Source: Mycobacteroides immunogenum (GTDB lineage: Bacteria; Actinomycetota; Actinomycetes; Mycobacteriales; Mycobacteriaceae). From it: a stretch of DNA of 64,000 nucleotides. Within the stretch, counting starts at the first letter, position 1. Each line of letters starts with the position of its first letter. Under the pieces are notes generated by a model, which was given only the letters and a program-made list of their open reading frames with translations, ran no database searches and had not been told where the DNA came from. This document shows, piece by piece, positions 1-64,000 of the stretch. The stretch is taken from the NCBI RefSeq assembly GCF_001605725.1, contig NZ_CP011530.1, positions 930,001 through 994,000 on the forward strand. Direction: 5' to 3'. The position numbers and the translations under genes are program-made.

Positions 1-107
1 CCCCCAGCACGTCGCGACCGGTGATACCCAATTTCCCCACCCCGACTCCCGCACCGGCGCCCGCGCAAACCTCGTCACCCGCGATCTCGTCGTCGCTGTA
101 GCCGCAC

Positions 108-125
108 TTCCCAACCAACGGGTTG
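108..125. promoter_or_regulatory. Palindromic operator candidate upstream of far
   Basis: The 18 bases TTCCCAACCAACGGGTTG contain the inverted repeat CAACC/GGTTG around a short centre and end 18 nt before the far start codon. Exactly the same 18 bases occur upstream of fadA at 4218-4235. Identity over that length in front of two fatty-acid genes suggests one shared repressor, probably TetR-like. The regulator itself cannot be named from this window. Confidence 0.5.
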
Positions 126-143
126 ACTGGCTAGGGTGGCCCC

Positions 144-1235
144 ATGGCTGACACTGGCGTCAAGACAGGCCCTCTCGCGGGCGTAAAGGTGATCGAACTC
201 GGTGGCATCGGACCTGGTCCTCATGCGGCGATGATGTTGTCGGACTTGGGTGCAGACGTCATCCGGGTGCGGCGACCGGGTGGACTCGCGATCCCCGCGG
301 AGGAGCGCGATCTGTTCCACCGGGGTAAGCGTCTGGTCAACCTGGACGTCAAGAAGGACCCCGAGGCGCTGTTGGCCCTGGTCGACAAGGCGGATGTGCT
401 GTTGGACCCATTCCGTCCCGGGGTGTGCGAGCGGATCGGGATCGGGCCCCAGGAGTGCGCCAAGCGGAACCCGCGGCTGATCTTCGCCCGGATGACCGGC
501 TGGGGCCAGAACGGCCCGATGGCTGAGCGTGCCGGGCACGACATCAATTACCTGTCGTTGACCGGCGCCCTGGGGTCGATGGGCTACAAGGACCGCCCGC
601 CGATGCCCCCGATGAACCTGGTCGCGGACTTCGGTGGTGGCTCAATGCTTTTGGTGCAGGGCATCTTGGCAGCCTTGTACGAGCGCGAGAAGTCGGGCAA
701 GGGGCAGGTCATCGATGGTGCGATGGTGGACGGTGTGAGCCAGTTGGCTCAGATGCAGTGGACGATGTACAACAACGGTCTGCTGTTCGACGAGCGCGAG
801 GCCGGACTGCTCGACGGCGGCTCGCCGTTCTACGGCACCTACGAGACCTCCGACGGCAAGTACATGGCGGTGGGATCGATTGAGCCGCAATTCTTCGCGA
901 TCCTGGTGCAGGGTTTGGGACTGGATCCGGAGAGCGTTCCGTTCCAGCTGGACAAGGCGCGCTACCCCGAGATGCGCAAGATGTTCGACGATGCCTTCAA
1001 GACCAAGACGCGCGACGAGTGGACCGAGATCTTCATCGGCACCGATGCCTGCGTCTCGCCGGTGCTCACCTGGGGTGAGGCCAAGGAGAACGATCATCTG
1101 CGTGACCGTGGCACCATCGTCGACGTCAACGGCGTGACGCAGGCCGCGCCGGCGCCGCGGTTCTCGCGGACCCCGAGCGGGCCCATCGAGGCGCCGCCGA
1201 AGGACACGACGGAGCTCTCCGATATCGGCTGGTAA
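144..1235 (+). CDS. far: CoA-transferase family III / fatty-acyl-CoA racemase
   Basis: Predicted cytosolic alpha-methylacyl-CoA racemase-type enzyme, which epimerises 2-methyl-branched acyl-CoAs so that beta-oxidation can proceed. The 363-aa length is normal for the family. The N-terminus LAGVKVIELGGIGPGPHAAM is the family signature. H132 (in AGHDINYLS) and D162 (in NLVADFGGG) are 30 residues apart and fit the acid/base pair of mycobacterial MCR. The ATG is 18 nt after a palindrome shared with fadA. It heads the lipid-catabolism group and matches the position of far (Rv0855) in M. tuberculosis. Substrate specificity is not visible, and a true CoA-transferase role is possible. Confidence 0.88.
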   Translation: MADTGVKTGPLAGVKVIELGGIGPGPHAAMMLSDLGADVIRVRRPGGLAIPAEERDLFHRGKRLVNLDVKKDPEALLALVDKADVLLDPFRPGVCERIGIGPQECAKRNPRLIFARMTGWGQNGPMAERAGHDINYLSLTGALGSMGYKDRPPMPPMNLVADFGGGSMLLVQGILAALYEREKSGKGQVIDGAMVDGVSQLAQMQWTMYNNGLLFDEREAGLLDGGSPFYGTYETSDGKYMAVGSIEPQFFAILVQGLGLDPESVPFQLDKARYPEMRKMFDDAFKTKTRDEWTEIFIGTDACVSPVLTWGEAKENDHLRDRGTIVDVNGVTQAAPAPRFSRTPSGPIEAPPKDTTELSDIGW

Positions 1236-1250
1236 TTTAGCCGGGATTAT

Positions 1251-1265
1251 CAGTACTAGGTACTG
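1251..1265. promoter_or_regulatory. Inverted repeat CAGTAC-TAG-GTACTG
   Basis: A perfect 6-bp inverted repeat with a 3-nt centre lies in the 69-nt gap between far and the esterase gene, about 40 nt before the esterase ATG. It is well placed for an operator controlling the esterase. No regulator is identified, and a chance palindrome is possible. Confidence 0.3.
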
Positions 1266-1304
1266 GTAATCTCACCCTAGGCAATGACGCTATGAGGAGG
1301 CTCG

Positions 1305-2375
1305 ATGACCAGTGCCCGACATGCCGCCGATTCCCGGTTGGCCGAGGTGACCTATGCCGGACCGGAGTGGATGGGTAAGGCCAATTGGCACTCGGTGGCT
1401 GAGACCTACCTGTTCAAGGCGCTGGGCAAGCCGGGTCTCTACGCGTTGACCCGGCTGATGCTGGCGATCAATCGCCGGTTCCCCGATGCGCTGCTGAACC
1501 GGCGATACGACGGGCTCGAGCGCTTCATGGGCTGGGTCCCGGGCGTATCCGGGACCCGTACGGAGCGTGTTGAACTCGCGAACTGCCCGGCGGAATGGAC
1601 GTGGAACGTCAAGAACGAGCCGGAGCCGGACGCACCGGTGGTCATCTACTTCCACGGGTCGGCGTTCATTGCCTTGGGTATCAACAGTCATCGGCCGCTG
1701 GTCAGCCACATCGCGCGTGACTCCGGCGCGCGGGCATTGAGTGTGGGTTACCGGTTGTGCCCACGCAATCTGGTGGAAGACGCCGTCGCCGACGGCGTCG
1801 ACGCGTACCGCTACGTGCTGAGCCAGGGCGTCGATCCCGACAACATCGTGCTCGCGGGCGATTCGGCCGGTGGTTTCCTGGCGGCGATGACCGCCGTCGC
1901 CGTGCGTGATCAGGGGCTGACGCCGCCCGCGGGCTGCGTGCTGATCTCTGCGGCGACCAGTAACGACATGGAGCCCAAATACGCTGTCGGCAAGCGTGTT
2001 GGCGACGCCATGTTCCCGGTGGACTTCCTGCGGATGATCAACGAGGTCTTCCTGCTGCGCAACGGGGCACGGGAGCCGGGGCCATGCCCAGCCGATGCCG
2101 ACCTGTCGGGCCTGGGCCCGTTCCTGTTGCAGGTGGGCTCGCAGGAAGCGCTGCGTCCTGATTCCGAGCTACTCGCCGAACGCCTTGTCGCAGCGGGTGT
2201 TCCGGTGCGTCTTCAGATCTTTGACCGTGCCATCCACGTGTTCCAGGTATTCGCGATGACCAACCCGGACGCGCGGCGGGCGGTCGGGGAGATCACCGAG
2301 TTCATCAAAATCCTGCCGGGTCTGGCCAAGGCCCGGCACCGTCCCGGAGAGGCAACGGCCGAACTAGGCTCCTAG
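1305..2375 (+). CDS. Alpha/beta hydrolase (HSL-like carboxylesterase)
   Basis: Predicted esterase/lipase of the hormone-sensitive-lipase family, 356 aa. The oxyanion-hole motif is HGSAF (residues 117-121; the family norm is HGGG). The nucleophile elbow is GDSAGG with Ser187. A C-terminal Asp (ALRPDSE) and His (AIHVFQ) complete the triad. A GAGGAGG ribosome-binding site 5 nt before the ATG fixes the start. No signal peptide is apparent, so it is probably cytosolic. Its last 12 nt overlap convergently with dapC. Likely substrates are short-chain or lipid esters; which Lip protein it corresponds to is not resolved. Confidence 0.85.
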   Translation: MTSARHAADSRLAEVTYAGPEWMGKANWHSVAETYLFKALGKPGLYALTRLMLAINRRFPDALLNRRYDGLERFMGWVPGVSGTRTERVELANCPAEWTWNVKNEPEPDAPVVIYFHGSAFIALGINSHRPLVSHIARDSGARALSVGYRLCPRNLVEDAVADGVDAYRYVLSQGVDPDNIVLAGDSAGGFLAAMTAVAVRDQGLTPPAGCVLISAATSNDMEPKYAVGKRVGDAMFPVDFLRMINEVFLLRNGAREPGPCPADADLSGLGPFLLQVGSQEALRPDSELLAERLVAAGVPVRLQIFDRAIHVFQVFAMTNPDARRAVGEITEFIKILPGLAKARHRPGEATAELGS

Positions 2376-3533
2376 CCGCGCCAGGCGGGCGATTGCCTCA
2401 TCGATCACCGCGTCGCGTTTGGCGAAGGTGAACCGCACCAGGTGATTCCATTGGTCGGCGTACCTGTCGCAGAATGCGCTTACCGGAACTGCTGCTACAC
2501 CAACGGTTTCGGGTAGGCGCCGGCAGAGTTCCGCGCTGTCGCCGAATCCCAGTGGTCGCGGGTCGGCGCAGACAAAGTACCCACCCTGGCTGCTGTGCAC
2601 CTCGAACCCCAAGCCGGCCAGTGCTGTGGAGAGCCGATCGCGTCTGCGCTGCAACGACTCTCTGAGGTTCTTGACCCACGCCTGCTCGGTATCCAGCGCC
2701 ACCGCCACCGCGGGCTGAAACGGGCCGCCGCCGACATACGAGAGGAATTGCTTGGCGGCCCGCACGCCCGCAACCAACTCCGTTGTGCCGCAAGCCCAGC
2801 CGATTTTCCAGCCGGTGCAATTGAACGTCTTGGCGGCGCTGGAGATCGTCACGGTGCGTTCCGCCATCCCGGGCAGGCTAGCCATCGGAGTCTGCGTACG
2901 GCCGTCGAAGAGCAGTCGTTCGTACACTTCATCGGAGATGACCAGTAGGTCGTGTCGCACCGCGAGCTCGGCCACCGCGGCCAGCTCGGCATCGGTGAAC
3001 ACCTTGCCCGTCGGGTTGTGCGGCGAGTTGATGACCACCGCCGCCGTCCGCGGTGTGATCGCCGCGGCCAGCGCATCGGTGTCCAACACGAAGCCCGCGC
3101 CGTCGGGAACCAGGGGCACCGGTACGCGGATCGCGCCCGCCATCGCCACCACCGCCGCGTACGAGTCGTAGTACGGCTCGATCAAGATGACCTCGGCCCC
3201 TGGCTCGACGAGCCCGAGCAGGGCGCCCGCGATGGCCTCGGTGGCGCCGACCGTGACGAGCACCTGCGTGTCCGGGTCAAGCTCCTCGCCGTAGCGGGCA
3301 AGCCGATCGGCGGTGATGGCCCGGCGCAGCTCGGGAACGCCCAACCCGGGTGGGTACTGATTGAGACCGGAACGGATGGCCTGCTGTGCCGCATCGAGCA
3401 TGGATGCGGGCCCGTCCTCATCGGGGAAGCCCTGGCCCAGATTGATCGCGTCGTGCCGGACGGCCAAGGCCGACATCTCGGCGAAGATCGTTGCGCCGAA
3501 AGGGCGCAACCGCTCGACGGTTCTCTGATTCAC
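2364..3533 (-). CDS. dapC: N-succinyldiaminopimelate aminotransferase DapC
   Basis: Class I/II PLP-dependent aminotransferase, 389 aa. In mycobacteria the orthologous position (Rv0858c) is DapC, which makes N-succinyl-LL-2,6-diaminopimelate for lysine and peptidoglycan. Visible family features are INSPHNPTGKVF for the cofactor pocket, VISDEVYE, and the PLP lysine in SSAAKTFNCTGWKIGW. The start is GTG. Sequence alone does not exclude kynurenine/methionine aminotransferase activity, which is common in this fold; the assignment leans on synteny. Confidence 0.85.
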   Translation of the reverse strand: MNQRTVERLRPFGATIFAEMSALAVRHDAINLGQGFPDEDGPASMLDAAQQAIRSGLNQYPPGLGVPELRRAITADRLARYGEELDPDTQVLVTVGATEAIAGALLGLVEPGAEVILIEPYYDSYAAVVAMAGAIRVPVPLVPDGAGFVLDTDALAAAITPRTAAVVINSPHNPTGKVFTDAELAAVAELAVRHDLLVISDEVYERLLFDGRTQTPMASLPGMAERTVTISSAAKTFNCTGWKIGWACGTTELVAGVRAAKQFLSYVGGGPFQPAVAVALDTEQAWVKNLRESLQRRRDRLSTALAGLGFEVHSSQGGYFVCADPRPLGFGDSAELCRRLPETVGVAAVPVSAFCDRYADQWNHLVRFTFAKRDAVIDEAIARLARLGA

Positions 3534-3587
3534 GCTGGCCCGGGTTCGGTGTGCGCCGGCTTCATGCCGGGCAGCCTACCGCCGGAA

Positions 3588-3995
3588 CTAACAGCTGGGC
3601 GGCTCGAAGGACAGGTCGGTATCCGGGATTGCGCAGAAGTAATGGCTGACGCCGGGATTGCCCCGGTCATGGCTGTCCACGAACACCTCCACGTCGCGGT
3701 TGGCGTCGTACACGCGGTAATAGGTAGTGGTGTCCTCCAGGAAGAAATTGGCGACCGTGGTCACCAGCTCGGCCCCGGTGCCGCTCGCGCGGGCGCGGCG
3801 CATGCAGTTCAGGTAATCCGGCGGTATGTCGTGCGATGGCGGCAACATGCGTAGCCGGCCGCAGGACTGCAGCGGCGCCCGCTGTTCGAACGCCATATCA
3901 GCGGTGAGCGGATCCGGCTCGGCCAGCGCCAGCGGTGGGCAGCCGGCCGCGACGACAGCCATGATGGCCGGTGCCGCGCAGAAGCGTGTCAGCAT
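3588..3995 (-). CDS. Small secreted protein with Sec signal peptide
   Basis: A 135-aa protein of unknown function. Residues 1-25 (ending PPLALA, then EPDPL) form a classical signal peptide with a probable cleavage after ALA. The mature part has four Cys residues (in LQSCGRL, YLNCMRR, SHYFCAIP and the terminal PPSC), suggesting two disulfides. It ends at Cys. The same frame stays open far upstream antisense to fadA; the ATG at 3995, which directly begins the signal peptide, is the sensible start. It sits between dapC and the fadA promoter region. I do not recognise a named family. Confidence 0.65.
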   Translation of the reverse strand: MLTRFCAAPAIMAVVAAGCPPLALAEPDPLTADMAFEQRAPLQSCGRLRMLPPSHDIPPDYLNCMRRARASGTGAELVTTVANFFLEDTTTYYRVYDANRDVEVFVDSHDRGNPGVSHYFCAIPDTDLSFEPPSC

Positions 3996-4376
3996 CCCCG
4001 CAGATTCGCGGTAGCCGTGCGACAGCGGGAGGTTTCGGTGAAATCTCGTCGAAAAGCACCGCAAACCAGGCGTCCGCCTTGGGGCGCACCCCAGGCCGCG
4101 GCCCCGTTGCACCCTTCCCGCGCCGCGAACATGGCACGAATCGGGGCAGGCCCGATGAACACCGGTCTTGGTGGCCGCGATGGGTCCACAGCGCACACGG
4201 GACGCGGGTGCGCGCCGTTCCCAACCAACGGGTTGGGAGGGCTGCTTACCATGGGGCCACCTCCCTGGTCTAACGTAGGGCTGTCTCGGCGAAACTGACC
4301 CGGAGTCAATCCGGATCCAGGGCCGGGTCGCCCGCACCACATGCCCCCATACGCACCCCGATAAGGACGTATACCC
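3996..4376. other. Intergenic region upstream of fadAB
   Basis: These 381 nt separate the divergent secreted-protein gene from fadA. They contain the fadA copy of the shared 18-bp palindrome (4218-4235), about 140 nt before the fadA ATG. A possible -10-like TAACGT follows near 4271. Short open frames here show no convincing coding signal, and I see no RNA gene. Confidence 0.5.
4218..4235. promoter_or_regulatory. Palindromic operator candidate upstream of fadA
   Basis: Exact second copy of TTCCCAACCAACGGGTTG, extended here by GG to a longer inverted repeat (CCCAACC-AACG-GGTTGGG). It lies about 140 nt before fadA, just upstream of the probable promoter. With the copy before far it defines a candidate local regulon for fatty-acid oxidation. 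Confidence 0.55.
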
Positions 4377-5585
<1,209 letters not shown>

Positions 5586-5604
5586 GCTAAGGGAGCGAGA
5601 ACTT

Positions 5605-7764
5605 ATGTCTGCAAACACAATTCAGTGGGAAAAGGACGCCGACGGCATCGTCACCCTCACCCTGGACGACCCCAACGGCTCGGCCAACGTGATGAACGAC
5701 GACTACAAGCAGTCGATGGCCGCGACCGTCAAGCGCCTTGTGGAAGAGAAGGATTCGATCACCGGCGTGGTGATCACCAGCGCCAAGAAGACCTTCTTTG
5801 CCGGTGGTGACCTGACCAAGATCATCCAGATCCAGCCGGAGAACGCTCAGGAGGCCTTCAACGAGGTCGAGGAGATCAAGGCCGACCTGCGTACGCTGGA
5901 GACCTTCGGTCGTCCGGTCGTTGCCGCCATCAATGGCGCGGCACTCGGCGGTGGCCTGGAGATCGCGCTGGCCACCCATCACCGGATTGCGGCCGACGTC
6001 AAGGGATCTCAGATCGGTCTGCCCGAGGTATCGCTGGGCCTGCTGCCCGGCGGCGGCGGCGTCACCCGGGTTACCCGCATGCTCGGTATCCAGAACGGCT
6101 TCGTGACCGTGCTGGCGCAGGGCACCCGCTTCAACCCGACCAAGGCCAAGGAAGTCGGCCTGATCGATGAGCTGGTCGGCTCGGTCGACGAACTGATCCC
6201 CGCGGCCAAGGCGTGGATCAAGGCCAACCCGGAGGCCGTGCAGCGCTGGGATGTCAAGGGCTACAAGATCCCTGGTGGCACCCCGTCGACCCCGGCACTG
6301 GCGGCCATCCTGCCGTCGTTCCCGTCGAACCTGAAGAAGCAGCTCAAGGGTGCGCCGATGCCCGCCCCGCGGGCCATCCTGGCCGCCGCGGTCGAGGGCG
6401 CGCAGGTGGACTTCGACACGGCCAGCCGCATCGAGAGCCGCTACTTCACCAGCCTGGCCACCGGCCAGGTCGCCAAGAACATGACGCAGGCGTTCTTCTT
6501 CGACCTGCAGCACATCAACGGCGGTGGTTCACGTCCGGACGGCATCGCCAAGCAGGACATCAAGAAGATCGGTGTGCTGGGCGCGGGCATGATGGGCGCC
6601 GGTATCGCCTACGTCTCGGCCAAGGCCGGTTACGACGTCGTGCTCAAGGACGTCAGCGCCGAGGCCGCAGCCAAGGGCAAGGCCTACTCGGAAAAGCTTG
6701 AAGAGAAGGCTCTTTCGCGTGGCAAGACCACCGCTGAGAAGTCGGCGGCGCTGCTTGCCAAGATCACCCCGACGGCCGACCCCGCCGATCTGGCCGGTGT
6801 CGACTTCGTGATCGAGGCGGTCTTCGAGAACACCGAGCTCAAGCACAAGGTGTTCCAGGAGATCGAGGACATCGTCGAGCCCAACGCGCTCCTCGGCTCC
6901 AACACGTCGACCTTGCCCATCACCGGGCTGGCCGCGGGTGTGAAGCGCCAGGAAGACTTCATCGGTATCCACTTCTTCTCGCCCGTCGACAAGATGCCGC
7001 TGGTGGAGATCATCCGTGGTGAAAAGACCTCGGACGAGGCGCTGGCCCGGGTGTTCGACTACGTGCTGGCCATCAAGAAGACCCCGATCGTCGTCAACGA
7101 CAGTCGTGGTTTCTTCACCAGCCGCGTGATCGGCACCTTCGTCAACGAGGCCGTCGCCATGCTGGCCGAGGGCGTCGAGCCCGCGACCATCGAGCAGGCC
7201 GGCAGCCAGGCCGGATACCCGGCTCCGCCGCTGCAGCTCTCCGATGAGCTGAACCTGACGCTGATGCAGAAGATCCGCAAGGAGACTGTGGAAGCCGCCA
7301 AGGCCGAGGGCAAGGAACTGCCGGACGATCCGGCGGGCCGTGTCATCGACACCCTGGTTGAGGCGGGCCGTCCGGGCCGTCTGGGCGGTGCCGGTTTCTA
7401 CGACTACGTGGACGGCAAGCGCACCGAGCTGTGGCCCGGTCTGCGCACGACGTTCAAGACCCGTGCGGGTAATGACCCGGCGAACCCGCCACTGCAGGAT
7501 CTCATCGAGCGCATGCTGTTCGCCGAGGCCATCGAGACGCAGAAGTGCTTCGACGAGGGCGTGCTGACCTCGACCGCCGACGCCAACATCGGTTCGATCT
7601 TCGGCATCGGCTTCCCGGCCTGGACCGGCGGTGTGCACCAGTACATCCTCGGATACGACGGGCCGGCCGGAAAGGGTAAGGCCGGTTTCGTTGCTCGTGC
7701 AAAGGAATTGGCCGCCGCCTACGGTGACCGCTTCAACCCGCCTGCGTCGCTCCTGGACGCGTAA
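5605..7764 (+). CDS. fadB: Multifunctional enoyl-CoA hydratase / 3-hydroxyacyl-CoA dehydrogenase FadB
   Basis: Alpha subunit of the beta-oxidation complex, 719 aa. The N-terminal crotonase domain (about 1-190) has the oxyanion-hole segments TFFAGGDL and GAALGGGLEIALA. From about residue 315 comes the NAD-binding Rossmann motif GVLGAGMMGAG of the 3-hydroxyacyl-CoA dehydrogenase. The catalytic His lies in GIHFFSPVDKMPLVEI, followed by the C-terminal HADH domains. An AGGGAG site precedes the ATG. It is 19 nt downstream of fadA, and a strong hairpin at 7781-7816 ends the operon. Domain order and length match mycobacterial FadB. Confidence 0.97.
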   Translation: MSANTIQWEKDADGIVTLTLDDPNGSANVMNDDYKQSMAATVKRLVEEKDSITGVVITSAKKTFFAGGDLTKIIQIQPENAQEAFNEVEEIKADLRTLETFGRPVVAAINGAALGGGLEIALATHHRIAADVKGSQIGLPEVSLGLLPGGGGVTRVTRMLGIQNGFVTVLAQGTRFNPTKAKEVGLIDELVGSVDELIPAAKAWIKANPEAVQRWDVKGYKIPGGTPSTPALAAILPSFPSNLKKQLKGAPMPAPRAILAAAVEGAQVDFDTASRIESRYFTSLATGQVAKNMTQAFFFDLQHINGGGSRPDGIAKQDIKKIGVLGAGMMGAGIAYVSAKAGYDVVLKDVSAEAAAKGKAYSEKLEEKALSRGKTTAEKSAALLAKITPTADPADLAGVDFVIEAVFENTELKHKVFQEIEDIVEPNALLGSNTSTLPITGLAAGVKRQEDFIGIHFFSPVDKMPLVEIIRGEKTSDEALARVFDYVLAIKKTPIVVNDSRGFFTSRVIGTFVNEAVAMLAEGVEPATIEQAGSQAGYPAPPLQLSDELNLTLMQKIRKETVEAAKAEGKELPDDPAGRVIDTLVEAGRPGRLGGAGFYDYVDGKRTELWPGLRTTFKTRAGNDPANPPLQDLIERMLFAEAIETQKCFDEGVLTSTADANIGSIFGIGFPAWTGGVHQYILGYDGPAGKGKAGFVARAKELAAAYGDRFNPPASLLDA

Positions 7765-7780
7765 CAGGCTCGCAACAAGC

Positions 7781-7816
7781 CCTCAGCCGCTCACCCTTCG
7801 GGGTGGGCGGCTGAGG
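7781..7816 (+). terminator. Hairpin terminator after fadB
   Basis: A 16-bp stem (CCTCAGCCGCTCACCC against GGGTGGGCGGCTGAGG, one G-T pair) closed by a TTCG tetraloop begins 17 nt after the fadB stop. A short T-containing stretch follows. It is a convincing intrinsic terminator of the mycobacterial type without a long U-tract. Confidence 0.75.
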
Positions 7817-8264
7817 CCGTTTCAGGGCCGATTCTGTCCTGCCGAGCAACGCATGACGGGGCCCGGAGCGCCCAGGGGCGTGGCCCAGGCCACAGTGCCG
7901 CGCGTTGCGGGACGTGGCCCACAAAATGTCGCGCGGATGTCGTAGGTTCTCTGAGGGCACTACGGACATAGTTGTTGGGACTTCGCGTGACCAGAGGTGA
8001 ACAGCCAGGTCATACGGTATTTCCGCACTAAAGTTATATTTGCTGGAATTAGGTTACGGTAAGTCTTTCGGGAAGTTGCTAGAAATCAACTTTACGCTGT
8101 GTTACGCACAGTTCATTAGCTATTTCTTTGACGTAACGTACCTTTGCGCGATATTTATTCGCTACGCTGCCCGCGACGGGTAATCTCTTTGCCACTTGCA
8201 ATGTGGCGGGTGAACCGAGTTTGGTTCGGCTTATTTTCAAGATCGCTGTACAGGGATAGGGACG
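7817..8264 (+). promoter_or_regulatory. Long AT-rich leader upstream of the PapA/MmpL cluster
   Basis: About 450 nt without a gene. From about 7975 the base composition drops well below the neighbouring genes, with stretches such as AAAGTTATATTTGC. Two inverted repeats are visible: AAGTTG/CAACTT at 8073-8092 and CTGTG-TTACG-CACAG at 8097-8111. This is the only long upstream region of the papA-hydrolase-papA-mmpL operon, so it probably holds its promoter and a regulated leader or a binding site for a nucleoid protein such as Lsr2. No open frame here looks coding. Confidence 0.5.
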
Positions 8265-9656
8265 ATGGTTGCACTTGGCACGATCCACGACTGGCGCCCG
8301 AAGCCCGGGACCGTCATCTCATGGAGCGCTTCACCGCGTGCCCGTGAAGTCGCGGCGCAGGCGCCCACCAGCGCGATTCCTCCCAGCTATCAGCAAGCTC
8401 AGCATCTGCGTTCGTATCGCGATCTCGCCCGGCAGGACCGTGAGATGGCCCGGCTCGGCATCGGCTCCTGGGACGTTCCCGGTACGTGCGACGTCGACGC
8501 CATGACGGCGGCCATCAATGCTCATTTGCGCCGCCACGACACCTATCACTCATGGTTCGAGTTCGACCCGGCCGACACCATCGTGCGGCATGTGATCGAC
8601 GATCCGGAAGGCATCGACTTCGTGCCCCAGGACCATGGGTTGCAGGGGCCGGACGAGATCCGGGCCCACCTGCTGCGGACCTCCGGCACCCCGCTGTCCT
8701 GGGACTGCTTCACCTTCGGCGTGATTCAGCGCGCAGACCACTTCACGGTCTACATCAGCGTCGACCACCTGCATACCGATGGCATGTCGACCGGAATCCT
8801 GTACATCGAAATCCAGCTGATGTATGCCAGCCTGCTGCACGGTTCGGCACTGCAACTTCCGCCGCCTGCCGGGTATCTGGACTTCTCCGCACGCGAGTTG
8901 GCGCATAACCAGGCGATGACCCTCGATTCGTTCGAGGTACAGACCTGGCTGCGGTATGCGCGGGACAACGGTGGCACCCTGCCGGACTTCGCGTTGCCGC
9001 TCGGCGACCGGTCCGAGCCCAACGTGGGTGCGATGGTCGCCATACCGCTGCTGGACGCCGAGGAGACCGTGGCTTTCGAAAAGGCGTGTGAACAAGCGGG
9101 TGTGCGATTCAGTGGCGGGGTGTTCGCATGCACCGCGCTGATCGACCGTGAGCTCACCGGAGCGGATTCCTTCTACGGCATTACTCCGTACGACACCCGC
9201 AGCGGTGCCGAGGAGCAGATGTCTGTCGGGTGGTACGCGAGCTTCATTCCCTTTATCGTCGACATGTCGGATGACTCCTTCGCCACCGTGGCACGGTCCG
9301 CGCAGAAGTCTTTCGACGAATGCCAGCCCCTGGCCAAGGTGCCGTTCGAGCGGGCGCTGGAACTTGTAGGTCCGGATTCGGGGCTGAGCGCTCCGGAGTA
9401 TGTGGTTCCGATGGTGTCCTTCCTGGACGCACGCAAGATCCCGGTCAGTGCTGAATGGGATCGCATCAATGGTGGAATCTACGGGGACAGCCGTTCTTCC
9501 GACCAGGTCTGTATGTGGGTCAACAGGTTTGAGAACGAAACAAACCTGACGATCTCGTTCCCCGACAATGCCGTCGCCCGTGAATCTGTGTCGCGCTATT
9601 TCGAAATAGCACGCCTGGTTTACCAGCGTGTAGCGCAGTCACAGTTCGTTTCCTGA
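8265..9656 (+). CDS. PapA-type acyltransferase (condensation-domain fold)
   Basis: Polyketide-associated acyltransferase of the PapA1/PapA3 type, 463 aa, expected to transfer acyl chains onto a trehalose or similar glycolipid scaffold in the cytosol. The active-site HxxxDG is seen as H168-LHT-D172-G173 in SVDHLHTDGMS. The C-terminal solvent-channel region includes QVCMWVNRFENETNLTISF, typical of PapA1-3. The segment PPSYQQAQHLRSYRDLARQ is also characteristic. It is the first gene of a four-gene operon ending in mmpL, as PapA genes usually pair with an MmpL exporter. The acceptor lipid is unknown; no PKS or FadD is adjacent. Confidence 0.88.
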   Translation: MVALGTIHDWRPKPGTVISWSASPRAREVAAQAPTSAIPPSYQQAQHLRSYRDLARQDREMARLGIGSWDVPGTCDVDAMTAAINAHLRRHDTYHSWFEFDPADTIVRHVIDDPEGIDFVPQDHGLQGPDEIRAHLLRTSGTPLSWDCFTFGVIQRADHFTVYISVDHLHTDGMSTGILYIEIQLMYASLLHGSALQLPPPAGYLDFSARELAHNQAMTLDSFEVQTWLRYARDNGGTLPDFALPLGDRSEPNVGAMVAIPLLDAEETVAFEKACEQAGVRFSGGVFACTALIDRELTGADSFYGITPYDTRSGAEEQMSVGWYASFIPFIVDMSDDSFATVARSAQKSFDECQPLAKVPFERALELVGPDSGLSAPEYVVPMVSFLDARKIPVSAEWDRINGGIYGDSRSSDQVCMWVNRFENETNLTISFPDNAVARESVSRYFEIARLVYQRVAQSQFVS

Positions 9657-9707
9657 ATCCGCGGCACAGGCGCCGCACTTGAGCAGCAGTGAAAGGTTGG
9701 CATTGTC

Positions 9708-10907
9708 ATGAGCACAAGCCTTGATGTGGCGGTGAACGGCACCAGCTCACCGGATTTCGACAACGTGCGGCGCGCGTTCGCGTTGAACTTTCTGGAGAAC
9801 GATGAACTCGGTGCCGCCGTGGCGATCTGGGTTGATGGAGAGCTCGTCGTCAACTTGTGGGCTGGTTGGGCCGATGAGGCGCGCACCCGCCCGTGGACCG
9901 AAGACACGCTGGCGCCGGTGTATTCGGGCACCAAGGGGCTGATGAGCACGTGCGTGCACATGCTCGTCGAGCGCGGTGTGCTGGACCTGCACGCGCCGGT
10001 GGCGCGCTATTGGCCCGAATTCGGCCAGGCCGGTAAGGAATCCATCACGCTGGCTATGGTGCTCGGGCACCGTTCGGGCGTGATCGGGCCGCGCGCCCGC
10101 CTGACGCCGGAACAGGCGGCCAACTGGGACGAGGTGTGCGAGCACATCGCGCGGGCGACCCCATGGTGGGAGCCCGGAACCGCGCAGGGCTACCACATGG
10201 CGACGTGGGGGTTCATCCTCGGCGAGGTTGTTCGCCGCACCACGGGTAGGACGCTCGGGCAGTTCCTGCGCACCGAGATCGCCGAACCGTACGGGCTGGA
10301 CGTGCATGTGGGACTGCCGCACGACGAGCACCACCGCTGCGCCGAACTGGTCAACAAGCCGTACCTGCGTGACGTATTCCGCGGCGCGCCTAGCGAATTC
10401 GAGTGCATGAGCGATCACCCGCTGGCGGGCCCGCTCATCTCGGGTGATTTCATCCCCGACGACGAGATTGCCCGCAGGGACATCGCGTTGTGGCGGGCAC
10501 TGGAGTTCCCCGGCACCAACGCGCATGTCTCGGCGCTCGGCATGGCCACCTTCTACAACGCGATGGCGCTCGGCAAGCTGCTCAGCCACGACCACATGGA
10601 CCTGGTGCGCGTGTCGCAGGGCGGGTTCGATCCCGACGTGGTGCTGGGTCCGCGGGTGGCCAACCATGGGTGGGGCCTGGGCTACATGCTCAATCAGCGC
10701 TGCTACGCCGGACCCAACCAGAAGACTTTCGGGCACGGTGGATCCGGCGGTTCCTACGCGTTTGTCGACCTGGAGCACCGCATCGGCTACTCGTACGTGA
10801 TGAACCAATTCGACGTGACCAAGGCGGACGCCGATCCGCGCAGTGTGCGGCTGATCAACGAGCTCTACACCACGTTGGGGGTGGCGCCGGCGGGAGAGTC
10901 GCTGTGA
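9708..10907 (+). CDS. Serine hydrolase, beta-lactamase/EstB family
   Basis: Class C beta-lactamase-fold hydrolase, 399 aa, most likely an esterase or transesterase rather than a beta-lactamase. The catalytic Ser-x-x-Lys is S73-GT-K76 in VYSGTKGLMS. A Tyr motif appears in GYHMATWGF, and the third box is FGHGGSGGS. There is no signal peptide, so it is cytosolic. It lies 51 nt after the papA gene, and its TGA overlaps the GTG of the next acyltransferase (GTGA). That placement between two acyltransferases suggests acyl trimming or transfer during lipid assembly, which is inference. Mycobacterial LipE/LipL-type proteins share this fold. Confidence 0.83.
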   Translation: MSTSLDVAVNGTSSPDFDNVRRAFALNFLENDELGAAVAIWVDGELVVNLWAGWADEARTRPWTEDTLAPVYSGTKGLMSTCVHMLVERGVLDLHAPVARYWPEFGQAGKESITLAMVLGHRSGVIGPRARLTPEQAANWDEVCEHIARATPWWEPGTAQGYHMATWGFILGEVVRRTTGRTLGQFLRTEIAEPYGLDVHVGLPHDEHHRCAELVNKPYLRDVFRGAPSEFECMSDHPLAGPLISGDFIPDDEIARRDIALWRALEFPGTNAHVSALGMATFYNAMALGKLLSHDHMDLVRVSQGGFDPDVVLGPRVANHGWGLGYMLNQRCYAGPNQKTFGHGGSGGSYAFVDLEHRIGYSYVMNQFDVTKADADPRSVRLINELYTTLGVAPAGESL

Positions 10908-12268
10908 CAGCCACGATCCCGGAGATTCGGGCCGAAGCGGTTGTCGCGCGGCCGGCGATCGACCATCTGGACTTTGTCGATCAGGCGTCCTTCCTCGGGT
11001 TGCGCGCCACCGAGATGTCCACGTTGAGCCAGATGGTCTGGATCTACGAACGCGATGTCGACACCGACCGGTTGCGCAGGTTCCACGCCAACCTCGGCCG
11101 TGGGCTGTTCGGGCGGCGAATCGAGCGTTCCCGTTTGCCGTTTGGCCGGCATCGCTGGGTACTCGATCCGGCATGTCATCCCATCGATGTGGAGCTGGCT
11201 CCGCTGCCGAGGGCCGAACTGCAGGACTGGGTGCACCGCCACGCGCAGCTGCCGATCGACCCCGAGCACGGCCCGTCCTGGAGGCTGGGTGTCACCCGGT
11301 TCACCGATGGTGCCACCGCGGTCAGCCTGGTGGTGTCGCACAGCGTCGCCGACGGTGTCGGACTGTGTCAGGGCATCGCCGACGCGGTCAACGATGCTGA
11401 ATTGCCGCTCGGGTATGCGGGGCCACAGTCGCGCAAGCGTTTTCGGAGCATAGGTGAGGACCTGCGGCGCACCAGAGGCGACTTGCCGGAAACCGCACGG
11501 GCCCTGCGCAAGGCCACCAAGCTGTTGAGTTCGCGGCGCCAGGACATCAAGCATGCCGCCCTGCCCACCATCACGGCGCATGTCGACCGGGTCGCGGCGG
11601 CCACCGTGTATGTGGATGAAAATCATTGGGATACACATGCACACGGCCGCGGTGGGACCAGTAATTCATTGGTGGGCGCCTTCGCGGCTCAGTTGGCAGC
11701 CAAAGCAGGGCGGCTCGGCCGGGATGGGCAGGTGACTCTCTCCATGCCGGTCAACGAGCGCACCGAGGGCGATCATCGTGCCAACGCCATGACCTCGGTG
11801 ATGTTCGCGGTCGATCCCGCGGACCTGACCACCGATCTGAGCGGCATCAGGAGCGCCACCAAACAGGTGCTGTCCGGGCTGCGTGACGCGCCCGATGAGA
11901 AGTGGGCGCTGTTGCCGTTGACGCCGTTCATCCCGAAGGCGGCGGCGCGCCGGCTTGCCGATGTGGCGTTGGAGTACAACGACTATCCCGTCGGCTGTTC
12001 GAATGTCGGGCCGCTGCCCGCGGCGGTGAATCGTCCCGATGGGACAGACGCCGACTACATCTTCTGCAAACTGGCCGAGCAACGGGTGCGGCCCGACAAG
12101 GTATTGAGCACCTATGGGCAGTTGTTCCTGGCATCCGGACGGGCCAATCACAGAGTCTTCCTGGCTGTTGTCGCACACCAACCCGGCGTGATCGAATCAC
12201 GCGCTGACCTGACCAACCTGCTGTCCGAAACGCTCGACGACTTCGGCCTGCACGCCGTGATCGAGTAG
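10904..12268 (+). CDS. WS/DGAT- or PapA-like acyltransferase
   Basis: Second HxxxDG acyltransferase of the cluster, 454 aa when started at the GTG that overlaps the hydrolase stop. The active site is H146-SVA-D150-G151 in VVSHSVADGVG. NDYPVGCSNVGPLP near the C-terminus resembles the conserved SNVPGP-type loop of wax-ester/diacylglycerol synthases and condensation enzymes. A longer upstream open frame exists but runs through the hydrolase gene, and translational coupling favours the GTG. mmpL follows after 2 nt. It probably adds a second acyl group to the same lipid; the substrate is unknown. Confidence 0.75.
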   Translation: MTATIPEIRAEAVVARPAIDHLDFVDQASFLGLRATEMSTLSQMVWIYERDVDTDRLRRFHANLGRGLFGRRIERSRLPFGRHRWVLDPACHPIDVELAPLPRAELQDWVHRHAQLPIDPEHGPSWRLGVTRFTDGATAVSLVVSHSVADGVGLCQGIADAVNDAELPLGYAGPQSRKRFRSIGEDLRRTRGDLPETARALRKATKLLSSRRQDIKHAALPTITAHVDRVAAATVYVDENHWDTHAHGRGGTSNSLVGAFAAQLAAKAGRLGRDGQVTLSMPVNERTEGDHRANAMTSVMFAVDPADLTTDLSGIRSATKQVLSGLRDAPDEKWALLPLTPFIPKAAARRLADVALEYNDYPVGCSNVGPLPAAVNRPDGTDADYIFCKLAEQRVRPDKVLSTYGQLFLASGRANHRVFLAVVAHQPGVIESRADLTNLLSETLDDFGLHAVIE

Positions 12269-12270
12269 TC

Positions 12271-15200
12271 ATGGCGGAGAACACAGGTGGCATCTACGGA
12301 CTGATCGCACGGATCGTCCGGCGGACCCCTGTCGCCGTGATCGGAGTGTGGATCGGCCTGGCCGCGGTGCTGGCCCTGACCGCGCCCTCACTGCAGAAGG
12401 CCATCGAGGATCATCCTGTCGACCTGTTGCCCAAGGACGCTCCCGTCATGGAGACCACCCGGCAGATGGTCGAATCGTTCCAGGAGTCGGGCGCGCAGAA
12501 CATCCTGTTGATCGTCCTCACCAATGAGAACGGGCTGACCCCGGCGGACGAGCAGACGTACCGGATTCTCGCCGCGCGCATGCGCGAGGACACCCGTGAC
12601 GTGAGCATGGTGCAGGACTTCATCACCAAACCGATGCTGCGCGAGATGATGTCGAGCACCGACGGCAAGGCCTGGTATCTGCCGGTGGGCCTGCAGGGTG
12701 AACTGGCCACCCCGGAATCCGGTAAGGCCTATGTGGGTGCGCTGAAGATCATCAAGGACGCCACCGCCGGCACCACCTTGAAGGCCTTCACGACCGGGCC
12801 GACGGCCACCGTGGGGGACCTGACGGTGGTAGGCGAGCGTGACCTGCACAAGGTCGAAATCACGACGGCCGCCTTGGTTCTGCTCATCTTGCTGATCGTC
12901 TACCGCAACCCGGTGACGATGATGCTGCCGCTCATCGTGGTCGGCGTCTCGCTGGGTATCGCACAGGCCGCCGTCGGGGGATTGGCGCAGCTGGGCCTGA
13001 GCATCTCGAACCAGACGCTGACGTTCATGACCGCGATGATGATGGGTGCGGGCGTGGACTACGCGGTCTTTCTCATCAGCCGGTATCACGAATACATCAA
13101 GCAGGGTATGGATTCGGACAGCGCGGTGGCCGCCGCGCTGGAGTCCATCGGCAAGGTGGTCGCCGCCTCCGCAGCGACGGTGGCCGTGACCTTCCTCGGC
13201 ATGGGATTCACGAAGTTGGGCATTCTGTCCACCGTCGGTCCGGCGTTGAGCGTGTCCATCTTGATCGCCTTCGTGGCATCGGTGACCTTCCTGCCCGCGG
13301 TGCTGGTCCTGGTAGGCCGGCGAGGCTGGGTCAAGCCGCGAAAGGCGTACGCCAACAAGATTTGGCACCGCTCGGGCATCAACATCGTCAAGCGGCCCGG
13401 TGCGCACCTGGCGGTCAGTCTGGTGGTGCTGATCATCCTGGCGACCTGCGGCGCGATGGTGAAATTCGGATACGACGACCGTAAGAACCTGCCGCCCTGG
13501 GCCGACAGCAACCAGGGCTATGCGGCAATCGAAAAGCACTTTCCGGTCAATTCGACGCTGCCGCAATACCTCTACATCAAATCGACCCATGACCTGCGTA
13601 CCCCGCGTGGGCTGGCCGATCTGGAGCAGATGGCGGCCCGGGTGAGCCAGGTCCCCGGTGTGGACAAGGTCCGCGGCATCACGCGTCCCACGGGCGAACC
13701 GCTCGAGGAAGCCAAGCTGTCGTATCAGGCCGGTGAGGTCGGTGGGAAGTTGGGCGATGCCTCGAATCTGATCGATGCCCGGACCAGGGACCTGGACAAG
13801 TTGGCGACGGGCGGGCACACCCTGGCGGACAAGCTCGGCCAGGTTCGCGATTCGGTGAAGAATTCGTTGGGTACCGCGCGCGCCCTGGTGGAGGTCCTGG
13901 CCCAGCTGCGCGGCAGCGGTAAGACAGGCACCCTGGCCGACCTGGACTCGGTGGACAAGCTGGTCACCAGCATGCATTCCCTGGGTGATGCCATCGAGGC
14001 CAACGCCCAGAGCGCCAGTGAGGTGTACGGCTGGATCGAACCCGTCGCACGGGTGTTGGTGGGCAACCCAGCCTGCGATATGGATCCCGGGTGCCGCTCC
14101 TCGCGGGACGAGATGAACAAGTTCCTGGACACCAAACAAGATGGCACCAGGGACAAGATCGTCGAGCTGGGCCGTGAGCTGAAGTCGGTGGACAACGACA
14201 AGCAGATCAGCTCCACCATCGCGCGGCTGCGTACCGCGCTGAATTCCATCGACACGAATCTGCGGCGACTGGGCCTGTCGGACTCGTATGGCATCCAGAA
14301 GAAGTTCGCCGAGGTTCTGACCGGCGTCAATTCGTTGGCCGACGGCAGCGCACAGCTGGCCGAGGGCGTCCAGATGTTGGTGGATCAGACCAAACAGATG
14401 GGCGGGCAGCTGGGTGACGCTTCAACGCTGTTGGTGGCGGCCAAGCGTGATGCGGCGCCCGGATCGATGTCCGGCTTTTATATCCCGCAACAGGTGCTCA
14501 CCCAGGACTCCTTCAAAACCGCTGCCGCGGCGTTCGTTTCGGCAGACGGGCATGCGGTGCGTTACCTGGTGCAGAGCAATCTGAATCCGTTCAGCCCGGA
14601 GGCGATGGACCAGGTCCGAGCCATTCAGGATGCCGCCCGCAGCGCGCAACCCAACACCACGCTGTCGGACGCGTCCATCTCGATGGCCGGACTGTCGGCG
14701 ATGTACAACGACATTCGCAACTACTACAACCACGATCTGCGATTCATCATCGTGCTCACTGTCATCGTGGTGTTGCTGATTCTGGTCGCACTGTTGCGAG
14801 CGATCGTCGCGCCGCTGTATCTCATTGGCTCGGTGATCATCTCGTATGCCTCGGCGGTGGGTATCGGGGTGATCGCCTTCCAATTCATCGGCGGCCAGCC
14901 GCTGAGCTGGAGTGTGCCCGGCATGGCTTTCATCGTGCTGGTGGCGGTGGGTGCCGACTACAACCTGCTGTTCATCTCGCGGATCCGCGACGAGTCGCCG
15001 GATGGTATTCGGTCCGGTGTGATCAAGACGGTCAAATCCACCGGTGGCGTGATCACCTCTGCCGGCGTCATTTTCGCCGCGTCGATGTTCGGTCTGTTGA
15101 TCGGTAATTTGCAGTCCATGGTGGAGGCTGGCTTCATCATCGGCATGGGCCTGCTACTGGACACCTTCCTGGTGCGCACCATCACCATCCCCGCCCTGGT

Positions 15201-15405
15201 GGTGCTGTGCGGGCAGGCCAACTGGTGGCCTTCGGCCAGTGTGGAATCCTGGTTCCGTCAAAGGTTCTCGCGATCGCAGTCCGGCGCGCAGGAAGAGAAT
15301 TCCGCAGAGGCAGGCGATCTCGAGGCGGCTAACGGGGAGGCGCCGCCGCCCGAGGATCAGCCGATTTCCCTTTCGCGCGAAGTCGAGCTCGCAGGCCGTC
15401 GATGA
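12271..15405 (+). CDS. MmpL-family RND lipid transporter
   Basis: Inner-membrane RND-type exporter, 1044 aa, of the MmpL family that moves complex lipids to the cell envelope. TM1 lies at about residues 18-38. The two proton-relay Asp-Tyr pairs are D263-Y264 (GVDYAVFLISRYHE) and D896-Y897 (GADYNLLFISRIRDE), each inside its five-TM block. A large coiled-coil-containing second periplasmic domain lies at about 400-760. The C-terminal half closely resembles the partial MmpL10 at the right edge of this window, so the two are paralogues. It is the last gene of the papA operon. Its final 77 nt overlap convergently with the tetR gene. Confidence 0.93.
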   Translation: MAENTGGIYGLIARIVRRTPVAVIGVWIGLAAVLALTAPSLQKAIEDHPVDLLPKDAPVMETTRQMVESFQESGAQNILLIVLTNENGLTPADEQTYRILAARMREDTRDVSMVQDFITKPMLREMMSSTDGKAWYLPVGLQGELATPESGKAYVGALKIIKDATAGTTLKAFTTGPTATVGDLTVVGERDLHKVEITTAALVLLILLIVYRNPVTMMLPLIVVGVSLGIAQAAVGGLAQLGLSISNQTLTFMTAMMMGAGVDYAVFLISRYHEYIKQGMDSDSAVAAALESIGKVVAASAATVAVTFLGMGFTKLGILSTVGPALSVSILIAFVASVTFLPAVLVLVGRRGWVKPRKAYANKIWHRSGINIVKRPGAHLAVSLVVLIILATCGAMVKFGYDDRKNLPPWADSNQGYAAIEKHFPVNSTLPQYLYIKSTHDLRTPRGLADLEQMAARVSQVPGVDKVRGITRPTGEPLEEAKLSYQAGEVGGKLGDASNLIDARTRDLDKLATGGHTLADKLGQVRDSVKNSLGTARALVEVLAQLRGSGKTGTLADLDSVDKLVTSMHSLGDAIEANAQSASEVYGWIEPVARVLVGNPACDMDPGCRSSRDEMNKFLDTKQDGTRDKIVELGRELKSVDNDKQISSTIARLRTALNSIDTNLRRLGLSDSYGIQKKFAEVLTGVNSLADGSAQLAEGVQMLVDQTKQMGGQLGDASTLLVAAKRDAAPGSMSGFYIPQQVLTQDSFKTAAAAFVSADGHAVRYLVQSNLNPFSPEAMDQVRAIQDAARSAQPNTTLSDASISMAGLSAMYNDIRNYYNHDLRFIIVLTVIVVLLILVALLRAIVAPLYLIGSVIISYASAVGIGVIAFQFIGGQPLSWSVPGMAFIVLVAVGADYNLLFISRIRDESPDGIRSGVIKTVKSTGGVITSAGVIFAASMFGLLIGNLQSMVEAGFIIGMGLLLDTFLVRTITIPALVVLCGQANWWPSASVESWFRQRFSRSQSGAQEENSAEAGDLEAANGEAPPPEDQPISLSREVELAGRR

Positions 15406-16000
15406 TGATCGCCAGGCCGTCTTCGAAGTCGGCATCGAAGTCGGGCTGGTAGAGCTCCGCGAACACCTCGGACTGCGCGGGAAACCTGTGTAAGTCGAGC
15501 TTGGCACGCAAGTTCTCGTCGGCGTAGGGATTTGGGCCCGGGTACTCCGAACCGTCGCGGGCTTGCTGTTCGATGGTAAATCCGATTGTGTAGTGGTGGA
15601 CCACAGGGGAGAATCGAGCAGCCTCGCGCACGGTGAACCCCGCCGCGGTCATGGCGTTCAGCATGGGCTCCACCAGCTCGACCGCACTGGTCACGAAGGT
15701 TCCCGCCAGGATTCTCGCGCCTTGGTGATAGCGCAGCATGGCCTGGCGCAATGCGCGAGATACGTTGATGAGAAAGGTGTCCCACGGTACCGCGGTGTCG
15801 CCGACGGCGTCGAGTGCGTCGCGGAAGATCTCCTCGCCCATGAGGTCGACGAGCTCGCGGCGGTTCTTCACGTGCCAGTAGAGGGCCGGTGCCTGCACGC
15901 CGAGAGAGGCGGCGAGTGCCCGCATGGTGAGCCCGTCGCTGCCCTTCTCGTCCAGTAAGGCCAGGCCGGCGCGTGCGATCGTCTGCCTATTCAAAATCAC
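15329..16000 (-). CDS. TetR-family regulator with a TetR(class)-like ligand domain
   Basis: Repressor of 223 aa. The HTH (about 5-50; LTMRALAASLGVQAPALYWH, then VKNRREL) matches the tetracycline repressor itself better than the broad AcrR group. The rest keeps TetR(B)-like features (SPVVHHYTIGFTIEQQ; DFEDGLAIIIDGL). It starts with GTG at 16000 without a clear Shine-Dalgarno, so its mRNA may be leaderless. It is divergent from a flavin monooxygenase gene across 65 nt that contain a 13-bp palindrome. The arrangement is that of a drug-sensing repressor controlling an inactivating enzyme. The inducer is not known. Confidence 0.88.
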   Translation of the reverse strand: MILNRQTIARAGLALLDEKGSDGLTMRALAASLGVQAPALYWHVKNRRELVDLMGEEIFRDALDAVGDTAVPWDTFLINVSRALRQAMLRYHQGARILAGTFVTSAVELVEPMLNAMTAAGFTVREAARFSPVVHHYTIGFTIEQQARDGSEYPGPNPYADENLRAKLDLHRFPAQSEVFAELYQPDFDADFEDGLAIIIDGLRARLRAKGKSADPRAAAPPR

Positions 16001-16009
16001 GTTGACAGC

Positions 16010-16022
16010 TTAACAGTGTTAA
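16010..16022. promoter_or_regulatory. TetR operator candidate TTAACA-G-TGTTAA
   Basis: A perfect 13-bp palindrome lies in the 65-nt divergent gap, 10 nt before the tetR start and 43 nt before the monooxygenase start. It could repress both promoters. Flanking GC pairs extend it with a one-base bulge. Size and position are typical of TetR-family operators. Confidence 0.6.
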
Positions 16023-16065
16023 AGCCATTATTAGATTAATTCCGATAACGATGTTAAGGAGAACT

Positions 16066-17535
16066 ATGACTGAGCATGCAGTTGTTATCGCGGGTGGCGG
16101 CCCAACCGGACTGATGCTGGCCGGTGAGTTGGCTCTGGCCGGTATCGACGTCGCGGTTCTGGAGCGGCGCGGCAGCCATGAGGAAGTGGGATCGCGTGCG
16201 GCGGGGATGCATTCGCGCACCATCGAGGTCTTCGATCAGCGCGGGATCGCCGAGAGGTTCCTCGCGCAGGGGCGGACCTTGCAGGGCACCCACTTTTCGG
16301 GGATTTTCATGAGCATTGAGGATTTCCCGACCCGGCACCCGTATGCGCTGGGCTTACTCCAGCATTACACCGAAAAGACACTGGCAGCCTGGATCTCGGA
16401 GCTGGGGGTGCCCATCTACTACAACACCGAGGCCACCGGCTTCGTCCAGGATGAGGCTGGAGTGGATGTCGCGCTTGCGGATGGACGCGCCATGCGCGCG
16501 CAGTACCTCATCGGATGCGATGGCGGGCGCAGCATCATCCGCAAGACCGCTGGGATCGGCTTTCCCGGCCATGACCCGTCCTGTTCGGCGATGTTGGTCG
16601 ATGCCGAAATCACCGAACAGCCGCTCGAGTTCGGTCTGTTGCGTAAACCCGGGCAGGCCTTCCTGGGCATCTTGCCCTTCGAGGAGGGCTGGTGCCGCCT
16701 GGTCTTCAGCACGGATCTGGACCGACTCGGTACCGAACCGACATTGGACGAGGCGAAGGAAGCGTTAAGGGCAATTGCGGGAACGGATTTCGGGCTGCAT
16801 AGTCCGCGCTGGATGTCCCGCTTCTCCGATATGACCCGTCAGGCCGACAGATATCGTGATCGTCGAGTGTTCTTGGCCGGCGATGCCGCGCACATCCACT
16901 TCCCCTTCGGCGGGCAGGGACTCAACACGGGTATTCAGGACGCGGTGAACCTGGGCTGGAAGCTCGCCGCGGTGATCAAGGGTGAGGCCCCGGATGCGCT
17001 CTTGGACACCTATCAGGTGGAACGTCACCCCGTGGCAGAGCGGGTGTTGCACAACACGATGGCTCAAACGCCGCTGTCCGAAGCGGGTCCGCGGATAGAC
17101 GCGCTGCGCGACATCATGGCCGACCTGCTGGCCATGGATGAGCCGCGTAAGCGCATCGCCGGCATGATGAGCGCCCTGGACATCCATTACGCGCTGGGCG
17201 ATGGACATCCCCTATTGGGGCGCCGGATGCCCGATCTCGACGTGGTGACAGCGAACGGGCCCGAGCGGGTTTATCGGTACCTACATGCCGCGCGCCCGGT
17301 GCTGTTCAACTTCTGCGATTCGCGGAGCCTGAGCGTCGATGGGTGGACAGCTCGGGTACACCTAGTCGACGCCAAATATTCAGGCACGTGGGAACTTCCG
17401 CTGTTGGGTGAGGTAGCAGCGCCGGAGGCGGTGCTGGTGCGGCCCGACGGGTATGTGGCCTGGGTGGGTGAGGGCTCCGATGACGGGCTTCGTGACGCAC
17501 TGACCCGCTGGGTGGGATCACCTTCTCCGGCGTAG
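16066..17535 (+). CDS. Class A flavin monooxygenase, Rox/Tet(X)-like
   Basis: FAD-dependent aromatic hydroxylase of 489 aa. Visible motifs are the GGGPTGLMLAGELALAG dinucleotide-binding fold, the GCDGGRS DG motif, and FLAGDAAHIHFPFGGQGLNT with the GD motif. A thioredoxin-like C-terminal domain follows. The pattern resembles rifampicin monooxygenase (Rox) and other antibiotic-inactivating hydroxylases. AAGGAGAA just before the ATG at 16066 decides the start over an in-frame ATG 15 nt upstream. The divergent TetR-type repressor and an LLM oxidoreductase 1 nt downstream support an inducible detoxification operon. The drug substrate is not predictable here. Confidence 0.85.
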   Translation: MTEHAVVIAGGGPTGLMLAGELALAGIDVAVLERRGSHEEVGSRAAGMHSRTIEVFDQRGIAERFLAQGRTLQGTHFSGIFMSIEDFPTRHPYALGLLQHYTEKTLAAWISELGVPIYYNTEATGFVQDEAGVDVALADGRAMRAQYLIGCDGGRSIIRKTAGIGFPGHDPSCSAMLVDAEITEQPLEFGLLRKPGQAFLGILPFEEGWCRLVFSTDLDRLGTEPTLDEAKEALRAIAGTDFGLHSPRWMSRFSDMTRQADRYRDRRVFLAGDAAHIHFPFGGQGLNTGIQDAVNLGWKLAAVIKGEAPDALLDTYQVERHPVAERVLHNTMAQTPLSEAGPRIDALRDIMADLLAMDEPRKRIAGMMSALDIHYALGDGHPLLGRRMPDLDVVTANGPERVYRYLHAARPVLFNFCDSRSLSVDGWTARVHLVDAKYSGTWELPLLGEVAAPEAVLVRPDGYVAWVGEGSDDGLRDALTRWVGSPSPA

Positions 17536-17536
17536 T

Positions 17537-18532
17537 GTGGCGCGGGTGGCCCAGACATTGGAGTTCGGAGTCTTTATCCCGCAGGGTTGGCGCCTGGATC
17601 TGGTAGGCATCGCACCCGACCGTCAATGGGACGTTATGCGCGACCTTGTGCACTACGCGGAGAGCGGTCCATGGGATTCGGTGTGGGTCTACGACCACTT
17701 TCACACGGTGCCAGTGCCCACCGACGAGGCGACCCACGAGGCGTGGACGCTGATGTCGGCCTTCGCCGCGGTGACTTCGCGAATCAAGCTGGGTCAGATG
17801 TGTACGGCGATAGGATACCGAAACCCGGTGTACCTAGCCAAGATTGCCGCCACCGTGGACATCATTTCGGGTGGCCGCACTCAGATGGGTATCGGCGGCG
17901 GCTGGTATGAGCACGAATGGCGCGCCTACGGCTACGGATTTCCCGACGCGGCAGAACGTCTGGGCAGGTTGCGTGAAGGGGTGCGCATCATGCGCGACGC
18001 CTGGCGCGACGGGCGGGTGAGCCTGGACGGCACCTATTACCAGGTGGACGACGCCATCGTGGCTCCCAAACCGTTGCAGGCCAACGGCATTCCACTGTGG
18101 ATTGCAGGCGGCGGTGAGAAGGTGACGTTGCGGATCGCGGCACGATACGCGCAGTACACCAACTTCGGCCAGACGGCGCAGGAGTTTGCACACAAGTCGA
18201 AAGTGCTTGCGGCCCATTGCAAGGACATTGGCACTGACTTCGATGCCATTGTGCGCAGCGCCAACATGAACATTGTGATCGGGGCCGACGCCGCCGAGGT
18301 GGCCGATCGGCTGGCGGCGATCAAGGCGCGGCTGGTCCCGGTCATCGGCGAGGACGTCGCCGAGGGCACGGTGGCGAACCTGGCGACAACCGCGGGCACT
18401 CCGGAACAGATCGCCGAGCGGCTGGCCGAGTTCCGTGGACTGGGCCTGGGCTATGCGATCTGCAACTTTCCGGAGGCGGCCTACGACCGTTCCGGTATCG
18501 ACTTGTTCGCACGCGAAGTCATTGGGGTCTAG
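17537..18532 (+). CDS. LLM-class F420-dependent oxidoreductase
   Basis: Luciferase-like TIM-barrel oxidoreductase, 331 aa, of a family that in mycobacteria usually uses coenzyme F420. Typical segments are SVWVYDHFHT near residue 50, GQMCTAIGYRNPVYLAKIAAT, DIISGGRTQMGIGGGWYEHE, and PLWIAGGGEKVTLRIAARYA. It starts with GTG one base after the monooxygenase stop, so it is almost certainly co-transcribed and TetR-controlled. It may work with the monooxygenase on one substrate. FMN rather than F420 use cannot be excluded. Confidence 0.88.
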   Translation: MARVAQTLEFGVFIPQGWRLDLVGIAPDRQWDVMRDLVHYAESGPWDSVWVYDHFHTVPVPTDEATHEAWTLMSAFAAVTSRIKLGQMCTAIGYRNPVYLAKIAATVDIISGGRTQMGIGGGWYEHEWRAYGYGFPDAAERLGRLREGVRIMRDAWRDGRVSLDGTYYQVDDAIVAPKPLQANGIPLWIAGGGEKVTLRIAARYAQYTNFGQTAQEFAHKSKVLAAHCKDIGTDFDAIVRSANMNIVIGADAAEVADRLAAIKARLVPVIGEDVAEGTVANLATTAGTPEQIAERLAEFRGLGLGYAICNFPEAAYDRSGIDLFAREVIGV

Positions 18533-18573
18533 CCCCATTGTTTACGGCCTAACCGATACCGTAAGTTACGGGA

Positions 18574-19059
18574 ATGCCTTCGCTTGACGCAGTCGATGAA
18601 GCCTTTCTGTCCAGCGCTCCGGTGCGAGCGAGCCACACCATCTCCGTGCCGGTATCCGCCGATACGGTGTGGCGCGAGCTGACCAACGACACCACGTTGC
18701 GCTGGTTGGCCCCGGGCATCAGGGTCGTCTGGGGTACCCCGCGCGCCGGGGTCGGGGCGGTCCGCAAGATCGGGCCCGTCGTGGGGCCCAAGGTCAACGA
18801 GCACTACTTCCTGTGGGAGGAAGGCAGGCGCAAGGCGTTCTACGTGACCAGCCTGCCGGTGCCCATCCCGGGTATACGGGCCTTCGCCGAGGACTACGTG
18901 GTGAAACCGACCGACCGTGGCGCCGACTTCACCTGGACCTGGGCGATCGATGGCACCGGTCCTATCCGTAACGCCACCCCCGCGGTGGATGCGATCGTCG
19001 GTTTCTCGATGAAGCGCACCAAGGCGCACTTCGACAAGCTCGCCGCGGCGAGGGTCTAG
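18574..19059 (+). CDS. SRPBCC-family protein
   Basis: A 161-aa START/Bet v1-like (SRPBCC) single-domain protein expected to form a hydrophobic ligand pocket. The family pattern begins SHTISVPVSADTVWRELTND and continues with KAFYVTSLPVPIPGIRAFAEDY and ADFTWTWAIDG. Similar genes sit near far/dapC in M. tuberculosis (Rv0854, Rv0857). It starts 41 nt after the LLM gene and may belong to that transcript. Ligand and function are unknown. Confidence 0.75.
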   Translation: MPSLDAVDEAFLSSAPVRASHTISVPVSADTVWRELTNDTTLRWLAPGIRVVWGTPRAGVGAVRKIGPVVGPKVNEHYFLWEEGRRKAFYVTSLPVPIPGIRAFAEDYVVKPTDRGADFTWTWAIDGTGPIRNATPAVDAIVGFSMKRTKAHFDKLAAARV

Positions 19060-19082
19060 CTAAGCGCCCGTACAGTGGGGCT

Positions 19083-20435
19083 GTGCGCGGTACGGCCCTC
19101 CTGTTGTCGGTGATGGTATTGGCGGCCGGCTGTGCTCCGGCCCGTCAGACGGATGATGCGGTCTCGCTCAACCCCTGCGATGTGGGCCAGTACTGGACGC
19201 GTTATTACAACAACACCGATCATTCCGGCAACGCGGTGCTGGCTCGGTGCGAGTACTCGGTGGGCGGAAACTTCACCGGATCACCGGCGCCCGGTGTGCG
19301 GGCGGACGGATTCTCGGTCGATGCCGTCGGCGCACTACGGTTTCCGGTGTCGGGCCAGTATCAGATCGCCTCGATGAGCGGCGGCGTGGTCGCGCGGGTG
19401 TGGCTGGATGACGAGCAGATCTTCGATCATGCCGACACCCGGGACTGGGGTGCAAATCTGGCCGCCCGCGCCGTCGAAGCCGGAGTGCATACGGTACGGG
19501 TCAGTTTCTCCAGCGCGAACGGCCCTGCGGTAGAAGAGTTCTCGGTGTCGCAGGCCGCGCTGGGGCCGGCATCGACGAACGGCAACTTCTTCGCTGCCAA
19601 CTCATTCCTGAACCAGCCGGTCCCGCCGAACGCGGCCGTCGATCCGCGTTCGGCGAATTGGGTTGCCGCACTTCTCCATCACCCCGATGTGAAGGGCATC
19701 GACGTCAACGAGGACATCTGGACCACTGCCGTTTATCACGCTCCCGCGGGCACTCCCACGCAAACCGTTGCCGTCCGCAACAGCCGTAAGTCGATAGATG
19801 TCCCGTATCTGCCGCACTTCCGGCCCACCCAGGACTCGGACGCGCATATTGCGATCATCGACGACGCCAATGGATGTGAGTACGAGTTTCAGTCCTTCAA
19901 ACCCGAGTCCATGTCGGCTATCGCTCAGGCCACCTATCGCGTGGACACCGGATCCGGCGGTCATGTCAGCGGTCCGGCGCACTCCGGGGGCGAGCTGTCC
20001 TATCTGGCCGGGCTGATCACACCGGAGGATGTGCGCGCGGGGGTGATCGATCATGCGCTGCGGTTTGCCATCCCGATCAACGCGCCCACCTACGTCTACC
20101 CGGGCACGCGCTCGGACGGCACGATTCCGGGTGGGGTGCCGGAGGGGATACGCATTCAGCTCGATCCCTCGCTGGATCTGCGAACGCTCAATCTGACTCC
20201 GTTCCAGCGAATGGTCGCGACGGCATTGCAGCGGTACGGGGCCTTTGACGCCGATGTCGCCAAGACCTTCGCGCTGACGGCGCGCAGCGTTATCGACGGC
20301 ACCCAGTACCCGACTCACATCGATGACCTGCCCCGGGAGCTCATCGGGCATCTGCGGTTCCTGACCCCGGCGCTTGGTTCCACCGAGATACAGCTGGATA
20401 CCGCCTCGGAAGGTGTCTGCCGGCAGCAGCGCTAA
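19083..20435 (+). CDS. Lipoprotein with an N-terminal PA14-like domain
   Basis: A 450-aa predicted lipoprotein. The signal peptide ends in a lipobox (VLAAGC, Cys about residue 18). Residues about 35-155 look like a PA14 carbohydrate-binding domain (YWTRYYNNTDHSGN; GVVARVWLDDEQIFDHAD). The remainder (from about 165) is an actinobacterial extracellular domain I cannot name, with PTYVYPGTRSDGTIPGGVPE and several His/Asp positions. The start is GTG, 23 nt after the SRPBCC gene. An envelope role in glycan binding or processing is plausible but is inference. Confidence 0.7.
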   Translation: MRGTALLLSVMVLAAGCAPARQTDDAVSLNPCDVGQYWTRYYNNTDHSGNAVLARCEYSVGGNFTGSPAPGVRADGFSVDAVGALRFPVSGQYQIASMSGGVVARVWLDDEQIFDHADTRDWGANLAARAVEAGVHTVRVSFSSANGPAVEEFSVSQAALGPASTNGNFFAANSFLNQPVPPNAAVDPRSANWVAALLHHPDVKGIDVNEDIWTTAVYHAPAGTPTQTVAVRNSRKSIDVPYLPHFRPTQDSDAHIAIIDDANGCEYEFQSFKPESMSAIAQATYRVDTGSGGHVSGPAHSGGELSYLAGLITPEDVRAGVIDHALRFAIPINAPTYVYPGTRSDGTIPGGVPEGIRIQLDPSLDLRTLNLTPFQRMVATALQRYGAFDADVAKTFALTARSVIDGTQYPTHIDDLPRELIGHLRFLTPALGSTEIQLDTASEGVCRQQR

Positions 20436-20462
20436 TCTGGTAACGCTGATACCCTTCTTTCG

Positions 20463-21578
20463 GTGTCGCGACGGGTCCTGGCCGCATACGAGTCTTTTCT
20501 TGCCACGAAGAAGTTCGGGGCTCTTGACGGACTACGTGCGCTCAGTGTGCTGGCCGTCATCTGGCACCACACCTCGGGGACTCCCGGCCCGCGCATCTCG
20601 CACAGCGGATTCATGGGCGTCGACTTCTTCTTCGCCATCAGCGGCTTCCTCATCACCACCCTGCTGATCCGTGAACGCGATCGCACCACAGATATCTCAT
20701 TGCGGAACTTCTACACGCGCAGGGCATTGCGCATCTTCCCGCTGTATTACGCGGTGCTGGCGCTGTACGTGCTGTTGGTTTTCGCCACCGAGCGCGGGAC
20801 CGCGAAGGGCGAGCAGTTCTTTCACAATCTGCCGGCGTTCCTCACCTACACCGTCAACTGGTTCGTGGACCTGACCTCGGGAACGTCGGTGCCGTTTTAC
20901 TTCTCGTGGTCGCTGTCCACGGAGGAACAGTTCTACCTGTTGTGGCCACCGCTGTTGGTGGGAGCACTGCTGCTGAGCAGGGGCAAGGTGTGGGCCCCGC
21001 TTGCCGTGCTTGGTGCGCTGGCCGCGGTATCGGTGGGCGTGGGCATCTTCTTCGATACCCGGATGCTGCCCTGGCGCATCTTGGCGAGCCTGTCATTACC
21101 AATCTTGCTCGGGGCGGCCGTGGCGATTGTCGTGAACACCCGCCGCGGCTACGCCGGAGCTGCCGCGCTGCTTGGTTGGTGGTGGTCGGCCCCGGCGGTG
21201 TTCGTGGCGTTGGCTACCGCGCTGTGGTTCGGCGCCCCGTCGTGGTTGATACAGGTCGTCATGGTCCTCGCCGTCGCCGCGGTGACCCTGCGCGAGAACA
21301 CCCTGATGCATCCGGTGCTGTGCTGGCGGCCGCTGGCCTTCATCGGTGTGATCAGCTATGGCATCTACCTGATGCACATGTTGTGCGCCAACGTTGTTCG
21401 CCGCGTCGTACACGAGGATCAGGGCCTGGCATTGTGCGCGGGGACGACCGTCCTCGTCATCGCCGTGGCGTACGTCAGCTTCCGGTACTTCGAAACGCCC
21501 CTACTGCGGATCAAGCGCCGTTTCGAGTCGCCTGCGCAGCGGGACGCGGACGAACTGTCCCGGGCCCCGAGCGTCTAA
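20463..21578 (+). CDS. Acyltransferase-3 (OafA/YrhL-like) membrane protein
   Basis: Integral-membrane O-acyltransferase, 371 aa, with about ten TM segments. The hallmark N-terminus is LDGLRALSVLAVIWHH, with the catalytic-type His near residue 38, followed by GVDFFFAISGFLITTLLIRE and the RRALRIFPLYY segment of the family. Such enzymes acylate sugars of envelope glycans or glycolipids. The start is GTG, 27 nt after the lipoprotein gene. Its last four bases overlap the end of the XPB helicase gene tail to tail. The substrate is unknown; the PA14-like lipoprotein next door may act on the same glycan. Confidence 0.87.
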   Translation: MSRRVLAAYESFLATKKFGALDGLRALSVLAVIWHHTSGTPGPRISHSGFMGVDFFFAISGFLITTLLIRERDRTTDISLRNFYTRRALRIFPLYYAVLALYVLLVFATERGTAKGEQFFHNLPAFLTYTVNWFVDLTSGTSVPFYFSWSLSTEEQFYLLWPPLLVGALLLSRGKVWAPLAVLGALAAVSVGVGIFFDTRMLPWRILASLSLPILLGAAVAIVVNTRRGYAGAAALLGWWWSAPAVFVALATALWFGAPSWLIQVVMVLAVAAVTLRENTLMHPVLCWRPLAFIGVISYGIYLMHMLCANVVRRVVHEDQGLALCAGTTVLVIAVAYVSFRYFETPLLRIKRRFESPAQRDADELSRAPSV

Positions 21579-23227
21579 CCGATCGTCGGGCCCAGCAGGT
21601 CGTCCGCATCGGTGATCCGGTAGCCGTAGCCCTGCTCGGCCAAGAACCGCTGCCGGTGCGCGGCGTACTCGGAGTCGAGCGTGTCTCGGGATACCACCGA
21701 ATAGAAGTACGCCTGGCCGCCGTCGGCCTTGGGGCGCAGCAGTCGCCCAAGACGCTGCGCCTCCTCTTGGCGCGACCCAAATGTCCCCGAAACCTGCACG
21801 GCCACAGCCGCTTCCGGTAGGTCAATGGAGAAGTTGGCGACCTTGGACACCACCAGGGTGCCGATCTCGCCTTTCCGGAACGCGTCAAAAAGCGCCTCGC
21901 GTTCGGCGTTCTTGGTGGAGCCCTGGATCACCGGCGCGCCCAGCTCGGTGCCCAGTTCGTCCAGCTGATCCAGGTACGCACCGATCACCAGCGTCGGAAC
22001 CCCGGGGTGACGGGCCAGGATCGACTTCACCACGTTGATCTTCGTGTGCGCCGTGGAACACAGCTTGTATCGCTCGTCGGCCTCGGCGGTCGCGTAGATC
22101 ATCCGCTCGTTGTCGGTCAGCGTGACACGCACCTCGATGCATTCGGCGGGGGCGATCCAGCCCTGTGCCTCAATGTCTTTCCATGGCGCGTCATAGCGTT
22201 TGGGGCCGATGAGGCTGAACACGTCGCCCTCGCGGCCGTCCTCCCGGATGAGGGTGGCAGTGAGGCCGAGGCGGCGCCGTGATTGCAGGTCCGCCGTCAT
22301 CCGGAACACCGGCGCGGGCAGTAGGTGCACCTCGTCGTAGACGATCAGGCCCCAGTCCCGGCTGTCGAACAGCTCCAGATGCCGGTACTCGCCCTTGGTA
22401 CGCCGGGTGATCACCTGGTAGGTGGCGATGGTGACCGGGCGAATCTCCTTGCGCTCGCCGGAGTATTCGCCGATCTCGTCTTCCGTCAGCGAGGTGCGTG
22501 CGATGAGCTCACGTTTCCACTGCCGTCCGGCGACGGTGTTGGTGACCAGGATGAGGGTGGTCGCCTGCGCCTTGGCCATCGCGGCGGCGCCCACCAGCGT
22601 CTTACCGGCGCCGCAGGGCAGCACTACGACACCCGAGCCGCCCGCCCAGAAGGAGTCGGCCGCCATCTGCTGATAGTCGCGCAGCTCCCAGCCGTCCTGC
22701 GCCAGGGTGATCGGATGGGCCTCGCCGTCCACGTATCCGGCCAGATCCTCGGCGGGCCAGCCGATCTTGAGCAGCATCTGCTTGATGCGTCCGCGCTCGC
22801 TGGGGTGCACCTGGATGGTGTCGTCGTCGATGCGGGTACCGAACATGGGGGCGATCTTCTTGTGTCGCAACACCTCTTCGAGCACGGCGCGGTCCAGGCT
22901 CACCAGGGTGAGGCCGTGCGCCGGATGCTTGACCAGCTGCAGGCGCCCATAGCGGGCCATGGTGTCGACGATGTCCACCAGCAGCGGCTGCGGTACCGCA
23001 TAGCGGGAGAAGGTGACGAGCGCGTCGACCACCTGTTCGGCGTCGTGCCCGGCGGCGCGGGCGTTCCACAGCGCCAGCGGGGTGATGCGGTAGGTGTGCA
23101 CATGCTCGGGCGCGCGTTCCAGCTCGGCGAACGGGGCGATAGCCTGGCGCGCCGCGTCTGCCTGGTCGTGGTCGACCTCCAGCAGCACGGTCTTATCGGA
23201 TTGGACGATCAGCGGTCCATCGGTCAT
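21575..23227 (-). CDS. ercc3: XPB/ERCC3-type DNA helicase
   Basis: SF2 helicase of the bacterial XPB family, 550 aa from the ATG at 23227. Order: N-terminal domain (about 1-180); helicase domain 1 with Walker A LPCGAGKT (204-210), the DEVH box in IVYDEVHLLP (298-301) and GLTATL (321-326); helicase domain 2 ending in QEEAQRLGRLLRP (motif VI). In M. tuberculosis the orthologue (Rv0861c) unwinds and anneals DNA and is linked to repair. Earlier in-frame starts would add residues with no family resemblance. The next gene upstream encodes the XPB-associated protein. Confidence 0.95.
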   Translation of the reverse strand: MTDGPLIVQSDKTVLLEVDHDQADAARQAIAPFAELERAPEHVHTYRITPLALWNARAAGHDAEQVVDALVTFSRYAVPQPLLVDIVDTMARYGRLQLVKHPAHGLTLVSLDRAVLEEVLRHKKIAPMFGTRIDDDTIQVHPSERGRIKQMLLKIGWPAEDLAGYVDGEAHPITLAQDGWELRDYQQMAADSFWAGGSGVVVLPCGAGKTLVGAAAMAKAQATTLILVTNTVAGRQWKRELIARTSLTEDEIGEYSGERKEIRPVTIATYQVITRRTKGEYRHLELFDSRDWGLIVYDEVHLLPAPVFRMTADLQSRRRLGLTATLIREDGREGDVFSLIGPKRYDAPWKDIEAQGWIAPAECIEVRVTLTDNERMIYATAEADERYKLCSTAHTKINVVKSILARHPGVPTLVIGAYLDQLDELGTELGAPVIQGSTKNAEREALFDAFRKGEIGTLVVSKVANFSIDLPEAAVAVQVSGTFGSRQEEAQRLGRLLRPKADGGQAYFYSVVSRDTLDSEYAAHRQRFLAEQGYGYRITDADDLLGPTIG

Positions 23228-23281
23228 TCGATCCAGGATAGTGACCCCCGGTGACATGGGTGCCCGGGCAGACCCGCTTCG

Positions 23282-23342
23282 CCGACACGCCCGTTTGTGG
23301 CGGACATGTGCGACGCGAATCCGCCATAAGGCGGGGTGTCGG
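23282..23342. terminator. Hairpin between the XPB-associated gene and ercc3
   Basis: The outer arms CCGACAC/GTGTCGG pair perfectly and inner arms (TGGCGGA/TCCGCCA) continue the stem. It starts 3 nt beyond the stop of the upstream minus-strand gene and lies 54 nt before ercc3, so it may attenuate transcription between them. Its ends resemble the hairpin at 56751-56809. There is no U-tract. Confidence 0.45.
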
Positions 23343-23345
23343 AGG

Positions 23346-25571
23346 TCAGCCCGGCGGAGACACCGCGGTGATGCGGTGAATCGCGAAGTCCCGGATGCGC
23401 CCGGCCGCGGTGTCGAAGGCCGACAGCTGCCCACCGCGCACGCTGATCGGGTTCACCACCCGCGAGGACGCGATCCCGGCCGGGTCCACGTACCCGATCA
23501 ACACGCTGGTCTGGGCCTTGGCCGACTGCTGCAACAGTGCCACCGCTTGTGATGGTTCGATGCGAACCCCGTCATGATCGCCCGCCGCGCGCAGAGCCTT
23601 CACGACCGCCGCGGCGGCGGGCTCGCTGAGCACCGGTGGTGTCCACCCCATCCGATGCGGTTGCGGGGTCACCCGCGCCCGGTGCGCCCGCAGTTCCACG
23701 ATCGTGCCGGTGGCATCCTCGGCAGCGGGGGCGAAGCCTGCCGAGCGCAGTCCGGCCACCAGCTCGGCCAGCGGGGCCAGCGACACCGCGACGGTGGGGG
23801 CCAGCAGCCGCAGCCCCAAATCCTCCGCCAGCACCGAGACCATCACCTGCGCCAGCAGGGCCACGTCATCACAGCGCAGGAACGAGGTGGCCACCCCGGC
23901 CCGCAGCTGACCGTGCCGGCGGGCAACATCGTCGATCAGATATGTCAGCGACTGGGGGACAGGGGTTTTCGAGCGTGATCCGAAGAAGGTGTGCAGCGAG
24001 GTGGCGGTCTTCCCCGAATCCAGCGCACGCCGGATGGTTGCCTCGCTGACCCGAAAGACGCTGGCGGCCCCCGCCGATTCCAGGTCTGCCACGGCGGCCA
24101 GATCCAGCTCGACCTCACGTGTGAGCGGCCCGGGTGCGACGACGGTCAGGTCGGCCTGCACCAGGAAATGGTCGATGGGGGCGGGGAGCGCCTTTTCCAT
24201 CGCGGCCAGCGTCGCCGCCTCGTCGCCGGTGCTGTCCAGGAAAGTGCGCACATGAGTCGTCAACGCGCCGCGACCGATCACGCCCAGCGTCGTCGCCTCG
24301 AACAGCAGGGCGGTCACCGGTTCGACACCTAGTCGGGCGCCCCAGCGCGGACGGCGCCATCGCATCACCCGGGACAGCTGGTCGGCCCGTAGTCCATGCC
24401 CGGGTTTCAGCTCGCCGAGAATCTCCAGCATCAGCTTGCGATCATGCGGTGCTGCCGTGGAACGCAATGAATCTGAAAGGGCCGCAATCGGTTTGTCATC
24501 GCTGGTGCGCTTGCCGATCAGGTCGGGGCGAGCCGCGAGCATCAGCCACGCCGACACCAGCCGGAACCAGCGGGCTGCGGTTGGCAGCTCGGCGAAACGG
24601 TCGGCCTGCGTGGTCGGCGCCCAATGCCAGCCTTCGGCATCGGTCTCGATGTCGGGGTCGCCGACGGCGATGAGCTCGGCGGCCGCCAGTACCTCCAGCA
24701 GTAGCCCCATGCGGTTGTCCTCGATGCCCGTCGCCTTGGCCAGCCGCTTGACCTCGCGCACGCCCAGGCCGCCGCTGCGCAGCTGGGGCGCCGGATTGAC
24801 CCCGAGCTCGTCGAGCAGCGAGCCCACCTCGCGCAGCAGATCCAGGGCCGCGCCCGCGGCGGCCGCGTCGGCCTCGCTTTGGGTCGCCGACGTTGTCTCC
24901 ACCACCGGAGGCTGCAGCCGATCGGGTTCCTCATCACGGACAAGCTGCGCCACGAAGCGGGGCAGCAGCACCGTCTCGTCATCGATGCGCTGCAGCAGGC
25001 CGGCGGCCAGCAGCTGCTGCACCGGACGGTCCGGCGGGGCGTCGGGCGCCGCGTCCCGGGTGCGGCCGATGGGGGACCCGGTCAGGAGAGCTCGCAGCAG
25101 CTCCATGCCGCGATCGTCGGTCGCCTCCAACGCCGCGCGCGCCGCGTCGTAGGAATCGGGCGTGTGCTCGCTGATCACCTGCCCGACCACCCAGGGCAGG
25201 CCGAATCGTGCCTCTCCCGCCAGATGCAGCGTGCGATCGCCCCACACCAGCGCCAGCTCGCGCAGTCGGTCAAGCGTGGCGCGTATCTGCAGCTCGGTGG
25301 CTCGCCCATCGACTTGGGCGAGCACGTCAGCGATCGAGATGCCGACGACGTCGGCGCGCGCCACCAACAGCGCGTCCAGCACCGCCAGGGTCAAAAAGTC
25401 CAGGTTGTCGGTGGCCGCACGTACCGACTGGCGCGACAGCGCCCGCCCGGCCAGCGCGGCCAGCGAACCCGGAGGCGGCGAAGCCAAATCGGGCCGCAGC
25501 CGTACTAGCTGTACCAACTGTTCATCTGGCAGCTGGCGCAGCCAGGTAGCCAACGCCGCATCATCACTCAT
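23346..25571 (-). CDS. Helicase-associated (XPB/Ssl2-like) domain protein
   Basis: A 741-aa protein conserved next to XPB in mycobacteria (Rv0862c position). It carries the helicase C3/XPB-Ssl2-like region near its C-terminus (FLVQADLTVVAPGPLTREVE onward) but has no Walker A or DEAD box, so it is not a helicase by itself. The N-terminus LRQLPDEQLVQLVRLRPDLA is typical of the family. It probably partners the neighbouring XPB helicase in DNA repair, or regulates it; this rests on synteny. It is transcribed in the same direction as ercc3 with a hairpin between them. Confidence 0.85.
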   Translation of the reverse strand: MSDDAALATWLRQLPDEQLVQLVRLRPDLASPPPGSLAALAGRALSRQSVRAATDNLDFLTLAVLDALLVARADVVGISIADVLAQVDGRATELQIRATLDRLRELALVWGDRTLHLAGEARFGLPWVVGQVISEHTPDSYDAARAALEATDDRGMELLRALLTGSPIGRTRDAAPDAPPDRPVQQLLAAGLLQRIDDETVLLPRFVAQLVRDEEPDRLQPPVVETTSATQSEADAAAAGAALDLLREVGSLLDELGVNPAPQLRSGGLGVREVKRLAKATGIEDNRMGLLLEVLAAAELIAVGDPDIETDAEGWHWAPTTQADRFAELPTAARWFRLVSAWLMLAARPDLIGKRTSDDKPIAALSDSLRSTAAPHDRKLMLEILGELKPGHGLRADQLSRVMRWRRPRWGARLGVEPVTALLFEATTLGVIGRGALTTHVRTFLDSTGDEAATLAAMEKALPAPIDHFLVQADLTVVAPGPLTREVELDLAAVADLESAGAASVFRVSEATIRRALDSGKTATSLHTFFGSRSKTPVPQSLTYLIDDVARRHGQLRAGVATSFLRCDDVALLAQVMVSVLAEDLGLRLLAPTVAVSLAPLAELVAGLRSAGFAPAAEDATGTIVELRAHRARVTPQPHRMGWTPPVLSEPAAAAVVKALRAAGDHDGVRIEPSQAVALLQQSAKAQTSVLIGYVDPAGIASSRVVNPISVRGGQLSAFDTAAGRIRDFAIHRITAVSPPG

Positions 25572-25634
25572 CGATCACCAGCGTAGAGGCGGGTTGGGTT
25601 CGCCGTCGGCCTCTCGGCCTGCCACAATGGCTGC

Positions 25635-25808
25635 GTGGCTGACAAAGAGCAATATGTCGACAACGGCTGGCCCGCGCATGTGGATGGCGAGCACGCCGTC
25701 TCGGAGCTGGCGGCCGACCGCACCGGAGCACTCTCACCGTTCGGTGACCTCGAGTTCCCGGTGGCGTCCGTGCCCTACGTGCACCCCGTCACCGTTATCA
25801 ATAAGTAG
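25635..25808 (+). CDS. Small conserved hypothetical protein (Rv0863-like position)
   Basis: A 57-aa frame starting at GTG ([19 protein letters not shown]) and ending TVINK. It is supported by position: it occupies the slot of Rv0863 between the XPB-associated gene and moaC2. Third positions are strongly GC-rich across the frame. The moaC GTG follows 4 nt after its stop, so it may lead the molybdopterin operon. There are no recognisable motifs, TM segments or signal peptide. Function unknown. Confidence 0.65.
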
Positions 25809-25812
25809 AGCG

Positions 25813-26292
25813 GTGCCTGACGGCCTTTCTCATATCGATGAGCACGGGTCTGCGCACATGGTCGACGTGTCGGCCAAGCAGGCCACCGCGCGTGAGGCCG
25901 TTGCGGCGGGGCGCTTCGTCACCACTGCGGAAGTCCTGAAACTCCTGTCGGACGGCACGTTGCCCAAGGGCGACGCCATCGCCACCGCACGTTTGGCCGC
26001 CATCATGGCCGCCAAACGCACCAGCGAGCTCATCCCGCTGTGCCACCAGATACCGCTCACCGGTATCGACGTGGACTTCGAGATCGACGCTGACACGGCA
26101 TCCATCCAGATCACTGCCACCGCCCGCACCAAGGACCGCACCGGCGTCGAGATGGAGGCGCTGACCGCGGTGACGGTCGCCGGGCTGACCCTGCACGACA
26201 TGGTCAAGGCCGTCGATCCCGCTTCACGTATCGACGATGTCAGAGTGCTGCGCAAAGAGGGCGGTAAGACCGGAACATGGATCCGACCCTGA
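25813..26292 (+). CDS. moaC: Cyclic pyranopterin monophosphate synthase MoaC
   Basis: Second enzyme of molybdopterin synthesis; it converts 3',8-cyclo-GTP to cyclic pyranopterin monophosphate. 159 aa from GTG. Family signatures are LIPLCHQIPLTGID (with the catalytic His), GVEMEALTAVTVAGLTLHDM and LRKEGGKTG at the C-terminus. A longer in-frame extension upstream has no similarity to the family and covers the preceding small gene, so the GTG at 25813 is preferred. Its end overlaps mog by 16 nt, and moaE follows, giving a compact operon. Confidence 0.95.
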   Translation: MPDGLSHIDEHGSAHMVDVSAKQATAREAVAAGRFVTTAEVLKLLSDGTLPKGDAIATARLAAIMAAKRTSELIPLCHQIPLTGIDVDFEIDADTASIQITATARTKDRTGVEMEALTAVTVAGLTLHDMVKAVDPASRIDDVRVLRKEGGKTGTWIRP

Positions 26293-26756
26293 GATCAGCG
26301 CGGGTGATTGTGGCGTCCACTCGGGCGGCATCCGGCCAGTATCCCGATAAGACCGGGCCCGTCATCGCCGAATGGCTTGGTGCACAAGGATTTCGTGTGG
26401 AAGAACTGGCTGTGGTGCCCGACGGCGACGCGGTGGGTGACGCGATACGTGCCGCGCTCGGGGTGTCGCTCGTCATCACCACCGGTGGCACCGGTCTGTC
26501 ACCCACAGATGCCACCCCCGAACAGACCACCGCGCTGCTGGACTACCAGATTCCCGGCCTGTCCGACGCCATCCGGCGCTCCGGCCTGCCCGCCGTGCCG
26601 ACCAGCATCCTGTCCCGCGGCGTCTGCGGGGTCGCCGGGCGCACTCTGGTGGTCAATCTGCCCGGCTCGACCGGCGGGGTGCGCGACGGGCTTGCGGTGC
26701 TCGGCGGCGTGCTTGACCACGCGCTGGATCAGATCGCCGGAGGTGATCACCGGTGA
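26277..26756 (+). CDS. mog: Molybdopterin adenylyltransferase Mog
   Basis: Adenylates molybdopterin before molybdate insertion. 159 aa, MogA/MoaB family, with the nucleotide-binding [15 protein letters not shown] (about residues 68-82) and [15 protein letters not shown] near the C-terminus. It starts 16 nt inside the moaC gene and overlaps moaE by four bases, so translation of all three is coupled. Confidence 0.93.
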
Positions 26757-27181
26757 GTGCCACCGTCACTCGCGCCCTGCTGACCGAGGAATCCATCTCG
26801 CTGATCGAACACGAGCGGTTGGTCGATCATGAATCTGCCGGTGCCACAGTCGGATTTGTCGGCAATGTACGCGATCATGACGGCGGCAAGACGGTGCTGC
26901 GGCTCGAGTATTCGGCGCACCCGTCGGCGCAGCAGGTGCTCACCGATGTGGTGCGGCGCATCGCGGCAGAGGCAGACGGGGTACGGGCCGTCGCGGTGAG
27001 CCATCGCGTCGGTGCGCTGACGGTGGGGGAAGCGGCCTTTGTGGTGGCGGTGAGTGCTGACCACCGCCGTCAGGCCTTCGGCACCTGCCAGCGCCTCGTC
27101 GACGAGGTGAAGGCGGCGCTGCCGGTGTGGAAACATCAGTTCTTCGCCAACGGCAGCGATGAATGGGTGGGCTCGGCCTGA
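26753..27181 (+). CDS. moaE: Molybdopterin synthase catalytic subunit MoaE
   Basis: Large subunit of molybdopterin synthase, 142 aa; with the MoaD thiocarboxylate it sulfurates cyclic pyranopterin. Signatures are [38 protein letters not shown] and PVWKHQFF, which contains the conserved Lys. It starts with GTG overlapping the mog stop. Its partner moaD lies on the opposite strand about 2.4 kb away, beyond rpfA. Confidence 0.95.
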
Positions 27182-27207
27182 TAATCAGGCCGCTACCCGG
27201 TTACCCG

Positions 27208-27915
27208 CTAGGCCCGCTCGGCGATCACCGTGTATACCGGCACGTGGAGTAGCGGATCGGTGACATCCTTGTCCAGCCGGTCCAGTACGGCGGGATCTCC
27301 GCGGTAAGAGCCACGAATTGCGTTGAGAAAATCGGCTTTTGGCGCGCTCATCGTGGTCGGGTTTATCTGCAGGACAGACCACCCGGTAGAGCTCAGCACC
27401 TGCTCGATCTCCTCGGCTCGCTGCGCATTTTGGAACGGCGTGGGCACACCGTGCACCCCGCCTTGCGCGAAACACCAGATGTACCAACGCGCTCCGGGGC
27501 GGGTGGCGCGGTGCAAGGCGCTCGCGTACCGCGTGCTGCCCTCGCCGTCGAAGCAGTGGTAGACGCCGCTGTCGATCACGGTGTCGAACTTTCCGTCCCA
27601 GCCGTCGAGCTTGGTCGCGTCGGCGACGTGGAAGTTGACGGCGGCGCCGGCGGCTGCCGCGCGGCCCTTGGCTTGTTCGATCGCCGAGGGTGCGAAATCG
27701 AGGCCGGTGACGTTAAATCCCTGTTGGGCAAGGTAAATGGCATTATCGCCGAGGCCGCAACCGATATCGAGTACCTCGCCGCGGATCGCGCCGAGCAGGG
27801 CTAGCTCTTTGATGCGGGGTTTGGCGTCCTTGGAATCCCACGGAACGATAGGGCCGCCCTCTTGGGTGCTCTCGCGATAGAGGTCCTCGAAGATGTTCTG
27901 GGTGGGTGCACTCAT
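27208..27915 (-). CDS. SAM-dependent methyltransferase
   Basis: Class I methyltransferase, 235 aa. The SAM-binding motif I is VLDIGCGLGDNAIYLAQQG (about residues 44-62), followed by VTGLDFAPSAIEQA. The acidic post-motif DTVIDSGVYHCF and the thiopurine-methyltransferase-like N-terminus IFEDLYRESTQEGGPIVPWD place it near small-molecule methyltransferases that detoxify or volatilise substrates. An AAAGAGG site precedes the ATG. It is convergent with moaE and interrupts the moa/rpfA neighbourhood. The substrate is unknown. Confidence 0.85.
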   Translation of the reverse strand: MSAPTQNIFEDLYRESTQEGGPIVPWDSKDAKPRIKELALLGAIRGEVLDIGCGLGDNAIYLAQQGFNVTGLDFAPSAIEQAKGRAAAAGAAVNFHVADATKLDGWDGKFDTVIDSGVYHCFDGEGSTRYASALHRATRPGARWYIWCFAQGGVHGVPTPFQNAQRAEEIEQVLSSTGWSVLQINPTTMSAPKADFLNAIRGSYRGDPAVLDRLDKDVTDPLLHVPVYTVIAERA

Positions 27916-28058
27916 ACGCTTGGCCTCTTTCCGCGACGATGTTGAAGGAGGGCACGGGATCATGCCGTCATGGTCACCAAGGTACGCCCCGAATCTGGCA
28001 CGTCAACCCCCTTGACAAGTAGCCCAGGCTGGCCCTAGAAAGGCCTACCCCACAACGA

Positions 28059-29322
<1,264 letters not shown>

Positions 29323-29474
29323 CGGGTATGGACTCCGGATGACGGTACGTGTCGATGCGCGTCTCGTCATGTTGGACATTTCACGGTGTTTCGTCCACGA
29401 CGGGGTGGGTCTATTCCCGCCAGGGGTGGGGTCTGCGCAGGTTATTGGCTAGCTCCACCGTCTCGTGTCCACGC

Positions 29475-29494
29475 CGTGACCTTATCGTGACCTT
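29475..29494. repeat. Direct repeat CGTGACCTT with 11-bp period
   Basis: CGTGACCTT occurs at 29475-29483 and 29486-29494. On the minus strand this gives GTCAC spaced by one helical turn, the layout of MtrA-type response-regulator boxes (GTCAC repeats). It sits about 150 nt upstream of the riboswitch. MtrA control of rpf genes is known in actinobacteria; binding here is inference. Confidence 0.4.
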
Positions 29495-29500
29495 GTCATA

Positions 29501-29516
29501 TGTGTCGTAGATCACG
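29501..29516. promoter_or_regulatory. CRP-like binding site upstream of rpfA
   Basis: TGTGTCGTAGATCACG differs from the CRP consensus TGTGA-N6-TCACA at only the two outer symmetric positions. In M. tuberculosis the CRP protein Rv3676 is known to control rpfA, so a site in this position is expected. It is adjacent to the GTCAC direct repeat. Confidence 0.55.
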
Positions 29517-29595
29517 AAATTATCTGGGGATCTCTATATACAACTCTCAGAGATGCCTTAGAGCTCCCTTAATAAACGGGTGGGCCTGCGGACTT

Positions 29596-29850
29596 TTATC
29601 CACCAGCGAACGGAGGCAGAACATCCACCACAGAGCCGGATTCGGGCCGGTGGGAGCGATCACGGACGGCGACACCGTCATAGAGAAAGGAACAACGCGC
29701 CAATACGCGTTCTAGTTCCGGCCCCCGCGCGGCCAGATGACGGGTCAAATCGTCGAATGAGGCTCCCGCGGGGAGCTCGACGGTCTCCTCCTGCCGTCCG
29801 GCCGCCGCGGCCGCGGCCGCGAAGTATCTGACGGTGATGTTCGCAAGCAT
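29596..29850 (-). CDS. moaD: Molybdopterin synthase sulfur carrier MoaD
   Basis: Ubiquitin-like sulfur carrier of molybdopterin synthase, 84 aa. It begins ITVRYFAAAAAAAG and ends in the essential Gly-Gly (VVDVLPPFAGG), which is activated as a thiocarboxylate. It lies 6 nt downstream of moaA on the minus strand and partners MoaE, encoded at about 27 kb. Confidence 0.93.
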   Translation of the reverse strand: MLANITVRYFAAAAAAAGRQEETVELPAGASFDDLTRHLAARGPELERVLARCSFLYDGVAVRDRSHRPESGSVVDVLPPFAGG

Positions 29851-29856
29851 GCCGAT

Positions 29857-30849
29857 CTAGCCGCCGATCGCGCTCATGGGGCGGTCGGGTTGCAGGAACG
29901 ACGGATCGTTGATGCCGTGCCCGGCCTTCTTGCCCCACATCGCCGCCTGCCATGCCGACGCCACCGCCGCGTCGGTGGCACCCGACCGCAGCAGTCCGCG
30001 CAGATCCGTCTCGGTGGTGGCGAACAGGCAGCTGCGCACCTGTCCGTCTGCGGTCAGCCGGGTGCGATCGCAATCCCCGCAGAACGGCCGGGATACCGAC
30101 GCGATGATTCCGACCGTCGCCGGCCCTCCGTTCACCAGCCAGCGTTGCGCTGGGGCGCTGCCGCGGGGTGCCGGATCCTCGCTCAGGGAGAACTCCCGGC
30201 TGAGGGCGGCGTGGATCTCATCGGCGGTCACCATGCGTTCCCGCCTCCAGCCGTGCCCGGCGTCCAGGGGCATCTGCTCGATTATGCGCAGTTCGTATCC
30301 GTGCTCCAGGCAGAAATGAAGGAGTGCGACGGCATCCTCTTTGTACTGCTCGGGTGTTAGCACCGCATTGATCTTTATTGGCGCGAGACCGGCGGCTCCC
30401 GCCGCCTCCAGGCCCCGGAGGACATCGGGCAGCCGGTCACGGCGGGTGATCGCGGCGAAGCGGGGCGCGTCCAGGGTGTCCAGTGACACGTTGATGCGGT
30501 CCAGCCCGGCGTCCCGCAGTGTGGCGGCTTTGTGGTCCAGGCCGATGCCGTTGGTGGTGAGAGCGATGTCCGGACGCGGTGACAGCGCGGCGACCGCGGC
30601 GATGAGTTTCTCCAGATCCTTGAAGATCAAGGGCTCGCCGCCGGTGAAGCGGACGCTGTCGATGCCCAGTTCGGTCACCGCGATACCGATCAGCCGGATG
30701 TATTCATCGGTGGTGAGGAGTGTCTCGCTGCGCAGCCAGTCCAGCCCCTCTGCCGGCATGCAGTACGTGCAGCGCAGATTGCACCGGTCGGTCAATGACA
30801 CCCGCAAGTCGGTCGCGATGCGGCCGAACGAATCAATCAACGGGGTCAT
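29857..30849 (-). CDS. moaA: GTP 3',8-cyclase MoaA
   Basis: Radical-SAM enzyme for the first step of molybdenum cofactor synthesis. 330 aa from the ATG at 30849 (TPLIDSFGRIATDLRVSLT). The N-terminal 4Fe-4S cluster motif is C23-NLR-C27-TY-C30. The C-terminal cluster is in FCGDCDRTRLTADGQVRSCL. The chain ends SAIGG, the Gly-Gly tail needed for activity. Upstream in-frame Met codons would add non-homologous residues. It is co-transcribed with moaD. Confidence 0.95.
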   Translation of the reverse strand: MTPLIDSFGRIATDLRVSLTDRCNLRCTYCMPAEGLDWLRSETLLTTDEYIRLIGIAVTELGIDSVRFTGGEPLIFKDLEKLIAAVAALSPRPDIALTTNGIGLDHKAATLRDAGLDRINVSLDTLDAPRFAAITRRDRLPDVLRGLEAAGAAGLAPIKINAVLTPEQYKEDAVALLHFCLEHGYELRIIEQMPLDAGHGWRRERMVTADEIHAALSREFSLSEDPAPRGSAPAQRWLVNGGPATVGIIASVSRPFCGDCDRTRLTADGQVRSCLFATTETDLRGLLRSGATDAAVASAWQAAMWGKKAGHGINDPSFLQPDRPMSAIGG

Positions 30850-30941
30850 AAGTCCAGCGTAGCGACCACTTGCGTGAGCCGAGTAGGATGACCAGTCACC
30901 GCGTCCTAATTGGGGCGCGTTAATCATGTGAGGTGAGTGCA

Positions 30942-31355
30942 GTGCCAACCGGCAAGGTCAAGTGGTACGACGCCGAGAAGGGCTTCGGCTTCCTGTCGCA
31001 AGAGGACGGCGAGGACGTGTACGTCCGGTCCTCGGCGCTGCCTGCTGGCGTTGAGGGACTCAAGGCCGGACAAAAGGTCGAGTTCGGTATGGCTGCCGGT
31101 CGTCGTGGGCCGCAGGCACTGAGCCTCAAGCTGATCGACGCCCCGCCGTCGGTGCAGAAGACGCGCCGCGAAAGCAGTGGGCCGGTCAATCACAAGCACA
31201 CCACCGACGAGCTACACGGAATGATCGAGGACATGATCACTCTGCTGGAGGGCACGGTGCAGACCGAGCTGCGCAAGGGGCGTTACCCCGACCGCAAGAT
31301 CGCCCGCAAGGTGTCCGAGGTTGTCCGCGCCGTCGCCAGCGAGCTGGACGCCTGA
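30942..31355 (+). CDS. cspB: Cold-shock domain protein CspB
   Basis: 137 aa. An N-terminal cold-shock domain (about 1-65) has the RNP1-like KGFGFLSQ and RNP2-like VYVRSSAL. A mycobacterial C-terminal extension follows ([20 protein letters not shown], then [15 protein letters not shown]). It binds single-stranded nucleic acid and probably acts as an RNA chaperone. The GTG at 30942 gives the [10 protein letters not shown] start of mycobacterial CspB and has a GAGGTGAG site at correct distance. An in-frame GTG 9 nt upstream is the alternative. Confidence 0.92.
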
Positions 31356-32076
31356 CCTGACATTCATCCGCGCCGAGGATGTGAGGGCAGCGCTCGACGC
31401 TGCCGGCGATTCGGATCGTGCTCAGAAGTCGGCGCGATTCTTCAAGACCGGACCCGGCGAGTATGGCGAGGGTGACGTCTTCATCGGCGTCTCGGTGCCG
31501 GATCAACGTAAGCTCGCGCGGCAGTTCCGTGGCATCGGCCGCGATGAGGTGACGCGCTTGCTCGCCAGTGACGTGCACGAGCATCGCCTGACCGCGCTCA
31601 TCCTGGCGGTCTGGGAGTTCGAGCACGCGGAGGGTGCCGAGCGCGCTGCCTGGGTAGAGATGTATCTACGGCAGGTGCGCGCCGGCCGGGTGAACAACTG
31701 GGACCTGGTTGATTCCTCGGCGGCCCAGATCGTCGGTGAATGGCTTGTGGGGCAAGACTATTCGCTACTGTTGGAGCTGGCGGCCGAGGACGGCCTATGG
31801 CCCCGGCGGGTGGGCATCATCGGCACCTACGCGTTCATCACGCGCGGGGAGGTCGCACCGCTGCGCGCGGTGGCGCCGCTGGTTATCGAAGACCGCCGCG
31901 ACCTCATCCAGAAGGCCTACGGCTGGATGCTGCGCGAAGCCGGAAAGCGTTGCGGTACAGAGGTGCTTGTCGGCTATCTGAATGAGCACGCCGCTGCAAT
32001 GGGCCGCACCGCGCTCAGCTATGCCACTGAACATCTGGACGCCGAGGCGCGTGCGCGGTATCGCGCGCTGCGCTAG
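31321..32076 (+). CDS. DNA alkylation repair protein (AlkD-like HEAT repeat)
   Basis: DNA glycosylase-type protein of HEAT-like repeats, about 231-251 aa, expected to remove bulky alkylated bases. Family segments are [49 protein letters not shown] and [16 protein letters not shown]. The frame is open from a TTG at 31321 inside cspB. A GTG at 31381 is an equally good start, since the first 20 residues are not family-like. Its stop codon lies within the 20-bp direct repeat that bounds the low-GC island, so the island was inserted at the 3' end of this gene. Confidence 0.85.
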
Positions 32077-32092
32077 TCCTTCCAGACCGTCG
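32073..32092. repeat. Island direct repeat, left copy
   Basis: CTAGTCCTTCCAGACCGTCG, containing the TAG stop of the AlkD-like gene. Identical to 35167-35186. Probable attachment-site half. Confidence 0.8.
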
Positions 32093-32120
32093 ATGGAGCG
32101 CGGTGATTCGCGCAGCTGGC

Positions 32121-33356
32121 TCAGGCCGCCGCGATTCGGTCGATCGCATCGGCCCATCGTGTGAGGTGACTGTACGAATCGACGGCACGATTGCGGAGAG
32201 TCCCGGGGACAGCAAGAGTTTCTAGGGTAGTTTCGTAGTCGTTAGCCGTAGTCCGAAGTTCCGTAGAGATGTCGGTGGGGTTCTGTGTTCCGCAAACATC
32301 GATTTCTAGTTTTCTGCACTCCACGGAATGCTTCATAAGATCGTGATACTCATTGCTGAGGCTGAGGGGGTCGCGCGATGGCGGTTCAGTGCCCGGTGGG
32401 TCGATGAGATGTCTAGCGTGCTGCCACAGGTAACTTGCAAGTTCGATACTGACGTATCGATGCAGCCTGCGGACGTAGTAGCGCGCAGGTGCGGGCCCGG
32501 TAGATCGAAGCTCGACCCATTGCCGATGTTCTCCGTACCCGATCCCGTGAGATGACCCTAATAGCCCGAATCGCCCAAGCACTACAGAGAAGTAGCCGCC
32601 ATACAAAGCAAACAACCCTCGTCCTTGTTCATGCGCATGTCGTATGCCTTTCCCGTAGGCAACGAGATCATCAACCGTGGAATTAATCTCGCTGAGGTCG
32701 TTAACCCATACTGCCGCATTTTTATCAGGAATATCATCAATTAGATTCGGCAATGCGGAAGGGTGCGCCGCAGCGATTACTCTCCTCAGCCTCTGTGCTT
32801 CACCACGGTCTTTGGCGGTTTGGTACGAGAAGTCAAACAACTCTTTTGAGGTGGCCCACCAGGGGTCATCCTTGCTTGCTGACATAAAATACGGCGCTAG
32901 AATCAAGGTGGGTAGTCGACTTTTGCTCGGAAAGACATCTTGCCCAAGTCGCTCTGCGTACTTCTGGAAGTGTTTGGAGCTGACCGAGGTGTAGCCCATG
33001 TTAAAATCTATCCAACGTTCAGCTAGTTTTTGGCAGCGCTCTTTACTGAAATTGGACGGCTGTGGGGAATCGCTGCGGTGAATTAGCTCGGGATCTTCAA
33101 ATACAACGTCGGCTAGGTCTTGGTGGGATCTCTTGGGAGTTGCAAGTGAATTCTGAAAAAGTGGAAAACGTGGGTCGATTATATAGTTCTTCGATTCCGT
33201 TGAAGCGGACAGCGTCAGGACAAATCCTTTCGTCCCGTCCGCTTGGAAGGCGGCTACCGTTCCAGGAACCAGAAGACCGTCGTACAGTTTACGTAAATCT
33301 CTCGCGGTAACTTGATCTGTCGATCCGTAGCTTAAATAGTGCTGAAACCTCGTCAC
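32121..33356 (-). CDS. Uncharacterised island protein, 411 aa
   Basis: I do not recognise a family. The 411-aa protein is soluble, without TM segments or signal. Alternating strand/helix segments (LPTLILAPYFMSAS; NAAVWVNDLSEIN; GLFALYGGYFSVVLGRFGLL followed by GSSHGIGYGE) would fit a TIM-barrel-like core, with Gly/His-rich loops as possible active sites. The start GTG overlaps the nuclease-like gene by 4 nt, with a strong GGGGGGA site. It is the last and largest gene of the island operon, so it is likely the effector or a co-factor of the PD-(D/E)XK protein. Codon use is less GC-rich than in the flanks. Confidence 0.7.
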   Translation of the reverse strand: MTRFQHYLSYGSTDQVTARDLRKLYDGLLVPGTVAAFQADGTKGFVLTLSASTESKNYIIDPRFPLFQNSLATPKRSHQDLADVVFEDPELIHRSDSPQPSNFSKERCQKLAERWIDFNMGYTSVSSKHFQKYAERLGQDVFPSKSRLPTLILAPYFMSASKDDPWWATSKELFDFSYQTAKDRGEAQRLRRVIAAAHPSALPNLIDDIPDKNAAVWVNDLSEINSTVDDLVAYGKGIRHAHEQGRGLFALYGGYFSVVLGRFGLLGSSHGIGYGEHRQWVELRSTGPAPARYYVRRLHRYVSIELASYLWQHARHLIDPPGTEPPSRDPLSLSNEYHDLMKHSVECRKLEIDVCGTQNPTDISTELRTTANDYETTLETLAVPGTLRNRAVDSYSHLTRWADAIDRIAAA

Positions 33357-33787
33357 GATTTTCCCCCCTGCAGGATTGCATTTGTAAGACGTCTTCTGAT
33401 ACCTCGCTCAGCTTGGTTCAAAGCTGCTGCCCGCTGAATATAAGTTCGATGTTCACTGACTATTATTATGCCAATTCGATGTAGCGCGCAGAGATTCTCG
33501 TTACTAGGGGTCACCTTACGATCCATCACAATCCATGAGCGGTCAAAGCTCATGGAATTGTAAATCGCCTGCTCAATCGCGCGGCCGGTGTTTCCCATTT
33601 TTAGTTCGTATGCTGACAGGACGCCGCTATTTGTCAATGTGGAGATATCTACGTGACGTCCATTCCATGCAAGCTCGTGTACGACGACTGAATCATGTCG
33701 AACTCTGCTGGATGCCATTAGAAATCGTACCAATGGTACCTCCAGCGTGCGCTCTCCAGTCATCAGCGGCACGATTGATGATGTCAC
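33353..33787 (-). CDS. PD-(D/E)XK nuclease-like protein (sce7726-like)
   Basis: 144-aa small nuclease-fold protein. The core reads D47 (GRHVDIST), then E61-L-K63 (SAYELKMG), then Q73 (IEQAIYN). This is the order D...ExK...Q of restriction-endonuclease-like enzymes and of the sce7726 family, whose members often sit in two-gene cassettes of unknown role. The GTG start overlaps the membrane-protein stop (GTGA), with a GGGGGGAG site. It is coupled to the 411-aa gene downstream. It probably cleaves or binds DNA as part of the island system; activity is inferred from motifs only. Confidence 0.68.
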   Translation of the reverse strand: MTSSIVPLMTGERTLEVPLVRFLMASSRVRHDSVVVHELAWNGRHVDISTLTNSGVLSAYELKMGNTGRAIEQAIYNSMSFDRSWIVMDRKVTPSNENLCALHRIGIIIVSEHRTYIQRAAALNQAERGIRRRLTNAILQGGKS

Positions 33788-34335
33788 GCTCCCCCCTGAT
33801 TGCTAAATATCTCCGCCGATGACAATTTTCGATCACAATAGAAGTGGACAATCGCGAGAATTGCTCCCATTATAAATCCTAAGCTCACCAAAGAGATCCC
33901 GATGTAAAGTATGAAAGCTTGCTTCGATATATTCATAAAATAGGCTGTCGTTGCTGCCGCCCCCGTAATATAGGACAACATGGCCCAGGGTGCGATGCCT
34001 GCAAATATCAGCATCATCGTGAGCCATTTTTTAAGATTGGTGCGATACTCCAGCGCGGTTTGAAATTCAGTGACGCATGTTCTCAATTGTTCAGGATCGG
34101 ACAGGCTTCTAGCTGGGTTAAATGGAGAATCCGCTTCGCCCAACATGCGAATTGCCTCATCCCGAAGGATTTCGATCTTATGATTCGCCAACTCTCCAAG
34201 TGCTGCCGCGCATAAGTTGCTCCGAGTATGCCATTTCTCATGTAGATCTCCGCGCAGCGAGGAAGCCTTGAATAGAATGGCAATCGCAGGAAATATTACG
34301 GCGGCACTCACGCCCGCTACAGCGAGGTTATCCAT
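33784..34335 (-). CDS. Island membrane protein, three TM segments
   Basis: 183 aa, unknown family. TM1 is near the N-terminus (about 5-25, VSAAVIFPAIAILFKA). A soluble helical segment (about 30-98) follows, then TM2 (about 102-125, LTMMLIFAGIAPWAMLSYIT) and TM3 (about 141-166, ILYIGISLVSLGFIMGAILA). A membrane component in a small nuclease-containing cassette recalls abortive-infection effectors, but that is inference. It is 7 nt downstream of the winged-helix gene and overlaps the nuclease gene by 4 nt. Confidence 0.7.
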   Translation of the reverse strand: MDNLAVAGVSAAVIFPAIAILFKASSLRGDLHEKWHTRSNLCAAALGELANHKIEILRDEAIRMLGEADSPFNPARSLSDPEQLRTCVTEFQTALEYRTNLKKWLTMMLIFAGIAPWAMLSYITGAAATTAYFMNISKQAFILYIGISLVSLGFIMGAILAIVHFYCDRKLSSAEIFSNQGGA

Positions 34336-34342
34336 AGTGGTA

Positions 34343-34894
34343 TTAGTCGGTCAGAACATCCTCGCGGATTAGTGACTTTTCAGTGAAGGTGTCGTAGCGT
34401 TCATACACGTAGCGAACAAGTTGTCGAAGAGGGATTGATGCGAATTGAGACTTGAATTTGGATAGATCATCCCTCTGGTCGCGCGTCAGCGCGTTCTCGA
34501 GTTTTTCATAATATCGCCAACCCAGCGTCGTTAGTTTAAAGTCACGTGTGGTGTAGGGGTCAATGTCTGCGCTGTCGTATATAGCGTTTCCTTTTTCCCA
34601 GGAATCTTCACCTGATTTGGAATCTCTTGCCGAATCCACTAAAAGGCCGGCCGCTTCCAGCATATCCACTGCTCTGTACACCTTGGCGGAGAAAGGTCCG
34701 TAATTGTATGGCTTAAAATCGGCGGATTCTGTCATCCAGCTGTCTGCCGACGTTTCTCTTTCGAGTAGAAATATCAATTTCTCTAACCGCGTAATTCCTT
34801 GAATCTCGCCATTAAGCTGAGGGGAGCTTGGCGCTCCGAGCAGTAAGACAATGGCGTCATCGACCTCTAGATCGCCAGTAGAAATATTAGTCAC
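34343..34894 (-). CDS. Panacea/SocA-like winged-helix protein
   Basis: 183 aa from GTG 34894, chosen because GGAGG stands 8 nt before it; the frame is open further upstream without a better start. The pattern IQGITRLEKLIFLLERE (residues about 32-48) followed by FKPYNYGPFSAKVYRAVDML is that of the DUF4065/Panacea (SocA-like) fold, seen in antitoxin or proteolytic-adaptor partners and regulators. FKLTTLGWRYYEKL resembles the wing. As first gene of the operon it could be the regulator or neutralising partner of the toxic components. Assignment is by pattern, moderately secure. Confidence 0.65.
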   Translation of the reverse strand: MTNISTGDLEVDDAIVLLLGAPSSPQLNGEIQGITRLEKLIFLLERETSADSWMTESADFKPYNYGPFSAKVYRAVDMLEAAGLLVDSARDSKSGEDSWEKGNAIYDSADIDPYTTRDFKLTTLGWRYYEKLENALTRDQRDDLSKFKSQFASIPLRQLVRYVYERYDTFTEKSLIREDVLTD

Positions 34895-35166
34895 GGCTGC
34901 CGCCTCCGATTGATAGAAATAGAATACATAGAATGTCAGCTCGGTCGGAGTAATTGATCGAAACATAGCATAGGCAGAGTGTCTGTTAGGGAGCTTACTC
35001 GCAGTCCAGGCTTGTTTTTAGGGCGTTGGATATCCCGTGCATCGTTCGGACGCCTTGGGCGCCACCAGCTCAGTCTCGCAGCCTTGGCGTTGAGTGTCTC
35101 ACTGACCTCCGACAAGCTTTGGGGTTACTTGCTAGACCAGACACGTGCGGAGTATCGAGCTCGGCA
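34895..35166. other. Right junction of the island with a possible remnant of an AlkD-like 3' end
   Basis: Holds the promoter side of the island operon (AT-rich at 34905-34960). To its right, a plus-strand frame ends DQTRAEYRARH-stop exactly at the repeat. Compared with the AlkD-like end [16 protein letters not shown], the last 34 nt agree at 24 positions, and a TGGGC...GCTCAG block near 35056 also resembles the gene. It therefore looks like a diverged, decayed duplicate of the alkylation-repair gene's 3' end carried by the island. No functional gene is supported here. Confidence 0.45.
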
Positions 35167-35186
35167 CTAGTCCTTCCAGACCGTCG
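35167..35186. repeat. Island direct repeat, right copy
   Basis: Second copy of CTAGTCCTTCCAGACCGTCG. Here it is the genuine 3' end of the DUF2771 gene (codes for TVWKD-stop on the minus strand). Confidence 0.8.
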
Positions 35187-35679
35187 CCACCGACCAGACG
35201 GCGTGGGTGACCTCCAGCAGATCGCCGGTCTCGGTCTGAACCACCGTGGGCAGCTTGATCTCCAGCCCCAGTAGCCGTCGCCCCTCGCCGTCGACCGTGG
35301 GGATGGTCACCGCCGTGCGGTGGTCGCGGTACACACTCGACTCGGCCCGTTTGTGGTCGGCGTCGCCTACCGGCGCGTAGACCCGGGACAGCATCCATGG
35401 CGCCTTGGCGATCCGGCCGTCAACCGAAAGTTGCACGGGCTCATGGGCATTGACGACCAGCTGGACGGTGTGCCCAAGCGGGTCGCACTGGTCCAACTTG
35501 TTCTTGTCGCAGTACTGGTAGGGCGCGGCATGGATCACGGAGCCATGGGTGAACGCACTGATCTCTGGCCGTTCCGCGGGGCCTTCGCGATGCTCGCGCA
35601 GCTGCCAGGCGATGAACCCGACCATGCCGGCAGCCGTCAGCACCAGGACAACGGCCAGTGCCGCCAGTTTCGCTTTCAC
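35167..35679 (-). CDS. DUF2771 exported/anchored protein
   Basis: 170-aa conserved mycobacterial protein at the Rv0875c position. An N-terminal hydrophobic segment (about 5-27, LAALAVVLVLTAAGMVGFIA) serves as signal anchor. The outside domain has one Cys pair (QYCDKNKLDQCDPLG). The ATG overlaps the stop of the upstream MFS gene (ATGA), so the pair is translationally coupled. Function is unknown. The end of the gene forms the right-hand repeat of the genomic island and is intact. Confidence 0.85.
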   Translation of the reverse strand: MKAKLAALAVVLVLTAAGMVGFIAWQLREHREGPAERPEISAFTHGSVIHAAPYQYCDKNKLDQCDPLGHTVQLVVNAHEPVQLSVDGRIAKAPWMLSRVYAPVGDADHKRAESSVYRDHRTAVTIPTVDGEGRRLLGLEIKLPTVVQTETGDLLEVTHAVWSVATVWKD

Positions 35680-37310
35680 GCGTGTACCTTGCCACCTTCT
35701 TGTTCGGCCATCACCGGGCGGTTACCGCCCAGGCCCGGAACCAGGGAAGCGCCGCGGAAGCTGGCCAGCGTCTGCGCCAAGCCGAGAATGAGCACGGCCG
35801 AGATCACTGTGAACCCGACCCACAGGTCGGTGTAGATCATCACGCCGATCGCGCCGCCGAGCACCCAGGACAGCTGCAGCAGCGCCTCGGATCGCCCGAA
35901 CGCCGAGGCGCGGGATTCCTCGGGCAGATCGTCCTGTAGCGAGGCGTCCAGGGAGGCCTTCGCGATCGCGCTGACCGCCGACGTCACCAGGGTTGCGAAC
36001 ACCACCACCGCCAGGACGCCGGCGATCGCCGCTGCCAGCGCCACCACCGTCACCGCGCTGGCGCAACGGACCACCAGCAGGGCAGGCCGCCCGAGCTTGA
36101 GCCTGGCGCTGGTGGCGTTGCCCGCGAAGTTGCCGATGCCGGCGGCAGCACCCACCATGCCCAGCATCGCGAGCTGTTGGAAGCCGTGCGCATCATGGGA
36201 TTTGGCCACGAATGCCGGGTACAAGGTGAGGAATCCGACCATCACCTTGATGGTGCTGTTGCCCCACAGCGAGGTGATGATGTTGCGGCCCAGCGGCTGC
36301 CGTACCTTCTCTTGCTGCTTGTGCGAGCGCCGCAACAGGATCGTCGGGTGCTCGCCGTCGTCGCCGTGATAGCCGAAGGTGGTGGGCACCTCACCGGCGG
36401 TCACCTCCACCCACTTCGGGATGCGCATGGATGCCCAGGCGCCCACCGCGGTGACCGCGATGACCACAAAAAGTGCTCCCGGCAAATGCAATAGCCGAGT
36501 GAATGCGAGTTCACAGCCGGCAGCGATGGCACCGCCGACAATGGTGCCGCCGACCAGGCCGAAGGTGGTGAGCCGTGAGTTGACCCGCACCAGGTCGATG
36601 GTCGGGGGCAGCACACGTGGCGTCACGGCGCCGCGTAGCACGCCGAAGGACTTGGACAGCACCAGCATTGACAGCGCACACGGGTACAACACCCAGGGCG
36701 GGAAGCTGCCGGTGGCGCCGTCGTAGTTGGCGATCATAATCACGGCTAACAAGGTGCGCAGTCCAAAGGAAGCGGCCAGTGCGGCCCTGCGCCCGTGCTG
36801 CAGGCGGTCCAGTGCCGGTCCGATGAGCGGGGCGATCACGGCGAACGGCGCGATCGTGATGAGCAGATACAGCGCCACCTTGCTCTTGGATTCCGCGGTG
36901 GCAGCGGCGAAGAAGAGGGTGTTGGCCAGGGCCACCGCCATGGCGGCGTCCACCGCGAAGTTGGCCATGACCGGATAGGTGAGGGCGGTCAGGCCCGACT
37001 TGTCGGCACCGTCGGCGGTCGCGGCCTTCTGGAACAGCCCGTACATCCGGGAGCCCATCTCGCGGCTGCGCATCGCGGCAACCCGGGTGACCGTCAGCTT
37101 TTGTGGATTGTCCGGCTCGGGCGGCGGCTCCCGCCGCACGCGCTCACGGCGCTCCTCGCCCAGTGGGGGTAGATAGCGGTTCGACGAGCCGGTCGGATAG
37201 TTGGCCATACCGGGGTGCGAATTGGCGTCGCGCGGATCCTGGCCGCGGCGGCGAGACGAGGAGTCGCTACTGCTGTGGCGGTTCCCGAACCGCGCGTAGT
37301 CGTCCCGCAC
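35676..37310 (-). CDS. MFS transporter (Rv0876c-like)
   Basis: Integral-membrane MFS-type protein, 544 aa from GTG 37310, which has a GAGGGA site and gives the length of its M. tuberculosis counterpart. A hydrophilic, Arg/Pro-rich N-terminus of about 110 residues precedes some 12 TM segments. Loop signature LIGPALDRLQHGRRAAL lies between TM2 and TM3. It is coupled to the DUF2771 gene and divergent from the DUF3027 gene across a short gap. The substrate is unknown. Confidence 0.83.
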   Translation of the reverse strand: MRDDYARFGNRHSSSDSSSRRRGQDPRDANSHPGMANYPTGSSNRYLPPLGEERRERVRREPPPEPDNPQKLTVTRVAAMRSREMGSRMYGLFQKAATADGADKSGLTALTYPVMANFAVDAAMAVALANTLFFAAATAESKSKVALYLLITIAPFAVIAPLIGPALDRLQHGRRAALAASFGLRTLLAVIMIANYDGATGSFPPWVLYPCALSMLVLSKSFGVLRGAVTPRVLPPTIDLVRVNSRLTTFGLVGGTIVGGAIAAGCELAFTRLLHLPGALFVVIAVTAVGAWASMRIPKWVEVTAGEVPTTFGYHGDDGEHPTILLRRSHKQQEKVRQPLGRNIITSLWGNSTIKVMVGFLTLYPAFVAKSHDAHGFQQLAMLGMVGAAAGIGNFAGNATSARLKLGRPALLVVRCASAVTVVALAAAIAGVLAVVVFATLVTSAVSAIAKASLDASLQDDLPEESRASAFGRSEALLQLSWVLGGAIGVMIYTDLWVGFTVISAVLILGLAQTLASFRGASLVPGLGGNRPVMAEQEGGKVHA

Positions 37311-37347
37311 GCATCGATTGTCCCTCACGGTGAGAAGATGGTCAGCG

Positions 37348-38085
37348 ATGGACATCACTATCTCCGGCCGCGACGCCCTGTACACCTGTATTGATCAGGC
37401 TCGTACGGCCATTGTCGAGTTCAGTGGGGAGACCGTGGGCAAGTACCTCGGGGCCTCCTCCGAGTGCAGCGATCTGCACGCGCTGACCCACCGTTTCGAG
37501 GCCGACCTGCCGGGATACCGCGGGTGGCATTGGGAGGTGGTGATGGCGGCGGCACCGGGTGCCACCGTTGCGACCGTCAGCGAAGTGGTGCTCGTGCCCG
37601 GCACCGAGGCGTTACGGGCGCCGAACTGGATTCCGTGGGAGGAGCGGATTCGCCCGGGCGATTTGGGCCCCGGCGATCTACTCGCGCCGCCGCCCAATGA
37701 CCCCCGGCTGGTGCCCGGATACACCGACAGCGGAGATCCAGAGGTCACCGAGACCGCGGGCGAGATCGGGCTGGGCCGTAAGCAGGTGCTGAGCCTGACC
37801 GGACGCGTCGATGCCGCACAACGCTGGTTCGACGGCGACTGGGGACCCGACACGGAGATGGCGCGCGCCACCCGCCGGGTGTGCCGGTCCTGTGGTTTTT
37901 ACCTGCCGCTGGCCGGATCATTGGGCGTCGCGTTTGGGGTGTGCGCCAACTCGATGTCGGCCGACGGCCGCGTCGTGCACATCGAATACGGCTGCGGCGC
38001 GCATTCCGATACGCCGCAGCCAGTCAACTCCGCGATGCCGTTGTACGAGCCGTTCGACGACGGCGTCCTCGATCTCGCGGACTGA
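37348..38085 (+). CDS. DUF3027 protein
   Basis: 245-aa conserved actinobacterial protein (Rv0877 position). Typical segments are HRFEADLPGYRGWHWEVVMA, PGDLGPGDLLAPPPNDPRLV, and a C-terminal zinc-ribbon-like Cys set (RRVCRSCGFYLPLAGSL; FGVCANSMS; EYGCGAHSD). The ATG at 37348 begins the family-like region. No function is established. It is divergent from the MFS gene and followed by a strong convergent terminator. Confidence 0.85.
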   Translation: MDITISGRDALYTCIDQARTAIVEFSGETVGKYLGASSECSDLHALTHRFEADLPGYRGWHWEVVMAAAPGATVATVSEVVLVPGTEALRAPNWIPWEERIRPGDLGPGDLLAPPPNDPRLVPGYTDSGDPEVTETAGEIGLGRKQVLSLTGRVDAAQRWFDGDWGPDTEMARATRRVCRSCGFYLPLAGSLGVAFGVCANSMSADGRVVHIEYGCGAHSDTPQPVNSAMPLYEPFDDGVLDLAD

Positions 38086-38097
38086 GCCGCAACGAGT

Positions 38098-38143
38098 GCG
38101 AGCCTCACGCGGAAAACCGGATGGAAATCCACGTGAGGCTCGC
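38098..38143. terminator. Convergent terminator hairpin
   Basis: A perfect 12-bp stem GCGAGCCTCACG/CGTGAGGCTCGC with a 22-nt loop lies between the stop codons of the DUF3027 gene (+) and the SRPBCC gene (-). It can serve both directions. Confidence 0.7.
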
Positions 38144-38148
38144 GGGGC

Positions 38149-38610
38149 TTAGACGCCTTCCGCGGCGTCCTTGATCTTGGACAGCGAAGTGCGCATGCCT
38201 TCGAGTAGAACCTCATCGAACACCTCGGTGCCGCCGAACATCAGGTTCTGCAGGTTGGTGGAGATGGCCGATCGTTTCTCGCCCAGCACGCGGCGCTCGG
38301 TGACCCGGGTACCGCCCGCGGCGGTGGGCTCGAGGTCGTAGCTCCACTCGCTCAGGTTGTCCTTGACGTGCCATGCCAGGCGCTTGTTGGGCTCGACGGC
38401 CGTCAGCACGGCACGGGTGGGCCAGACCTTCCAGCCCTTGCGGTTGTAGTTGATGACGTTGGTGCCGGCCTGCACGGGGCCGCGCACGAACATCTTGCGC
38501 GTCTGCGGGCTCCATCGCGGCATGTTGTCCAGGTCGGAGAGCAGACCCCACACCTTTTCCACGGGCGCATTGATCTCGACGGCGGCTTCCAGTAGGGACG
38601 CGTTGGGCAT
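38149..38610 (-). CDS. SRPBCC-family protein (polyketide cyclase-like)
   Basis: 153-aa single-domain START/Bet v1-like protein. The family start is EAAVEINAPVEKVWGLLSD, followed by MPRWSPQTRKM and GGTRVTERRVLGEKR. GAGGAG precedes the ATG. It is probably a small lipid or hydrophobic-ligand binding protein in the cytosol. It is downstream of the DUF2530 gene on the same strand. Ligand unknown. Confidence 0.82.
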   Translation of the reverse strand: MPNASLLEAAVEINAPVEKVWGLLSDLDNMPRWSPQTRKMFVRGPVQAGTNVINYNRKGWKVWPTRAVLTAVEPNKRLAWHVKDNLSEWSYDLEPTAAGGTRVTERRVLGEKRSAISTNLQNLMFGGTEVFDEVLLEGMRTSLSKIKDAAEGV

Positions 38611-38652
38611 GAGATAGCTCCTCTTTTTCCGGGTGTTGTGGGTTTGGTTCGG

Positions 38653-38928
38653 CTACAGGCCGGTTTGCGCGCCGCGCGAACCGCGCCGTGCGGCCCGCAC
38701 CTGTAACAGCACGATGGTGGTGCCCAGCGCACCGGTACCCAGGCCGGCAAGGGTGACGGGCCGCCAGCTTTCACACGCGGGGACGGTGAAGGCCAGGATG
38801 TTGGCAATCAGCCACAGCACGGTGCCTGCGACGACGACCGGCCACGGATTGAGCAGTGCGGCCGGCAGCGGGGGCGGTTGAGGCGCGGGAGTATCCACTA
38901 GATGCGGAGCATACGCGGGCGACGACAC
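38653..38928 (-). CDS. DUF2530 small membrane protein
   Basis: 91 aa from GTG 38928, the same length as the M. tuberculosis counterpart (Rv0879c). Two TM segments are VVVAGTVLWLIANILAFTV (about 31-49) and a second at about 57-76. The basic tail RRGSRGAQTGL is conserved. It is divergent from the marR gene. Function unknown. Earlier in-frame starts would run through marR and are not credible. Confidence 0.8.
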   Translation of the reverse strand: MSSPAYAPHLVDTPAPQPPPLPAALLNPWPVVVAGTVLWLIANILAFTVPACESWRPVTLAGLGTGALGTTIVLLQVRAARRGSRGAQTGL

Positions 38929-38991
38929 CGGACGGCCGCTTAGTCGGCTCAGTCCCTGTGAAAGCCCTGGACGTGCCGTAAGGTTTGGGCC

Positions 38992-39423
38992 GTGAGCGAC
39001 CCAGATGCCCGGTTGGCCAGCGATCTGTCGCTTGTTGTGATCAGACTGGCCCGGCATCTGCGATTCCGTCGTGCCGATTCCCCCGTGTCCCTGACGCAGT
39101 TGTCGGCGCTGGCGACATTGCTGAACGAGGGGGCCATGACGCCGGGCGCGCTGGCCGCCCGCGAGCGCGTGCAGCCGCCGTCGATGACGCGGGTGATTGC
39201 CTCCTTGGCCGAACTCGGGCTGGTGGAGCGTTCGGCTCATCCGACGGACGGGCGCCAGGTGGTCGTCTCGCTGTCCGAGGCCGGAGCCGACATCGTGCAG
39301 GCCGACCGCAGCGCCCGCGAGGAATGGCTGCGAGAGCACCTCGCCGATTTCACACCGGACCAACGGGCGATCCTGCGGCAGGCAACCGACCTGTTGTCGG
39401 CACTGGTCAATGAAAACGGTTAG
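38992..39423 (+). CDS. MarR-family transcriptional regulator
   Basis: 143-aa winged-helix regulator (Rv0880 position). The HTH is [25 protein letters not shown] (about 55-75 within [20 protein letters not shown]), followed by the wing [19 protein letters not shown]. It starts with GTG. The MFS exporter gene begins 34 nt downstream, so the regulator probably controls itself and the transporter. Ligand unknown. Confidence 0.88.
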
Positions 39424-39457
39424 CTGACAATCTCGTTAGTCTCTAAAATGACTTCCC

Positions 39458-40780
39458 GTGGCTGACCGCGGCGGGATCTTCGTATCGCTGCGCACACGTA
39501 ACTACCGGCTGTGGATCAGCGGCCAGATGGTGTCGCTCGTCGGTACCTGGATGCAGCGGGTGGCGCAGGACTGGCTGGTGCTGGATCTGTCGCACGGCAA
39601 CGCTTTCCTGCTCGGCGTGGTGATGGCCCTGCAATTCGGGCCGACGCTGTTTCTTTCGGTGTGGGGCGGGATGCTGGCCGACCGCTACGACAAGCGCCGG
39701 ATGCTCATGCTTACCCAGGCGCTGATGGCGATGTTCGCATTGACCGTGGGTCTGCTACAGGTCACCGGACTGGTGCGGATCTGGCACGTGATGGCGGTGG
39801 CCTTCGCGATGGGATGCGCGGCGGCGATCGAGGGGCCCACCCGCCAGTCGTTCACCATCGAGATGGTGGGTCCGGAGCATCTGCCCAACGCTGTCGGGCT
39901 CAATTCCATGGTGTTCAACCTCGCCGGCATCATTGGGCCTGCCATCTCCGGTGTGCTGATCGGGCTGGTCGGCACGGGTTGGGTGTTCCTGCTGAACTTC
40001 GTGAGCTTCGTGGGCGTGGGCATCGCGCTGTGGCGGATGCGCCCGGACGAGCTGTATTCGAGTGATCCCGTACCTGCGGCCAAGGGGCAACTGCGCCAAG
40101 GTTTCTCATATGTCTGGCATCGGCGTGACCTGTTCATGGTCATGTTGACGGTGTTCTTGGTCTCGACGTTCGGGCTGAATTTCTCGCTGACGCTCGCGGT
40201 GCTGGCGAGGCAGACGTTCGGTCGCGGCGCGGAGTCCTATGGTCTGCTGTCGACGGCGCTGGCGATCGGCACGCTGCTTGGCGCAACCCTCGCGGCGCGT
40301 CGTACCAAGCGAGTTCGTATGACGTTGTTCTATAGCGCGGCAGTGGCTTTCGGGGTATCCGAGGCGATTGTCAGTGCGATGCCCACCTATCTGACCGTCG
40401 CCGCCGCGCTTGTCCCGGCAGGTCTGCTGGCGCTGACGTTCACCACGTCGGCGATGAATATCATTCAGTTGTCCGTGGATTCGCAGCTGCGGGGAAGGGT
40501 GATGGGCATCTACATGGTGGCATTCCTGGGCGGCACTCCGCTGGGTAGCCCGTTGGTGGGTTGGTTGGCGAATCTTCACGGCGGGCGCATGCCGCTGCTG
40601 ATCGGCGGACTTGTCTCGGTGGGCGCTGGATTGGCCTGCGCGGCATATCTGCGGCGGCACCCGTGTCCGGTAGTCGCCGCGGGGATTTCACAGGAGGATG
40701 ATTCGTTGACCGGTCCGGTTTCTCCCGCTCCCGCCGCAACCCCGGTGTGTGAACCTACCCCGCTGGGGAGGCGGACCTAG
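39458..40780 (+). CDS. MFS exporter (EntS/MFS_3-like)
   Basis: 440-aa transporter with about 12 TM segments. The start NYRLWISGQMVSLVGTWMQR, then VWGGMLADRYDKRRMLMLTQ, is the MFS_3 (enterobactin-exporter-like) signature. The C-terminal tail (about 400-440) is Pro-rich and cytosolic. It directly follows the marR gene and precedes the TrmH-type gene with no gap (its stop abuts the next ATG). As I recall the M. tuberculosis order, no MFS gene lies between Rv0880 and Rv0881, so this is probably a lineage-specific insertion. A drug or siderophore-like substrate is plausible. Confidence 0.87.
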   Translation: MADRGGIFVSLRTRNYRLWISGQMVSLVGTWMQRVAQDWLVLDLSHGNAFLLGVVMALQFGPTLFLSVWGGMLADRYDKRRMLMLTQALMAMFALTVGLLQVTGLVRIWHVMAVAFAMGCAAAIEGPTRQSFTIEMVGPEHLPNAVGLNSMVFNLAGIIGPAISGVLIGLVGTGWVFLLNFVSFVGVGIALWRMRPDELYSSDPVPAAKGQLRQGFSYVWHRRDLFMVMLTVFLVSTFGLNFSLTLAVLARQTFGRGAESYGLLSTALAIGTLLGATLAARRTKRVRMTLFYSAAVAFGVSEAIVSAMPTYLTVAAALVPAGLLALTFTTSAMNIIQLSVDSQLRGRVMGIYMVAFLGGTPLGSPLVGWLANLHGGRMPLLIGGLVSVGAGLACAAYLRRHPCPVVAAGISQEDDSLTGPVSPAPAATPVCEPTPLGRRT

Positions 40781-41593
40781 ATGTTGGTCATTGACGTGGA
40801 CAACCCGGCCGATCCGCGCTTGGACAGCTTCCGCGACCTCAACAGTGTTGACCGCCGGCCCGATCTACCCAGCGGCAAGGGTCTGGTGATCGCCGAAGGT
40901 GTGCTGGTTGTGCAGCGCATGCTGGCCTCGCGCTTCGCGCCGCTCGCCCTGCTGGGTACCGACCGTCGATTGGCGGAGCTGGCAGATGATCTCGAATCAG
41001 TGGAGGTGCCGTACTACCGGGCCAGCGCCGAGGTGATGGCGGAAGTCGTCGGCTTTCACCTCAATCGTGGAGTGCTCGCGGCGTCGCGTCGCCCCGAGGA
41101 GTTGTCGGCGGTCACGTTGATGCAGAACGCGCGCACCGTGGCGGTGCTCGAGGGCGTCAACGATCACGAGAACTTGGGTTCGATCTTCCGCAACGCCGCA
41201 GGCATGGGGGTGGATGCCGTGCTTTTCGGTAGCGGATGCGCCGACCCGCTGTATCGCAGGGCTGTGCGGGTATCGATGGGCCACGCGCTGCTGGTGCCGT
41301 TCGCACGTCTTCCGGAGTGGCCAAAGTCGTTGTACCGGCTGCGCGACAACGGATTCCGGTTGCTGGCGATGACTCCCGCCGGTGACTCGAGGGCGCTGGC
41401 CGACGCAATCCCGGCACTGCGGGACGAAAAAGTGGCGCTGATGGTGGGCGCCGAGGGGCCAGGACTGACCGATGTCGCCCTGCGCGCCAGCGATCTGCGG
41501 GTGCGGATCCCCATGGCCAACGGCACCGACTCGTTGAACGTCGCGACTGCCGCGGCGCTGGCGTTCTATGAGCGCGCTAGGCTCGCGCCATGA
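40781..41593 (+). CDS. SpoU/TrmH-family RNA 2'-O-methyltransferase
   Basis: 270-aa SPOUT-class methyltransferase at the Rv0881 position. An N-terminal substrate-binding domain (about 1-105) precedes the knotted SAM domain with motif 1 NDHENLGSIFRNAAGMGVDA, motif 2 LMVGAEGPGLT and motif 3 IPMANGTDSLNVATAAALAF. It methylates ribose in rRNA or tRNA; the exact nucleotide is not shown. The next gene overlaps its stop by four bases. Confidence 0.9.
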   Translation: MLVIDVDNPADPRLDSFRDLNSVDRRPDLPSGKGLVIAEGVLVVQRMLASRFAPLALLGTDRRLAELADDLESVEVPYYRASAEVMAEVVGFHLNRGVLAASRRPEELSAVTLMQNARTVAVLEGVNDHENLGSIFRNAAGMGVDAVLFGSGCADPLYRRAVRVSMGHALLVPFARLPEWPKSLYRLRDNGFRLLAMTPAGDSRALADAIPALRDEKVALMVGAEGPGLTDVALRASDLRVRIPMANGTDSLNVATAAALAFYERARLAP

Positions 41594-41862
41594 CCGACTC
41601 CGATACCCCGTGGGTGGAGGGCATCATCACGGCCGTATGCGTGGCAGTGGTGGTCGCGGTCGGTGTGGTGGTACTGAGCCTGGGGTTGGCGCATGTGCAT
41701 CCGATGTGGGCGATTCTGCTGAACATCGTTGCCGTGGGCGGTCTTTCGCCAACACTGTGGAGTTGGAGAAATCGGCCGGTACTGCGCTGGTTTGTGCTGG
41801 GTGTCGCGATCGGTGTGGCCGGCGGGTGGATTGCCGCCGTGGTGACCGCGCTGATCACCTAG
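41590..41862 (+). CDS. DUF2537-like small membrane protein
   Basis: 90 aa with three hydrophobic segments (GIITAVCVAVVVAVGVVVLS; PMWAILLNIVAVGGLSPTLW; VLRWFVLGVAIGVAGGWIAA). It corresponds to Rv0882. The ATG overlaps the methyltransferase stop (ATGA). Function unknown. It ends 12 nt before the convergent sepH gene. Confidence 0.82.
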   Translation: MTDSDTPWVEGIITAVCVAVVVAVGVVVLSLGLAHVHPMWAILLNIVAVGGLSPTLWSWRNRPVLRWFVLGVAIGVAGGWIAAVVTALIT

Positions 41863-41874
41863 AGCCGGGCGCGG

Positions 41875-42687
41875 TTAATTCTGGCCGCTGGAACGAACGC
41901 CCAGCAGCACGTCTTCCCACGTTGGCACCGTCGGCTTGCTGCGTCGTCCGCGGCGAGGTGCGGGTGCCTGCTGGGTCTCGGTGTGCTCCTGTGCCACCAC
42001 CTCGGGTTCCTGCTCCGGTTCGGGCAGTGGGGCGGGTCGTTCGGCGAACAGCTCGGGTTCAGGCTCGGGGAGTGGCGCCACGACCGCGACAGGGCGCAGG
42101 CTGCGGGTGAATGTCGGGTCGATGAGTTCGCGTGCGGAATCATCGAGCGCGGCTACCGTGCCGCCATGGGCTCCGGGCGTGTATCGGAAGTGCGCCTTGT
42201 TATCGGACCGTCCGGCACGCCACTGCAGTTGCACGGTCCAGCGGCCATCCTCGACCTTCCAGGCATCCCATTCGATGGCATCAGGGTCACCGCCGCGCGC
42301 GAACATCGCGCCCGCAACGGTATCGGCGAGAGTGCTGACAGCCGGGCCGTCGTTGCGGACGGGGTGTGCCGCCGAGGCCATCTCGGCCGCGCGCTGGCGC
42401 TCCAGCAGCACCGGGTGGGCGAACCGCTCGATCCGTGAGACATCTACGCCGGCGGCGGTGGCAACTTGCTGCACGGTGGCACCGGCGCGGATGCGGGCCT
42501 GAATTTCCCGGGGTCGCAACGAGCTCTCCATTTCAATCTGGATCTGGCCTAGCCGGGACAGATCGCCGCGAGCGGCCGCACGGAGTCTGTCGTCGGCGTC
42601 GATCGCGAACTTGTCGGTGCCGTTGGCGTCCTGGCAGATCACTCGCTTGCCGTCGGCTGACAAGCCGATGACTTTCAGTTCGCGCAT
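41875..42687 (-). CDS. sepH: Septation protein SepH
   Basis: 270 aa, DUF3071/SepH family (Rv0883c position). In actinobacteria SepH binds FtsZ and promotes filament assembly at division sites. The conserved N-terminal domain MRELKVIGLSADGKRVICQD (to about 45) is followed by an HTH-like segment (LRPREIQARIRAGATVQQVA) and a Pro/Glu-rich, low-complexity linker. The FtsZ-interacting tail ends KPTVPTWEDVLLGVRSSGQN. Single gene with its own promoter in the 150-nt gap upstream. Confidence 0.92.
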   Translation of the reverse strand: MRELKVIGLSADGKRVICQDANGTDKFAIDADDRLRAAARGDLSRLGQIQIEMESSLRPREIQARIRAGATVQQVATAAGVDVSRIERFAHPVLLERQRAAEMASAAHPVRNDGPAVSTLADTVAGAMFARGGDPDAIEWDAWKVEDGRWTVQLQWRAGRSDNKAHFRYTPGAHGGTVAALDDSARELIDPTFTRSLRPVAVVAPLPEPEPELFAERPAPLPEPEQEPEVVAQEHTETQQAPAPRRGRRSKPTVPTWEDVLLGVRSSGQN

Positions 42688-42838
42688 GCTGACCTCCTCG
42701 CCTGGACTGGATAACCCAGTTCTTGGGGACCTTAGTGCAGGTAGCTGGCAGTTCCTTAGCTGACACGCCCAGGGCTGGGCTACTTGCTTTTACGGCGGGT
42801 TCGCGCTATGTGACCCGTGTGGCAGGTGTTGTTTGCGG

Positions 42839-43333
42839 TCAGGGGCATGTGACGTCGACCTGGAACGGTTTAATCACGTCGTCCTTTCCCTGGCTATCGC
42901 TTCCCCGCACGCTGCCCTTGACGGTGTAGTGCTTACCGTCCTTGGTCAGGGTGGCGCTCTCGCCATCTTTCTTGAGTAGGTCGTAGTACATGAATGTGAG
43001 GCCGTTGACCTCCCCCAGGTTGACGGTCTCGATTGCGGGTGGGTCTCCCGTGAGGGTCAGCCCGCGAGCATCGGGGTCTTTGGCGACGCTGATGAACGTC
43101 CGTTGCTCATATGTGTCGCATTTGACGGGGGCCCCGGCAACCACAGGCAGAGCGCCGAGCGTCATCGTCGCGGTGCCACCTTCCGGCGTGCTGGACTGTC
43201 CCGGCTTGGCCGGGCTGGTGGCGACATAGGTGGGGGGATCGGCGATCTTCGTGATCCGCGTGCTGGTGGCGCAGCCGGACTGGGTGGCAGCCAACATGGC
43301 CACGCCGCCGACGACGGCCCATACTCGTTTCAT
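42839..43333 (-). CDS. LpqH-like (19-kDa antigen family) lipoprotein
   Basis: 164-aa predicted lipoprotein. The signal peptide ends in a lipobox (ATQSGC, Cys22). The mature domain follows the 19-kDa antigen family pattern and ends VKGSVRGSDSQG to PFQVDVTCP, with a disulfide between the Cys in VKCDTYEQ and the terminal Cys. It is located on the outer face of the cell envelope. It is a diverged tandem paralogue of lpqH immediately upstream on the same strand, separated by a hairpin. Confidence 0.85.
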   Translation of the reverse strand: MKRVWAVVGGVAMLAATQSGCATSTRITKIADPPTYVATSPAKPGQSSTPEGGTATMTLGALPVVAGAPVKCDTYEQRTFISVAKDPDARGLTLTGDPPAIETVNLGEVNGLTFMYYDLLKKDGESATLTKDGKHYTVKGSVRGSDSQGKDDVIKPFQVDVTCP

Positions 43334-43361
43334 TTTGCCCCCCTTGTTGTTCCGATACAGA

Positions 43362-43395
43362 CTAGCCGGGCAACACGACGGTGCTGCCCGGCTAG
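43362..43395 (-). terminator. Terminator hairpin downstream of lpqH
   Basis: The 11-bp arms CTAGCCGGGCA/TGCCCGGCTAG continue past one mismatch into CAC/GTG with a GACG loop, 18 nt after the lpqH stop. Strong stem, no U-tract. Confidence 0.7.
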
Positions 43396-43412
43396 ATCGC
43401 GATTTCTTGCCG

Positions 43413-43889
43413 CTATGGGCAGGTCACCTCGATTTCGAATGGCTTGTTGGAAGGCTGCGTCGGGTTGGCCATGTCCACAGCGATGGCGGTGCCTTCGATG
43501 TGGTACGTCTTGCCATCCTTGGTCGCCTTGGCGCTGGCGCCCGGGGTGCCCTCGGAGAATGCCAACGACTGTCCGTTGAGGCTGCCGAGGCCCGCGGACT
43601 TCACTGTCGGAGAATCGCCTTCCGTCACCACCGCACCGAAGCCTTGAGCTCCGCTGCCGATGACGATGTTGACGTTGCCGTTCGAGGACTGGCAGACGAC
43701 CGCGCCTTCGATCTTCTGTTCCTTGCCGTCGATGCTGACCTTGGCGGTGCTGTTGGTCGCTACCGCGCCGGCGCCGTTGCTCACGGTGGTGCCCTTGGCC
43801 TCGGACTTGTCCTTATCGCTCGAACAGCCGACCAGACCTGCGGCGACAATCGCCGCGCCGCCAATGGCGACCACAAGCCCACGCTTCAT
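43413..43889 (-). CDS. lpqH: 19-kDa lipoprotein antigen LpqH
   Basis: 158 aa; the M. tuberculosis protein is 159. It begins MKRGLVVAIGGAAIVAAGLV, with lipobox GLVGC at about 18-22, a Ser/Thr-rich linker, then the antigen domain (VVCQSSNGNVNIVIGSG; ATKDGKTYHIEGTAIAVDMA) ending FEIEVTCP. AAGGAGAA before the ATG at 43889 fixes the start. LpqH is a surface lipoprotein and TLR2 ligand in pathogenic mycobacteria. Terminator at 43362-43395. Confidence 0.93.
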   Translation of the reverse strand: MKRGLVVAIGGAAIVAAGLVGCSSDKDKSEAKGTTVSNGAGAVATNSTAKVSIDGKEQKIEGAVVCQSSNGNVNIVIGSGAQGFGAVVTEGDSPTVKSAGLGSLNGQSLAFSEGTPGASAKATKDGKTYHIEGTAIAVDMANPTQPSNKPFEIEVTCP

Positions 43890-43978
43890 AGCGTTCTCCT
43901 TATATGTGATGGGGGTGGAGCCGAACAGGACAAAGTATGGGACGGTAACGGGCCGCGGTCCGCAGAACGCGGGTATAC

Positions 43979-44284
43979 CTACGTACCCAGATTTGATAGG
44001 TAGATGCCGGCGGACAGCACGATCACCGCGACCATCGTCACGGTCGTCAGCGCGATGACCTTGCCGTCCTGCGCCCACTTGCCACGCGCCAGCGAGTGGT
44101 GGCGGGCCGTGCTGATCGCGACGAGTCCCAGCACGACGGCGGCGGCGATCAATGAGGCGCCGGTGGTGTGTTTATGGATGAGTGCGTGGGTCATGAGCAC
44201 CGCGGCTGTTCCGGCGGCCGTCAGCCCGGTACGACGCCAGGCCAGCGCCGTGCGTTCGACCGCATAGGTGTCGTGGGGTCTCAT
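43979..44284 (-). CDS. DUF202 membrane protein
   Basis: 101 aa with three TM segments. The family start is VERTALAWRRTGLTAAGTAA. It is the second of a DUF202 (YidH-like) pair; its ATG overlaps the stop of the first gene (ATGA). Function is unknown; such pairs are common in mycobacteria. Confidence 0.83.
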   Translation of the reverse strand: MRPHDTYAVERTALAWRRTGLTAAGTAAVLMTHALIHKHTTGASLIAAAVVLGLVAISTARHHSLARGKWAQDGKVIALTTVTMVAVIVLSAGIYLSNLGT

Positions 44285-44625
44285 CGGTAGAAGACCGCGA
44301 TGGAGGCCAGAACCGCCACCAGTCCGATGCTGATCGCGAGCAGGGGGACCAGCAGGGTGCCCTTGAGTGGCTGTGCCCGGTCCATCCGGTCCTTGACGTC
44401 GCGCCAATGTACGTACGCGCCAATCGATACCACGACAGCGAGTGCCAGACAGGAAGCCGCCAGCACGTGCCGGACACCGGCGTGGTGAAACGGCTGGACG
44501 AGGGTTTGGACCGCGACACCGCCGGCAAGCAGTCCTAGCGCGGTGCGAATCCACGACAGGAACGTGCGCTCATTGGCCAGGGTGAATCGATAGTCGATCT
44601 CCTGATCTTCGGGCGATTCCGTCAC
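44281..44625 (-). CDS. DUF202/YidH-family membrane protein
   Basis: 114 aa from GTG 44625 with three TM segments and the DUF202 signature DYRFTLANERTFLSWIRTAL (about 11-30). An upstream in-frame extension lacks family similarity. It is coupled to the following DUF202 gene, and the two probably form a heteromeric membrane complex. The 190-nt gap upstream holds the divergent promoters. Confidence 0.83.
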   Translation of the reverse strand: MTESPEDQEIDYRFTLANERTFLSWIRTALGLLAGGVAVQTLVQPFHHAGVRHVLAASCLALAVVVSIGAYVHWRDVKDRMDRAQPLKGTLLVPLLAISIGLVAVLASIAVFYR

Positions 44626-44765
44626 GTCGCCGAACTTACCGCGCACTCGGCGGAACACCGCGCCAACGGGTGTATGCCTGGGTAAACACCGCCGGGCGGA
44701 ATATCCGAGTCGGTCGGGGACCTCCTGGACCGAGGGCAACCATAGATTGCCCGAACACCTAAATA

Positions 44766-44801
44766 CTATCAAAAGCTATACGACCGTGTTTGATTTGATA
44801 G
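44766..44801. promoter_or_regulatory. Inverted repeat CTATCAAA/TTTGATAG
   Basis: Perfect 8-bp arms at 44766-44773 and 44794-44801 end 13 nt before the GTG of the dehydrogenase-like gene. The half-site TTTGATAG recurs at 48420-48427 before the alpha/beta-hydrolase gene. Candidate operator, perhaps for the PaaX-like regulator encoded between them. Confidence 0.45.
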
Positions 44802-44814
44802 GTACTATGGCGGT

Positions 44815-46044
44815 GTGAAGATACTGGCTTTGGGTGGCGCGGGCGCTATGGGCGCGGTAGCCGTACGTACCGCGCTCGGCGTGCCTGGCGTCGATGAGAT
44901 CGTCATTGCCGACCGTGATTTCGGTGCGGCCGAGGACCTGGCGCAACGATCGGGGAAGGGGGACATCCGGGTTCGCGCTGTCAGGGTTGATGTGACCGAC
45001 CAGGCGATGCTGCGGACAGCACTTGAATCAGTCGATCTCGTGCTGAACACCGTTGGTCCCTACTTTCGTTTCGGATTGACGGTGCTCCGTGCGGCGATCG
45101 AGACGCGAACGCACTACCTCGACATCTGTGATGACTGGGAGCCCACCCTGCAGATGCTCGGCCTGGATGCGGCGGCGCGTGAGCAGGGTGTCTGTGCGGT
45201 GATCGGTATGGGTGCCAGTCCGGGAATCAGTAACCTACTCGCCGCCACCGCCGCGGCGGAACTTGATGCGGTACAAGATGTCTACACCGCATGGCCGGTG
45301 GATGTCGGCGGCAGCGGTCAAGACACTGAAGGGAAGTCTCAACTGTTGGGTCCCGATGGGCGCCCGTCCGCTGCGGCAGTGCATTGGATGGAACAGGCCA
45401 GCGGCACGATCACCGGGGTCAGTGGTGGGCAGCTTGTCAAGAGAAGTCCGCTGAGTCCGATTTCGCTGAACTTGCCGGCAGGGCACTGCGGTACGGCCTA
45501 TTCGATTGGGCATCCGGAGCCGATCACGTTGCAGCGCACCCTGAAACCGGGCGGCGATGCGCTGAACCTCATGGTCATAAAGCCCTGGACGGTGGCCTAT
45601 CTCGATACGCTGCGGCGTGATATGGATGCCGGGCTGCTCAGCCGGGAGCAGGCGGCGGAGGCATTCGCGGTCCCTGCCCTGCGCCGCGTGGCACGTTCCG
45701 CGTGGGTGGCGCTTCGCCTACGAGGTCCGGGAACCTTACCGCCGTTTTTCGCCGCCGTCACCGGTGAGCGCGATGGATACCGCCGTTCCGTGCTGTCCCG
45801 CCTGAATCTGGATGGACCGCAGGCGGATCCGATCAGAAGCGCATTGCGTGATATGGCTCTGATCACGGGTGTGCCACTGGCAATGGGGATGGCGCAGGTG
45901 ATCGATGGGTCGGCACGCCGTCCGGGAGTTCACCCGCCCGAGGCGGTCATCGAACCCGAGCGGTTCTTTACCGATTTCGGAGTGGTGCTGGGGTGTGATC
46001 GCGGGGTCTCGCCGTATGTGATCGAGCAGGAGGCGTTGTCTTGA
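44815..46044 (+). CDS. Saccharopine dehydrogenase-family oxidoreductase
   Basis: 409-aa NAD(P)-binding protein. The Rossmann motif is LALGGAGAMGAVAVRTAL at the N-terminus, followed by IVIADRDFGAAEDLA and VLNTVGPYFRFG; GMGASPGISNLLA is family-typical. It is likely an amino-acid or carboxynorspermidine-type dehydrogenase, or a trans-acting enoyl reductase relative; sequence alone cannot decide. It starts with GTG right after an inverted repeat and is followed by the PaaX-like regulator gene on the same strand. Confidence 0.8.
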   Translation: MKILALGGAGAMGAVAVRTALGVPGVDEIVIADRDFGAAEDLAQRSGKGDIRVRAVRVDVTDQAMLRTALESVDLVLNTVGPYFRFGLTVLRAAIETRTHYLDICDDWEPTLQMLGLDAAAREQGVCAVIGMGASPGISNLLAATAAAELDAVQDVYTAWPVDVGGSGQDTEGKSQLLGPDGRPSAAAVHWMEQASGTITGVSGGQLVKRSPLSPISLNLPAGHCGTAYSIGHPEPITLQRTLKPGGDALNLMVIKPWTVAYLDTLRRDMDAGLLSREQAAEAFAVPALRRVARSAWVALRLRGPGTLPPFFAAVTGERDGYRRSVLSRLNLDGPQADPIRSALRDMALITGVPLAMGMAQVIDGSARRPGVHPPEAVIEPERFFTDFGVVLGCDRGVSPYVIEQEALS

Positions 46045-46116
46045 TTCGATCGCTGCCGCACCGAACGTAGGATGATTGAACACAATTCGCATGTGGCTGC
46101 TTCGTGAGGTGATTGC

Positions 46117-46977
46117 TTGGACATCCAGCACGTCCTGAACTCCGGTATCTCCACCCGCAGCCTGGTGGAGAGCATGATCCGTCAGGATGCCACCATCGCC
46201 ACCGGCGAGCTCTACGACGTTGCCAATATCCTCGGCATGAGCGACCAACAGGTTCGCCTGTGTATCAAACGCCTTGTCGCGGAGGGCCGTTTTACCCAGG
46301 AAGGGCGGGGCCGTAAGGCCATCCTGCGGGCCACCGGTACAACCAGGAACACGCTCGAGCCTGATCTGGAGTTCGTCCGTTTCATGTACGAGCAGGATCG
46401 TGGATTGGCCGGATGGGATGGCCGCTGGCACCTCGTCGGCTTCGCGATACCCGAGTCGGCGCGCGCGACCCGCGATGCGATGCGTGAAGAGGTGATGCGG
46501 CTGGGCGCCGCACCCATCCAGGGCGGCCTGTATGTATGCGCCAATTCCTGGGAGCCGAGGATCGGGGCGGCCGCGCAACGGTTGGGCGTGGCCGAGCATG
46601 TCACGACGTTCACCACGACCGACCTCGCACTCGGCGGCGTGTCCGGGGCGCGTGAACTGGCCGAGCGGCTGTGGCCGATCGACACGATCGCCGAACGTCA
46701 TCGCCGGCTGCTGGCGGTGGCCGAAGGGGTGCTTCTCGCATTACGTACCGCATCGCGAACCGAATTGCTTACCCTGGCCATCACACTGGCGGCGGAGTTC
46801 ACGGGGGCGGTCGAGCCAGATCCGCTCTTGCCTCCGCAGCTACTTCCGCAGCCGTGGATCGGCGCGGCCGCCCGGGCGGCCGTCGCGGCCTGTTGGGCAG
46901 AACTCGCGAAAACCGAGGCTGACCAACCCATCCGGCTATTCGGTTGGTACGGCGACGCCGTTCAGCAACTCATCTGA
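46117..46977 (+). CDS. PaaX-family transcriptional regulator
   Basis: 286 aa from TTG, supported by GTGAGGTG 6 nt upstream. The N-terminal winged helix is ELYDVANILGMSDQQVRLCI followed by RLVAEGRFTQEGRGRKAI. The PaaX-type central domain contains WHLVGFAIPE and GAAPIQGGLYVCANSWE. PaaX proteins are GntR-like repressors of aromatic or CoA-thioester catabolism. Its likely targets are adjacent genes carrying the TTTGATAG motif, which is inference. Its 3' end overlaps the convergent membrane-protein gene by 8 nt. Confidence 0.85.
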   Translation: MDIQHVLNSGISTRSLVESMIRQDATIATGELYDVANILGMSDQQVRLCIKRLVAEGRFTQEGRGRKAILRATGTTRNTLEPDLEFVRFMYEQDRGLAGWDGRWHLVGFAIPESARATRDAMREEVMRLGAAPIQGGLYVCANSWEPRIGAAAQRLGVAEHVTTFTTTDLALGGVSGARELAERLWPIDTIAERHRRLLAVAEGVLLALRTASRTELLTLAITLAAEFTGAVEPDPLLPPQLLPQPWIGAAARAAVAACWAELAKTEADQPIRLFGWYGDAVQQLI

Positions 46978-47353
46978 ACGGATCGCTGCGCAGCGTGCGC
47001 GCCAGTCCCGCGCCGCCCAGTACGGCGCCGAGAACCGTCAGGGTGAACCAGAACCATCCCCATGATGGTGGCAGCGGGAAAAGTACAAAGACCGTCACGA
47101 CGTACACGCCGATGGTCAGGCGGAGGTGCAGTACGTCGTTGAGGCTGGCAAGCGTCACAGTCGGGCCGAGCCGGCGCACGGCGAACACCTTGCCGGCGAG
47201 CACGATGAGCAGAAAAGTCAGGCCGATCAGCTGTGCCCACACTGGCGGTGCATCGGCCCACGGGGCCGTGAAGGGCACGGTCACCGCTGCGAGGAGTACC
47301 GCACCGCCCGCTTCGCAGCATGCGAGCCGACGAGTGATGCGTTGCCTACTCAT
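46970..47353 (-). CDS. Four-TM membrane protein, unknown function
   Basis: 127 aa with about four hydrophobic segments (GGAVLLAAVTVPFTAPW; AQLIGLTFLLIVLAGKVFAV; LTIGVYVVTVFVLFPLPPSW; FWFTLTVLGAVLGGAGLA). No family recognised. It lies 5 nt downstream of the alpha/beta-hydrolase gene and is probably co-transcribed with it. Confidence 0.7.
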   Translation of the reverse strand: MSRQRITRRLACCEAGGAVLLAAVTVPFTAPWADAPPVWAQLIGLTFLLIVLAGKVFAVRRLGPTVTLASLNDVLHLRLTIGVYVVTVFVLFPLPPSWGWFWFTLTVLGAVLGGAGLARTLRSDPFR

Positions 47354-47358
47354 CGCGG

Positions 47359-48402
47359 TCAGCGTACGGGTTGTGACGCGGCGTAGAGCCGCATGTTCTC
47401 CAAATAACCAGGGGCATAGAGTGATCGGGGAGAAAACACAGCAACCAGCGTCGAGCGCCAGTCTTGATCATTGTCGAGATCAGCCTTCACGATATTGTGC
47501 GAGGCATCCGGATACCGCTGCACCGTCAACTGTTGCGGCGGCAGTATTTGGCGGTAAACCCGCTCCGTCTCGTTGACATCGACGTTGAGATCATCGTCGC
47601 CCAGCGCGAGCAGCACCGGTGCCTTGACCTGCGGCAGTATGCCGGTCACATCCGACAGATAGTTCTTACGTACGAAGGTCCAGCGATCGGCCGACATCGG
47701 ATCGGAATCATGTTGAGTCGCAAGGTATTGCTCGTACGTCGCATTGTCACGCAGCGGCTCTAGGGTCGCGTTGTGGCTATCCAGGGCCGCCGCCATCTCG
47801 GATTCGGACGCGCCTTGATGCGTGAGCTTGGCGCGCGTATTGAACTCGCCCTGACGCAGCCAGTTGACCGCCGCACCCACCAGAATGACAAATTGCAGAT
47901 CGGGTGTATGCGCCGCTACCTCCGGTACCACCCAACCGCCCTGGCTGATACCCCACATCCCGATGCGTCGGGGGTCTATATCGGCGCGTCCGCGGGCCCA
48001 CTTGATTGCTGCCTCGGCTTCGGCGGCACGATCGTGCATGCTCTGGTCCAGCCAATTGCCCGCAGCCCCATCGATTCCGGGCTTATTCCAGGACAGGGAG
48101 GCGTAGCCGGCCTTTGCGAACGATTCCCAGATCGGTTTGTAGAAGCCATCTCTGGTCGCATCGGCAGGCCCGTCTCCGTGGATGAAAACCACCAGACCGA
48201 AGGGGCCGTTGCCGTCCTTGGGCAGCGCCAGCGTCGCCCGGAGCGGCTGAACCGAGCCGGGGATGGTCAGCTGTTCTTCGCGGATGGCGAAGTCGTTGGC
48301 GTAGACAATCCAGCCACCGGTACCGAGGACAAGAGCGATCACGCATGCGGCCGCGACGAGCAGGCGCCGGGTTGTTCTACCCGGAGTGAAACTATTGAAC
48401 AC
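47359..48402 (-). CDS. Alpha/beta hydrolase with N-terminal membrane anchor
   Basis: 347-aa esterase/dienelactone-hydrolase-like protein. Residues about 12-35 form a signal anchor. The extracytoplasmic catalytic domain has the oxyanion strand VVFIHGDGPADATRDG, nucleophile elbow GISQGG, acid in ALGDDDLNVDV and His in DASHNIV. Substrate unknown. A TATCA-TGATA repeat lies just upstream of its start, sharing TTTGATAG with the dehydrogenase promoter, so both may answer to the PaaX-like regulator. Confidence 0.84.
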   Translation of the reverse strand: MFNSFTPGRTTRRLLVAAACVIALVLGTGGWIVYANDFAIREEQLTIPGSVQPLRATLALPKDGNGPFGLVVFIHGDGPADATRDGFYKPIWESFAKAGYASLSWNKPGIDGAAGNWLDQSMHDRAAEAEAAIKWARGRADIDPRRIGMWGISQGGWVVPEVAAHTPDLQFVILVGAAVNWLRQGEFNTRAKLTHQGASESEMAAALDSHNATLEPLRDNATYEQYLATQHDSDPMSADRWTFVRKNYLSDVTGILPQVKAPVLLALGDDDLNVDVNETERVYRQILPPQQLTVQRYPDASHNIVKADLDNDQDWRSTLVAVFSPRSLYAPGYLENMRLYAASQPVR

Positions 48403-48412
48403 GGCACGAGCG

Positions 48413-48427
48413 TATCAGTTTTGATAG
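48413..48427. promoter_or_regulatory. TATCA-GTTT-TGATAG operator candidate
   Basis: An inverted repeat TATCA/TGATA with 4-nt spacer starts 11 nt before the hydrolase ATG. It contains TTTGATAG, the half-site also found at 44794-44801. Confidence 0.35.
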
Positions 48428-48460
48428 ATAAGCAAGGCCGTGCTCCGGCGCCGAGCCCGT

Positions 48461-48883
48461 TCAGTCGTCGGTGACCACGAGCGTGACGTCGATGTTCCCG
48501 CGCGTTGCGTTGGAGTACGGGCAGACCTGATGCGCCTTCTCGGTCAGCTGCTGCGCTGCGTCATGGTCAAGGTTGGGCAGGGCGACTTCGAGCTCGACGG
48601 CGAGGGCGAAGCCGCCGTTATCGGTGGGCCCCAGTGAGACTCGGGCTCCCACTGACGAGTCCGTGATGTCGGCCTTTTCCTGGCGGCCGATCATCCGCAA
48701 TGCGGAATGGAAGCAGGCGGCGTAGCCGATCGCGAAGAGCTGTTCGGGGTTGGTGCCATTGCCGCTGCCGCCCATCTCCTTGGGGATGGCGAGGTCGAGG
48801 TCGAGTCGGCCATCGGAGGTGCGGCCCTTGCCGTCTCGGCCTTCCCCGGTGACCAATGCCTCGGCGGTGTAGAGAGTGCTCAC
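48461..48883 (-). CDS. ohr: Organic hydroperoxide resistance protein Ohr
   Basis: Thiol-dependent organic peroxide reductase, 140 aa, OsmC/Ohr fold, cytosolic. It starts STLYTAEALVTGEGRDGKGR. The redox cysteines are Cys57 in YAACFHSAL and Cys121 in VCPYSNATRGN; NGTNPEQLFAIGYAACF is the signature. GTG start with an AAAGGAA site. Its start overlaps the ohrR stop by four bases, so regulator and enzyme are co-translated. Confidence 0.95.
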   Translation of the reverse strand: MSTLYTAEALVTGEGRDGKGRTSDGRLDLDLAIPKEMGGSGNGTNPEQLFAIGYAACFHSALRMIGRQEKADITDSSVGARVSLGPTDNGGFALAVELEVALPNLDHDAAQQLTEKAHQVCPYSNATRGNIDVTLVVTDD

Positions 48884-49326
48884 GCGGATTCCTTTCGTAG
48901 TGATGCCTGTAGGGCATCGGTGAGTTGACGGACTGCGTCGCGCAGGTCCGTGGCCTCTCGCTCGGCGATGCCGGTGGCGAGGGCGAGCTTTTCGGGAATG
49001 CATTGAGCTTTCTGCTCCAGGCGCCGCCCGTCCGGGGTAAGCGTGACCTCGACCAGGCGCTCGTCGGAGGCGGATCGTTCGCGCCGGATGAGTCCGTTGG
49101 TCTCCAATCGCTTCAGCAGCGGGGAGAGGGTGCCGGAGTCCAGGTGTAGTCGCTCGCCGAGTCTGCCGACGGTGGCGCGGTCCTCTTCCCATAGCGCCAA
49201 GAGGACTAGGTACTGGGGATAGGTCAGGTTCAGTTCGGTCAGGATCGGGCGGTACACCGCGGTCATCGCACGCGACGCCGAGTACAGGGCGAAGCACAAC
49301 TGATGGTCCAGTCCGGGCGCGGTCAT
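48880..49326 (-). CDS. ohrR: MarR-family peroxide sensor OhrR
   Basis: 148 aa from ATG 49326. The reactive Cys near the N-terminus (LDHQLCFALYSAS, Cys11) is the OhrR organic-peroxide sensor. The HTH region (VGRLGERLHLDSGTLSPLLK) and wing RERSASDERLVEV follow. An in-frame GTG at 49344 lies inside the palindromic operator and is less likely. It represses its own operon with ohr; oxidation of the Cys releases DNA. Confidence 0.92.
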   Translation of the reverse strand: MTAPGLDHQLCFALYSASRAMTAVYRPILTELNLTYPQYLVLLALWEEDRATVGRLGERLHLDSGTLSPLLKRLETNGLIRRERSASDERLVEVTLTPDGRRLEQKAQCIPEKLALATGIAEREATDLRDAVRQLTDALQASLRKESA

Positions 49327-49341
49327 GATGATACGGTAGCT

Positions 49342-49356
49342 CACAATTCAATTGTG
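49342..49356. promoter_or_regulatory. OhrR operator
   Basis: CACAATTCAATTGTG is a perfect palindrome about 16 nt before the ohrR ATG. It matches the known OhrR box (ACAATT-AATTGT) closely. Confidence 0.75.
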
Positions 49357-49442
49357 CACAACTAATTTGCGAATCTGACACACTTTCGTTCACAGGTAAC
49401 TCACAGTGGCGACCCAGTGACAACAGAGCCGCGCCGACCATT

Positions 49443-50675
49443 GTGATTCTCGTGACCAGTGTGATGCAGCCGATCGACACCCCGACGGCACCGACCGCAA
49501 TCCGCGCGACGACCCTCGACATCGTGATCCCCGTGTACAACGAGGAGCACGACCTGGAGCCGTGTGTACGGCGGCTGCACGCATTCCTGGCCAATGAGGT
49601 TCCTTACTCGGCGCGCATCACCATCGCCGACAACGCCAGCACCGACGGCACGCTGGCGATCGCGCATAGGTTGTCCAGCGAGCTCGATGGAGTCGATGTG
49701 CTGCACCTGGAGGAGAAGGGGCGCGGACGGGCACTGGCTGCGGCGTGGCTGTCCTCGGACGCCGAGGTGGTGGCCTACTGCGATGTGGACCTGTCCACCG
49801 ACCTCAACGCGCTGATGCCGCTCGTCGCACCACTGATCTCCGGACACTCGGATGTCGCCTACGGCTCACGGCTCAACCGAAACTCCCGGGTGGTACGCGG
49901 CCCCAAGCGGGAGTTCATCTCGCGGACGTACAACCTGATTCTGCATGCCTCGCTGCAGGTCCGGTTCTCCGATGCGCAGTGCGGGTTCAAGGCCATTCGT
50001 ACCGACGTGGCGCGTCAGCTGCTGCCGCTGGTCGAGGACAAGGAATGGTTCTTCGACACCGAACTGCTGGTGCTTGCCGAGCGGGTCGGCCTGCGGATTC
50101 ATGAGGTGCCGGTCGACTGGGTGGATGACCCCGACAGCCGGGTCGACATCGTCGACACCGTGCGCAAGGACCTGCTGGGCATCTGGCGGTTAGGCCGGGC
50201 ATTGATGCTCGGCACACTGCCGCTGGAGGAGCTCCGGCACAGCCTGGGCCGCGAGCCGCTCGTGGAGGGCGTGCCGCCGGGCATGGTCGGCCAGCTGGTG
50301 CGGTTCGGAATCATCGGTGTGGCAAGCACATTGGCTTACGCGATGCTGTTCCTGGTGCTACATGGCATGGTTGGCGATCAGGTGGCCAACTTCCTGGCGC
50401 TGTTGATCACCGCCGTGCTCAACACCTCGGCCAACCGGTTCTTCACCTTCGGGGTGCGGGGGCGGCGCAATGTCGCCAAGCACCAGTTCCAGGGGCTCGT
50501 CATCTTCGGCATAGGGCTGGCACTCACCAGCGGGTCGCTCGTCGCGATGCACCACCTGGTGCCCGACGCGTCGAAACACCTGCTGCTGATTGTGCTGACC
50601 GTGGCCAATCTCGTTGCCACCTTGATCCGATTTATCGGACTGCGCTGGGTATTCCGAAGCTCGCATAGCCGATGA
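49443..50675 (+). CDS. GT2 glycosyltransferase fused to a GtrA-like membrane domain
   Basis: 410 aa. N-terminal GT-A domain (about 25-260) has LDIVIPVYNEEHDLE, the nucleotide-sugar DVDLSTD motif and SDAQCGFKAIRTD, as in polyprenyl-phosphate mannose/glucose synthases. The C-terminal GtrA domain (about 285-400) has four TM segments. It should make a polyprenyl-phospho-sugar and help flip it for use outside. The first of several GTG codons (49443) is used here; ATG 49464 is possible. It overlaps the following GT39 gene by 4 nt, which would consume that donor. Confidence 0.87.
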   Translation: MILVTSVMQPIDTPTAPTAIRATTLDIVIPVYNEEHDLEPCVRRLHAFLANEVPYSARITIADNASTDGTLAIAHRLSSELDGVDVLHLEEKGRGRALAAAWLSSDAEVVAYCDVDLSTDLNALMPLVAPLISGHSDVAYGSRLNRNSRVVRGPKREFISRTYNLILHASLQVRFSDAQCGFKAIRTDVARQLLPLVEDKEWFFDTELLVLAERVGLRIHEVPVDWVDDPDSRVDIVDTVRKDLLGIWRLGRALMLGTLPLEELRHSLGREPLVEGVPPGMVGQLVRFGIIGVASTLAYAMLFLVLHGMVGDQVANFLALLITAVLNTSANRFFTFGVRGRRNVAKHQFQGLVIFGIGLALTSGSLVAMHHLVPDASKHLLLIVLTVANLVATLIRFIGLRWVFRSSHSR

Positions 50676-52564
50676 GTACCTCCCCGACGGCTCGCGGGTT
50701 CGCCCGCGAGCCGCTTTCGGTCACCCTGCTGCTGGTCGGCACGGCCGTGGCCTACCTGATCAACCTGAGCTCCAACGGGTGGGCCAACTCGTTCTATTCG
50801 GCTGCGGTACAAGCAGGTTCGGTGTCTTGGAAGGCCGGTTTCTTCGGATCTTCCGACGCTGCCAACTCAATCACCGTAGACAAACCGCCCGCCTCGCTCT
50901 GGCTCATGGAACTGTCCGTGCGCGTATTCGGGCTGAGCAGCTGGAGCATCCTGGTGCCGCAGGTGCTGCTGGGCGTGGCATCCGTCGGCCTGCTGTATGT
51001 GACCGTTCGTCGATACTTCGGTCACGGCGCGGCTCTGCTGGCCGGGCTGGTGCTGGCCGTTACGCCGGTGGCAGTGTTGATGTTCCGATTCAACAACCCT
51101 GATGCCCTACTGGTGTTCCTGATGATCGCCGCCGTATGGGCGATGATGCGCGGCATCGAAGACGGGCGCACGCGATGGCTGCTGCTGGTCGGGGTGTTCG
51201 TCGGATTGGGGTTCCTGACCAAACAGCTACAGGTCCTGCTGGTCATCCCGCCCATTGCCGTCACGTACGCGATTGCCGGGCCCGTGCGCATCGGGAAACG
51301 GCTGGCTCAGCTGGCCGCATCGGCTGCGGCAGCGGTGGTTTCGGCGGGATGGTGGATCATCGCGGTCGAGTTGTGGCCGCCGGGTTCGCGGCCGTGGATC
51401 GGCGGATCTCCCGACAACTCGATTCTCGAGCTCACCCTGGGCTACAACGGCTTGGGCCGCATCAACGGGAACGAGACGGGAAGCGCCTCGGGTCCTCGCG
51501 AGGGGATGTACGGCTTCGGGGGGCACTTCGGGAGCGAACCCGGAATCGGCAGGCTGTTCCAGCCCGCGCTCGGCGGACAGATCGCCTGGCTGCTGCCTAC
51601 CGCGCTGCTGCTGGCGGTTCTGGGGATAGTGCTGTTGCGCAAGAACTCCCGTAGTGACGCGCGGCGAGCCGTGCTCATCGTGTTCGGCGTATGGGTGCTC
51701 ACCACGGGCATTGTGTTCAGCTACATGCAGGGCATCTTCCACCCCTATTATTCGATGGCACTGACCCCCGCGGTCGCCGCGCTGGTCGGTGCCGGTTCGG
51801 TACTGGGCTGGCAGGAACGTGAAAAACCTTGGGTGCGAGCTTGTCTCGCGGCTCTGCTGGTGCTCACCGCCGCGATGGCGTGGCTGCTTTTGGGGCGTTC
51901 GCCGGAATTCCAGCCGTGGCTGCGCTGGGTGATTGTGACTCTCGCCGTGCTGGGACTGATCGGTCTCGCGGTGCGTAGATACCCGAAGGCGGTGGTGGCC
52001 GCCGCGCTCATCGTGGCACTGGCAGGACCTGTCGCATACTCCGTGCAGACCATCGCCACCCCGCACAGCGGGGCGCTGCCCTCGGCCGGGCCGGAGGTGA
52101 AGGGCGACGGCTTCCCCGGCTTTCCGGATGCACAGTTCCCGGATATGCCCGAACGTAAGCATCGTCCCGAATTCGAAGCGGGATCCAAGCGCGGTGGCAG
52201 TCTGCTGGACGGTAGCGATCCCGGTCCCAATATCGTTGCCGCCCTCAACGACAACGCGGATCGCTATACCTGGGTAGCGGCGGCGATCGGCTCGAATCAG
52301 GCATCCGGATATCAGCTGGCCACTCGCCGGCCGGTGATGCCCATCGGTGGATTCAACGGAACCGATCCATCGCCCACCCTGGCGCAGTTCCAGCAGTATG
52401 TCGCCGACGGGCAGATCCACTACTTCATAGCGGGGAATCACGGCGGTGGGGGGTTCGGTGCGCCGGGCAGTGAAACCTCGAAGTCCATCCAGGACTGGGT
52501 CGAGAAGACCTTTGACAAGCAGACCATCGACGACGTCGATATCTACGATCTCACGGCGCACTAG
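50672..52564 (+). CDS. GT39-type membrane glycosyltransferase (ArnT/YkcB-like)
   Basis: 630-aa polyprenyl-phospho-sugar-dependent glycosyltransferase. About 12-13 TM segments follow the first loop, which holds the acidic motif SITVDKPPASLWLMELSV. FRFNNPDALLVFLMIAA is also typical of the YkcB group. A soluble C-terminal domain (about 450-630) faces outside. It is coupled to the upstream GtrA-fused synthase, so the pair is a donor-synthesis plus transfer module that decorates an envelope polymer or protein. Acceptor unknown. A 36-bp palindrome downstream ends the operon. Confidence 0.86.
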   Translation: MSTSPTARGFAREPLSVTLLLVGTAVAYLINLSSNGWANSFYSAAVQAGSVSWKAGFFGSSDAANSITVDKPPASLWLMELSVRVFGLSSWSILVPQVLLGVASVGLLYVTVRRYFGHGAALLAGLVLAVTPVAVLMFRFNNPDALLVFLMIAAVWAMMRGIEDGRTRWLLLVGVFVGLGFLTKQLQVLLVIPPIAVTYAIAGPVRIGKRLAQLAASAAAAVVSAGWWIIAVELWPPGSRPWIGGSPDNSILELTLGYNGLGRINGNETGSASGPREGMYGFGGHFGSEPGIGRLFQPALGGQIAWLLPTALLLAVLGIVLLRKNSRSDARRAVLIVFGVWVLTTGIVFSYMQGIFHPYYSMALTPAVAALVGAGSVLGWQEREKPWVRACLAALLVLTAAMAWLLLGRSPEFQPWLRWVIVTLAVLGLIGLAVRRYPKAVVAAALIVALAGPVAYSVQTIATPHSGALPSAGPEVKGDGFPGFPDAQFPDMPERKHRPEFEAGSKRGGSLLDGSDPGPNIVAALNDNADRYTWVAAAIGSNQASGYQLATRRPVMPIGGFNGTDPSPTLAQFQQYVADGQIHYFIAGNHGGGGFGAPGSETSKSIQDWVEKTFDKQTIDDVDIYDLTAH

Positions 52565-52607
52565 CCCCTGACGGTCGTCGCCGAGTGTGAGTGTCAGGGC
52601 GCCAAAT

Positions 52608-52643
52608 TCGCCGAGTGTGAACGCTAGCGTTCACACTCGGCGA
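52608..52643. terminator. 36-bp perfect palindrome between convergent genes
   Basis: Every base from 52608 to 52643 pairs around the central CTAG (18-bp arms starting TCGCCGAGTGTGA). It sits 44 nt after the GT39 stop and 14 nt before the serC stop, suiting a two-way terminator. The 13-mer TCGCCGAGTGTGA also occurs directly repeated at 52578-52590. Confidence 0.7.
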
Positions 52644-52656
52644 GAGGGGGTGGGGC

Positions 52657-53862
<1,206 letters not shown>

Positions 53863-53972
53863 CTAGATAGGGCCTTCTCGCCCTGTTTACACTCGCCCAG
53901 AGCTTGTAGACTTTCAAGTAGCCCCAGAACGTAAAAGTTTGCAGGTCCGTTACCTAATCAAAGGAGATAGGC

Positions 53973-55028
53973 ATGTCCCTCCGCGAGAAGTTGCGCGCGA
54001 AGAAGGAAGTGCGAGGCGACGCCAAGTACGTCCAGGTGCTGGAGACCCTGTCGCACGGATCGACGAACCGGAACTTCGATCCGTTCATCGACATCGACTG
54101 GGACTCGCCCGAGTACGCCGTCGTCCCCAATGACACCCGCTGGGTTCTCCCGCACCGCACCGATCCGCTCGGCCGGCACCCCTGGTACCAGTCGCAGCCG
54201 CTGGAGAAGCAGATCGAGATCGGCATGTGGCGCCAGGCCAACGTCGCCAAGGTGGGCCTGCACTTCGAGAGCATCCTGATCCGTGGCCTGATCCAGTACG
54301 CCTTCAGCGTGCCCAATGGCTCCCCGGAGTTCCGCTACCTCAACCACGAATCCATCGAAGAGTGCAACCACACCCTGATGTTCCAGGAGATGGTGAACCG
54401 CCTCGGTGTCGACGTGCCGGGCATGCCGCGTCTGCTGCGCTGGCTGTCCCCGTTCATTCCGCTGGCTTCCACCGTCGCGCCCGAGACCTTCTTCATCGGT
54501 GTGCTCGCCGGGGAAGAACCCATTGACCACACCCAGAAGAACGTGCTGCGCGAGGGTGACAATCTGCACCCGATCATGCGCCGCGTCATGGAGATCCATG
54601 TCGCCGAGGAGGCCCGGCACATCTCGTTCGCGCACGAGTACCTGCACAAGCGCGTCCCGACGATGCACTGGTTCAACCGGTTCGTGCTTTCCATCAGCAC
54701 CCCGATCATCATGCGCGTGCTGATGGGCGCGATCATGACGCCGCCGCGCAGCTTCTTCAAGAAGTTCGGCATTCCGGACGATGTCCGCAAGGAGATCTTC
54801 TGGCAGAGCCCGGCCTCGCGCCAGACGATGAGCGAAGTGTTCTCCGACGTCCGGATGCTGTGCCGGGGTGTCGGCATGATGAACCCGATCGCCAAGCTGG
54901 TGTGGCGGGTGCTGCACATCGATGGTCGCGCCGCCCGCTACCGCAGTGAGCCGCAGCGCGGCCCGCTGGTGAACTACTCGGCCCCCGAGGCCGCAGTGTC
55001 TGATTCGCCCAGCGCTGTTCCCGCCTGA
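53973..55028 (+). CDS. AurF-like diiron oxygenase
   Basis: 351 aa, p-aminobenzoate N-oxygenase (AurF) superfamily, Rv0885 position. Helical bundle with iron ligands expected in VGLHFESILIRG, NHESIEECNHTLMFQEM and IHVAEEARHISFAHEY. An AAAGGAGAT site precedes the ATG. The stop overlaps the fprB ATG (TGATG), so the reductase is made together with it. It probably catalyses O2-dependent oxidation of an unknown substrate, with electrons from FprB, which is inference from coupling. Confidence 0.85.
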   Translation: MSLREKLRAKKEVRGDAKYVQVLETLSHGSTNRNFDPFIDIDWDSPEYAVVPNDTRWVLPHRTDPLGRHPWYQSQPLEKQIEIGMWRQANVAKVGLHFESILIRGLIQYAFSVPNGSPEFRYLNHESIEECNHTLMFQEMVNRLGVDVPGMPRLLRWLSPFIPLASTVAPETFFIGVLAGEEPIDHTQKNVLREGDNLHPIMRRVMEIHVAEEARHISFAHEYLHKRVPTMHWFNRFVLSISTPIIMRVLMGAIMTPPRSFFKKFGIPDDVRKEIFWQSPASRQTMSEVFSDVRMLCRGVGMMNPIAKLVWRVLHIDGRAARYRSEPQRGPLVNYSAPEAAVSDSPSAVPA

Positions 55029-56707
55029 TGCCGCACGTCGTCACCCAGGCCTGCTGTAACGAGGGTTCGTGCGTTTACGCATGCCCGGTGAACTGCATTC
55101 ACCCCACGCCTGATGAGCCCGATTTCCTCAAGGCGGAGATGTTGCATATCGACGCCTCCGCTTGCGTCGATTGCGGGGCCTGCGTCGCCGCCTGCCCGGT
55201 CGATGCCATCAAGCCGGACTCGATCCTGAAGGAAGAGCAGCTGCCCTTCCTGCGGATCAACTCCGAGTTCTATCCGCGTGAAATCCCTCGTGCCAGTTTG
55301 GCTCCGGTCATTCAGGCGCCGCCCGTTCGCGGCAACGCCGCGCTGAAGGTGGCCATCGTGGGCTCCGGTCCGGCGGCTATGTACGCCGCCGACGAGCTGT
55401 TGACCCAGCCGAACGTGAAGGTCAACATGTTCGAAAGGTTGCCTGCTCCATACGGTTTGGTGCGTGCCGGGGTGGCCCCCGATCACCAGCAGACCAAGCG
55501 GGTCACCAAGTTGTTCGACACGATGGCCGAGCAGCCCAACTTTGAGTTCTTTTTGAACGTCGAGGTGGGCAAGGACGTCACCCACGAGGAACTGCTGGCG
55601 CATCACCACGCCGTGATCTACTCGGTCGGCGCCTCCTCGGACCGCCGTCTGGACATCGCGGGGATCGAGCTGCCAGGCAACGCCACTGCCACCCAGGTGG
55701 TCGCCTGGATCAACGCGCACCCCGACTACGCCGACTTCCAGGTCGATCTCGATCACGAACGTGCGGTCGTCATCGGCAACGGAAACGTGGCACTGGACGT
55801 CGCCCGGGTGCTTACCGGAGATGTCGAGCGTCTGGCACGCACCGATATTTCGGACACCGCGCTCACCGCGCTGCGCAACAGCAAGCTGCGCGAGGTGGTC
55901 ATCGTCGGCCGCCGCGGTCCCGAGCATTCGGCGTTCACCCTGCCCGAGCTTCTCGGGCTGGTCGGGTTGCCCGATATGACGGTGGTCATCGACCAAGAGA
56001 CCGCGGATCTGGTCGATGAGGCACTGCAGACGCATCTGGAACCGCTGGTCAGGCAGAAGCTGGAAGTGCTCAGCACTTGCCCGCGTGAGGCACGGGAGCC
56101 GGGTGGCAAGATCATCCGCTTCGCGTACAACCGCACCCCGGCGAAGGTGTTGGGCGCGGACCGCGTGGAAGGCATCGAGTTCCAGCATGGCGAGGCCACC
56201 GACACCATCAAGGCGGGCCTGTTCCTGACCTCGATCGGTTATCGCGGCGTCCCGATGCCGGATGTGCCGTTCGACAACCAGCGTGGAACGATCCCGAACG
56301 AGCAAGGGCGCGTGACGGATTCATCCACCGGTAAGGCCTTTCCCGGTACCTACGTGGCGGGCTGGATCAAGCGTGGCCCGACCGGGTTCATCGGGACCAA
56401 CAAGTCGTGCTCGCAGCAGACCGTCACCTCGCTGGTGGAGGACTACAACAATGGGCTGCTCGCCGATCCGGCGCAAAGGCTGTCGGGCCTGTCCAAGCTG
56501 ATTCAGCGGCGCCAGCCGACGATCATCGATCACGAGGGCTGGCTGGCCATCGACCGTGCGGAAATCGCGCGCGGTCAGGGTGAGGGCCGTCCGCGTGACA
56601 AGTTCGTCTCGGTGTCGGAGATGCTGCGTGTTGCCGCGAATGTCCCGCAACCACCGTTGTGGCGCAAGGCGATTCGCGGTTCGGTGCTGGAGGACCTGCT
56701 GCGGTAG
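55028..56707 (+). CDS. fprB: Ferredoxin / ferredoxin-NADP reductase fusion FprB
   Basis: 559 aa. An N-terminal 7Fe-type ferredoxin domain (about 1-75) has CCNEGSCVYACPVNCIH and CVDCGACVAACPVDAIKPD. The adrenodoxin-reductase-like FAD/NADPH domain runs from about 108 (VAIVGSGPAAMYAADELL), with NGNVALDVARVL for NADP and GWIKRGPTGFIGTNKS at the end. It moves electrons from NADPH to ferredoxin centres. Matches Rv0886. Direct translational coupling to the AurF-like oxygenase suggests it is that enzyme's donor. Confidence 0.95.
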   Translation: MPHVVTQACCNEGSCVYACPVNCIHPTPDEPDFLKAEMLHIDASACVDCGACVAACPVDAIKPDSILKEEQLPFLRINSEFYPREIPRASLAPVIQAPPVRGNAALKVAIVGSGPAAMYAADELLTQPNVKVNMFERLPAPYGLVRAGVAPDHQQTKRVTKLFDTMAEQPNFEFFLNVEVGKDVTHEELLAHHHAVIYSVGASSDRRLDIAGIELPGNATATQVVAWINAHPDYADFQVDLDHERAVVIGNGNVALDVARVLTGDVERLARTDISDTALTALRNSKLREVVIVGRRGPEHSAFTLPELLGLVGLPDMTVVIDQETADLVDEALQTHLEPLVRQKLEVLSTCPREAREPGGKIIRFAYNRTPAKVLGADRVEGIEFQHGEATDTIKAGLFLTSIGYRGVPMPDVPFDNQRGTIPNEQGRVTDSSTGKAFPGTYVAGWIKRGPTGFIGTNKSCSQQTVTSLVEDYNNGLLADPAQRLSGLSKLIQRRQPTIIDHEGWLAIDRAEIARGQGEGRPRDKFVSVSEMLRVAANVPQPPLWRKAIRGSVLEDLLR

Positions 56708-56750
56708 CGGCCTACTGGCCGCCCGCGGCGTCCCCAGCCCACCACAAAGC

Positions 56751-56809
56751 TCGACACGCCGTGTTTCGCGTGCGCGTCTCGGCGTTTGCATCAGAAACCG
56801 GAGTGTCGG
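56751..56809. terminator. Convergent hairpin with CGACAC/GTGTCG ends
   Basis: Outer arms CGACAC/GTGTCG and inner arms GTTTC/GAAAC lie between the fprB stop and the VOC gene stop. Its first nine (CGACACGCC) and last seven (GTGTCGG) bases match the hairpin at 23282-23342, and the lengths are nearly equal. Terminator function is plausible. Confidence 0.4.
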
Positions 56810-56814
56810 CGGAC

Positions 56815-57291
56815 TTACTCACCGCCACCCGCCACGTACTTCTTGAGGTCTTCGGGGTTGACGATCTTGACCGGTTGCCCCAGCGACCACAGATGTCCGA
56901 ACGGGTCCTTGATGACGCCGAAGCGGTCACCCCAGAACTGGTCTTCTAGTGGCATCTCGACGGTCGCGCCGGCGCCGACGGCGCGACTGAACCAGTCGTC
57001 GACATTGGGCACCGTGAGGTGAATGGTGACCGGTGTGCCGCCGAGCGCGGTGGGAGTGCTGGACTTGCCGTCGTTGTACTCGGGGAAGTCGTCGTTCATC
57101 ATGATCGTGGTGCCGTTGATCTTGACGGCCGCGTGCATCACCTTGCCGTCGGGGGTCTCCAATAGGCCGAGTTCCTCGGCGCCAAAGGCGTTCTTATAGA
57201 ACTCGATCGCCGCGCGCGAGTCCTCGACGATGATGTACGGAGAAACGGAGGGTTCCACGGGTGGGAGGTCGGGAGAGGTCATAGGCCTCAC
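56815..57291 (-). CDS. VOC/PhnB-like glyoxalase-fold protein
   Basis: 158 aa (155 if the ATG at 57282 is used; GAGGTGG before the GTG at 57291 is the better-spaced site). The glyoxalase fold is visible in SPYIIVEDSRAAIEFYKNAF, VMHAAVKINGTTIMMNDDFP and WGDRFGVIKDPFGHLWSL. PhnB-like members bind metals or small ligands; the function here is unknown. Rv0887c position. Forty nt separate it from the end of citA upstream. Confidence 0.83.
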   Translation of the reverse strand: MRPMTSPDLPPVEPSVSPYIIVEDSRAAIEFYKNAFGAEELGLLETPDGKVMHAAVKINGTTIMMNDDFPEYNDGKSSTPTALGGTPVTIHLTVPNVDDWFSRAVGAGATVEMPLEDQFWGDRFGVIKDPFGHLWSLGQPVKIVNPEDLKKYVAGGGE

Positions 57292-57331
57292 CCAACCACC
57301 TCACACAGCGTGACGCCAGGAGTTGGGGTAC

Positions 57332-58468
57332 TTACGCGTCAACGCGCGAGTGCAGCAGCCCGAATCCCTCGACGGATTCGATGGGACGCGGTCCGGGTCC
57401 CACATACAGCGCGGCCGGGCGTACCAGCTTGCCCAGGCGCTTCTGTTCCATGATGTGCGCGCTCCAGCCCGCGGTGCGGGCGCAGGTGAACATCGCGGGC
57501 ATCATCCGCGTCGGCACCTGGGCGAAGTCGAGGATGACCGCTGCCCAGAACTCGACATTGGTCTCGATGATGCGATCGGGGCGGCGTTCCCGCAGCTCGG
57601 TCAGGGCGGCCTGCTCCAGGGCCGCGGCCACCTCGTAGCGGGCGGCGCCCAGGCGCTTGGCGGTGCTGCGCAACACGCGCGCACGCGGGTCTTCGGCGCG
57701 GTACACCCGGTGGCCGAAGCCCATGAGCTTCTCGCGGCGGTCCAGGATGCCCTTGATGACGCCGCGGGGATCGCCGGTCTTCTCGGCCTGTTCGATCATC
57801 GGCAACACGCGAGCGGGTGCGCCGCCATGCAGCGGGCCGCTCATCGCGCCGACCGCACCCGAGAGTGCGGCGGCCACATCGGCACCTGTGGAGGCGATGA
57901 CCCGGGCGGTGAACGTGGAGGCGTTCATACCGTGTTCGGCGGCCGAGACCCAATACGCGTCGATGGCCTCGACATGCTTGGGGTCCGGGTCACCCTGCCA
58001 GCGGGTCATGAAACGTGATGTGACGGTTGAGCATTCGTCGATGATTTTTTGCGGGACGGCAGGCTGCGCGTTGCCGCGCGCTGACTGTGCCACGTAAGAC
58101 AGCGCCATCACCGAGGCGCGGGCGAGTTGATGGCGCGCGATGGAGTCCTCGGTGTCCAGCAGCGGCTCGAAGCCCCAGATGGGTGCCAGCATGGCCAGTC
58201 CGGCCTGCACGTCCACCCGAACATCGCCGGTGTGCACCGGGATGGGGAAGGGCTCGGCGGGCGGGAGTCCCTGGCCGAACTTACCGTCGACCAACAGTGC
58301 CCACACATCACCGAAGCTCACCCGCTGGGCGACCAGATCCTCGATATCGACACCGCGGTAGCGCAGTGCGCCGCCGTCCTTGTCGGGCTCGGCGATTTCG
58401 GTGGCGAAGGCGGTTACGCCCTCCAGTCCAGGTGCGAAATCCGCTGGTAGCGGCGCTGCAACCGTCAT
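57332..58468 (-). CDS. citA: Citrate synthase CitA
   Basis: 378 aa from ATG 58468 (TVAAPLPADFAPGLEGV). Condenses acetyl-CoA and oxaloacetate. Type II/methylcitrate-like citrate synthase with catalytic His in AAEHGMNASTF and in GPLHGGAPARV, and Asp in the C-terminal WAAVILDFAQVP segment. GFGHRVYRAEDPRA is the signature. Rv0889c position. Divergent from pdxH. 2-methylcitrate synthase side activity is possible in this group. Confidence 0.95.
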   Translation of the reverse strand: MTVAAPLPADFAPGLEGVTAFATEIAEPDKDGGALRYRGVDIEDLVAQRVSFGDVWALLVDGKFGQGLPPAEPFPIPVHTGDVRVDVQAGLAMLAPIWGFEPLLDTEDSIARHQLARASVMALSYVAQSARGNAQPAVPQKIIDECSTVTSRFMTRWQGDPDPKHVEAIDAYWVSAAEHGMNASTFTARVIASTGADVAAALSGAVGAMSGPLHGGAPARVLPMIEQAEKTGDPRGVIKGILDRREKLMGFGHRVYRAEDPRARVLRSTAKRLGAARYEVAAALEQAALTELRERRPDRIIETNVEFWAAVILDFAQVPTRMMPAMFTCARTAGWSAHIMEQKRLGKLVRPAALYVGPGPRPIESVEGFGLLHSRVDA

Positions 58469-58587
58469 GATTCTCGACTCCCTACCTGTGGGTAACAACT
58501 CGGTAAAGGCGATTCTTGCACTCGCAATTAAGGGTGCTTCTTAGTCACCTCCCCGTTCCTTATCCGGGCGCCTGTAGCGTGCTTTTT

Positions 58588-59226
58588 GTGACCGAATGGC
58601 TGCGCTCTGACTACCGCCCCGGAGAAAAGGACGGCAGCGGCGATCTTGACGTCGACTGGCTCGCCGATGGCTGGCTTCCGTTGTTGCACAGATGGTTTGA
58701 CCTTGCCGTGGCATCGGCTATCCCCGAGCCGAACGCGATGGTGCTCGCTACCGTCGACAAGGGCCGGCCGGTGACCCGCACCGTGCTGTGCAAGGGGTTC
58801 GACTCGGCGGGTGTGACGTTCTTCTCAAACTATGACTCGGCCAAGGGCCGCCAGCTCGACGCGGACCCGTATGCGAGCGTCACTTTCCCCTGGTACGCGC
58901 TGGGACGCCAGGTGCATGTGCGCGGCCGGGTGACCAAGGTCGACCCGGCGCAGACCGCCGACTACTGGACCAATCGGCCGCGTGGCTCACAGCTGGGCGC
59001 ATGGGCTTCCCAGCAGTCCGCGCCCATCGAGTCGCGCGCGGCGCTGCTGGCCCAGCTCGATGACGTCACCCAGCGGTTCGCTGGGCTGGATCAGGTACCG
59101 GTGCCCCCGCAGTGGGGCGGCTACGTGATCGCGCCCGAGACCGTCGAATTCTGGCAGGGGCGGGAGAACCGCGTACACAACCGGATCGTCGTCAGTGACG
59201 GCCGGATCCAGCGGCTGCAGCCCTGA
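58588..59226 (+). CDS. pdxH: Pyridoxamine/pyridoxine 5'-phosphate oxidase PdxH
   Basis: 212 aa from GTG 58588. FMN oxidase that makes pyridoxal 5'-phosphate. Signatures are [40 protein letters not shown], and the C-terminal [19 protein letters not shown] with RVHNRIVV. Upstream in-frame residues are not family-like. The GAP gene begins 5 nt after its stop. In M. tuberculosis pdxH lies elsewhere (Rv2607), so adjacency to citA is a lineage feature. Confidence 0.93.
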
Positions 59227-59231
59227 CCTCT

Positions 59232-59885
59232 ATGTGGATCACCCTGCTGGTGATGGCCATTGCCGTCAGCTTCGAACCTTTCCGGTTGGGCATGACTGTG
59301 CTGATGCTGAATCGGCCGCGCCCGATGCTGCAGCTGCTCGCTTTTCTGTCCGGTGGATTTGTGATGGGCATGGCGGTGGGTCTGGTGGTGCTGTTCGCCT
59401 TCCGGAACGTCTCGACCGGTTCGGCGCATTTCACCTTGCCGCGGGTACAAATCGGCATTGGGGTGGCGGCACTGCTGGTTGCCGCGCTACTGGCCTCGCG
59501 CCTGCGGGGGCCGGCCTCCAACGCGCAGCTGGACAAGGTGTCGGCGCGTATTCAGTCGATCGCGACGGGTGGCTCGCTCTGGGTGGCCGGGGTCGCGGGA
59601 CTGGGCATCGCGTTGCCGTCGGTGGACTTCCTGGCGGCACTGGCCGTGATCGTCGCCTCGGGCTCTCCGCCTGCCACGCAGGTCAGCGCGTTGCTGATGT
59701 TCAACGTCATCGCCTTTGCGCTGGTGGAGATTCCGTTCCTGGCTCATGCGGTGGCGCCGGAACGCACCGCCGCGGCGATGGCCAGGCTCAACAGCTGGAT
59801 CCAGTCCAACCGCCGCCGCAACATCGCACTGGTGCTGGCTGTCGTCGGATGCGTGCTACTGGCCGTCGGGCTCGCCAGTCTCTGA
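59232..59885 (+). CDS. GAP-family membrane protein (Gap/Sap-like)
   Basis: 217 aa with about six TM segments. It begins WITLLVMAIAVSFEPFRLGM, the pattern of the GAP (GPL-addressing protein)/Sap family that assists export of glycopeptidolipids or sulfolipids with MmpL transporters. It is co-transcribed with pdxH by position but lies tail to tail with fadD23 of the trehalose-polyphleate locus, so a role in that lipid's export is plausible. Small polar loop at about 95-110. Confidence 0.83.
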   Translation: MWITLLVMAIAVSFEPFRLGMTVLMLNRPRPMLQLLAFLSGGFVMGMAVGLVVLFAFRNVSTGSAHFTLPRVQIGIGVAALLVAALLASRLRGPASNAQLDKVSARIQSIATGGSLWVAGVAGLGIALPSVDFLAALAVIVASGSPPATQVSALLMFNVIAFALVEIPFLAHAVAPERTAAAMARLNSWIQSNRRRNIALVLAVVGCVLLAVGLASL

Positions 59886-59896
59886 GACCACAGGGG

Positions 59897-61648
59897 TCAG
59901 GCGACGCCGACCGGGGAGTCTGCTTCCAGCCGAGTGAACTGATTCTGCAGATACTGCTCGACGCATGAGCGGCGCCGGATCTTGCCGCTGGTGGTCGTGG
60001 GCAACGATCCGGGCGGCACCAGCACCACGTCGCCGACGTTGACGCCGTGCGCATTGGAGATCGCCGAGGTGATCTCGCTCTTGATGGCCTCGATGTCGGA
60101 ATCGCTGCGCTTCTTGAATTCGATGATGGTGACCAGCTTTTCGGTGCTGTCGAACGGAACCGATATCGCCGCGACGCGGCCGCGCGCGATTTCCTGAACC
60201 GTCGCCTCGATGTCCTCGGGGTAGTAGTTACGCCCGCGGATGATCAGCAGGTCCTTGATGCGGCCGACGATGAACAGCTCACCCTCGGAGACGAATCCGA
60301 GGTCGCCGGTCCTGAGCCAGGGGCCCTCCGGGGTACCGGACGACGGGTCGGTGATCTTCGCGCCGAAGCACCGCTGCTCCTCCGGAGACTTACGCCAGTA
60401 GCCGGACGCGACGTTGTCGCCGTGCACCCAAATCTCACCGACCACGTCCGGCAGGCACTCCCGATGGGTGTCGCTGTCGATGATCCGCAGCACGGGCGAT
60501 TGCGGCACCTTGTATTTGATCAATGCGGTTCCGGCCCCGGCCGCGCAACGCCGCACGCGGCCCGCGGAGAGCTCTTCCACGTCGAAGTGTGCGGCGGGCG
60601 CCGATTCGCTCCAGGTGCCCGAGGCCACGAACACCGTCGCCTCTGCCAGCCCATAGGACGGGCGCATCATGGAGTCGCGGAAATTGAAATGGGCGAAACG
60701 ATCGACGAAGCGCTGCAGGGTGGCTTGCTCGACCCGCTCGGCGCCGCTGATGATGCCGAGCACACCACCGAGATCCAGCCCCGCCAGGTCGGCGTCGGTT
60801 GTTTTGCGGGCCGCCAGATCGAACGCGAAGTTGGGCGCGGACGACCACGCGTGCGGATTCGTGGCCAGTGCCCGCACCCAGCGTGAGGGGTTCTCCAGGA
60901 AGGCCAGTGGGCTGGTCAGGTCGGCGCGATAGCCGCCCAGGATGGGTGCGCAAACACCCAGTACCAAGCCCATGTCGTGGTAGAAGGGCAGCCAGGAGAC
61001 GATCGTGGCGTTCGACGGGATGGTGGAGCCGGTATCCACGAAGAAGCTGCGCATCAACTGCTCGAAGTTCACCTGAAGGTTGCGGTGCGAGAGCATGACG
61101 CCGGTGGGCGTGCGGGTGGAACCCGAGCTGTACTGCAGGTACGCGATGTTGGGTACGTCGGCGGGCACCACACTGGGGCCGGCATCGATATCGAGGGGCA
61201 GCGTGTCGATCTCGATGAGCTTGGGCGCGATCTCCAGACGCGACTGATCGACGTAATCGCCGACGTCCGACACCACCGCCGACGTCGTGAGCACCACCGA
61301 CGGTGAGGTGTCGTCGAAGACGGCACTGACCCGGTCAAAGCTTGAGCCGCGATGCGGCAAGGGCAGCGGCACCGCGATCAGGCCGGCCTGCATGGAGCCC
61401 AGGAACGCCAGGATGTATTCGAGACTCTGCGGGGCCAGGATCAGCGCCCTGTCGCCGGGCGACGCGTGCTCACTGAGCTCGCGGGCCACGTTGAAGGTGC
61501 GGCGAGACAGCTGCGACCAGGTGAGGTTTTCAACGACACCGGCAGGGCTGTTGGTGTAGTCGGTGAAGGTGAACGCGATGTCGTCCGGTCGCAGGCTGGC
61601 ACGTCCGTGCAACATCGACAGGATGGATGACTGAGTTGAAGGTGTCAT
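59897..61648 (-). CDS. fadD23: Long-chain fatty-acyl-AMP ligase FadD23
   Basis: 583 aa, the usual FAAL length. It activates a fatty acid as acyl-adenylate for loading onto a PKS. ATP-binding motif [20 protein letters not shown] (about 180-200), [30 protein letters not shown] and [20 protein letters not shown]. The FAAL-specific insertion after the adenylation core is present. It starts at ATG 61648, 13 nt after the PE gene. With PE and mmpL10 it forms the trehalose polyphleate locus, where FadD23 primes the Pks. Confidence 0.92.
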
Positions 61649-61661
61649 ATTTAATCCGTCG

Positions 61662-62834
61662 TTACTTGGGCGGGGTGGCCGGCGTCGGTCGGGAACCGCC
61701 GCCGAGCACGGCCATCGCGCCGCTGGTGATCTGAGAAATCGGATCGGATCCGCCACCGAATGTCGCCTGGGAGGCAGGCGCCGTCACTTCCGCGGGATCG
61801 AAGCCGCTGTGGTCGACAGTGATGGGGGCAGTCGCCGGATCGTCATTGCGCGAATAGCCCGCATCCACCCGAGGCTGCAGAATCGCGTCGAGCCGATTCA
61901 GCGTGTCCTCCGGCACCCCGAGGTACTTGAAGCCCATCACCAGCGGCAGGTGCTGCTCGGGGATGAAGTACGTCGTGGTCGTGGCGCCCCGGGAGTTCGT
62001 CTCGGTCACGATGTTGCGTGCCGGAACCATCTTCGGGTTGGTGAAGGCCACCGCGGTGTGGCCGGTGGCCAGGCCCGCGATGGCATTGGCGAGCGCGAAC
62101 AGGTTGTCCGGCCGGTCCGGCCAGTCGGCGATGCTGTCATAGGCCGAGATGAACTGATCGGTGTGGTACTGGCTGTCCACGCGGGCGGGCACCGGGTAGT
62201 CCATGAAAGGCACCACGGAGCCGGGAGCGAAATTCTGGGTCAGGAAGCTCTCGCTGAAGGGACTCTTCGCAACCGGGTCGCCGAACGTCGCGAAGGTCAG
62301 TGAATCCGGCGGCGGTGCGGTCGGGTCCGTGGCCAGCGCGTTCTTGACGGCGGTGAGTACCAGCGCGCCCTCGGACAACCCCATCGCGGTCCCCGGACCG
62401 CCCGCGCGAATGGCGTTCTCGAGGTTGGGCTCTCCGATGTCGACCGATTCGCCGATGCTGGTGCCGTCCAGGCCCAGCCCGGGCAGAATCTTCTCGCCGA
62501 TCGGGCCGATGCCGGGGAAGAAGCGTCCCAGCGTGTGGCCCTGGACCTGACCGGCCGGATACCAGACGTTTTCCCGCTTCATGTCGGGGAACCAGTCCTT
62601 GCCGGTCATCCGGATGTACTCGTCGTAGGGGATGCCGAGCACGTGCGCGCCACCCAGGGCATACGCGGTGCGATCCGGCGACGGAGGCGCGGCCCTGACC
62701 GTCCCGTCCGGCGCGATCCCGGGGATGGGTGGGCCAGGAACCCGCGGGTCGTCGGCGACCGCGGAAGGGATGCCGAAACATCCTGTTACGCAGGCGACTA
62801 CCAGCACCGCTGTTCCCGCGAGGAGGTTTCTCAT
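61662..62834 (-). CDS. Exported PE-PPE-domain acyltransferase (TPP locus PE)
   Basis: 390 aa from ATG 62834. N-terminal signal [20 protein letters not shown], possibly a lipobox at VTGC. The serine-hydrolase PE-PPE domain follows, with nucleophile Ser154 in [14 protein letters not shown]. In the trehalose polyphleate pathway this Chp2-like protein completes acylation of the trehalose intermediate outside the membrane after MmpL10 transport. Pro-rich tail [10 protein letters not shown]. It lies 53 nt downstream of mmpL10. Confidence 0.87.
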
Positions 62835-62887
62835 CCGTGCTCCTGACTCAACTTCAATTTCAGTCTCACATACATAACGGGTGCTTG

Positions 62888-64000
62888 CTAACTTGCCGGC
62901 GTGGCGGCCGCGGGTTTTGCCGACGACTTCTGACCGGCGATGACCTGCGATGGCCACCAGTTCGCCTTGCCGACCAATGCCGCGATGGCGGGCACCGTGA
63001 TGGTCCGGACCACGAAGGTGTCCAGCAGAATGCCCACGCCGATCACGAACCCGCCCTGGACCACGATGCCGATGCTAGAGAAGAGCAGACCACCCACCGA
63101 GGCGGCGAAGATCAGCCCGGCCGCGGTGATGACGCCACCGGTGGAATTCAGGGCACGGATGATGCCGTAACGCACGCTGCTCGCCGACTCGTCCCGCATG
63201 CGCGACACGAACAGCATGTTGTAGTCGGCGCCCACCGCCACCAGCACCACGAAGGCCAACGGTGGCACGGTCCAGTGCAACTGTTCGCCGAGCAGGAACT
63301 GGAATGTCAACACGCCGATACCGATGGCCGCGAAGTACGAGAGCACCACGGAACCGACCAGATACAAGGGTGCGACGATCGCGCGGAGCAACACCATCAG
63401 GGTCAGCAGAACGACAATGAGCGTCGCCGCGATGATGAATTGAATGTCGTGCTGGTAGTAGTCACGGGTGTCCCGCAGCGCCGTGGGGAAACCGCCCATC
63501 GAGATCGTCGCGTCCGCCAGCGTGGTGTTGGGCTGAGCGCCCTTGGCGATATCGCTGATCTGGTTGACCTGGTCCATCGCCTCGGGGCTGAAGGGGTTCA
63601 GCTTCGTCTGAACCAGGTAACGCACGGCGTGGCCGTCCGGCGAGATGAACGCGTGGGCGGCTCGCTGGAAGTCCGGATTGTTGAGCACCTCGGCGGGAAT
63701 GTTGAAGCCCGCCTGCGAGGGATCGGCGGCGTTGGTCTTCATCGTCAGCAGGAAGCTCGAGGCCTGATTGAGGCCGTTGACGATCACCTTGATCTGCCCG
63801 ACAAGCTGATCCACACCGCCTGCCACCTGCTGGCTGCCGCCGGCCAGACGGTCGGCGCCCTGGCGCAACTGGTTGAGCCCGGCCTGCGGGCCACCGGGCT
63901 TGTCCAGTCCCATGGCATGCAGCCCGTTGACGACGCTCAACAGCGAGGCGTTCAGTTTGGTCACCGTCGTGGAGAGGGTCGCCTTGTTGCCGGGGGAATT
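62888..64000 (-). CDS. mmpL10: MmpL10 lipid transporter, N-terminal part beyond the window
   Basis: The C-terminal 370 residues of an RND/MmpL transporter; the frame is open to the right edge. It contains the end of the second periplasmic domain and the last six TM segments with the proton-relay Asp-Tyr in [19 protein letters not shown]. It is paralogous to the MmpL at 12.3-15.4 kb (both have [21 protein letters not shown] and QPNTTL-DA). Position before PE and fadD23 identifies the trehalose-polyphleate exporter MmpL10; papA3 and pks would be expected further right. Confidence 0.9.

Follow-up and report, generated by a model that had tools for sequence, protein, structure and literature searches.

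The window analysed here is a 64,000-nucleotide stretch of the Mycobacteroides immunogenum chromosome, and within it a four-gene island lies between two convergent genes, each of which ends inside one copy of a 20-bp direct repeat. To the left is an open alkD-like gene on the plus strand (31321..32076, its start being that of the longest reading) that matches the DNA_alkylation family PF08713 with an E-value of 6.3e-47, its product being 81-87% identical to AlkD of named Mycobacteroides; to the right an open DUF2771 gene (E-value 6.8e-30) runs on the minus strand from 35679 down to 35167. The repeat, CTAGTCCTTCCAGACCGTCG, is present as two identical copies at 32073-32092 and 35167-35186, as the earlier note had claimed, and is the only 20-mer on the plus strand to occur more than once in the window. 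The left copy starts at the last base 5' of the alkD stop codon (TAG, 32074-32076) and includes that codon, and the right copy includes the minus-strand stop codon of DUF2771 (35167-35169). No match to the 20-mer at up to three mismatches was obtained in 100 shuffled windows, and across the 5.57-Mb chromosome it is confined, at up to two mismatches, to the two island ends; at three mismatches four additional places appear, compared with two for a reversed control pattern. The ends look like attachment sites, attL-like on the left and attR-like on the right.

Between the repeats lies the island proper (32093..35166, 3,074 bp). Its GC content is 50.4% (0.504), whereas the remainder of the window has 0.651; at third codon positions its four open reading frames, all of them intact, have a GC of 0.47-0.53 and three flanking genes one of 0.79-0.85. 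A low-GC insert does occupy the point where the alkD and DUF2771 stop codons would meet. The note had further described att-like ends with no recombinase inside, and searches of the four ORFs against Pfam, NCBIfam, PHROGs and PADLOC indeed returned no recombinase or relaxase match.

The similarity between the two ends extends upstream of the 20-mer, with 32045-32092 and 35139-35186 forming a 48-nt direct repeat at 83% identity, because the right end carries a second, diverged alkD 3' end (35139..35166, plus strand) in register with the right repeat. This stub corresponds to roughly the final 26 bp of such a gene and reads TRAEYRARH before the stop; neither it nor the longer repeat had been described in the note. 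Compared with the alkD ends of ten relatives it shows 5-15 differences per 30 nt and is closest to the alleles at loci L037 and L038, with 5/30 differences each. Nucleotide differences were also considered as a way of choosing between the left and right copies as the original alkD end, and were set aside as 30 nt are too few to decide. From the ORF positions, the right non-coding part (34967..35138), which lies upstream of the operon, is likely to be its promoter region, although no promoter-like site was called within it. A putative tRNA end at 35050-35073 in the same segment was discarded when the matching places gave no tRNA call.

For comparison with related genomes, a search with the right flank covered 396 members of the genus, and the junction was examined in the nine whose DNA identity reached 82% or more, a tenth relative (L063) being added from the alkD scan. 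The island is missing from the junction in all ten. In each of them the alkD and DUF2771 stop codons overlap within a CTAG or TTAG, and one copy resembling the 20-mer, with 2-4 nt changed, is present at the empty junction. Island DNA was found nowhere in the genomes of nine of these relatives (L063 was searched at the junction only). These results support the view that the island is a foreign insertion at convergent stop codons. ORF1 of the island is found as one identical protein on 33 contigs, the longest of which is 5,604,845 bp and is therefore distinct from this chromosome; the AlkD cluster comprises 18 sequences, and its representative is on 29 contigs, a figure that is not comparable with the 33 contigs of ORF1.

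ORF1 (32121..33356, minus strand, 411 aa) belongs to no sequence family, and its predicted structure has a tRNA-guanine transglycosylase (TGT) fold. All of its VIA-align matches, among those listed, are TGTs, and in a Foldseek search DpdA (7ui4) appears at rank 8 with an E-value of 6.7e-4. By sequence, the TGT profile PF01702 had no listed match at E≤1 to ORF1 or to 38 members of its family, the ORF1 profile returned nothing from PDB sequences, and HHalign comparisons of that profile with the E. coli TGT, or with the E. coli and own-genome TGTs together, were not significant, one run yielding a single aligned stretch of 18 columns on the CxCxxC region at a probability of 0.6%. The zinc site of TGTs is a CxCxxC motif that follows the barrel. 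This motif is present in 32 of the 38 ORF1 family members and is missing in ORF1 and in the five sequences that align closest to it. A canonical TGT is encoded elsewhere in the genome, at 349375, but no QueC was detected over the cut-off (one weak match, 20.4 bits), so that the cell is unlikely to make a preQ0-based mark of its own.

ORF2 (33353..33787, minus strand, 144 aa) resembles PD-(D/E)XK nucleases. The signature of these enzymes is a D...ExK motif, and in ORF2 the corresponding residues Asp47, Glu61 and Lys63 are invariant in all four aligned loci. Its match to the sce7726 family (NF033832) is weak, at 26.1 bits (E 7.1e-6) against a curated cut-off of 70 bits, and PADLOC offered only REase_II at E 0.0041; it is on the conserved motif that we describe the protein as nuclease-like. 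ORF3 (33784..34335, minus strand, 183 aa) is a membrane protein with three hydrophobic segments, one at the N-terminal end and two at the C-terminal end. ORF4 (34343..34966, minus strand) is listed as 207 aa, but more likely starts at the GTG at 34894, which gives the 183 aa found in many homologues. It appears to be a winged-helix protein resembling the C-terminal part of DarG and Panacea proteins, and among the VIA-align matches listed for it most are winged helices. The PADLOC candidate model PDC-M19A, to which its own match is weak, is matched by 20 of 20 sequences when ORF4 and 19 aligned relatives are taken together (best E 3.8e-13), and a type I specificity-subunit model is also matched by 17 of the 20 (best E 3e-8); the PADLOC DarG model matched ORF4 only at E 0.0051. 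The ORF4 profile gave only chance-level matches among PDB sequences, and PADLOC gave nothing convincing for ORF1, ORF2 or ORF3. We propose that ORF4 is a winged-helix regulator or an antitoxin.

The four genes, with their order kept, are found at four further loci: in a putative M. hippocampi (L175), in a second mycobacterium (L176, genome G337), on plasmid pSI-1 of Arthrobacter sp. AK-1 (L178), and in a genome from another genus of the same order (L236, genome G817), the membrane gene of L176 and of pSI-1 being assigned chiefly by position and hydrophobicity. The nearest relative of the module whose context is known is 47-66% identical and lies at a different locus. In the two mycobacteria the module is preceded by a tRNA-Arg gene, at 317 bp in L175 and 120 bp in L176, with no repeat of the tRNA end in L175 and one doubtful 16-nt repeat in L176. 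Plasmid pSI-1 is typed as mobilizable. In L236 duplicated tad sequence brackets the module: two tad pilus genes are repeated over 885 bp (88%) on one side, and the first part of the tad ATPase gene over 342 bp (85%) on the other. A tadG-like 3' end occurs there as three tandem copies, at positions 126, 2453 and 7334, each starting from the same stop codon; between them six ORFs were scanned, which gave no Pfam integrase and no recognised recombinase. Together with the anatomy of the window, this places the same cargo within repeated gene 3' ends, with no recognised integrase, in two genera. The proposal that the cargo is mobile and plausibly defence-like is supported by its presence on a mobilizable plasmid, behind tRNA-Arg and in L236.

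Homologues of ORF1 are sparse. They were detected in 4 of 396 genomes of the genus, counting the own genome and one doubtful match, in 2 of 394 in a sample of the class (the own genome and the same doubtful match) and in 5 of 397 in a sample of the order, three of them weak. A protein search identified 420 homologues among 7,997 candidates scored, and 22 contigs, matched by size and including one of the own species, were common to the best 120 ORF1 and best 120 ORF4 matches listed. Weak ORF1 matches in G093, G781, G822 and G886 were left out of the module count; the module proteins had no tblastn match in stretches from G781 (L240), G822 (L238) and G886 (L239), or in the surroundings of a second weak match in G817 (L237). 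The island was absent from phage records, its DNA matched plasmids only over an alkD-end stretch in Nocardia, and a scan of genome contigs with ORF1 returned no relatives. Two weak relatives (22-25%) came from scanning viral sequences with the ORF1 alignment, and the att-like pattern had 28 matches in viral contigs, in none of which did tblastn detect alkD, DUF2771 or module genes.

The reading that we favour, with a probability of about 0.58, is that the island is a CIME-like integrative element that lacks its own recombinase and was inserted site-specifically. A recombinase encoded elsewhere, a former helper, would have integrated the element as a circle where the alkD and DUF2771 stop codons overlap, with the crossover falling within the 20-bp core. 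Both reading frames are intact because the core holds both stops. The element's own site would have supplied the arm resembling an alkD 3' end that is today's right-end stub; as the 20-mer is the version of the own lineage and the stub is most like L037 and L038, that site would be a mosaic. The four-gene operon would then be a cargo that spreads in actinobacteria through plasmids and insertions bounded by gene ends. Speaking for this reading are the unique 20-bp repeat placed on both stop codons and its in-register alkD-end extension, the ten empty junctions, the foreign composition, the four open ORFs with no recognised recombinase, and the recurrence of the module at four other loci. The anatomy of the island, the vacant junction of the relatives and the conservation of the module are observed; the site-specific mechanism, the former helper and the defence role are inferences. 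The genome has 21 matches to the tyrosine recombinase family PF00589, the closest of which, a short match, lies at a distance of 75 kb, and this search identified none that uses the 20-mer site. Also counting against a site-specific mechanism are the lack of a second element with the core in this chromosome, the mosaic site that the element would need, the missing or doubtful tRNA-end repeats of L175 and L176, and the copied flank in L236, which at up to 885 bp exceeds a site-specific core; such long copies would also be compatible with homologous exchange.

A possible but doubtful alternative is that a site-specific recombinase was never involved, and that a cassette lying beside a foreign alkD end was captured by homologous or homology-facilitated illegitimate recombination in the course of DNA uptake or distributive conjugal transfer. 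This would make the stub a piece of another type of alkD, as its best match to L037 and L038 allows, and the 885-bp and 342-bp diverged tad copies of L236 are long enough for homologous recombination. In the window, however, the shared tract is just 48 nt and sits precisely on both stop codons, and in L236 three copies start at one stop codon, which random homology does not predict.

That the cassette is mobile at present, moved by the trans-acting integrase of a prophage or island, be it resident or visiting, within a cargo-swapping hotspot, seems unlikely to us. The att-like ends, the four open ORFs with no recognised integrase among them, the 21 tyrosine recombinase matches as possible sources of the enzyme, and the identical ORF1 on 33 contigs, the longest differing from this chromosome, could all be accommodated. 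Nevertheless, all ten relatives examined are free of other cargo at the junction, and the suggestion that this is an exchange hotspot for small cassettes is not supported; with no further core copy in the genome at up to two mismatches, and so no second element in the chromosome that carries it, no resident helper with the 20-mer site is seen, and mobilisation in trans gains no support. We consider it very improbable that a transposon-like insertion produced the perfect flanking 20-bp repeat as a target-site duplication, since this leaves unexplained the in-register alkD-end stub beside the right copy, and there were no transposase family matches and no inverted repeat of at least 14 nt pairing the two ends. 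Least probable of all is that the genes are ancestral and were lost from every relative, an explanation for which nothing speaks besides their absence elsewhere and which conflicts with the divergent GC and GC3, with the empty site in every relative examined, and with the elsewhere-located, 47-66% identical nearest module.

As a proposed integrative element that lacks a recombinase, the island can be set beside two described classes. CIMEs have flanking attL and attR sites, lack integration and transfer genes, and accrete with related ICEs or IMEs (PMC5704250). The island has no recognised genes of either set and its ends look like att sites, but no ICE or IME at the same site was found in its own genome or at the junctions of the ten relatives, and it differs in being 3.1 kb with four genes and in having as its target the point where two convergent protein-coding genes overlap. 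Dehalococcoides ssrA islands likewise hold their cargo within a 20-bp direct repeat of a gene 3' end, and 15 have no integration module (PMC3146451); their target is tmRNA and they form tandem arrays beside integrase-bearing islands, whereas here there is a single insertion. For M. abscessus prophages 29 attB sites in use are described in PMC10654092, the main text of which contains no occurrence of the word 'alkylation'. Small integrase-less cassettes between gene ends are easily missed. The same four-gene cargo is bounded by gene ends twice, in two genera, and is also tRNA-adjacent and plasmid-borne, and this recurrence makes a trans-mobilised or homology-driven route for the spread of individual defence-like operons directly testable.

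The benefit conferred by the cargo would most likely be a role in defence or conflict. A nuclease-like, a TGT-fold, a membrane and a DarG/Panacea-like protein, sparsely distributed and on mobile DNA, suggest a conflict system. More tentatively, and as a combination that we regard as improbable, the four genes might constitute an undescribed compact actinobacterial immune system in which the TGT-fold protein would recognise or exchange a nucleic-acid base, with no 7-deazaguanine genes of its own, and a membrane-anchored PD-(D/E)XK nuclease, restrained by the DarG/Panacea-like protein, would destroy the target; the integrase-less packet would park at convergent or terminal gene stops through the recombinases of other elements. 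The pairing of a TGT-fold with a nuclease-like protein in one module recalls Dpd, but the island differs in having four genes with no recognised DpdB or DpdC, no QueC over the cut-off in the genome and no PF01702 match. According to PMC12839542, both Dpd and BREX-related capture systems contain TGT homologues; the partner set of neither was recognised among the four genes, and no such pairing outside Dpd was found in the literature searched, which mostly excluded subscription papers and preprints. Unlike in DarTG, no DarT and no macrodomain were recognised in the four ORFs. Panacea-domain antitoxins neutralise diverse toxins, several of them membrane-acting, according to PMC8832971. The ORF4 protein of the window differs from those of PanAT in having no match to SocA_Panacea (PF13274); its L236 homologue scores 19.2 bits against a cut-off of 25.7, and 2 of the 20 members of the ORF4 family match the domain at E≤0.01.

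Close relatives carry one or the other of two strongly diverged allele types of the DUF2771 gene that adjoins the island (window 35167-35679); ten of their loci (L034-L042 and L063), all without the island, were compared. Identity of the DUF2771 protein is 82-92% in L034-L038 as against 49-59% in L039-L042 and L063, whereas the flanking proteins are steady across all ten loci (AlkD, 80-86%; MFS protein, 85-94%). This split between steady neighbours suggests an allele replacement of DUF2771, adjoining the same junction as the island. Within the right non-coding part of the island, a stretch of 24 nt (window 35050-35073) gives a 92% match, in several relatives, to what is apparently the corresponding position on the chromosome; this may be a chance match (E about 0.08) or, alternatively, may represent another captured gene end.

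The four-gene module is also carried by G817, which belongs to another genus of the order. At this locus (L236) the 3' end of a tadG-like gene is present in three tandem copies (L236:126-7334), each beginning at the stop codon, and these enclose two cargo units, one of 4.9 kb that holds the module and one of 2.3 kb with other genes. Beside the module, the spacing from flanking copy to tad counterpart is 4865 bp for the left copy and 4866-4867 bp for the right, the same within 1-2 bp.

In M. hippocampi (L175:8738-16400) the module lies behind a tRNA-Arg gene and is followed by one terminase-like, one trypsin-like and one GIY-YIG gene, so that this locus looks like an accumulation site.

On the source chromosome (G000:C1), one tyrosine recombinase match lies on either side of the canonical tRNA-guanine-transglycosylase gene (349375-350541), within 346405-359574, and pairs of such matches close to each other are found at 44678-46910 and 566885-569267.
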